33,948 nt of DNA from Pirellulaceae bacterium (lineage in GTDB: Bacteria > Planctomycetota > Planctomycetia > Pirellulales > Pirellulaceae). Position 1 is the stretch's first letter. Each line of letters begins with the position of its first letter. The DNA lies in NCBI GenBank assembly GCA_011087765.1, contig JAALLA010000011.1, positions 1 to 33,948 of the forward strand. Reading direction: 5' to 3'. A program made the translations under genes and the position numbers. Of the stretch, positions 1-33,948 are shown piece by piece. Below the pieces are notes generated by a model. That model did no database searches, was not told the origin of the DNA, and saw nothing but the letters and a program-made list of their open reading frames with translations.

Positions 1-611
1 GGTGGGTTTGGTGGAGCCATTGGTTGAGCTTTTGGTTGAGATGGAAACGCAGCAACGGCAACTCCTGTCGGGGGATTCAATTCGGATTCCATACTGGCTG
101 GCGCGACAAATGATGAGACGTTTGGTTGCGAGGGGTTCTGCCGCGGCGCAGTGGCGGTTGATCGAGTTGCCGGCTGTCCCAGCAGGTTCTGTAACTTGTT
201 GCTTTGAAATTGATTGCCGGGCTTTACGGGTGCATTGGAGGCCGGCGGCGAAGTAGGAGATAATGTTAGTTTTGGATTTCCCAAAAACGCCTGAGGGCCT
301 GGCGGTTGCTTTTTGGGGAGGCCATTGGCCGAACTTGGTTGCACTTGTGTTGGGGTAACCCCCTGGTTTCCAACGCTGGAAGGTTGGAAGGAACTTGGGG
401 GAGGTGTCGAAGGCTGGGTGGCCGTTCCCGGCGTTGGTGTTATCGAGGGAGGCCAATTGTTGTTAACGGTTGTTTGAGCCCCGGCGAAACTCGGCAAGGC
501 GAGTCCAGCAAAAAATAACGCAACGATGGCAACGACATTCAACTGTTGGCAACGAAAATGCAGTGATCTGCAGTTGCCAATTGTTGAATCGAATAAAGAA
601 TCCATTCTCAT
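1..611 (-). CDS. Secreted Pro/Gln/Asn/Ser-rich hypothetical protein (N-terminal part, runs off left edge)
   Basis: Function unknown. Reading the minus strand from the ATG at 611 gives about 203 codons with no stop down to the window edge, so the C-terminus lies outside. An SD-like GGAG sits 6 bases before this ATG; a second in-frame ATG at 605 is less well placed. Residues 1-28 are a polar and basic leader. Residues about 29-44 are hydrophobic (VVAIVALFFAGLALP), followed by SFAGAQ, which suits signal peptidase I cleavage after AGA. The rest is low-complexity: very rich in Pro, Ser, Thr, Gln and Asn, with several PP and QP pairs and no cysteine after the signal. This composition is typical of disordered linkers or envelope proteins. 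The plus-strand frames here read as G/R/W-rich nonsense, which supports the minus-strand reading. No domain is recognised in the visible part. Confidence 0.72.
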   Translation of the reverse strand, partial: MRMDSLFDSTIGNCRSLHFRCQQLNVVAIVALFFAGLALPSFAGAQTTVNNNWPPSITPTPGTATQPSTPPPSSFQPSSVGNQGVTPTQVQPSSANGLPKKQPPGPQAFLGNPKLTLSPTSPPASNAPVKPGNQFQSNKLQNLLGQPATRSTATAPRQNPSQPNVSSFVAPASMESELNPPTGVAVAAFPSQPKAQPMAPPNP

Positions 612-1366
612 CTCGATCTCCAAAACAGACGGTGTCAGACTTGGGATTGCAAAGCCAGGTCTAAATCGCTGTAACCTACGTATTCGCTAGGGACATATTC
701 CAATCTGTCGCGATCTAACAAACGTGAACCAGCGAGTATACGAATGTCGGGGGAAAATCGACAAGACGAATAACTGGTGTTAAAGCCGCAGGCTTGTTTC
801 GAGAGTCGCTAGCTATTTCCGGCCGGCCCCGGTTCTTTTTGCGGGGTAACAGCTTTGTCAGCAAGAAGGTTCTCCGCTGGATTGGTCACAAAGTTCGATG
901 CTCAGAGTGTCGCAAAAGTAGTGTCATCTCCTAAAGTTGAGAGTCGATTGACCATAATGTGGCCAGGCGTCCGCGATTTGGTTGCGAGTAAGGGCTCGGT
1001 TAATTTTGGGGTGTTGGATGAGCGGCCATTAATAATGCGTTGAAATGGTGCGATTGGATGAGTTTTTAAGGGTTTTGAGTTGTCTGAAAGGGTGAATCGG
1101 CTGAAAGTACGTGTAAAACTAGGTTCGTTGGGCGTAGGCTCAGGGATAACTCGCCGATGTCAGTGATAATAAGAAGGACGGATTGTTCGATCTGGATTGA
1201 CTGAGGGGGATTTTTACGCTATTATTTTGGGCTTGAATCGAAGATTTCTAAGGTCTTTCTATCTTTTCGTCGTTGCCAGAGTTTGGGTAACAGTGAAAAA
1301 GTAGAAGGGCCTTTTGACTAACTGGTGCCGAACAGGCAATTGGCTGAAGGCCACGGTGGGTAACTG
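612..1366. other. Gene-free stretch between divergent transcription units
   Basis: This is 755 bases between the minus-strand secreted-protein gene and the plus-strand ABC-nusA-infB block. All frames are broken by frequent stops, and the only plus ORF (TTG start at 855, 62 codons) has no SD and no recognisable sequence. It contains the promoter at 1197-1225. I saw no tRNA, no obvious riboswitch and no repeat. A short GC-rich patch near 822-845 can pair weakly but has no convincing terminator shape. Confidence 0.55.
1197..1225 (+). promoter_or_regulatory. Sigma-70-like promoter for the ABC-nusA-infB block
   Basis: TTGACT at 1197-1202 and TATTAT at 1220-1225 each match the consensus at five of six positions and are exactly 17 bases apart. 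Transcription would start near 1232, giving a leader of about 135 bases before the ATG at 1367. It is the best promoter match I found in the window and points towards the nusA operon. There is no experimental support. Confidence 0.55.
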
Positions 1367-2608
<1,242 letters not shown>

Positions 2609-2610
2609 AA

Positions 2611-3948
2611 ATGAACGCCAGTGAAGTTTTGCGGATTGTTGATTCACTTCATCGCGAAAAAAACATCGAGAAAGAAATTGTTTTTGTCGCGATCGAGTCA
2701 GCCTTGGTGTCTGCTGCGCGAAAGCATTTTGGCGAAGAAGCTGACATTGAGTTTATTATTGAGCGAGATTCAGGGCAGATTGCCGGTCGTTGCGGACAGG
2801 ATGAGTTGGATTACGAAGAAGTCATTGGGCGAATTGGTGCTCAGACGGCGAAGCAAGTCATTATCCAAAAGGTGCGTGAAGCAGAGCGTGATTCTCAGAT
2901 TGATGAGTTCAATGAGATCATTAACGATTTGGTTACGGGGACGGTCCATCGAAATGAAGGTCGCGTGACGACGGTTACACTCGGGCCAATCGAGGCAATT
3001 TTGCCACGAAGCGAGCAAATTCCTGGAGAATCGCATCAGCCGAATGAGCGTGTGCGGGCGTTGGTCACAGAAGTCAAGGCTCAAGGGAGTCGCGTGAAGG
3101 TGGTTCTCAGTCGGACTCGCCCGGTGTTTGTTCAGCGGTTGTTTGAGAACGAGATCCCGGAGATTGCCGATGGTGTGATCTCAATCAACGCCATTTCACG
3201 GGAACCTGGCTATCGCTCGAAGGTCGCGGTGAGCAGTATTGATTCAAAAGTGGATTGTGTGGGAGCCTGCGTCGGTGTGCGAGGCAATCGAATTAAAATG
3301 GTAATCGACGAGCTTGCTGGAGAGCGGATCGACATTGTTCGGTTTGATGAAGTGCCTATGCAGATGATTCCCAATGCCCTACAGCCAGCAGAAGTCGACG
3401 AGGTGATTTTGTGTCAGATGATGGGTCGTGCCATTGTCTTGGTACGAGAAGATCAGCTCTCGCTGGCAATTGGGAAACGTGGTCAAAACGTTCGCTTAGC
3501 GAGTAAATTGTGCACCTGGGACATCGAAATCATGACCCAGGGAGAGTTGGAACAGCAAATTGATCGGGCGGTTCAAGGCTTCTGTAAGCTCGAAGGGGTT
3601 GACGAAGAATTAGCAAATCGTCTGGTGGGAGAGGGTTATTTGTCTTACGATGACCTCTCCGTGATTGAGCCTCCGGATCTGATGGTGATGGGCGATTTGA
3701 CCGAAAGTCAAGTCGATGCCATTGTTGAGCAGGCTGACGTGCTCGCCGTGGAAGCGGAAGCGCGAGAAGCAGAAGAGAAACGAGCGAAAAAAGCGGCTGC
3801 CGCGGTGGCTGCAGTGGAGGCAAAGCGAGTTGCAGCTGAGCAGCAGTTGCAAGCTCAGGCGGCGAGTGCTTCCGAAGAGGCGGCTGTTGATTCAACCGAG
3901 TCGGCGGAGCCTGCAAAGCCCACAGAAGGTGAGGACTCACCGGAGTAG
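2611..3948 (+). CDS. nusA: Transcription termination/antitermination factor NusA
   Basis: Binds RNA polymerase and nascent RNA and modulates pausing, termination and antitermination. It has 445 residues. The N-terminal RNAP-binding domain is at about 1-125, the S1 domain at about 130-195 (GTVHRNEGRVTTVTLGPIEAILP), and two KH domains at about 200-340 (GACVGVRGNRIKMVIDEL and LAIGKRGQNVRLASKL). A short helix-hairpin-helix-like segment follows (KLEGVDEELANRLVGEGY, about 330-380). The last ~70 residues are an Ala/Glu/Lys-rich, probably helical and disordered tail. The ATG lies two bases after the ABC ATPase stop with only a weak purine-rich SD (GAAAGAA), suggesting translational coupling. The usual upstream neighbour rimP is not here. 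Confidence 0.96.
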   Translation: MNASEVLRIVDSLHREKNIEKEIVFVAIESALVSAARKHFGEEADIEFIIERDSGQIAGRCGQDELDYEEVIGRIGAQTAKQVIIQKVREAERDSQIDEFNEIINDLVTGTVHRNEGRVTTVTLGPIEAILPRSEQIPGESHQPNERVRALVTEVKAQGSRVKVVLSRTRPVFVQRLFENEIPEIADGVISINAISREPGYRSKVAVSSIDSKVDCVGACVGVRGNRIKMVIDELAGERIDIVRFDEVPMQMIPNALQPAEVDEVILCQMMGRAIVLVREDQLSLAIGKRGQNVRLASKLCTWDIEIMTQGELEQQIDRAVQGFCKLEGVDEELANRLVGEGYLSYDDLSVIEPPDLMVMGDLTESQVDAIVEQADVLAVEAEAREAEEKRAKKAAAAVAAVEAKRVAAEQQLQAQAASASEEAAVDSTESAEPAKPTEGEDSPE

Positions 3949-4179
3949 GCGAAAACTACTATTAGTCGAATTAGATCAGTAGGCGAAAGCCGGCTGATTT
4001 GATTCGTGGGGATATATAACCGTGTCTGTGCCAGGTATGGAAATCAACGAAATCGTTGTTTTCTTTTCACTGTTCGGCAGAGGGGACGTTTTATGTAAAG
4101 CAAATTTTTAAAAGGTGGCGGTCATTCGGTTCTGGTGTCAGAATTGGGATCGCCCAACAAAGAAGGAAGGTCACGCCAC

Positions 4180-7023
4180 GTGCCCGTACGCATCTACGCG
4201 TTTGCAAAAGAACTTGGGCTTGATAACAAGCAATTACTTGAGATTTGTGAAAAAGCAAATATCAAGGGTAAGGGCTCTGCGCTAGCAAGTCTGGAAGACG
4301 ACGAGATCGCCATCGTCAAAGGATTCATGGCTGGAGGCGAGGTTGAGAAATCTGAGCCAAAGGCGGACGTTGCCGCACCGATGCGCCCTGTGCGACCGGT
4401 GGCTTCAAAAAAGAAGATTGGTGAAATCGTTACGCCCATTTCTGTGGCTCCTCCGGCAGTTGAAGAGGAGGCGAAAGTCGAATCTGAAGAAGTCGAATCT
4501 GAAGAAGTCGTTGAAGAGGTTGTCGAAGCACCTGAAACGCCGGAGCCTCCCCAAACGTCAGAGGAACCGGCACGCCCTGCCAAGCGAGGTGGTTTGCTCG
4601 ATCGAATTCGTGGTGTGAAGCCCAAGCCAGAAGACGCGCCTGAGAAACCAAAAGTTTCCGCAAAAGCAAAAGCCGTTGAGCCCAAGGCTCCTAAAACCGT
4701 CGCGCCGACGGTCAAGCCTCCGTTGATGCCTCGGCGCCCACCGGGTGTGGCTCCACGTCGTCAGTTGAAAAATCTTGACCGAAGTGGAGATGCTAAAGGC
4801 GATGCGGCCAAGAAGGATGCGCCTAAAAAGAAGTCTGCTGGAGCGAACGTTCGTTTCGCAGCGATGCCTGCGGTCAAGCAGCCGCAACCCCGAAAAGAGA
4901 CCGGCGAGAAGGTTCAAAAGCCAGATATTGCCTTGCCGCAAGACGCAATTAAGAGTGTTAAATCTGGCGGTGGCGTTGCGCCGCTAGAGCACCTTACCAA
5001 GTCCAAGAACAAGAAGAAAAAAGGAAAAACAGCCGACTCGGTTACTGAGACCGAAGAGGCAGCAAAGAAGCGCGGGTTAGGTTCTCGACGTGAACGGGGA
5101 ACTCGCGACGACAGTGCGATGGGCTCACGTCCTTCTCGTCAAAATCGGCGTCCGAATCGCAATCATTCTTCGTTCCGGCGTCGGCATCGTTCGGGGCCAA
5201 CGGTGAATACGGCCGCCCCACGTAAAGAAAACGTTGTCCTGCAACTCCCGTGTACGGTGCGTGAATTTTCAGAAGCAGCGGGCGTTCCCAAAGTTAAGGT
5301 TTTGTTTGCGATCAAACAGCTCGGTGATGAATCAAATAAGAATATCAATTCAATCATCGAAGATGAGATGGTTGAAATGCTGGTCGAAGAGTTGGGCATC
5401 GAATTGGAGATTCGCGAATACCAATCTCTCGAAGACGAATTGCTTGCCGATTTTGATGTCGAACAGGAAGATGCTGAAGCGCTTGAATCGAGAGCTCCCA
5501 TTGTGACTTTCCTCGGCCATGTTGATCACGGAAAAACATCGTTGCTAGATGCACTTATCGGGATCGATGTAGTTTCGGGTGAAGCGGGGGGCATTACCCA
5601 GCACATTCGAGCCTATGAGATCAAGAAGGGTGAAAATAAGATTGCCTTTGTTGATACACCTGGTCATGAAGCGTTTACTGAAATGCGAGCTCGCGGTGCC
5701 AATGTCACCGACATTGCGGTTTTGGTTGTTGCTGCGGACGATGGGATCATGCCTCAAACCGAAGAGGCGATCAGCCACGCGAAGGCTGCCGGTGTTCCGA
5801 TCATCGTCGCGTTGAATAAAATCGATCTTCCCGGAGTCACTCCAGACAAGGCGTTGCAGGATCTGGCAACGCACGAATTGTTGCCAAGTGAATGGGGTGG
5901 CGAAACAGAAGTGATTCAAACGAGTGCTATTGCTGGTACTGGTTTGGATGAATTGTTAGAGACCATTCTGGTGACGGCGGAGTTGCATGAATACAAAGCG
6001 AATCCGTCGCGGCCTGCCTTTGGAACCTGTCTGGAGGCCGAGCAGCAGTCGGATCGTGGAGTCGTCGCGAAGATCATGGTTCAGGGCGGAACTTTGAAGG
6101 TCGGTGACGTCGTGGTGTGTGGCGGTTCATTCGGAAAAGTTAAGGCGATGCACGACACCTTGCGTCCCAAAAAGAAACTTAAAGAAGCGGAGCCGTCCAC
6201 GCCAGTCAATCTGACTGGACTCGACGTAGCGCCGGGTGCGGGTGACAAATTTTATGTGGTGGACGATGTTGCCAAGGCACGTGAAATTGCAGCGACCAGA
6301 GCGCATCGCGGTAAAGTTGAGCAGGTGGGCGGTCGATCTGTTGAGACGTCGCTTGACGAATTCCAGAAACTGCTGGAGTCAGGGAATCTGAATCGCAACT
6401 CTCAGGATATGGTGACGTTAAATCTAGTCATTCGCGCAGATGTGAAAGGTTCGATTGAAGCGATTCAAAAAGAACTTGGCAAGATTGTACATCCCGAAGT
6501 TGAAATCAAGATCCTTCAGTCGCTGGCCGGCGGTGTTTCTGTTGGTGATGTCCGTTTAGCGCATGCTTCTTCTGGTGTGATCGTTGGCTTTAACGTTGTA
6601 GCCAATGAAGAGGCTCGGTCTCTTGCCGATGAATTGGGCGTTGAGATTCGCCGATATGACGTGATCTATAAGATTACCGATGATCTCAAGGCTACGCTGG
6701 AAGGACGCTTGAAGCCTGAAGAGCAAGTTGTTGAACTTGGAATGGCGATGGTCTTGCGAACCTTTAGTGTCAGTAAGACCGGAATGATTGCCGGTTGCCG
6801 GGTAATGCGTGGTTCGGTTCAGCGTGAATGCCGAATGCGAGTCATTCGTGACCAAACCGTGATCGGTGATTACCCGATCGAATCGTTGAAGCGTGAACGC
6901 GACGACGCTAAGGAAGTCCAGCGGGGTATGGAGTGCGGAATCAAGCTGGAAAAATACAATGACATCAAGGAAGGTGATACGCTCGAAGCATACAAGATCG
7001 AAGAAGTGGCGAGAACCTTGTAG
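4180..7023 (+). CDS. infB: Translation initiation factor IF-2
   Basis: GTPase that places initiator tRNA on the 30S subunit and promotes subunit joining. I prefer the GTG at 4180 (947 residues): AGGAAGG lies 9 bases upstream, and the protein then begins MPVRIYAFAKEL, the start expected for an IF2 N-terminal domain. An in-frame GTG at 4135 would add 15 unconserved residues. Order: IF2N domain (1-55), long Lys/Glu/Pro/Ala-rich linker (about 55-345), second IF2N-like domain (about 350-415), G domain with GHVDHGKT at 446-453, GGITQHI, DTPGHEAF, NKID at 546-549 and SAIAGTG, then the beta-barrel and C-terminal fMet-tRNA domains. It follows nusA after a gap of about 230 bases with no ylxR gene between them. 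Confidence 0.96.
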   Translation: MPVRIYAFAKELGLDNKQLLEICEKANIKGKGSALASLEDDEIAIVKGFMAGGEVEKSEPKADVAAPMRPVRPVASKKKIGEIVTPISVAPPAVEEEAKVESEEVESEEVVEEVVEAPETPEPPQTSEEPARPAKRGGLLDRIRGVKPKPEDAPEKPKVSAKAKAVEPKAPKTVAPTVKPPLMPRRPPGVAPRRQLKNLDRSGDAKGDAAKKDAPKKKSAGANVRFAAMPAVKQPQPRKETGEKVQKPDIALPQDAIKSVKSGGGVAPLEHLTKSKNKKKKGKTADSVTETEEAAKKRGLGSRRERGTRDDSAMGSRPSRQNRRPNRNHSSFRRRHRSGPTVNTAAPRKENVVLQLPCTVREFSEAAGVPKVKVLFAIKQLGDESNKNINSIIEDEMVEMLVEELGIELEIREYQSLEDELLADFDVEQEDAEALESRAPIVTFLGHVDHGKTSLLDALIGIDVVSGEAGGITQHIRAYEIKKGENKIAFVDTPGHEAFTEMRARGANVTDIAVLVVAADDGIMPQTEEAISHAKAAGVPIIVALNKIDLPGVTPDKALQDLATHELLPSEWGGETEVIQTSAIAGTGLDELLETILVTAELHEYKANPSRPAFGTCLEAEQQSDRGVVAKIMVQGGTLKVGDVVVCGGSFGKVKAMHDTLRPKKKLKEAEPSTPVNLTGLDVAPGAGDKFYVVDDVAKAREIAATRAHRGKVEQVGGRSVETSLDEFQKLLESGNLNRNSQDMVTLNLVIRADVKGSIEAIQKELGKIVHPEVEIKILQSLAGGVSVGDVRLAHASSGVIVGFNVVANEEARSLADELGVEIRRYDVIYKITDDLKATLEGRLKPEEQVVELGMAMVLRTFSVSKTGMIAGCRVMRGSVQRECRMRVIRDQTVIGDYPIESLKRERDDAKEVQRGMECGIKLEKYNDIKEGDTLEAYKIEEVARTL
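4477..4506 (+). repeat. Tandem 15-bp duplication in the infB linker
   Basis: Two identical 15-base units (GTCGAATCTGAAGAA) lie head to tail and encode VESEE twice, within an acidic part of the IF2 linker. The frame is kept. It looks like a simple slippage duplication in a disordered region and could vary in copy number between strains. Confidence 0.8.
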
Positions 7024-7097
7024 ATTTCGAATTTTAGTGACGGGCAGTTGTCCGTAGTTGTACGTCTTGTTTTAGTGTCATTTTCAGGCTTTGAATT

Positions 7098-7613
7098 ATG
7101 AGTTCCCGTCGTGTTTTGAAAGCCGCTCAGGCGATCCGAGAAGTTGTGAGTATGGCGATTATCGCTGATCTCAAGGATCCGAGAATCAAAGACGTCACCG
7201 TGACTCTGGTAGAAGTCGCTCCTGATATGCGACAAGCTAAGGTTCATGTTTCGGTGATGGGTGATGAAACAAAACAGGGCCTCTGCATTCGTGGGCTGCA
7301 AAGTTCCGCCGGTTACCTGCAGCAAAAAGTCGGAAATCGCATCGATACGCGATACACCCCACGGCTTCAATTTGTTCTCGACAAGGGCATCCAGCATTCG
7401 CTGCTGGTGACTCGTATTCTTGAGGAAGTGCTTCCGGCGGAGCGTGAACAACAGGCGCAAGCGGCGTCAGAGAGTGTTGATTCAGAAGTTGGAGGGTCAG
7501 AGGGATCTGACACTGCGGATTCGCCAGAATCGCTGAGCGAGACTGCGACTGTTGAGGAAACGCACGAATCTGACCGGGAAAGTCCGGACGAATCGGTTGA
7601 AGGTCCGGTATAA
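7098..7613 (+). CDS. rbfA: 30S ribosome-binding factor RbfA with acidic C-terminal tail
   Basis: Late 30S maturation factor that binds near 16S rRNA helix 1. Residues 1-117 are the conserved KH-like domain: SSRRVLKAAQAIREVVSMAI, the conserved DLKDPRIKDVTVTLVEV segment, the KVHVSVMGD strand, and the RYTPRLQFVLDKGIQHSLLVTRIL helix. The protein has 171 residues against roughly 120 for common RbfA. The extra ~50 C-terminal residues are almost only Ser, Glu, Asp, Ala and Thr, so strongly acidic and probably disordered. It sits 74 bases after infB in the widespread infB-rbfA order, which supports the call. No strong SD is visible before the ATG. Confidence 0.93.
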   Translation: MSSRRVLKAAQAIREVVSMAIIADLKDPRIKDVTVTLVEVAPDMRQAKVHVSVMGDETKQGLCIRGLQSSAGYLQQKVGNRIDTRYTPRLQFVLDKGIQHSLLVTRILEEVLPAEREQQAQAASESVDSEVGGSEGSDTADSPESLSETATVEETHESDRESPDESVEGPV

Positions 7614-7748
7614 ACGATTAGATCTTCGCTGGATGGAGCTTTATCGCAATGAATTCCATTCAACGTGGTGACGCCCAAGAATTCGAGACTATCCTGAAAC
7701 GTTAATCTATTTCAATCCAATTTGGTTCCACCGTTGTAAAGAGAAGAA

Positions 7749-8765
7749 ATGTCCGCGAAAAACCGAGCTGATTTGATTACGAAACTTCACAAGTTCGTCA
7801 AAAAAGAATATCAAGTAATCACCCCTCCATCGAATCGGTCGGTGTTGGAGCACATGATTTATGGATGTTGCCTGGAGAATTCAACCTTTGATGCTGCGGA
7901 TGACGCATTCGCGAAGCTTCAAGAAAATTACTTCGACTGGAACGAAGTCCGAGTCACTACGGTGGCTGAGTTGGCGGAGTCATGTCGCAACCTGTCGGAT
8001 CCAACTGCGGCGGCGAAGAGTTTGAAAAAAACACTTCATGGGATTTTCGAACACTACTATCAATTCGATCTTGATTTTCTAAAGAAAGAAAATCTAAGTA
8101 AAGCGGTTCTGACATTTCAGAAGTTCAACGGCGTTTCCCAGTTTGTGGTGTCTTACGTTGCTCAAAACGGATTGGGGGGTCACTCAATTCCACTCGACCA
8201 TTCTTTGATGCGTTTGTTTTACGTACTTGGAATTGTGACAGAAGATGAATCAAAGAAAGACCGGGTGCCAGGGCTGGAGCGAACGATTGCAAAAGCCAAG
8301 GGAGCGGAATTTTCGATCCTGGTACATCAACTGGCAGTCGCGTTCAACAGCGCTCCATTCAGTACGGCAATTCGGTCTAAGATATTAAAAATCAGTGGTG
8401 ATGCAAAAGAGCGATTCCCCAAGCGGGCAAGTCGTAAAAAAGAGCCCGAAAAGAAAACGCCTGCGAAAAAAGAGCCTGTGAAAGCCGCTGTCAAAGCGAA
8501 ACCAGCAGCGAAGAAACCAGCTGTGAAGGCGAAGGCGGTCGCGAAAAAAACTGCCGCAAAAGCGAAGGCGAAAACCAAAAAGAAAGTCGTAAAGAAATCG
8601 GCTGCCAAGTCAGTTAAAAAATCTGCTGCGAAACCGGCGAAAAAGGCTGCGGCCAAGCCAGTCAAAAAAGCAAAAGCCAAGCCGGTCAAGAAGGCGAAGG
8701 CGACTAAAAAAGTGACCAAAAAGAAATCGCCAACGAAACGGCTTTCGAAGAAAAAACCGCGATAG
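7749..8765 (+). CDS. Degenerate HhH-GPD (endonuclease III-like) domain fused to a histone H1-like Lys/Ala tail
   Basis: A probable DNA-binding protein of unknown role. Residues about 10-215 are helical and resemble the endonuclease III fold: LEHMIYGCCLEN early, then FQKFNGVSQFVVSYVA and IPLDHSLMRLFYVLGIV where Nth has its GVGxKTA hairpin and VDTH segment. Asp150 matches the catalytic Asp position. The lyase Lys position holds Phe132, and the four-cysteine iron-sulfur loop is absent, so ordinary AP-lyase activity is unlikely. Residues about 225-338 are a strongly basic tail of Lys, Ala, Pro and Val (AKKP, PVKKAKAK), like bacterial histone H1 homologues. The SD AAGAGAAG precedes the ATG. It is the last gene before a strong terminator and is probably cotranscribed with rbfA. 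The fold call is from motif spacing only. Confidence 0.7.
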   Translation: MSAKNRADLITKLHKFVKKEYQVITPPSNRSVLEHMIYGCCLENSTFDAADDAFAKLQENYFDWNEVRVTTVAELAESCRNLSDPTAAAKSLKKTLHGIFEHYYQFDLDFLKKENLSKAVLTFQKFNGVSQFVVSYVAQNGLGGHSIPLDHSLMRLFYVLGIVTEDESKKDRVPGLERTIAKAKGAEFSILVHQLAVAFNSAPFSTAIRSKILKISGDAKERFPKRASRKKEPEKKTPAKKEPVKAAVKAKPAAKKPAVKAKAVAKKTAAKAKAKTKKKVVKKSAAKSVKKSAAKPAKKAAAKPVKKAKAKPVKKAKATKKVTKKKSPTKRLSKKKPR

Positions 8766-8771
8766 GAACAA

Positions 8772-8798
8772 GGCGTTTGGTCATCAAACGCCCGTTTT
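8772..8798 (+). terminator. Intrinsic terminator after the nusA-infB-rbfA block
   Basis: A perfect 8-bp stem, GGCGTTTG (8772-8779) with CAAACGCC (8785-8792), has a five-base loop and is followed by CG and TTTT at 8795-8798. It starts seven bases after the stop of the H1-tailed gene and lies 50 bases before yebC. This is the clearest Rho-independent terminator in the window. Confidence 0.8.
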
Positions 8799-8848
8799 GA
8801 CCGTGCTGGATGAATGGAACTTGAATTTCGTAATGAAGAGGTGATCTG

Positions 8849-9604
8849 ATGGCGGGCCACAGTAAGTGGGCAAACATCAAGCATAAGAAAGCAGCCACCG
8901 ATGCCAAGCGTGGAAAGGCATGGAGCAAACTTTCGAAGGCAATTATTGTTGCAGCCAAAGCAGGTGGTGCGGATCCGGATGGAAATATCCGGTTGCGGAC
9001 TGCAATTCAGGATGCCAAAGCGGTCAGCATGCCCAAGGACAACATTGAGCGGGCGATTCGGAAAGGGGCCGGTGAAACTGGCGGGGACGATTACGAAGAA
9101 ATCATCTACGAAGGATACGCTGCTGCCGGCGTGGCAGTGATGTGTGATATTTTAACCGACAACCGAAATCGAACGGCGCCTGAATTGCGTAAGCTGTTTG
9201 AAAAAGGTGGCGGTAAAATGGGAGCGACTGGCTGTGTTAGTTACATGTTCGATCGGAAGGGTTTGATTGTAATTTCAGCCGACAAGATCGATGAAGAAAA
9301 ACTGATGGAACTTGCATTGGAGGCAGGCGCTGAGGATATCGCGGCGAATGAGAACAGTTTTGATGTGACTTGTGAGCCGGACGTTTTCACCAATGTAAGT
9401 GATGCGTTGGAAGCGGCGGAAGTTGTTTGTGAATCAAAACAACTTACGCGTATCCCACAAAACACGGTTGATATAGAGGTCGAGGATGCGCGGAAAGTTC
9501 TTAAGCTTATGGAAGCTTTAGACGATCACGACGATGTCCAGATGGTTTCGGCCAACTTTAATATTTCGGACGAAGCGATGGCAATTTTAGCCGCCGAAGG
9601 TTAA
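8849..9604 (+). CDS. YebC/PmpR family DNA-binding or ribosome-associated regulator
   Basis: Conserved bacterial protein, 251 residues. The family was long described as transcriptional regulators (PmpR) and has more recently been linked to relieving ribosome stalling at proline stretches; which applies here cannot be told. The start MAGHSKWANIKHKKAATDAKRGK is the family hallmark. It is followed by PDGNIRLRTAIQDAKAVSMPKDNIERAIRKG and the central YEGYAAAGVAVMCDILTDNRNRTAPELR block, with acidic domain 3 at the end (EALDDHDDVQMVSANFNI). GAGG lies 9 bases before the ATG. The terminator at 8772-8798 separates it from the block on its left, so it probably has its own promoter; TTGACC at 8796-8801 is a weak candidate -35. 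It is convergent with glyS. Confidence 0.93.
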   Translation: MAGHSKWANIKHKKAATDAKRGKAWSKLSKAIIVAAKAGGADPDGNIRLRTAIQDAKAVSMPKDNIERAIRKGAGETGGDDYEEIIYEGYAAAGVAVMCDILTDNRNRTAPELRKLFEKGGGKMGATGCVSYMFDRKGLIVISADKIDEEKLMELALEAGAEDIAANENSFDVTCEPDVFTNVSDALEAAEVVCESKQLTRIPQNTVDIEVEDARKVLKLMEALDDHDDVQMVSANFNISDEAMAILAAEG

Positions 9605-9649
9605 GTCAATCTTCAGTGATTCGGCAGTGCCAGGCTGTACTGAGTGTAG

Positions 9650-11257
9650 CTATTGCCTAATTCGGTCACGAATCACCGATTCGCATTCGTCGATCTTGAT
9701 TCTGGTTTGCTCTAAAGAATCTCGATCGCGGATGGTCACGGTTTGATCTTCAAGCGTTTGCCCGTCGACAGTAATGCAATACGGTGTGCCAGCTTCGTCT
9801 TGTCGACGGTAGCGCCGGCCGACGGCTCCTTTCTCGTCATAGAAAACCTTGAAGTGCTTTTTGAGGTCAAGGTAGACCTCTTTCGCCACTTCCGGCATTC
9901 CATCTTTTTTAACCAGTGGGAATATGGCAGCTTTAATGGGGGCTAAGCGGGGATGAAGCTTCATGACTGTGCGGGTTTGCATCTTCCCTTTTTCGTCCGG
10001 TTGCTCGTCTTCGGTGTAGGCTTCACAAAGGAATGCCAGAGCTGCCCGGTCGGCACCGGCGGACGGTTCAATTACGTGCGGGACATATTTCTCATTGGTG
10101 AGATCATCGCGATAGGACAGATCCTTGCCACTCCCTTTCCATTTTGGTTTGCCGTCGGCACCAAGTTGCAGTGCAAGGTCGTTCGACTTTTCATCGAGCT
10201 TCCCTTCCATGTGGCTGCGTAGATCAAAGTCTCCTCGATGGGAAACCCCTTCCAGTTCGCCGTATTCGCCCTCGGACATGAACGGAAACGCGTACTCAAT
10301 ATCAGCCGTGCCGACCGAGTAGTGTGCCAGCTCGTTCTGATGATGTTCTCGCATGATCAGGTTGTCACCTGAGATGCCCAGGTCGTGATACCATTTGAGA
10401 CGTCGGTCACGCCAGTAGCGGTACCAGTCCTGGGACTGATCTGGGTGGCAAAAGAATTCAATCTCCATCTGCTCAAATTCTCTGGACCGGAAAGTGAAAT
10501 TGCGAGGCGTGATTTCATTCCGAAAACTTTTTCCAATTTGGGCGATGCCCAGCGGTAAGCGATGTCGAGTGCTGTCGAGCACGTTCTTGAAGTTAACAAA
10601 GATTCCTTGAGCAGTTTCTGGTCTCAAAAACGCCGCACCTTCTTCTCCTGAGAGCGCTCCGACGAATGTCTTAAACATCAAATTGAATTCACGGGGTTCG
10701 GTTAGAGAGCCCAGTGATTTTGCGTCCGGTCCAAGCACTTCGTCAAAATTTTCCAAAGCCGTCAAGCAAACAACTGGGCCGTCCCATTTTAAATCATCGA
10801 TGTGCTTATTGCGAAGTTTGAAAAACTTCAGAGTCTGCTTCGTCAAATGTTCCTGTTCATCTTCGCCAGCTGGAGCTGTTACGAAAATTTTTCTCCCTTT
10901 TGCCTCCACCCAGCGGCCATTGATTTGGTCGTAACGGTAGCGTTTTTTGGTCTCCCGACAGTCAACCATATGGTCGTGGAACAGGTCGTAGTGACCCGAA
11001 CATTTCCAAACCTGAGGGTGCATGATAATGGTGCAATCCAGGCCTTCCATGGAATAGGGAGATGGAGCACCTGAGAGTGTGCTCATGTCGTCATGTCCGT
11101 TTACCATGTCGGACCACCAGGCTTCTTTTACGTTTCGTTTGAGTTCGACACCGAGTGGTCCATAATCCCAAAAACCCTGTAAACCGCCATAGATTTCACT
11201 GGATTGAAAAAGAAAACCTCGTCGTTTACAGAGGGAGACAATCGAGTCCATGTTCAT
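9650..11257 (-). CDS. glyS: Glycine--tRNA ligase, single-chain dimeric type
   Basis: Class II synthetase charging tRNA-Gly in the cytoplasm, 535 residues. It is the alpha2 (eukaryote/archaea-like and Bacillus-like) form rather than the separate alpha and beta chains of E. coli. The start region CKRRGFLFQSSEIYGGLQGFWDYGPLG is typical. Motif 2 appears as FRNEITPRNFTFRSREFEQMEIEFF. Motif 3 appears as EPSAGADRAALAFL, where EPSxGxDR is expected. The C-terminal ~120 residues (LHPRLAPIKAAIFPLVKK, then RRYRRQDEAGTPYCITVD) form the anticodon-binding domain. A second ATG at 11251 is possible, and no clear SD is seen before either. comB lies upstream on the same strand across a 161-base gap, so independent transcription is likely. 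Confidence 0.95.
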   Translation of the reverse strand: MNMDSIVSLCKRRGFLFQSSEIYGGLQGFWDYGPLGVELKRNVKEAWWSDMVNGHDDMSTLSGAPSPYSMEGLDCTIIMHPQVWKCSGHYDLFHDHMVDCRETKKRYRYDQINGRWVEAKGRKIFVTAPAGEDEQEHLTKQTLKFFKLRNKHIDDLKWDGPVVCLTALENFDEVLGPDAKSLGSLTEPREFNLMFKTFVGALSGEEGAAFLRPETAQGIFVNFKNVLDSTRHRLPLGIAQIGKSFRNEITPRNFTFRSREFEQMEIEFFCHPDQSQDWYRYWRDRRLKWYHDLGISGDNLIMREHHQNELAHYSVGTADIEYAFPFMSEGEYGELEGVSHRGDFDLRSHMEGKLDEKSNDLALQLGADGKPKWKGSGKDLSYRDDLTNEKYVPHVIEPSAGADRAALAFLCEAYTEDEQPDEKGKMQTRTVMKLHPRLAPIKAAIFPLVKKDGMPEVAKEVYLDLKKHFKVFYDEKGAVGRRYRRQDEAGTPYCITVDGQTLEDQTVTIRDRDSLEQTRIKIDECESVIRDRIRQ

Positions 11258-11418
11258 GGCTAGGGGTCCAGTAGAAGCTTAAGTGTTGCATTGGTGTTGG
11301 GGTGGGTTGCGGTTATCGCAATGTGTTTTACCAAAAAATTGGCACCCCGCGGTACGTATTTTACGTTCTTCAGCCCGTTAACAGTAGGCGGGAGAACCTC
11401 GCCGGGCAGGCAAGTATT

Positions 11419-12195
11419 TTAATTTTTTAGCGACTGCGGATTTTTGATGATCCAGCGTTGTAGATCCAGTTCAGGGACAAGCTGGAAAGTGTCAATTTGA
11501 GAAGCAAAAACAATATCGGGGTCATGCCCGATTTTAACTAAATTGAGGCCGCCTCTGGCGTTACGAAAAAAATCGGCAAGCGACTTTCCTTGTTCCAGCT
11601 CCTGGCAAGTTGTTTTCCAGTGTCCGAGGGCAATCGAGGCCATGTCTGTCAATTGCCCTACAGGTTGGTTGGAGGAGGTGCGGATGGCGATAATCCGTTC
11701 CAGCAGGGCGCCAGCGAAGAGGACATCTTCGCTGGTAATACATCGGTCGGTTCCGGAGCAAACCACCGTAACCCGGGCGTCCTCGGCGGTCTCCTGAGCG
11801 ACCGCATCGAGATTCACCATCGCGCCGATAAGCACACGTTTGGCGGCTCGGCAATGTTCCATGGCAACGGTCCCGTTGGTGGTGGCGAGGATGAGGGTCT
11901 TGTCTTTGATTGCCGCTGGCGTGTATTCGATTGGGGAATTCCCATGATGAAATCCCTCGACGATTTGTCCACCCCGTTCGCCGCCGATCACGGCGTCCCC
12001 TTGAAACTGTTGGTAAGCCGCACGGGCAGCCTCGACGCTGGGCTGGGGCATAATTTCGGTGCATCCGTTGTAAAGCGCGCTTACGATTGTAGTCGTGGCT
12101 CGCAAGACATCGACAACGATCACCGATTGCCCGGTGAGCGATTCGGGTTGAACCAGGCTTGGCAGGAGGGCGACGTCCAATACGGGGCGATTCAT
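11419..12195 (-). CDS. comB: ComB-like 2-phosphosulfolactate phosphatase
   Basis: Family enzyme that dephosphorylates 2-phosphosulfolactate to sulfolactate, a step of coenzyme M or sulfolactate synthesis in the organisms where it is characterised. The protein has 258 residues from the ATG at 12195. A longer frame from a TTG at 12249 adds an unconserved leader and was not chosen. Seen: VIVVDVLRATTTIVSALYNG near the start, GGERGGQIVEGFHHGNSP, LATTNGTVAMEHC in the middle and VVCSGTDRCITSEDVLFAGAL later, which together are the ComB signature. No other coenzyme M or sulfolactate gene is in the window, so the true substrate is uncertain. It is divergent from menG, with about 170 bases between the starts. 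Confidence 0.85.
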   Translation of the reverse strand: MNRPVLDVALLPSLVQPESLTGQSVIVVDVLRATTTIVSALYNGCTEIMPQPSVEAARAAYQQFQGDAVIGGERGGQIVEGFHHGNSPIEYTPAAIKDKTLILATTNGTVAMEHCRAAKRVLIGAMVNLDAVAQETAEDARVTVVCSGTDRCITSEDVLFAGALLERIIAIRTSSNQPVGQLTDMASIALGHWKTTCQELEQGKSLADFFRNARGGLNLVKIGHDPDIVFASQIDTFQLVPELDLQRWIIKNPQSLKN

Positions 12196-12364
12196 ATGAT
12201 TCAGGCTAAAACTGTGATATTTTCGGTTGGTTAGGTAGTTCCATAGCAATTCCCAGCAGTTAATGTATCCTGACAGATTCGGTCAGTCCAAGTAAAGCGG
12301 TGCTGACAATGTTTTACGGTAAAAAGCTGTAGAATCATCGGCCTTACGGTCTCCAAGCAAGACG

Positions 12365-13090
12365 ATGCGGGAAACAGAGCCAATTATGGTTGTCGATAAA
12401 TCAAACGAGCGTGTTCGAAAGATGTTCGGCGAAATTGCGCCCAAGTACGATCGAATGAATCATCTTCTCTCGATGAATGTAGATCGGTATTGGCGCTGGA
12501 AGTCGGTGCGTAAACTGAAGCCGAACCAAACAGATCCTATCTTGGATGTCTGTACAGGAACGGGAGACCTTGCGTTCTCATTTCATAAATACACGCAAGG
12601 TCAGGTTCCAGTAGTCGGCTCCGATTTCTGTTACGAAATGTTGGAGGTTGGTCGGGAGAAGAGTGACAAAACTGAGCGGGAGGTTTCGTTTGTTGAAGCG
12701 GACGCCCAGAATCTCCCCTTTGAGGACGATCGATTTCAGGTTGTCTCTGCAGCGTTCGGTTTACGGAATGTTGCCGATACCGATCTGGGTCTTCGCGAGA
12801 TGACGCGGGTTTGCCAACCGGGAGGCCAGGTGGCGATCTTAGAATTTTCGGTGCCGAGATATCAACCGATTAAAGGCTTGTATGGCTGGTATTTTAAGAA
12901 CATACTTCCCCGAATTGGTCAGTGGATGGCGCGAAACGACTCAAGTGCTTACAGTTATCTGCCTGACAGTGTTGGAGAATTCCCCTGTTACGAACAACTC
13001 ACCGAACGCATGATCAAAGCGGGACTATCGACGGCTAAGTTTTATCCCCTGACTTTCGGGATTGCGACGCTTTACATCGGAACCAAGTAG
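12365..13090 (+). CDS. menG: Demethylmenaquinone methyltransferase (MenG/UbiE family)
   Basis: SAM-dependent C-methyltransferase for the last step of menaquinone synthesis, demethylmenaquinone to menaquinone. 241 residues. The N-terminal VRKMFGEIAPKYDRMNHLLSMNVDRYWRWKSV block is diagnostic of UbiE/MenG. SAM motif I is ILDVCTGTGDLAF (about 59-71), followed by GSDFCYEML, the VEADAQNLPFEDDRFQVVSAAFGLRNV motif, and PGGQVAILEFSVPRY. I call it MenG rather than ubiquinone-specific UbiE because of the futalosine-pathway genes next door. An in-frame ATG at 12386 (residue 8) could be the true start, since the first seven residues are unremarkable. The ubiX-like gene starts 10 bases after its stop. Confidence 0.93.
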   Translation: MRETEPIMVVDKSNERVRKMFGEIAPKYDRMNHLLSMNVDRYWRWKSVRKLKPNQTDPILDVCTGTGDLAFSFHKYTQGQVPVVGSDFCYEMLEVGREKSDKTEREVSFVEADAQNLPFEDDRFQVVSAAFGLRNVADTDLGLREMTRVCQPGGQVAILEFSVPRYQPIKGLYGWYFKNILPRIGQWMARNDSSAYSYLPDSVGEFPCYEQLTERMIKAGLSTAKFYPLTFGIATLYIGTK

Positions 13091-13100
13091 CGAGCCAAGA

Positions 13101-13703
13101 ATGAGTCAATTTCCAATTGTGTTAGCGATCACAGGGGCCAGCGGCCTGGTCTATGGCCAGCGTTTGCTTCAGGTTTTGCTGGAATCTCAATTAGAAGTTC
13201 ATTTGACAATCAGCGACTCGGCGCGGGTGGTGGCAGAGCATGAGTTGAATCTTACTCTCGATCTTCAAAAGTTTGAGATCGACCAACTTCTTCCCGGCCA
13301 CGTTTCTGGCGGTAAGTTGACGTATCATCACTACAAAGACTTCATGACTCCGATTGCCAGTGGTTCCTTCAAGACGCGAGGAATGATTGTTTGTCCTTGT
13401 AGTGGCGGGACGATGTCCGGGATTGCGACGGCGGCGAGCCGAAATTTAATTCAGCGAGCAGCAGACGTACACTTAAAGGAGAATAGGCGACTTGTGTTAG
13501 TTCCCCGCGAGGCGCCGTTGTCGTTAATTCAAATCGACAACATGCGAACGGCCTGTGCAGCGGGGGCGACTATTTTGCCAGCATCGCCCGGGTTCTATCA
13601 GGAAACCGGAGCGGTCTCGGATTTGGTCGATTTTGTAGTTGCTCGTATTTTGGACCAATTTGATATTGAACATAATCTAGTTGGTCGCTGGGGTGTAGAG
13701 TAG
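13101..13703 (+). CDS. ubiX: UbiX-like flavin prenyltransferase
   Basis: Makes prenylated FMN, the cofactor for UbiD-type decarboxylases. In futalosine-pathway organisms a UbiX/UbiD-like pair is thought to remove the carboxyl group of the naphthoate intermediate. 200 residues from the ATG at 13101; a longer TTG frame that overlaps menG was rejected. Motifs: TGASG at 11-15 with YGQRLL, ISDSARVV, the DFMTPIASGSFKTRGMIVCPCSGGTMSGIA block, LVLVPREAPLS and LPASPGFY, all typical of the family including the FMN and prenyl-phosphate sites. It sits between menG and the UbiA-like gene, so a menaquinone role is the natural reading. The partner UbiD-type gene is not in this window. Confidence 0.93.
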   Translation: MSQFPIVLAITGASGLVYGQRLLQVLLESQLEVHLTISDSARVVAEHELNLTLDLQKFEIDQLLPGHVSGGKLTYHHYKDFMTPIASGSFKTRGMIVCPCSGGTMSGIATAASRNLIQRAADVHLKENRRLVLVPREAPLSLIQIDNMRTACAAGATILPASPGFYQETGAVSDLVDFVVARILDQFDIEHNLVGRWGVE

Positions 13704-13761
13704 ACGTTTGTTTCGGTTCTACAATTTCTGAGTTGAACATCGAGAGTGCAGCATTAGTCTT

Positions 13762-14685
13762 ATGCTTCCGCAACTGAAAAAATTACTGGAGATGATTCGG
13801 TTCAGCCACACTATTTTTGCGTTGCCGTTTGCGCTATTGGCTGCAGTTATGGCTTGGTCGGTTCCCGATCCAGAGGGGCTTGTCAGTTTTCGGTGGCTGC
13901 ATTTCGTGGGAATCTTAATTTGCATGGTGGGCGCGCGTAGTGCTGCGATGGCTTTTAATCGATTAGTTGACCGCGAGATTGACGGTGAAAATCCGCGAAC
14001 AGCAGGTCGACATTTACCTGCGGGTGATTTGTCAGTGGCTTCGGTTGTCTCATTCACAGTGTTGTCAACACTCTTGTTCGTTATCGGAACGTGCTTCTTT
14101 CTTCCCAATTTTCTTCCCCTGCTGGTCTCGATTCCTGTCATGGGAATCCTGTTCGGTTACAGCTATACGAAGCGATTCACATCATTAGCACACTTTTGGC
14201 TGGGTCTGGCATTGATGCTCTCTCCGGTTTGCGTTTGGCTTGCCATTCGTGGTTTGGTGGTTCTGGACAACCCTCTGGATTTGTTGCCGTCGTTCGTTCT
14301 TGGACTCGCAGTCCTATTTTGGGTAGCCGGGTTTGATATGATTTATGCTTGTCAGGATTTTGAGTACGACCGCGATCGTCACTTGAACAGCATCCCGGTA
14401 AGACTCGGAATCGGTGGGGCATTGCGTTTGGCTGGTGTCTGCCATTTGATCATGATCTGTTTGTTGGCGAGTTTGCCTTGGACCTTTCTCGTAGGTGGAC
14501 CTCAGTTGGGTTTTGGGTGGCTGTACTGGTTAACTCTGGCGGGGGTAACCCTACTTTTAATTTACGAGCACTCACTCGTTCGGCCAGACGACTTGGGCCG
14601 TGTAAATATTGCTTTTTTCAATGTGAATTCGATTATCAGTGTGGGATTGTTGACCGCGGGCACCCTTGATTTACTGGTTATTTAG
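13762..14685 (+). CDS. mqnP: UbiA-family polyprenyltransferase, probably MqnP
   Basis: Integral membrane prenyltransferase attaching an isoprenoid chain to an aromatic acid. In this setting the acceptor is probably a dihydroxynaphthoate of the futalosine menaquinone route. 307 residues with about eight hydrophobic segments. The first Asp-rich motif is NRLVDREID at 66-74, followed by NPRTAGRHLPAG. The second is DFEYDRDRHLNSIPVRLG in the C-terminal half. Both bind the prenyl diphosphate through Mg2+. The start MLPQLKKLLEMIRFSHTIFALPFALLA is typical of the family. The name mqnP rests on the neighbours (ubiX-like, menG, mqnE); on sequence alone it could be called a 4-hydroxybenzoate polyprenyltransferase-like UbiA. 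Confidence 0.9.
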   Translation: MLPQLKKLLEMIRFSHTIFALPFALLAAVMAWSVPDPEGLVSFRWLHFVGILICMVGARSAAMAFNRLVDREIDGENPRTAGRHLPAGDLSVASVVSFTVLSTLLFVIGTCFFLPNFLPLLVSIPVMGILFGYSYTKRFTSLAHFWLGLALMLSPVCVWLAIRGLVVLDNPLDLLPSFVLGLAVLFWVAGFDMIYACQDFEYDRDRHLNSIPVRLGIGGALRLAGVCHLIMICLLASLPWTFLVGGPQLGFGWLYWLTLAGVTLLLIYEHSLVRPDDLGRVNIAFFNVNSIISVGLLTAGTLDLLVI

Positions 14686-14861
14686 GGGAACTGAAAACGG
14701 TTATTTACAGGTTAAGATAGACAGTTTCCAATGGTCGAAATAAACTCTCGACTGGATTAAGCCGATCTTAGGTTGGGTGCCAGCAGTGACCGTTCGTTTC
14801 GCCCTTGACCCGCGGCGAGAGTGCTAACTAGATCCCAAGTATTGCAAAGATTTACAACGAC

Positions 14862-14879
14862 TTAATTCACGAGAATTAA
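14862..14879 (+). promoter_or_regulatory. Perfect AT-rich palindrome before mqnE
   Basis: TTAATTC (14862-14868) and GAATTAA (14873-14879) form a perfect 7-bp inverted repeat around ACGA and are followed by TTTTT at 14881-14885. It ends about 21 bases before the mqnE ATG. It could be an operator for a dimeric regulator, a weak terminator or attenuator for the genes upstream, or a leader hairpin. The stem is too AT-rich to be a confident terminator. Confidence 0.5.
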
Positions 14880-14900
14880 ATTTTTCTTGAAAGACCCGAT

Positions 14901-16046
14901 ATGATTTTTTCTGTTGATCCACGTTTAAAGCCTATCCGAGATAAAATCGAGTCTGGCGAGCGATTGTCGTTGGATGACGGATTGCTGATGTATGATCCCG
15001 AAATTCCGGTCAATGACCTGGGGCAACTGGCAAACCTAGTGCGGGAGCGGAAGAACGGAAACGCTGCCTACTACAATATCAACTCGCACCTCAACGCGAC
15101 GAATGTTTGTGTTTACCGGTGTGTTTTTTGTGCTTTTCGATCAGATCTTCGCAGCGATAAAAGTTACGCGATGGATGATGCTCAAATCATAGCGCGGGGT
15201 CAGGAAGCGACCGATAATGGTTGCACCGAACTTCACGTGGTTGGCGGATTGCATCACCAGCGAAAGTACGCTTGGTACCGAGATATGATCGGTTTGTTAC
15301 ACGAGAATTTCCCGAAACTCCATCTCAAAGCTTGGACTGCCGTAGAAATTAACTGGTTTGAGTTTCTTGAAAAGCGTCCTACCGCAGAGATTCTGCAGGA
15401 ACTCAAAGATGCTGGGATGGGTAGTATGCCGGGCGGCGGAGCGGAAATTTTCCACCCGGAGGTTCGCGATCAGATTTGTGAGCACAAGGCGGATGGAAAT
15501 AACTGGATTCACATCCATCGAACCGCTCATCAGTTGGGAATAAAAACAAATTGTACGATGCTTTATGGGCATGTAGAAAAGCCACTTCACCGGATTGACC
15601 ACTTGATTCGCCTTCGCGATCTTCAAGATGAAACAGGTGGATTTCAGACTTTTATTCCGCTCGCATTCCACCCGGAAAACACCGGTCTGGACCACATCAA
15701 GAAGCCAACTGCGACAGAAGATTTGAGAACGATTGCGGTTAGTCGTTTGATGCTGGACAACATCGATCATGTCAAAGCCTACTGGATCATGCTGGGAATA
15801 GGTACTGCTCAGGCTGCTTTGGCTTACGGGGCAGACGATCTCGACGGTACGGTTCGTCAGGAACTGATCTATCATGATGCCGGTGCAACCACCCCGGAGT
15901 TTTTATCAGTCGAGCGACTTGAGGATCTCATTCGCGAAGCAGGTCGTGATCCCGTTGAGAGAGATACGATTTATCGAAAAGTCATCCGGGATGAGAACGA
16001 GTTTACCAACTGGGAAGTTGGGGAAGAGATTGCTGTCGCCAACTGA
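14901..16046 (+). CDS. mqnE: Aminofutalosine synthase MqnE (radical SAM)
   Basis: Radical SAM enzyme of the futalosine pathway that joins 3-[(1-carboxyvinyl)oxy]benzoate to the adenosyl group of SAM, giving aminofutalosine. 381 residues. The cluster-binding CX3CX2C is C70, C74, C77 in NVCVYRCVFCAF. It is followed by TELHVVGGLHHQRKYAWYRDMI, LKAWTAVEINWF, GGGAEIFHPEVRDQICEHK and GGFQTFIPLAFHPENTGL, which separate MqnE from the related cyclase MqnC. The SD TTGAAAG lies about 8 bases before the ATG. It follows the UbiA-like gene after 215 bases that hold a palindrome (14862-14879), so it may have its own promoter or regulation. mqnA, mqnC and mqnD are not in this window. Confidence 0.94.
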   Translation: MIFSVDPRLKPIRDKIESGERLSLDDGLLMYDPEIPVNDLGQLANLVRERKNGNAAYYNINSHLNATNVCVYRCVFCAFRSDLRSDKSYAMDDAQIIARGQEATDNGCTELHVVGGLHHQRKYAWYRDMIGLLHENFPKLHLKAWTAVEINWFEFLEKRPTAEILQELKDAGMGSMPGGGAEIFHPEVRDQICEHKADGNNWIHIHRTAHQLGIKTNCTMLYGHVEKPLHRIDHLIRLRDLQDETGGFQTFIPLAFHPENTGLDHIKKPTATEDLRTIAVSRLMLDNIDHVKAYWIMLGIGTAQAALAYGADDLDGTVRQELIYHDAGATTPEFLSVERLEDLIREAGRDPVERDTIYRKVIRDENEFTNWEVGEEIAVAN

Positions 16047-16123
16047 TTTTGACGGTTTGCTGTCTTTTTGCTAGTCTTAGAGCTTCACGGTTTTAAACCA
16101 GTCGCCCTTTGAGTAAGTGATTT

Positions 16124-16465
16124 ATGTCTAATGACCCTAAAAATCCATATCGCGCCACCAACCGACCTGTAAATGTTTCTCGACCGAGCGGATCTGGTGA
16201 TGGCGATGCGACTGGTGGTTTGATCCCTTACAAAAATCCAAAAGCGCTCATTGCTTATTACCTTGGAATCGGTTCACTCCTGATTTTCCCACTCGGGTTT
16301 GTCTCGATCGTTTTAGGCTTTATGGGCTTGGCCGACAGAAAACGGAATCCGGTAATCAAAGGATCGGCGCACGCTTGGATTGGAATTGTACTAGGCGGAC
16401 TTTCACTGCTTTGTGGACTGGGCCTGACGATCATGATAATTGGCGGGATAATGTCCAACGTTTAA
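16124..16465 (+). CDS. Small two-TM membrane protein, DUF4190-like
   Basis: Function unknown, 113 residues. Residues 1-40 are a polar Asn/Pro/Arg/Gly/Ser-rich cytosolic region containing NPYRATNRPV. Two hydrophobic segments follow at about 43-66 (YLGIGSLLIFPLGFVSIVLGFMGL) and about 82-110 (AWIGIVLGGLSLLCGLGLTIMIIGG), with a basic loop DRKRNP between them. This is the layout of DUF4190-type proteins, which are common as small inner-membrane proteins beside unrelated genes. A possible -35 TTGACG lies in the 77-base gap after mqnE but has no good -10. It is convergent with recG, with 29 bases between the stops. Confidence 0.75.
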   Translation: MSNDPKNPYRATNRPVNVSRPSGSGDGDATGGLIPYKNPKALIAYYLGIGSLLIFPLGFVSIVLGFMGLADRKRNPVIKGSAHAWIGIVLGGLSLLCGLGLTIMIIGGIMSNV

Positions 16466-16494
16466 TTGCCAATCCAAGTTAGTTGAAATTCCAA

Positions 16495-18597
16495 TTAGCC
16501 TACGTCGCTTAGCTGTAAGGCTTTTCCGTACCTTGCGAAGACTAACTGTCTTAGCCGTTGGTAATCCTCTGCTTCCAAATCAGGGTCCTGTCTGATTAAT
16601 TCTCGCGCATCTTGTTGAGCAGCTTTAAGTATGTCTGCATCGCGAATGAGGTCAGCGATCATTAAAGGCGGAAATCCACTTTGCTGGGTGCTAAATAAGT
16701 TGCCTGGCCCTCGGATTTGCAGATCGATTTCTGCAAGCTCAAACCCGTTGTCGTTATCAGCAAATGCAGTGAGTCGTTGATTGGATTCCGGGTCGTCTGT
16801 AGTCGTAAAGGCACAGACGAAGGCGGGGTGAGTCCCGCGGCTCACGCGGCCTCTTAGCTGGTGGAGTTGTGACAGACCAAATCGCTCGGCAGACTCGATA
16901 GTCATCAGGGTTGCATTGGGTACATTAATGCCGACTTCGACCACCCCAGTGGCCACAATTGCTTGTGTTTTTCCATTAACGAAATGCTGCATCGCAATGT
17001 CTTTTTCCTCAGCAGACTGTTTGCCATGAAGAACGTCGAGTCGGAATTCGGAGAGTGGCCCGTTGGCGAGTGTTTCAAACATTCGTTCTGCGCTGCTCAA
17101 CTCAGAATCGTCATCGGCGTTGACCAGTGGGGCGACGATAAATCCCTGCCGGCCTTCTTTTAGCTTCTTGCGAAAGAACTCCCACCACTGATCGCGGTTT
17201 TTCTCAAGCCCGAGATAGGTGTTTACTTTTTGACCTACTCCACTGGTTCGCTGGAGAATCGAGACATCGAGATCTCCAAAGAGGGTCATCGAGATGGTTC
17301 TTGGAATCGGAGTTGCCGTCATGACGAGGTAGTGCGGGTCATGGCCGGACTGTTTTAATAAAGCCCGTTGACGAACACCAAATTTATGTTGTTCGTCGAT
17401 TACGACTAATCCAAGTTGGCGAAAGTCAATCTTCGATGCCACGACTGCTTGCGTGCCGATAACAAGATCCACTTCGCCGTCGGAAATTTGTTTCGCAATC
17501 TTCTTTCTTTCACCCGGTTTTAGACTCCCGGTCCAAAGCGTCATGCGGACGCGGCTGTTTTCAAGTAGCTTTTTGAGGGTTTGGTAATGTTGCTGTGCAA
17601 GGATTTCCGTTGGAGCCATAAGGGTTGCTTGATTTCCGTGAGCGACAGCAAGCAGCATGGCGCAAACGGCGACAACGGTTTTCCCGCTACCAACTTCACC
17701 GTGTAAGAGCCGGTTCATTGGAAAGTTCTGGCCCATATCCGCTGCAATTTCATGGAAGGCGGTTTTTTGGGTTTCTGTTAACGTAAATGGAAGCCTACCA
17801 ATAATTCGAGCACGAATTTTCGGTGTTAATTCAAGTTGGGGCGAGACATTAGTGGTTTGAATTCTATGTCGACGAATCGCCAAAGCGAGTTGAAGGATGA
17901 AAAGTTCCTGATAAACCAGTCTCGATCTTGCACTTTCCATTTGCTCGTGGTTTTTCGGAGCGTGGATTTGCCGGATTGCGGTTTCAATTTCGCAAACTTC
18001 GACTTGCTTTCGCAAGTTTTCGGGAAATGCTTCCTGAATCAGTCCGGCACAACGATCGATGGTTCGGGAAATCAGTTCTCGCATTTGCCGCTGGTTGATT
18101 CCTTCAGTTAATCGATAAATAGGGGAAAGTTGTTTTTCGTTTTCGACATCTTGATCGGCGTCCAGCCAGATTGTCTTCGGGTGAGACATCTGAAATCGCC
18201 CAGCGGCTAATTTGGTTTTGCCACGCAAGAGGACGCGCTGGCCAACTTGAAATCTTTTGGCCATGAACGACTGATTAAACCAAACCGCTTTCAAAAATTG
18301 GTTGTCTTGTTTAACCAGCACAGACAGAATATGTTTCCCGCGGCCAGTGATAACCGGATCGATATCTTCAACTATGCCAACAACATTTGCCACCTGTTCG
18401 TGTTGGAGTTCAGTGATCTGGTGAAGTTCGGTAAAGTCCTCGTAAGATCGAGGGAAAAAGAATAGCAAATCCGCAGCGGTATGTAATCCAAGTTTTTCAA
18501 GTATCTTAGCGCGTTGAACACCAATTCCATGAATCGAAAGGATCGACTGGGTCAGTCGTTCAATCGGAGGTGTGGAGGTTTGTTCAGAATCAACCAT
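16495..18597 (-). CDS. recG: ATP-dependent DNA helicase RecG
   Basis: Branch-migrating helicase that regresses stalled forks and remodels Holliday junctions and R-loops. 700 residues, normal for RecG. The N-terminal HhH segment (SIHGIGVQRAKILEKLGLHTAADLLFFFPRSYED) is followed by the OB-fold wedge domain (NVVGIVEDIDPVITGRGKHILSVLV and on). The helicase core starts near 270: LTETQKTAF, Walker A LHGEVGSGKTVVAV near 300, MAPTEILAQQH, the DEQH box VVIDEQHKFGVRQR, VMTATPIPRTISMTLFGDLD, then IVATGVVEVGINVPNATLM and QLHQLRGRVSRG. The C-terminal DLQIRGPGNLFSTQQSGFP is typical. It begins 73 bases after rnhA and ends a same-strand run from priA. Confidence 0.96.
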   Translation of the reverse strand: MVDSEQTSTPPIERLTQSILSIHGIGVQRAKILEKLGLHTAADLLFFFPRSYEDFTELHQITELQHEQVANVVGIVEDIDPVITGRGKHILSVLVKQDNQFLKAVWFNQSFMAKRFQVGQRVLLRGKTKLAAGRFQMSHPKTIWLDADQDVENEKQLSPIYRLTEGINQRQMRELISRTIDRCAGLIQEAFPENLRKQVEVCEIETAIRQIHAPKNHEQMESARSRLVYQELFILQLALAIRRHRIQTTNVSPQLELTPKIRARIIGRLPFTLTETQKTAFHEIAADMGQNFPMNRLLHGEVGSGKTVVAVCAMLLAVAHGNQATLMAPTEILAQQHYQTLKKLLENSRVRMTLWTGSLKPGERKKIAKQISDGEVDLVIGTQAVVASKIDFRQLGLVVIDEQHKFGVRQRALLKQSGHDPHYLVMTATPIPRTISMTLFGDLDVSILQRTSGVGQKVNTYLGLEKNRDQWWEFFRKKLKEGRQGFIVAPLVNADDDSELSSAERMFETLANGPLSEFRLDVLHGKQSAEEKDIAMQHFVNGKTQAIVATGVVEVGINVPNATLMTIESAERFGLSQLHQLRGRVSRGTHPAFVCAFTTTDDPESNQRLTAFADNDNGFELAEIDLQIRGPGNLFSTQQSGFPPLMIADLIRDADILKAAQQDARELIRQDPDLEAEDYQRLRQLVFARYGKALQLSDVG

Positions 18598-18670
18598 GTT
18601 TTATTTTGTTCGATGCTGCAGCAAACGGCTAGACCCATGACTACAGGATTCAGTCGATAGGAGAGTCTGT

Positions 18671-19141
18671 TTAAAGGTATTTTTGATAGGCCGCGACCGC
18701 GAGCCCATCAACGCGGTCATTTTCCTCGTGTCCGCTGTGCCCGGCGACTCGAGTGTATTTGACTTTATGGCGAGCGAGTTGTTGATCTAAGCGTTTCCAA
18801 AAATCTTCATTCTTAACTGGAACTAGTTTTTTTCCTTCGCGTCGCTTCCACCCGTTGGCTTTCCATTTTGGCATCCATTCTGTCATCCCCTTACCGACGT
18901 AAACGCTGTCGGTAAACAGCTCGACCCGGCAAGGTCGTTGCAGCATTGCGAGCCCCTGGATTACAGCTTCCAGTTCCATTTGATTGTTCGTCGTGAGTGC
19001 CATTGCTCCAGATTTTTCGAGCTCTTTTCCCGAGGCAAGGTGTCTTAAGATGAAGCCCCATCCGCCTGGTCCGGGGTTTCCACTGCATCCACCATCGGTA
19101 AATAAATGAACTTCAATTGTGTTGGCGGCTGAGTTATTCAC
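18671..19141 (-). CDS. rnhA: Ribonuclease HI
   Basis: Cuts the RNA strand of RNA-DNA hybrids. From the GTG at 19141 the protein has 156 residues, close to the 155 of E. coli RNase HI. The open frame runs on upstream to 19444, but that part overlaps the end of the sensor kinase gene and has no RNase H features, so I chose the GTG just before the domain; no clear SD supports it. Catalytic residues by motif: Asp in LFTDGGCSGNPGPGGWG, Glu in NNQMELEAVIQGL, Asp in LFTDSVYVGKGMTEWMPKW, and Asp in HEENDRVDGLA with the His of AGHSGHEEN. It lies between the sensor kinase and recG on the same strand. Confidence 0.92.
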   Translation of the reverse strand: MNNSAANTIEVHLFTDGGCSGNPGPGGWGFILRHLASGKELEKSGAMALTTNNQMELEAVIQGLAMLQRPCRVELFTDSVYVGKGMTEWMPKWKANGWKRREGKKLVPVKNEDFWKRLDQQLARHKVKYTRVAGHSGHEENDRVDGLAVAAYQKYL

Positions 19142-19241
19142 GGAGCATCGTTTGGAGCAGGGAACAGGAAAGTGGTATTGTAGTAGATCAATTTGCAAAA
19201 GTTTAGCGGTTCGAGCGATCTGCCAAGACAAAGTCAGTTGG

Positions 19242-21254
19242 CTAATCGGCGTCAGATCCCGCCGAGTTCGATTGCAGGCCTTCGATATCTTCAGTTTGGG
19301 GAGTTGGCGTGAGGTTTGCTCTCGCGAAATCGACGCGTTGACTCTTGGTAAGTTCGTTAATCGTCTCTGAAATTTCCGAATTGATTTTTGGCGTTGATTG
19401 AAATCGCCAAGGTAACGTGATCGAAAAAGTACTCCCTTTGCCAACCTCGGAAACCAGCTGTATTTTGCCTCCGAGAAGAATGCAGAGTTCTTTCACAATG
19501 GAAAGCCCCAGTCCGGTTCCTGAGACCTCGCGCGTCAGCGAGTCTTTTCCGATGGCAGAAGGCCCTTGTCTGAATTTTTCAAATATGATGGCTTGATCGA
19601 GAGTCGCGATTCCTACGCCGGTGTCTCGCACGTGGATTTGAAGTTCAGTCGGATTGGAATCCAGCCGATCTGCAGTGACATTAATGCGACCCCCCTCTGG
19701 CGTAAATTTGATCGCATTGGAAAGGAGATTGGTTAAAATTTGTTGCAGTTTAATTTTATCCTGAAAGACGACTGGGAAGTCAGGGCTGACGTCAACGGTG
19801 AGTTGAATGTTTTTTGTTTCAGCTAAATTCCTGACCATTTCGCAAAGTTCAGAGATGAGTTGGTTCAATTTGAAGTCGCTTGGCTTGACTTCCATTTTGC
19901 CGGCTTCCAGTTTTGCCAAGTCGAGAATATCGTTGATTAAATCGAGTAATAATCGCCCCGAATTTCGAATGTTCGAAGCAAAACGAACCTGTTTGTCCTC
20001 GAGCCCTTTTGCCGTTTCGAGAATTTCGGAAAATCCGATGATGCTGTTCAAGGGAGTGCGCAGTTCGTGGCTCATGTTGGCCAGGAACTCACTTTTGATC
20101 TGATTCATCTCGTAGAGTTTAAGGTTGAGCTGTGCCTGCTCGTCGACCTTGCTGTCGAGGTCTTGGTTTACGCTTTGCAGGGCAAGTTGCGTATCCATGA
20201 GGTGTCGCAGCATGCGATTGAAAGAACGTGACAATTCTTCAAATTCATCTCCGGTATTTACCTCGGCGCGAACGTCCATCCGGCCCTGGCTGACTTCTTC
20301 GGTGACATCACGAAGGTGAGCCAACGGTTTGACAATGACGTAGCGGACGATGGCCCACAGGAAAGCGACGCAGATAACAACCGTTCCAATCGCAACCGAG
20401 ATAAGTATTGCGCGGCTTTGCGTGATTGCATCCTGCGTTAGTTTATTATCAAGGGAGATTTTCAGGAAAACAGCAGGCGCGTACTCATTCTTTTCAGTGA
20501 GTGCCAAGGTTACGTCTTCGCGCGAGATATCATCTTCGATTAGTTGGTTTTGAAGGTTGTCAAGTTTTAACTGGGTGGCGGGGTCTTCAGCGATGAGCCA
20601 GTGGCAGGCACTGCATTCTGCATTAAACGTGATTGGGGCGTAATAGATGAACTGCTCACCCTCGAAATTGTCAACTTCCCATGAATCCCAGTTATCCACC
20701 TCCGGATTCTCTTTGTTTTTTTTCACCAATTCGTTGTAGGCACTGATGTCAATTTTTTTAAATGCTTCCAGAAGATCTCGGTTCAGTTGGCCCGGTTTCG
20801 CTTTGCTGGTTAGTGCTGCCAGACGGAAGTTTTCCTCTATTTTGCTGTTATCGCTTTGTTGCTGTGCCACTTCCCCGTTTTGTTGCTGGTCCAGTTTGGG
20901 TTGCCAGAGACCTTCAGAAAATGTGCCGATTTGATTCCGTCTAACTTTGCTCGGTAGGAAAATTGTCTCCGCGGTATACATATAGCCATCTTCATCATCA
21001 GCGAGCTTTTCAAGTAGTTCGCTCTCGGCTAGAGGGATATTTTGAATGTTTTTCAAATGCGTCCGCAGCAGGTACTCCGACTTAAAACTGTGTGCCGTCT
21101 CTTGGATATTGTTATAAATTTGATCTTCGGTGATTTTATTCACCAGCCAAAAAGAACCACCCATCAAACCCAACAGGCACATGCCGAACCAGATACGGAT
21201 TTTCCGTTCAAGGTTGGACTCGCCAAGGACACGTTTGATGCCGCGGTAGGACAT
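19242..21254 (-). CDS. Membrane sensor histidine kinase with DUF3365-like CxxCH periplasmic domain
   Basis: Probable redox, gas or heme-dependent sensor, 670 residues. TM1 is at about 19-41, then a periplasmic region to about 275. It contains CSACH at 214-218 in FIYYAPITFNAECSACHW, the c-type heme motif in the setting of the DUF3365 (Tll0287-like) family. TM2 is at about 283-305, followed by HAMP (VKPLAHLRDVTEEVSQGRMDVRAEV), a coiled coil, and HisKA with the phospho-acceptor His396 in NMSHELRTPLNSIIGF. The ATPase domain shows the N box LTNLLSNAIKFTPEGG, DTGVGIA, FEKFRQG and GTGLGLSIVKEL. The last ~45 residues are unstructured. No response regulator is adjacent, so the partner is elsewhere. 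It lies between priA and rnhA in the same direction, with a 176-base gap after priA. Confidence 0.92.
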   Translation of the reverse strand: MSYRGIKRVLGESNLERKIRIWFGMCLLGLMGGSFWLVNKITEDQIYNNIQETAHSFKSEYLLRTHLKNIQNIPLAESELLEKLADDEDGYMYTAETIFLPSKVRRNQIGTFSEGLWQPKLDQQQNGEVAQQQSDNSKIEENFRLAALTSKAKPGQLNRDLLEAFKKIDISAYNELVKKNKENPEVDNWDSWEVDNFEGEQFIYYAPITFNAECSACHWLIAEDPATQLKLDNLQNQLIEDDISREDVTLALTEKNEYAPAVFLKISLDNKLTQDAITQSRAILISVAIGTVVICVAFLWAIVRYVIVKPLAHLRDVTEEVSQGRMDVRAEVNTGDEFEELSRSFNRMLRHLMDTQLALQSVNQDLDSKVDEQAQLNLKLYEMNQIKSEFLANMSHELRTPLNSIIGFSEILETAKGLEDKQVRFASNIRNSGRLLLDLINDILDLAKLEAGKMEVKPSDFKLNQLISELCEMVRNLAETKNIQLTVDVSPDFPVVFQDKIKLQQILTNLLSNAIKFTPEGGRINVTADRLDSNPTELQIHVRDTGVGIATLDQAIIFEKFRQGPSAIGKDSLTREVSGTGLGLSIVKELCILLGGKIQLVSEVGKGSTFSITLPWRFQSTPKINSEISETINELTKSQRVDFARANLTPTPQTEDIEGLQSNSAGSDAD

Positions 21255-21430
21255 AGGAGAATTGAGCCTCTTGTGGGTGAATGGGATCGTTGATTCATTG
21301 TAGGAGTGCTCCCTGAACCAAGCCAGAGCGAAACGAGTAGATCGGAAAGTCGCTGTGAAAACTCAGGAATTGACAGGATCGGCAAATTGTGGGGAACCAG
21401 GGTGTTCTAGGGTTAATCGAAAGAGCGTAA

Positions 21431-23728
21431 TTACATCATGTCCTGTGGGTCTATGTCGACGATCCACTGCACATCATTAATGGATCTAATGGTTTTCTGA
21501 GCGAGTTGAACGACCGATTGCAAAGCGCCGGGGCTTTCAGAACTTAGGAGCATGTGAAAACGGAATTTCCCGCGGAGTTTTTCGACCGGGGCGGGAGCCG
21601 GCCCTAGAACCGAGACCTCAACGGCCAGTTTCTCCGAGGCAAATTCAATCTGTTCCGCAATATGGTCTGCCATTTGTTCGGCTTTTGACTCCAATTCACA
21701 GCGAATCACGACGCGTGCTTGAAACCCAAACGGTGGGTATTTGAATTCGTCTCGATGAGGCAGTTCTTCCGCCGCAAAACCAAGGTAATCATGGCGTGTC
21801 GCGGCTTGGATTGCTTTGTGTTCGGGGTCAAATGTCTGGACCAACACTCGGCCTCCCTTTGCTCCTCGTCCGGTTCGACCAGCGACCTGAGTGACCAATC
21901 CGAAGGTGCGTTCGGCTGCCCGAAAGTCGGGAAGGTGCAGCGCGGTGTCAGCGTTGATAACACCCACGAGCGTGACATTCGGGAAATCCAGTCCTTTGGC
22001 GATCATTTGAGTCCCCAGTAGAATTTTGATTTCGCCACTACGAAACTTAGCAAGCGCTTTCTCATGGCTTCCAGGTTTCCGCATCGTGTCGGTATCCATT
22101 CGCATCATCGGGATCTCAGGAAACATCGCAGCGACCGTAGCTGCTAAGCGTTGCGTTCCCAAACCTGAAAATCGAATGGAATCATTTCCACATTGAGAGC
22201 ATTTTTTGGGTTCAGGAATTTGGTGATCACAATAGTGGCAAACTGCTTTATTACCGTCGACATGGTGTGTCAGTGGAATTGAGCAGTCGGGACAGGTTTC
22301 GACATTTCCACAGCCAGGGCATTGGATGCGAGTGGAAAAGCCGCGGCGATTCAGCAGCAAAATAACCTGACCTCCGCTTGAAACGGCCTGAGTAATTTCT
22401 TGCCGAAGCTTTTGACTGATGGGGCCGAAACGTTTTCTACCTCCGAAGTCGACTCGAAGATCAATGGTCGCAACATCGGGAAGAGGCAAATCCAGCACTC
22501 GTTTTGTGAGCGAGAGTTTTTCATACTTGCCTTCGATCGTACGCTGCCACGATTCAAGCGAAGGGGTTGCTGATCCGAGTACCAGAGGAATGCCCTCGTG
22601 GCTGGCTCGCCAGTCGGCAACATCGCGAGCGTGATATCTCGGTGCTTTATCTTGTTTAAAAGACCCATCGTGCTCTTCATCGAGAACGATTAACCCGAGG
22701 CGGGGTGTTGGCGCAAAGATCGCACTGCGGGCGCCGATAATAACTTGAACGCGACCCGCTGCGATTTCTTGCCAGTGCCAGGCTCGTTGAGCAGCCGTTA
22801 GATGAGAGTGTAATACCGCAACGCGATCAAAACGCGCTCTGAACCGTTGGCGAGTTTGGGGTGTGAGACTGATTTCCGGTACCAGCACAATGGCCTGTTT
22901 TCCGTACTCAACAACTCTTTGAATAGCTCGAATGTAGACTTCTGTTTTTCCACTTCCGGTCACGCCGTGCATTAAAAAGGTACGGTGAGTGTCGGAGTCG
23001 ATATGTTGATTGATCTTTTCGAGAGCATTTTCTTGTTCACCATTAAGAACTAAGTCGGCCATTCTTTGTTCGCGAGGTATTTCATGGGTTTTCTGTTGAA
23101 CGCGCTTAGATGTCGCAATGATCAACCCTTTTTTTCGGAGGGTAGAGATAGGCCCTTGAGTGCAGCCAACGGTTTCGGCGAGTTCACGCGGTGTCCAATC
23201 TTGGACGCTGCTGACGAGTGTCTTTAAGATGGTGGTTTGAAGTTGCGACAACTTCATCGTTTTTGTGCGTTGCAGCAAATCTTCAGCGGCGCTTAAAAAT
23301 AGCATTTCGCGGGTGCCCGATTTATTACGAACACCGGGCGGAACGATTGTCTCAATGACTTGGCCAACAGGGCAGAGGTAATAATCGCTGATCCAGTTGG
23401 CAAGGCCAAGCAAGGGAGCGTTAATGATAGGTTGTGGATCGAGCACCCTGCCAATGGGCTTCAGTTTTTGGGGATTTACCGTGTGAGCGTCCGGGTGACC
23501 GGGATTAACTATCTCAAGGCAATAGCCGATCATAATTCGGTTGCCGCGTCCGAGATTAACCTCGACTCGCACACCCGGCTGCACAGATTTTTCCAAGTCG
23601 GCTGGTATTGAATAGTCGTAAGGACCGTAGGGAGCCCCCGGGAATGCGATCCGAGCCGCCAGCCAGTCATCCTGATCATCTAATTGCCAGGGTGGAGGTT
23701 CGACGTTGAAAAGAGATTGCTGGTCCAT
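21431..23728 (-). CDS. priA: Primosomal replication restart helicase PriA
   Basis: Restarts replication at repaired forks by loading the primosome. 765 residues. The N-terminal 3'-end-binding and winged-helix regions (about 1-220) include FPGAPYGPYDYSIPADL and GRVLDPQPIINAPLLGLANWISDYYLCPVGQ. Walker A is FLMHGVTGSGKTEVYIRA near 255, then LVPEISLTPQTRQRF, DEEH in LIVLDEEHDGSFKQDKAPRYHARDVA and VLGSATPSLESW. The zinc region keeps all eight cysteines as CPGC, CPDC, CHYC and CSQC pairs. GLGTQRL, then GTQMIAKGLDFPNVTLVGVINAD and QVAGRTGRG complete the helicase core. It is divergent from nadD and is the first gene of the minus-strand run that ends in recG. Confidence 0.97.
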   Translation of the reverse strand: MDQQSLFNVEPPPWQLDDQDDWLAARIAFPGAPYGPYDYSIPADLEKSVQPGVRVEVNLGRGNRIMIGYCLEIVNPGHPDAHTVNPQKLKPIGRVLDPQPIINAPLLGLANWISDYYLCPVGQVIETIVPPGVRNKSGTREMLFLSAAEDLLQRTKTMKLSQLQTTILKTLVSSVQDWTPRELAETVGCTQGPISTLRKKGLIIATSKRVQQKTHEIPREQRMADLVLNGEQENALEKINQHIDSDTHRTFLMHGVTGSGKTEVYIRAIQRVVEYGKQAIVLVPEISLTPQTRQRFRARFDRVAVLHSHLTAAQRAWHWQEIAAGRVQVIIGARSAIFAPTPRLGLIVLDEEHDGSFKQDKAPRYHARDVADWRASHEGIPLVLGSATPSLESWQRTIEGKYEKLSLTKRVLDLPLPDVATIDLRVDFGGRKRFGPISQKLRQEITQAVSSGGQVILLLNRRGFSTRIQCPGCGNVETCPDCSIPLTHHVDGNKAVCHYCDHQIPEPKKCSQCGNDSIRFSGLGTQRLAATVAAMFPEIPMMRMDTDTMRKPGSHEKALAKFRSGEIKILLGTQMIAKGLDFPNVTLVGVINADTALHLPDFRAAERTFGLVTQVAGRTGRGAKGGRVLVQTFDPEHKAIQAATRHDYLGFAAEELPHRDEFKYPPFGFQARVVIRCELESKAEQMADHIAEQIEFASEKLAVEVSVLGPAPAPVEKLRGKFRFHMLLSSESPGALQSVVQLAQKTIRSINDVQWIVDIDPQDMM

Positions 23729-23909
23729 TGAAGTAACATATCAGATTCGGTGGACACGTAGGGTCACTCTGTCCACGATCCCATGGGAATATTCCTGTGA
23801 GTAATCGCCATTACTTAAAAGGGGCGACTGGTTGTTTAGAGTTGTCTGAATTTATCACCAACTGAAGATTGGCCAGCTTATGAATTATCAAAAATTTACG
23901 CTAGTAGTT

Positions 23910-23915
23910 TATAAT
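23910..23915 (+). promoter_or_regulatory. Candidate -10 box for nadD
   Basis: A perfect TATAAT lies 65 bases before the nadD ATG in the 251-base divergent region between priA and nadD. No hexamer resembling TTGACA sits 16-18 bases upstream, so this is only half a promoter by sequence. The flanks are AT-rich, as expected for a promoter region. Confidence 0.35.
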
Positions 23916-23979
23916 TCAAAGTTGTGTTAGGTTTCCGAAGACGAGTGACGGAATAAATCAACAAAAGGTGAATAAAAGT

Positions 23980-24591
23980 ATGCGTATTGGAGTGTTTGGG
24001 GGGTCGTTTGACCCGATTCATCAAGGCCATTTGATATTGGCGGAGCAATGCCGGGAACAAGCTGATTTAGATGCGGTTTGGTTTGTCCCGTGTGCCTTGA
24101 GCCCTCATAAAGAACAGGGAGCTCAAGGGACTGACCGTCAGCGGATCGAGATGATTGAACTTGCGATTGCAGGGCATCCTGCGTTCCAGTTGGCACGCAT
24201 TGAAATTGAACGTGGTGGCGTAAGCTATACCGTTGACACGCTCAGAGCAATTCGTGAATTGCATGCGGATGATGAATTGTTCTTATTACTCGGTGCAGAC
24301 TCGTTGGACAATTTTGATACTTGGCATGAACCGACTGAAATTTGTCAGCTCGCAACTCCACTGGTTGTGAATCGCCCTGACGCTAACGAGATCGATCTAT
24401 CGGTGTTCGAAAAACATGTAGATCCCCAGCGATACGCGTCATTCTGCCGTTATTCAATTGTCAGTCCATTGATTGATATTCAAAGTCGGCAAATCCGGGA
24501 CAAGGTGGAGAAGCAGCAGAGTATTCGTTATCTTACCCCGCGTGCCGTAGAAAAATACATTGAGACACAAAAGCTCTATTGTCAAAAATAG
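23980..24591 (+). CDS. nadD: Nicotinate-nucleotide adenylyltransferase
   Basis: Converts nicotinate mononucleotide and ATP to deamido-NAD in NAD synthesis. 203 residues from the ATG at 23980. AAAGGTG lies 9 bases upstream; an in-frame GTG at 23968 falls inside that SD region and was not chosen. Seen: GVFGGSFDPIHQGHLILAEQC, which holds the nucleotidyltransferase GSFDPIHxGH motif, VWFVPCALSPHKEQ, YTVDTLRAIRELH and FLLLGADSLDNFDTWHEP. The usual C-terminal ISSTxIR equivalent reads IDIQSRQIRDKVEKQQSIRYLTPRAVEKYI, with IQSRQIR in place of SSTxIR. It is followed after 15 bases by a small unknown gene, which is probably cotranscribed. Confidence 0.94.
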   Translation: MRIGVFGGSFDPIHQGHLILAEQCREQADLDAVWFVPCALSPHKEQGAQGTDRQRIEMIELAIAGHPAFQLARIEIERGGVSYTVDTLRAIRELHADDELFLLLGADSLDNFDTWHEPTEICQLATPLVVNRPDANEIDLSVFEKHVDPQRYASFCRYSIVSPLIDIQSRQIRDKVEKQQSIRYLTPRAVEKYIETQKLYCQK

Positions 24592-24606
24592 TGAGAGAGA
24601 CTCGCC

Positions 24607-24873
24607 ATGCTGAAATACAAAGATTTTGTTCCCAAAGAAATCGTCGCGCCCGGTTTTTTAAACCCGGGTAAACATGAAACATTTGAGGAAGCGGTACGAG
24701 CGGCGAATCAGTGGATCGCGGATAACGAAATTAAAATCGTCAGTATGGAAACGGTGGTACTCCCCAATATTTGGAGTCGCTGGGAAGAAGGGTCTGCAGA
24801 CGCCTCGTTAGGTACCAGCGGAGATACCCCGAGTCGTTGGCATCAATTCCTCAGGTGCTGGTATCACCATTAA
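24607..24873 (+). CDS. Small hypothetical protein, 88 residues
   Basis: Function unknown. The ATG lies 15 bases after nadD with GAGAGAG upstream, so it is probably translated from the nadD mRNA. The protein is soluble, with no signal peptide or membrane segment. Residues 1-22 contain PKEIVAPGFLNPG, 24-42 form a likely helix (TFEEAVRAANQWIADNEI), then IKIVSMETVVLPNIWSRWEEGSADASL and a C-terminal segment rich in Trp and His (RWHQFLRCWYHH). The alternation of a helix and a strand with a conserved-looking end suggests a real small domain that binds a partner or reports on something, not random coding. It is convergent with the next gene, with 33 bases between stops. It may resemble small proteins of other planctomycetes, which I recall only loosely. 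Confidence 0.65.
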   Translation: MLKYKDFVPKEIVAPGFLNPGKHETFEEAVRAANQWIADNEIKIVSMETVVLPNIWSRWEEGSADASLGTSGDTPSRWHQFLRCWYHH

Positions 24874-24906
24874 ACCGAGTGTTGCAAGTTTTCTAACTCG
24901 AGAGAG

Positions 24907-25164
24907 TCACGCAACTCGCTTCGATATTTCGTCTCGAATGGATGCGTCAAGATTGAGCGTGGATAGGAGTGGCTCATTGGCTAGCGTGATCCGAAGTTGC
25001 TCGAGCTGTTCATTGCACGTGAGTGCCAGATCCAGAAATAGCCACTTGGTACCTGCGAACTCACAGACGCCTCCACCGGTACCTCCGAAGTAGTCGTAGC
25101 GGATGCGATAGCCGAGCGTCTCAGCGATCGCAACTAGTTGATCAAATTCTTGAATTGTACTCAT
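24907..25164 (-). CDS. Small hypothetical protein, 85 residues, planctomycete type
   Basis: Function unknown. A strong SD, AAGGAAGG, sits just before the ATG, which supports translation. The soluble 85-residue chain begins with a helix (STIQEFDQLVAIAETLGYRIRYDYF). A glycine-rich turn with one cysteine (GGTGGGVCEF) follows, then a strand and helix with KWLFLDLALTCNEQLEQLRITLA, and a C-terminal basic helix. The phrase YFGGTGGG plus LFLDLALT resembles a small conserved family I associate with planctomycetes; this is recall, not a search. It is convergent with the nadD-linked small gene. Confidence 0.7.
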   Translation of the reverse strand: MSTIQEFDQLVAIAETLGYRIRYDYFGGTGGGVCEFAGTKWLFLDLALTCNEQLEQLRITLANEPLLSTLNLDASIRDEISKRVA

Positions 25165-25505
25165 CGACCTTCCTTGTCACTGGCAAACCGTCATTCCTTG
25201 ACGTTGTTGAGGGTAACGCGGGGCGATTTTGAACGCCTTGATGCAATGTTGGGGCGATGATTTCCAAGCGTAGAAAAAACGCCACTTACCCAACCCGATT
25301 ATAGAGACTCAAGGTTTAGCCGCCCACACTAATTGGACGATAGCATTATCTATGGGAAAAGCGGCGAATCGCGGGTAAAAGCCATGGTTTTAAGTAGTTC
25401 TCACAGTTTTTGGCAAAAAGGTAAGGCAGGAAGCCTGCGCGGACTCGGTTGAGGTTCGCATCGTTGCGGGATGCTTAAAATATAACGACCATGGAGGGAT
25501 CGCTA
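25165..25505. other. Gene-free stretch before the NtrB-like kinase
   Basis: About 340 bases between the divergent 85-residue gene and the kinase. Two short perfect stems are present: GCAGG/CCTGC around AAG near 25427-25439, and GCATC/GATGC near 25458-25474. Neither is followed by a T-run. The AT-rich TTAAAATATAAC just before the kinase may be part of its promoter. No coding frame, tRNA or repeat is convincing. Confidence 0.45.
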
Positions 25506-26339
25506 GTGAGCGACGGGCAGCAAAACGAAATCCAACGCCTCCGAGACGAGATCGATGCGTTGAAGAAGCAACTCGACCAGTCTCAGAGAATGACAGCACT
25601 TGGTGAACTCGTGAGTACCACGACCCATGAGTTTAATAATGTGCTCATGACGATTATCAACTACGCCAAGATGGGAATGCGTCACGATGACAAGCAGACC
25701 CGGGATAAGGCATTCGATAAGATCAACAGCGCAGGAATGCGGGCAGCCAAGATTACCAATGCAGTGCTTGGAATGGCGAGAAATCGAAGCGAGCATTTCG
25801 AGTTGACTGATGTGAGCAAATTGATCGATGAGTCGATGGTACTGCTCGAGCGAGAGATGCAAAAATATCGCATCTCGGTCGATATTGATATCGAGAAGGA
25901 TATTCCAGAGATTTCCGCGATCGGTAATCAAGTTCAGCAGGTGTTGATGAATCTGTTGATTAATGCTCGCCAGGCGATGACGGAAGGTGGTCAATTGGTG
26001 ATCAAGTTAAAGAAGAACCTTCAGAGCAACACCGTCGATTTGAGCGTGAGAGATTACGGCCCCGGGATTTCGCAGGAAAAATTGCGCAAGATATTTGATC
26101 CGTTTTACTCAACAAAGGCGGGGCCGGACGAAACGGGAAAAGGTGGAACCGGAGTCGGTTTATCGACTTGTAAAAATATCATCGAAGCGCATGGTGGAAA
26201 GATCCGCGTTGAAAGCAGCCTTGGAAAAGGAACTTGCTTTACCTTGATGTTCCCAATGGAAAAACAGAAGTCGCCAGTGCAGTTAGCGAGAGGCATTGCC
26301 GGTGCGGTTTCGCAGATCAATGCGACGACGGGCACTTAA
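25506..26339 (+). CDS. Soluble NtrB-like sensor histidine kinase
   Basis: Cytoplasmic two-component kinase with no membrane segment and no recognisable sensor domain. Start at GTG 25506: a near-perfect GGAGGG lies about 7 bases upstream, and the in-frame ATG at 25491 overlaps that SD. 277 residues. Residues 1-25 are a coiled coil (EIQRLRDEIDALKKQLDQ), followed by HisKA with His41 in MTALGELVSTTTHEFNNVLMTI. The THEFNN form is the NtrB-like H-box variant. The ATPase domain has QVLMNLLINARQAMTEGG, RDYGPGIS, IFDPFYSTK and GTGVGLSTCKNIIEAHGG. The last ~25 residues are an Ala/Gly-rich tail. No response regulator is nearby. The input probably comes through a protein partner bound to the coiled coil, or through local dimerisation. 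Confidence 0.92.
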   Translation: MSDGQQNEIQRLRDEIDALKKQLDQSQRMTALGELVSTTTHEFNNVLMTIINYAKMGMRHDDKQTRDKAFDKINSAGMRAAKITNAVLGMARNRSEHFELTDVSKLIDESMVLLEREMQKYRISVDIDIEKDIPEISAIGNQVQQVLMNLLINARQAMTEGGQLVIKLKKNLQSNTVDLSVRDYGPGISQEKLRKIFDPFYSTKAGPDETGKGGTGVGLSTCKNIIEAHGGKIRVESSLGKGTCFTLMFPMEKQKSPVQLARGIAGAVSQINATTGT

Positions 26340-26369
26340 TTGAAGGTTGAACTGTGAACGTTGCCGAGG

Positions 26370-27209
26370 CTATCGCTTGGTCTGACAGCGTTTGCAGAAA
26401 AAGGTCGCCCGCTGAGCTTGCACGATACGAAGTATTTTCGCGTCCTTGCACTTCGGGCAAGCCTGGCCTTCGCGGTCGTAAACTCGGTGTTCGTTTTGAA
26501 AACTTCCTTCTCCGTTAATGGCGTTTCGGTAAGTGCCATCGGAAAGCGTCGAGCCTTCGTACTCGATTGCCAGTTCAAAGACTTCGATCATCTTTTGATA
26601 AATGAGTTGCCATCTTTTGGCGGTTATCTGATCACATCGTGTTTGCGGGTGAACTCCCGCGAGGTGCAAAATTTCGGCGGCATAGAGATTGCCAATGCCA
26701 AGTACAATTTTCTGATCGAGCATGGCGACTTTGATTTCTCGCTGAGTGCCTTTAAACCGTTTGGGGAATTCGACGGAAGAGACAGCCAAGGCATCCGGGC
26801 CTAGTTTTCCATCGGTTAACTTGGTTTCATATTCACTTGGCGAAAGAAGGGTTACATTGCCAAGTCCACGTCGATCCCAAAAAAGGACTTTTTTGATAGG
26901 GCATTTTTTTATTTGGAGGCAAAATCTAAGATGCTCATCGGTGGGGGGATCGGCGATTAGCACCAGACCGGTCATTCGTGGTTCAAAAATGAGTCGATCG
27001 TTTGAATCAAGTCGGATGACAACGCGTTTGCCCAACCGGTCTACGCTGGCGATCGTCTTGCCTTGAAGGCGTTTATTTAAATGGTCGATTCTTGGCTTAA
27101 TGACGATTGGACGTTTCGAGCATGGGGTTCGTGCCGCTTTGACGACTGTCGCGCCCACGATTCCAAGGATGCCTCGTCGCATCGTTTCAACTTCAGGCAA
27201 TTCGGGCAT
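26370..27209 (-). CDS. mutM: Formamidopyrimidine-DNA glycosylase (Fpg/MutM)
   Basis: Removes 8-oxoguanine and formamidopyrimidines and cleaves the abasic site. 279 residues. It starts MPELPEVETMRRG, so Pro2 (the catalytic nucleophile after Met removal) and Glu3 are present. RLGKRVVIRLDSNDRLIFEPRMTG holds the conserved Lys and beta strands. LDQKIVLGIGNLYAAEILHLAGVHPQT is the helix-two-turn-helix. The C-terminal zinc finger is CPKC with CKRC around residues 250-275, and the conserved Arg is in the QAQRATFFC turn. A helix/loop with EYEGSTLSDGTYRN is typical. It is convergent with the kinase upstream, 30 bases between stops. Confidence 0.96.
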   Translation of the reverse strand: MPELPEVETMRRGILGIVGATVVKAARTPCSKRPIVIKPRIDHLNKRLQGKTIASVDRLGKRVVIRLDSNDRLIFEPRMTGLVLIADPPTDEHLRFCLQIKKCPIKKVLFWDRRGLGNVTLLSPSEYETKLTDGKLGPDALAVSSVEFPKRFKGTQREIKVAMLDQKIVLGIGNLYAAEILHLAGVHPQTRCDQITAKRWQLIYQKMIEVFELAIEYEGSTLSDGTYRNAINGEGSFQNEHRVYDREGQACPKCKDAKILRIVQAQRATFFCKRCQTKR

Positions 27210-27360
27210 TGGGGACGACTCTTAACGATGGTGTAATCGGTGGTTTTAGCAGTCCGCGGAGGCGATTGCTCGGCAGAATTCTGGTCATGAGGGTTTTGGG
27301 GTAATTAGGAATTAGCGTTGGCGGAATTTTAAGCCCTTTCTCTTTATACCTACAAAGGTT

Positions 27361-27388
27361 ATGACGAGAAACGATAACCGGTTACAAT
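27361..27388 (+). promoter_or_regulatory. Candidate promoter for trpBA
   Basis: ATGACG at 27361-27366 (four of six to TTGACA) and TACAAT at 27383-27388 (five of six to TATAAT) are 16 bases apart, about 80 bases before the trpB ATG. The 260-base region from mutM holds no trp leader peptide with tandem Trp codons and no visible attenuator or T-box. The match is modest and could be chance in AT-rich sequence. Confidence 0.35.
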
Positions 27389-27469
27389 CAGCATAATGGT
27401 GGAAACAATTTGATACCTGAATGTTTTCAGCAGTGATATTTTTTCTTAGTTTGATTTAGACAATAACTC

Positions 27470-28708
27470 ATGACCAGTCATTTTTTACCGGAACCGAGTC
27501 CCGATGCCAGTCTGCCCGATGCGAAAGGGCGTTTTGGGGAATTTGGTGGGCGGTTTGTTCCGGAGACGCTCATTGCCGCACTCGATCAGCTTGAAACGGA
27601 GTACTATCAATCCCGAAAAGATCCGGCGTTTCAGGCTGAACTGGATGTGCTGTTACGCGACTTTGTGGGCCGCCCTTCCCCGCTGTATTTTGCCAAGCGA
27701 CTAACTGAGCATTGCGGTGGCGCTCAGATTTGGTTTAAGCGAGAGGATTTGAACCATACCGGTGCTCATAAAATTGATAGCACTCTGGGGCAAGCATTGC
27801 TGACGATTCGAATGGGTAAAAAGAGAGTCATTGCGGAGACGGGGGCTGGCCAGCACGGTGTCGCGACGGCTACAGCCTGTGCACATTTTGGGATCCCCTG
27901 TGTCATTTACATGGGCGAGGAAGATATCCGCCGCCAGCAGCCCAACGTTCAGAGCATGAAAATGTTGGGAGCTGAAATCTGCCCTGTGACCACCGGATCG
28001 CGAACGCTTCGCGATGCGGTCAATCAGGCGATGCGGGATTGGATGAGCTCTGTGGCGGAGACCCATTACATTTTGGGTTCGGTGGTTGGCCCCCACCCAT
28101 TCCCTTTGATTGTGAGAGACTATCAGGCCGTGATTGGTCGGGAGACAATAACTCAGTCGCAAGAGCGGTTCGGGCGGTTACCGGATGCGGTAGTTGCCTG
28201 CGTGGGTGGAGGCAGCAATGCTGCGGGAATGTTTTATCCGTTTGTTGCCGAGACGAATGTTCCGCTGGTGGGCGTAGAAGCTGGTGGAGAAAGTGATCAA
28301 CCGGGACGTCATGCTTCCAGTTTGACCTTTGGAAAGCCCGGCGTTCTACATGGAAGTTTTAGTTATGTTTTACAAGACGAAGATGGGCAGACGGACGACG
28401 TCCACTCTGCTTCGGCCGGACTGGATTATCCGGGTGTTGGTCCCGAGCATAGCCACTGGAAATCGACCGGCCGCGTTGAGTATCGCAGTTGCCGAGATGA
28501 TGAAGCTCTCGCTGCTTTCGATCTGGTTGCCCGTAACGAAGGGATTCTGCCGGCACTCGAAACTTCTCATGCGATTGCCAAAGGAATGGAAGTCGCTAAA
28601 GAGCGTGGAAAAGATGAGGTGGTCGTTATCTGCCTTTCAGGACGCGGTGATAAAGACGCCGGTGAGATCCAGCGTTTAAAAGACGAAGCGGTGGCCCGGC
28701 GGACTTAG
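27470..28708 (+). CDS. trpB: Tryptophan synthase beta chain
   Basis: PLP enzyme condensing indole with serine to tryptophan, in an alpha2-beta2 complex. 412 residues. The PLP lysine is K101 in [16 protein letters not shown]; the residues after the lysine read IDS, where many TrpB have INN or [20 protein letters not shown] carries the catalytic Glu. [12 protein letters not shown] is the phosphate loop. EDGQ with [16 protein letters not shown] and LSGRGDKD near the end match the family. The start [20 protein letters not shown] is typical of TrpB1. No SD is obvious before the ATG. trpA follows after 66 bases; no other trp gene is present here. Confidence 0.97.
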
Positions 28709-28774
28709 GAATCGTCCCACCTGGTTTGAATTTTTTCATTACTTCTACGAATCAGCACATTACAGGAACCCTCT

Positions 28775-29584
28775 ATGTCGGCGATCGACGAACTTTTTCA
28801 ACGGTTAAAAGCGGAAGGTAAAAAAGCGTTCATGCCGTTCGTGACCGCCGGTGACCCTAGCTTAGAATTCACGGCAGCCATACTACAGCGACTGGATGCT
28901 GAAGGGTGCCATTTAGCGGAATTGGGCATCCCTTACAGCGACCCAATCGCTGACGGCCCTGTGATTCAGGATTCGTACACTCGTTCGCTCCAGGGGGGAA
29001 CCAAGCTCAACGGTATTTTTTCAATGGCCTCTGAGGTGACTGCTGAGATTTCGATGCCCATCGTTACGATGGTGAGTTACGCGATTATCTATCGAATGGG
29101 AATCGATGAGTATCTTCAGCAGGCAATCGCTGCGGGGATTTCGGGAGCAATTGTGCCTGACATGCCGGTCGACGAATCGGATGAATTGGCGGCGAAGTGC
29201 AAGTCGCTTGATTTCAGTCTTATTCAGTTAATTACCCCAACCACACCGCGAGATCGTGCGGTGCAAATCGCCAAGCAGACAACCGGTTTTATCTACTATG
29301 TTTCAATTACGGGAATCACCGGTGAACGCACCGAACTGCCTTCTGATCTGGCGGATAATCTGAAGTGGTTGAGGTCGGTCACCGATTTGCCAATTTGTGT
29401 TGGTTTCGGCATCAGCAAACTCGAGCACGTCGAAGTGCTGAAGCCGGTCGCGGATGGTTTAATTGTGGGCTCGGCGATCGTTCGCCGGATTGCTGCTGCG
29501 GCCAACGATCCATCGAACAACGAAGAGGTCATGAACGACGTTGGTGGATTTGCTCAAGGGATGTTGGCCGCGATTAATGGCTGA
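28775..29584 (+). CDS. trpA: Tryptophan synthase alpha chain
   Basis: Cleaves indole-3-glycerol phosphate to indole, which is channelled to TrpB. 269 residues, usual length. The catalytic Glu49 and Asp60 lie at exactly the E. coli numbering in LAELGIPYSDPIADGPVIQ. FMPFVTAGDPS at the start, SYAIIYRMGIDEYL, GAIVPDMPVDES, FIYYVSITGITGER, CVGFGISKLEHVEVL and ADGLIVGSAIVRRI follow as in the TIM-barrel phosphate and loop regions. GGAACCC lies about 5 bases before the ATG as a weak SD. It is clearly cotranscribed with trpB. Confidence 0.97.
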   Translation: MSAIDELFQRLKAEGKKAFMPFVTAGDPSLEFTAAILQRLDAEGCHLAELGIPYSDPIADGPVIQDSYTRSLQGGTKLNGIFSMASEVTAEISMPIVTMVSYAIIYRMGIDEYLQQAIAAGISGAIVPDMPVDESDELAAKCKSLDFSLIQLITPTTPRDRAVQIAKQTTGFIYYVSITGITGERTELPSDLADNLKWLRSVTDLPICVGFGISKLEHVEVLKPVADGLIVGSAIVRRIAAAANDPSNNEEVMNDVGGFAQGMLAAING

Positions 29585-29645
29585 TGTTGGCGACGAATTA
29601 CTGACGAATGAATTGAATTTAGTTCCCCAGTTAAAAATAAGTGTC

Positions 29646-29666
29646 CTGTCGTGGCACTGGCGACAG
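29646..29666. other. Hairpin downstream of trpA
   Basis: CTGTCG (29646-29651) and CGACAG (29661-29666) form a perfect 6-bp stem with a 9-base loop, 62 bases after the trpA stop. There is no T-run after it, so it is not a classic terminator. It may stabilise the 3' end or mark a Rho-dependent end. The rest of 29585-29845 holds a TTGACC at 29770-29775 without a good -10. Confidence 0.35.
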
Positions 29667-29845
29667 CCTCCTGTTGTAAATGATAATTTGCCGATTAATC
29701 CTTACGTTCGCTACGGCTAACTTGCTTAACGGTTGTTATTTTTTCCTTTGCATGCTGGCAAAAAATGTCTTGACCCCCGATCCACTGGAGTACTACAGTT
29801 GTTTTGGCGGATGATTCGATTTATCGATGTGAACGGAGGTTCAAG

Positions 29846-30400
29846 ATGCCAGAGCAGTCAGAGAATTCACCTAAGCCAAGGTCGGCAATTCAGCGATATT
29901 TTGCCGGCTTAGCCGAACACACGTTCCATTCTCAATTAGGTGTGGTTGATCCGTTGTTGATTGACTACCTCACCGAGCTATTAATTCGATCGACGCGTAG
30001 CGATATGATCCATCGGATTCGCAGTGTCACCGGAAGACCGGTCATGAGCGTTCATGAAATGGTAGCAGAGGCATCAGAGCGTTTAGGCAATGCCAGACGG
30101 GAGGTGCATTTGCATATTGGTGATTTTACTTTGTTCTGGGCGGGTCTCTATCCGGAAGCATTACGCGATGGTGATTCAGATACATCGGGCCGATTTGAAA
30201 CTTATTGCGCGTTTGGCAAGCGAGCTTACAGAATTGCAAGCGAGATCGAGGCTCCGGTCGCCGAGTCACCTCCATCCACGTTACTCGAGCGTCTTAGCGA
30301 CCGTTATGATTTGTGTTGTTACGGGCTTCGCGAAATCCGCAGACAATGGGAGTCTGGTGGTGGAATGAATTCTGGACCAAATTCAATCTTGTTGGATTAG
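29846..30400 (+). CDS. Hypothetical protein of planctomycete type, 184 residues
   Basis: Function unknown. Start at ATG 29846 because GGAGG lies 7 bases upstream; the in-frame TTG at 29804 has no such site. The protein is soluble and helical: AIQRYFAGLAEHTFHSQLGVVDPLLIDYLTELLIR, then RSDMIHRIRSV, MVAEASERLGNARREVHLHIGDFTLFWAGLYPEAL, then FGKRAYRIASEIEA, RLSDRYDLCCYGLREIRRQWE. No catalytic motif or membrane segment is seen. The phrases HIGDFTLFWAGLYPE and GKRAYRIAS resemble a small family I associate with planctomycetes; this is recall only. It is convergent with the ABC ATPase, 16 bases between stops. Confidence 0.75.
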   Translation: MPEQSENSPKPRSAIQRYFAGLAEHTFHSQLGVVDPLLIDYLTELLIRSTRSDMIHRIRSVTGRPVMSVHEMVAEASERLGNARREVHLHIGDFTLFWAGLYPEALRDGDSDTSGRFETYCAFGKRAYRIASEIEAPVAESPPSTLLERLSDRYDLCCYGLREIRRQWESGGGMNSGPNSILLD

Positions 30401-30416
30401 TCATTTTTTTTTGATG

Positions 30417-31343
30417 TTAGGAAACCAATCCTTTGGTGACCATCATAAAGACGTCTTCGAGATTAGGATCTTTTTGGCCGAAGTTAATAACTTCCACGTC
30501 ATGCTTTATAAGTGACTTAAGCAGTTCCGCTGGGTTGTGTTCAGCGCTGGTGAACTCAATAATTAATTTCGAGCCATCGACTTGGATGTCGCGGACATCC
30601 GGATTGCTGCGGACGATAGACAATCCAGTTTCGAGATTTTTTCCAAATCTGGCTTCGATCACCTGGTTCCCCCGGATTCTCTGGTAGACCTCATCGATCG
30701 GGCCGTGCATTAGTAATTTCCCTCTTTCGATAATTCCGATCGAAGTGCAGCAGTCAGCCAACTCAGTAAGAATATGACTTGAGATTAGGATCGTTTTCCC
30801 CATGCGTCGGAGTTCTTTTAAAAGAGCCTTCACTTCAATGCGTGCGCGGGGGTCGAGTCCGCTCGCGGGCTCGTCGAGGATTAGGACGGGAGGGTCATGG
30901 ACGAGGGTCTTGGCAAGACACAATCGCTGCTTCATGCCGCGCGAGAGTCCGTTGACGAAGTCATCACGTTTGTAGGTAAGATCGAGCAGGTCGAGAACGT
31001 CTTTGATCACCCGCTTTCTTTGGGTACGACCAATTTTATAAGCGACGGCAAAGAAATCGAGAAACTCCCAGACCTTCATTCCATCGTAGACGCCAAAGGC
31101 ATCGGGCATGTACCCAACGCTTCGCCGCACATTCATGGGGTCCTCTGACACACTATAACCGTTGATGGTGCCGTCACCTCTGGAGGCGCGAAGCAAGGTC
31201 GCGAGGAAGCGGATACTGGTGCTTTTGCCGGCACCATTCGGTCCGATAAAGCCGAACATTTCACCTTCGGCGATTGTCAAATCCAGTGAGTCGACGGCAG
31301 TGAATTCACCGTAGTCCTTCCCAAATCCACGTAATTCAATCAT
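30417..31343 (-). CDS. ABC transporter ATP-binding protein, GldA/NatA/CcmA-like
   Basis: ATPase of an export-type or membrane-remodelling ABC system. 308 residues. Walker A is FGFIGPNGAGKSTSIRFL near 32-48. YMPDAFGVYDGMKVWEFLDFFA is the Q-loop region. The signature is LSRGMKQRLCLAKTL, not LSGGQ, a form frequent in this subfamily. Walker B is VLILDEPASGLDPRARIE, and the switch His is in LISSHILTELAD. The C-terminal ~90 residues form the beta-rich extension common in GldA/NatA-type ATPases. It begins 62 bases after the long membrane protein gene on the same strand, so the two are probably one system. The permease is not visible in the window. Confidence 0.92.
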   Translation of the reverse strand: MIELRGFGKDYGEFTAVDSLDLTIAEGEMFGFIGPNGAGKSTSIRFLATLLRASRGDGTINGYSVSEDPMNVRRSVGYMPDAFGVYDGMKVWEFLDFFAVAYKIGRTQRKRVIKDVLDLLDLTYKRDDFVNGLSRGMKQRLCLAKTLVHDPPVLILDEPASGLDPRARIEVKALLKELRRMGKTILISSHILTELADCCTSIGIIERGKLLMHGPIDEVYQRIRGNQVIEARFGKNLETGLSIVRSNPDVRDIQVDGSKLIIEFTSAEHNPAELLKSLIKHDVEVINFGQKDPNLEDVFMMVTKGLVS

Positions 31344-31405
31344 GGTGTTTTTTTCTGTTTACAATTTATAAAAGTGAACGTGAAGCTGGTGAACGATGAC
31401 TTCTT

Positions 31406-33948
31406 CTAATCTAGCAAATCAAGGTTGGAGATATTTCTGAAATCGTAGATTGAGTTAACGTCTCGTTTGGCGATGGGTAATTCACCGCGCTGGAGATGGG
31501 CTACTACGAGGGAGCGATTGACAGTTTGCGTCGCGGCTGGATTAAAAACAGTATTCCCAGGATGGCTTTGGCTGACTCCTATCAGGCGATACTCATTGTT
31601 ATCTAATGCCAGATTTTGAAGGATAGTTTTTCTCATTAAGTCGACGGTTACTTTGGATGAGCCAGTGGAATTAATCCTCGCGTATTCAGTGATGAAATCA
31701 CTCTTGCTGAATTGGAGTTTGTCGGGGCCGTTCTTGGCTAACAGCAGCCGTCTGATGGTCCCCCTGTTTTTTTGGATTTGAGGGAATTCACTAATGGTAT
31801 CAATGTCCGCTTCCTCCAGATCGTAGAGATTGGACTCCCATATGGACTCTGCGGTCGCTCGCAGATTAGTAAACTCTGAGTCGGGTTGCCATACAGAATC
31901 GAGTGTTTCACAGGGTTGGAATTCCAGCGTAATTTCATCTCCTGTGCCAATGGATTCGCAGCGCGCAAACTGGAGTTTCCCTGACTCGTCACGGCCGATG
32001 ACGGCCGCGTTCTCAATCGTCATTGCTGTCAAGTTAGAGAGGGTGGATTTTCCCGTTTCGGGATTGTTGGAAAAAGAAATAACGCCACCCAAACTGACCA
32101 TGGCTTCGGTATGCAACAAACCGGTAGAATTGGATTGGATTTGAAATCCTTGAAGTTCGTCCTCAACGGTGCGCCGCAGCGTAACTTCACTTAGCGTTTC
32201 GGTAGATTGGAAGTTTTGGTCTTCTAAATCGGAGATCGAGAATGGCAGTGACTGGGCAGAGCGATTATCGAGCTCGGCTGTGTATCGTGTGGAGAGCGAG
32301 GTGTAGAGTGCAGAATACTCCGCCAAGTGCGCCCGGGGATAGTCGGCATGAACTTCAAGCAGGCTGATTTGCGTGTTGCTTCTAGCGAAACCAATATCCA
32401 GCGACGCGAGTTTGACAACGGTAAATGCACCCACCAGTGCGATAATTGGGACCGCGACCCACGCGTATTCGACTCTGCCGATCATCCGAAAGAAAAGCCA
32501 GTTCAACGGGACCAGGATGACGAGATAAATCGCCAGCATCTTTAATACAAAGCCGGAAGACGGTGGTGAAATGCCGGCCGTTTGCTTGAGTGTTTCCCGG
32601 GCTGCACTGGAGATTGCGCCGTAGTCATCCCATCCCGCAACGCCGGAATACGCCGAGTCCTGATAGCCGCCAAAGTGCCAATGGTCTTCGATTTCTCGAT
32701 TCGCGAGTTTATCCAGTGTATCTTCGGGGCGGATGGCGAAGTTTGGAGTTGGACGGTTATCCTCGTTTGCACTTATTTCGCCCAATTGAGATGACGGCAT
32801 GTTTTGTGTCCCGTTTGCCGAAAGATCTCGGGAAAGATAGCGAAGGGTACTGCGGATGAGAGGATCATAGGCTGTGGATCCATAGTCAATCCAGTTAAAC
32901 ATCATAGTGCTGGCGAGGTTAGGGGCGAAACGCCGTGCTGGCAAACGCATCAGCGCTCCGTTGAAGAAGCTGGAGAAACTGCCCCAGCTACGAATCAGTT
33001 GATCGTTGAGCGAAAAGGCTGTGATGGCTATCCGACCGCGGCCGACTTTTCTTTCGATGGCCATTCTTCCCGTGCCTGTGATAAAGTCGGCTTTGGGATC
33101 GGGAGTGAGGGTGACTCCGAGCAAGGGGGATTTGTTGGAGATGACAAGGTTTCTTGAGTTCCCTTTATTTGCTTTGGGTGGCAGCGACCAGTTTTGATTG
33201 AGTTCGGCAATGTCCGCGTTTGTGATATTTTGGGTGCCTTCAAAAGTCCCTGGAAGATAGTCAGCAAGAAAACTGGTTTGGAGTTTGGCAAGGCAATCGG
33301 GGCCGCTAAGAATCAGTTGTCCTCCAAAATGAATCCAGTCTAACAGGGCTTCCTGGTGTTCTAGAGCCATTTCATTAGGGTCTAAATCGTCCCAAATTAG
33401 ATAGGCAATGGTCGTCCAGTTCAGGGAGTGCTTGGGAAGTGGAGAGGGATAGCCGTTTACGGTTGGCACGACAAAATAGAAAGAATCTAAGCTGGAACCA
33501 TCTTGTTTTTGCCCGATCAAGCGAATGTTGTCGGAACGGTTAATGAAGGAGAAACTGTCGGGGCGGCTGCTGAGCAGGACGATATGATACTGAAACCCTC
33601 CCATTAATTTGACAGGTTGGGATTGCGCGACCGGAGTGATGCCGCTGGATGAGCGACTCAGCGAGAATTTTGCCGTCGCAGTCTTGGCACGCTTTCGGAT
33701 GGGAATGTAAACACTCGTCTCTAAATTTTTCAACTCCCCTTTCGGTAAGGATGCTGGGCGACTGGTGGTCAAAAAATAGTTGGTGCCAGGAATGCTGGCA
33801 GGTTTACCGCCAGTTTCAGTGCTGGAAACTTCGAGGTTGCCTTCAAAATTGCTGCTATTGGCGACTGCTTGGAAATTTGCGGTGTACCAGTGGCCGGATT
33901 TAATTCGATTGAAACGTGCTCCCCTCTCGTTCATATTGCTAAGCATAT
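31406..33948 (-). CDS. Long membrane-anchored protein with GATase-like segment, probable GldG-like ABC partner (5' end outside)
   Basis: At least 846 residues, with no reliable start: the ATG at 33946 is at the window edge, lacks a visible SD and is followed by sequence that looks internal. The first ~150 visible residues are beta-rich. Residues about 180-225 read TTIAYLIWDDLDPNEMALEHQEALLDWIHFGGQLILSGPD, the pattern of a class I glutamine-amidotransferase-like fold without catalytic Cys, as in GldG-type and DUF4350-like proteins. Two TM helices follow at about 465-487 and 493-517. The rest, about 330 residues, is beta-rich with ANSSTG-type loops and probably lies on the same side as the first part. 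Pairing with the ABC ATPase suggests an envelope transport or scaffolding complex; the substrate is unknown. Confidence 0.75.
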   Translation of the reverse strand, partial: MLSNMNERGARFNRIKSGHWYTANFQAVANSSNFEGNLEVSSTETGGKPASIPGTNYFLTTSRPASLPKGELKNLETSVYIPIRKRAKTATAKFSLSRSSSGITPVAQSQPVKLMGGFQYHIVLLSSRPDSFSFINRSDNIRLIGQKQDGSSLDSFYFVVPTVNGYPSPLPKHSLNWTTIAYLIWDDLDPNEMALEHQEALLDWIHFGGQLILSGPDCLAKLQTSFLADYLPGTFEGTQNITNADIAELNQNWSLPPKANKGNSRNLVISNKSPLLGVTLTPDPKADFITGTGRMAIERKVGRGRIAITAFSLNDQLIRSWGSFSSFFNGALMRLPARRFAPNLASTMMFNWIDYGSTAYDPLIRSTLRYLSRDLSANGTQNMPSSQLGEISANEDNRPTPNFAIRPEDTLDKLANREIEDHWHFGGYQDSAYSGVAGWDDYGAISSAARETLKQTAGISPPSSGFVLKMLAIYLVILVPLNWLFFRMIGRVEYAWVAVPIIALVGAFTVVKLASLDIGFARSNTQISLLEVHADYPRAHLAEYSALYTSLSTRYTAELDNRSAQSLPFSISDLEDQNFQSTETLSEVTLRRTVEDELQGFQIQSNSTGLLHTEAMVSLGGVISFSNNPETGKSTLSNLTAMTIENAAVIGRDESGKLQFARCESIGTGDEITLEFQPCETLDSVWQPDSEFTNLRATAESIWESNLYDLEEADIDTISEFPQIQKNRGTIRRLLLAKNGPDKLQFSKSDFITEYARINSTGSSKVTVDLMRKTILQNLALDNNEYRLIGVSQSHPGNTVFNPAATQTVNRSLVVAHLQRGELPIAKRDVNSIYDFRNISNLDLLD

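Follow-up and report, generated by a model that had tools for sequence, protein, structure and literature searches.

A degenerate endonuclease III-like protein with a strongly basic tail is encoded directly downstream of rbfA in the stretch of planctomycete DNA analysed here (33,948 nucleotides, hereafter the window), and it most likely belongs to an ancient, vertically inherited family of the Planctomycetota, of which it would be the Pirellulales member. The helix-hairpin-helix HhH-GPD fold of its globular part is known; what appears new is the combination of endonuclease III (EndoIII) descent, catalytic erosion, a fixed operon position with rbfA and a tail. We propose that the family descends from an HhH-GPD glycosylase resembling EndoIII-1 (DR2438), that it is lyase-less, and that it now binds nucleic acids, most likely without catalysis. 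That it is, more precisely, a lyase-less paralogue bound to DNA and tethered there by its basic tail is the explanation that we tentatively favor, at a little under an even chance.

Genomic Context and Distribution

The gene (7749-8765, + strand) encodes 338 amino acids plus a stop codon and lies in a planctomycete MAG within a cluster ordered nusA-infB-rbfA-[ORF]-yebC, the neighbors being assigned by Pfam (Table 1). The nearest named relatives are Mariniblastus and other Pirellulaceae. Placement in the rbfA operon, as read in the initial annotation, is borne out by the Pfam RBFA gene immediately upstream, and the arrangement is widely shared: in 132 of the 150 homologous loci that were extracted, rbfA immediately precedes the gene in the same orientation, frequently overlapping it by a few bases, with a stop-start arrangement (gap -3) in many loci. 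yebC is the downstream neighbor in many relatives too; in L068 and L193 a HisG-like (ATP phosphoribosyltransferase) or TPR-repeat gene, as read from the sequence, stands between the HhH gene and yebC. The protein is probably made together with NusA, IF2 and RbfA. A scan of positions 7400-8900 for promoters and terminators returned no more sites than in shuffled sequences. Elsewhere in the window, near glyS and ubiE, 11419-12249 (- strand) encodes a 2-phosphosulpholactate phosphatase of the ComB family (Pfam 2-ph_phosp, E=2e-63).

Table 1. Features of the gene and its neighbors, in window positions
Feature	Position	Strand	Remarks
Globular HhH-GPD (endonuclease III-like) domain, catalytically degenerate	7749..8423	+	Residues 1-225; AF2 and Foldseek, DrEndoIII-1 profile match, dN/dS
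Hallmark segment D-W-N-E-V-R-V-T-T-V-A-E	7935..7970	+	Residues 63-74; N65 and R68 invariant (139/139)
Degenerate hairpin and lyase position G128-V-S-Q-F132, replacing G-h-G-x-K	8130..8144	+	
G144-H145-S-I-P148-L-D150: conserved His and Pro, former catalytic Asp	8178..8198	+	One residue before predicted helix 151-159
Disordered Lys/Ala-rich H1-like tail	8424..8762	+	Residues 226-338; net charge +47; length differs among orthologues
rbfA, directly upstream of the ORF	7098..7613	+	Pfam RBFA; synteny
infB (IF-2), same gene cluster	4135..7023	+	Pfam
yebC/TACO1, next gene downstream, 83 bases past the stop codon	8849..9604	+	Pfam; synteny

At the class level, 289 of 298 sampled genomes hold a match at E<=0.001, and orthologues also occur in other classes of Planctomycetota; at the phylum level the same threshold is reached in 249 of 392 genomes, the weakest matches possibly including ordinary glycosylases. 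A scan of contigs with a close relative as query returned matches in Planctomycetota only. The supported groups of a 95-row tree are Pirellulales, f4, f5 and a group from other classes linked to rbfA (f7, f60, f78 and f89 among others), which is consistent with vertical inheritance; we infer that f4 is Planctomycetaceae-like, f5 Gemmataceae-like and f113 Isosphaeraceae-like. No description of a planctomycete family of this kind was found in the open-access literature searched, and nothing pertinent emerged there on planctomycete rbfA with a glycosylase, on loss of the iron-sulfur loop in HhH-GPD proteins of planctomycetes or on lysine-rich tails in planctomycetes; the main text of a Planctopirus limnophila Tn-seq paper names no such gene (PMC10632474).

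Fold and Ancestry of the Globular Part

Predicted structure and sequence profile concur that the globular part is an HhH-GPD fold. The best AF2 model of residues 1-225, built from 11 sequences, reached a pLDDT of 84 and a pTM of 0.82; the remaining four models stayed at 56-69, which marks the input alignment as shallow. Foldseek matched the globular model to EndoIII, MutY and ROS1 with a probability of 1.00, with the best E-value for Deinococcus radiodurans EndoIII-1 (DrEndoIII-1, 2.7e-6) and the best TM-score for the EndoIII-DNA complex 1orp (TMq 0.67). A profile of 62 family members retrieved DrEndoIII-1 from the PDB over the whole domain (E=2.5e-20), and hhalign aligned it to the Nth encoded by the same genome (E=2.3e-8). 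The HhH-GPD layout claimed in the initial annotation is thereby upheld, and the structural comparison with Nth and MutY that had been recommended as a check matched EndoIII and MutY rather than an unrelated fold.

DrEndoIII-1 (DR2438; PDB 4unf, 8a5f; NF053634) is the best match by sequence, profile and structure over nearly the whole globular part. It carries a G-V-G-V-K hairpin with the lyase Lys and an Fe-S cysteine loop, neither of which is found in the window protein, and it lacks the basic tail that the latter bears. The distance is also visible in family models. Pfam gives no match in the window protein, PF00730 included, and PF00730 matches just three of the 62 family members at E<0.01. 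NCBIfam gives a weak match to the DR2438-type model NF053634 (27.5-28.4 bits, E about 1e-6, with E=2e-6 at 27.5 bits; curated cut-off 400), and this "monofunctional DNA glycosylase" model matches 50 of the 62 at E<0.01; by its score the window protein counts as a relative rather than a member. PF00730 finds three further genes in the same genome, read from their sequences as a canonical Nth with Lys and Fe-S cysteines intact, a MutY and an AlkA-like protein, to which the window protein is additional. Its identity as the housekeeping Nth or MutY is excluded by these separate intact copies.

Erosion of the Catalytic Positions

The alignment places Phe132 at the position of the lyase Lys and Asp150 at that of the catalytic Asp. 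The Phe was pointed out in the initial annotation. Of 139 operon-linked members, 111 have F at the lyase position, 22 have Y and none has K; the Lys is present in the genome's own Nth. The G-h-G hairpin of HhH-GPD proteins contacts the DNA backbone. Here it reads G-V-S, and its second Gly (third hairpin position) is retained in two of the 139. When hhalign compares the window protein with the MutY of the same genome, the base-recognition Glu shared by MutY and MIG falls on G39, and this position is A, G or S in 135/139; the Glu itself is E37 in Escherichia coli MutY and E42 in MIG (PMC2714593).

The catalytic Asp requires more nuance. D150 was correctly identified, yet its presence fails as a sign of retained catalysis, since D stands there in 105 of the 139 members and another residue in the other 34: 16 have N, six have S, five have T, four have G, and C, E and H each occur once. 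Replacements by the helix N-cap residues N, S, T and G account for 31 of these 34 against a background of 20% (p about 4e-19 against composition, relatedness being left out of the statistic), and D150 directly precedes helix 151-159 in the AF2 model. When the 225 positions are ordered by conservation within Pirellulales, D150 comes 87th; the 95-row tree requires at least 10 changes of the Asp, and a close relative that is 71% identical (L010) has N. It is kept in 27/27 f5 and f113/f116 orthologues, most of which are Fe-S-bearing, and in all 13 from f4. "Asp present, so active" was consequently rejected as a decisive argument. So was "Asp lost, so dead": loss of both Lys and Asp is no proof of inactivity, given that Saccharolobus Sis-HhH-GPD is an active bifunctional alkylbase glycosylase with Glu at the Lys position, an Fe-S loop and Ser at the Asp position (PMC11754123). 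Sis-HhH-GPD lacks the Lys, like the window protein, and the canonical Asp, like 34/139 relatives; it differs from the window protein, which has Phe at the Lys position, keeps the Asp and has no Fe-S loop.

These observations bear on a first alternative, namely that the family consists of monofunctional glycosylases of the MIG or DrEndoIII-1 type, excising a base without beta-lyase activity and relying on the tail for greater processivity on DNA. The closest solved relative, DrEndoIII-1, is described as mostly monofunctional (PMC10523315), the NF053634 matches among the 62 members point the same way, and the window protein retains the Asp, as do all sampled f4, f5 and f113/f116 members and 76% of members overall. 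F or Y at the Lys position also resembles Y126 of MIG, a monofunctional T/G glycosylase that is active with Tyr there (PMC2714593); this Tyr, like the retention of the Asp in those groups, counts against a non-catalytic reading. Nevertheless, we consider this alternative unlikely. The window protein scores 28 bits where NF053634 demands 400, the Asp has been lost repeatedly in close relatives, neither the second Gly of the hairpin nor the Glu by which MutY and MIG recognize the base is present, and the most constrained residues (N65, R68 and D63) are no known catalytic positions.

Fe-S-bearing orthologues from f5 and f113/f116 (for example, L058, L151 and L160) often read S/N/T-D-F/Y, that is, an Asp beside an aromatic lyase position; judged from their sequences, these orthologues may still be active and would be the best glycosylase candidates. 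In another planctomycete, L086 (G137:C5, 1702-3498, - strand) encodes 617 amino acids in which an Fe-S-bearing HhH-GPD domain and a C5-cytosine DNA methyltransferase can be read; its lyase position is a Tyr (GIGKY), as in the T/G mismatch glycosylase MIG, and built-in repair of deaminated 5-methylcytosine is a plausible role for this fusion.

Loss of the Iron-Sulfur Loop

As the initial annotation noted, the iron-sulfur cysteines are missing: the window protein contains no C-x6-C-x2-C-x5-C pattern. This absence is secondary, because orthologues of the Gemmataceae- and Isosphaeraceae-like groups have an intact loop and others have lost it. The pattern C-x6-C-x2-C-x(4-6)-C occurs in 31 operon-linked orthologues, which rules out an original absence of the cluster; it is found in 17/18 members from f113/f116, 8/9 from f5 and 6/29 from other classes (operon-linked), and in 0/70 Pirellulales and 0/13 f4 members, counts that are slightly low since the regular expression missed L154, which looks intact. 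Three changes on the 95-row tree are needed to explain this distribution. Where the earlier reading allowed that homologues with both an intact lyase Lys and an intact Fe-S loop would speak against it, the family offers one half, the loop in these 31 orthologues, and not the other, the Lys being found in 0/139. The C-terminus is short in Fe-S-bearing f113/f116 members, with a median of 23 residues; the median is 126 for Pirellulales and 93 for f4. Tails are also short in those members of other classes that lack the Fe-S loop. We offer as a suggestion that the Fe-S loop was succeeded by the basic tail; the independent losses are too few for more.

The Basic Tail

The H1-like Lys/Ala tail described initially stands: residues 226-338 comprise 113 amino acids, of which 46 are Lys and 27 Ala, for a net charge of +47, and in the full-length model disorder is predicted from residue 229 (pLDDT 30-40). 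The globular part alone has a net charge of +4. Of the curated H1-like families, hist_H1_lk_Burk scored 14 bits, below its cut-off of 80, and Pfam gave no match. Lys-rich, repetitive and length-variable regions are known from Chlamydia Hc2, Pseudomonas AlgP and the tail of actinobacterial TopA (PMC2848022, PMC9239181, PMC7398561). The tail of the window protein resembles these regions, with the difference that it is joined to a degenerate repair-enzyme fold.

Most members from Pirellulales and f4 bear Lys/Ala-rich tails, and tail length (about 20 to 280 amino acids) and composition vary widely among orthologues. A generic habit of the lineage could account for this, the tail having no specific chromatin role and only the globular part mattering, a view compatible with the other readings. 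The wide variation of the tail next to a nearly frozen globular part is what such a habit would leave, as are the Lys/Ala-rich stretches elsewhere in the same genome (the 56-residue frame of L204, and L205) and the Lys/Ala/Pro-rich region of IF2. We find this view doubtful, for most members keep the positive net charge and the Lys-richness, four of the eight genome-wide matches to a KKxAAK-coding pattern fall inside this single gene, and the tail dN/dS of 0.05-0.18 is well below 1, with the caveat that the alignment of repeats is uncertain. The two side cases deserve description. The low-complexity region of IF2 is long and extends from the N-terminal domain to the GTPase core. The 56-amino-acid open frame of L204 (G000:C296, about 3813) has a Lys/Ala-rich end very like the tail of the window protein and, from its sequence, is possibly a small basic nucleic-acid-binding protein.

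A New Focus of Constraint

The strongest conservation lies in the motif D-W-N-E-x-R-V, whose N65 and R68 are invariant in all 139 operon-linked members; D63, V69, E74, L96, F100, H145 and P148 are nearly so. We know of no catalytic role for the positions of N65 and R68. DrEndoIII-1 carries a similar segment, DWDAIT. Since these residues are invariant and the catalytic positions relaxed, the constraint on the family has moved to this segment.

In comparisons with seven close relatives, the globular part shows a dN/dS of 0.012-0.040, compared with 0.040-0.055 for IF2, 0.070-0.129 for RbfA and 0.019-0.050 for YebC. Its ratio is lower than that of IF2 and RbfA in 7/7 comparisons and than that of YebC in 6/7, the exception being L006, which excludes a decaying pseudogene. 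A chance ORF is excluded by the same ratios and by the orthologues that almost every genome of the class contains. Such conservation implies an important role, putatively in nucleic-acid binding.

Whether that nucleic acid would be DNA is where a second alternative enters. Binding to RNA or ribosomes is a serious rival because the operon context points to translation: the glycosylase fold would have been recruited to rRNA, tRNA or pre-ribosomes alongside RbfA and IF2, and its tail would resemble the tails that ribosomal proteins carry. The order infB-rbfA-[gene]-(yebC) is kept phylum-wide among translation and ribosome proteins, often with the stop-start overlap onto rbfA, and the DNA-contact hairpin is eroded while D63, N65, E66 and R68 are invariant or nearly so. 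Basic disordered tails, such as this one, bind RNA as well as DNA. On the other hand, Pfam revealed no similarity to RNA-binding families in the window protein or in family members, and bacterial operons often hold unrelated genes, as the HisG-like gene next in some relatives illustrates. Moreover, to our knowledge there is no precedent for an HhH-GPD protein in a ribosomal role. We judge this alternative unlikely.

A Non-Catalytic DNA-Binding Protein?

Non-catalytic DNA binding remains the reading that we prefer. The structure-binding nucleoid role suggested in the initial annotation is conjectural; an RNA or ribosome role and a monofunctional glycosylase suit the context too. Non-catalytic DNA binding is supported by F or Y at the Lys position in 133/139 members, the relaxed Asp, the lost hairpin Gly and the replaced base-recognition Glu, by the low dN/dS of the globular part and the predicted disordered, strongly basic tail, and by the separate Nth, MutY and AlkA-like genes kept in the genome. 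The modest charge of the globular part and the neighborhood of translation factors instead of repair genes count against it. There are precedents for such a loss of function. Mag2, AlkF/AlkG and AlkD2 are homologous to glycosylases but do not excise bases, and AlkF/AlkG bind branched DNA (PMC4433238). Schizosaccharomyces pombe Mag2 (PDB 4b21, 4hsb), which is among the Foldseek matches, is likewise a non-catalytic HhH-GPD paralogue beside an active glycosylase; weak DNA binding has been reported for it and AP-site protection postulated (PMC4433238). It differs from the window protein, of EndoIII lineage, in belonging to the AlkA/Mag lineage and lying outside a translation operon. Another of the best matches, D. 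radiodurans EndoIII-3 (DR0928; PDB 4uob), binds DNA without detectable EndoIII activity; unlike the window protein, it is reported to retain the catalytic residues and Fe-S cluster (PMC10523315), and no basic tail has been described for it. Nor is Mag2 known to carry an H1-like extension.

In the mechanism that we propose, the two-domain HhH-GPD body would recognize sites of distortion or damage, such as an abasic site, a mismatch or bent DNA, and leave them uncut, as reported for Mag2. The Lys/Ala tail would meanwhile hold the protein on DNA by non-specific electrostatic tethering, and it may make up for the DNA contacts that disappeared with the [4Fe-4S] loop. The absence of catalysis, a ligand that is DNA and not RNA, the recognized target and cotranscription are all points that we infer. 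In its fullest form, the proposal would describe a phylum-wide binder of chromatin or damaged sites: a disarmed EndoIII-type enzyme whose Fe-S loop was exchanged for an H1-like tail in two orders, with D-W-N-E-x-R-V as its new invariant segment, and made with IF2 and RbfA. That complete picture is somewhat unlikely to hold in every part.

Concluding Remarks

We regard the family as a likely core gene of the Planctomycetota, a phylum noted for its unusual cell biology, given that it lacks a Pfam family, is under stronger constraint than IF2 and RbfA, and occupies one operon position across classes. If the protein binds DNA without cutting it, a bacterial repair enzyme would have been turned into an architectural or damage-guarding protein, and its Fe-S-bearing and Fe-S-less orthologues would represent natural intermediates of that conversion. 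If it binds ribosomes instead, it would reveal an unexpected use of the HhH-GPD fold.
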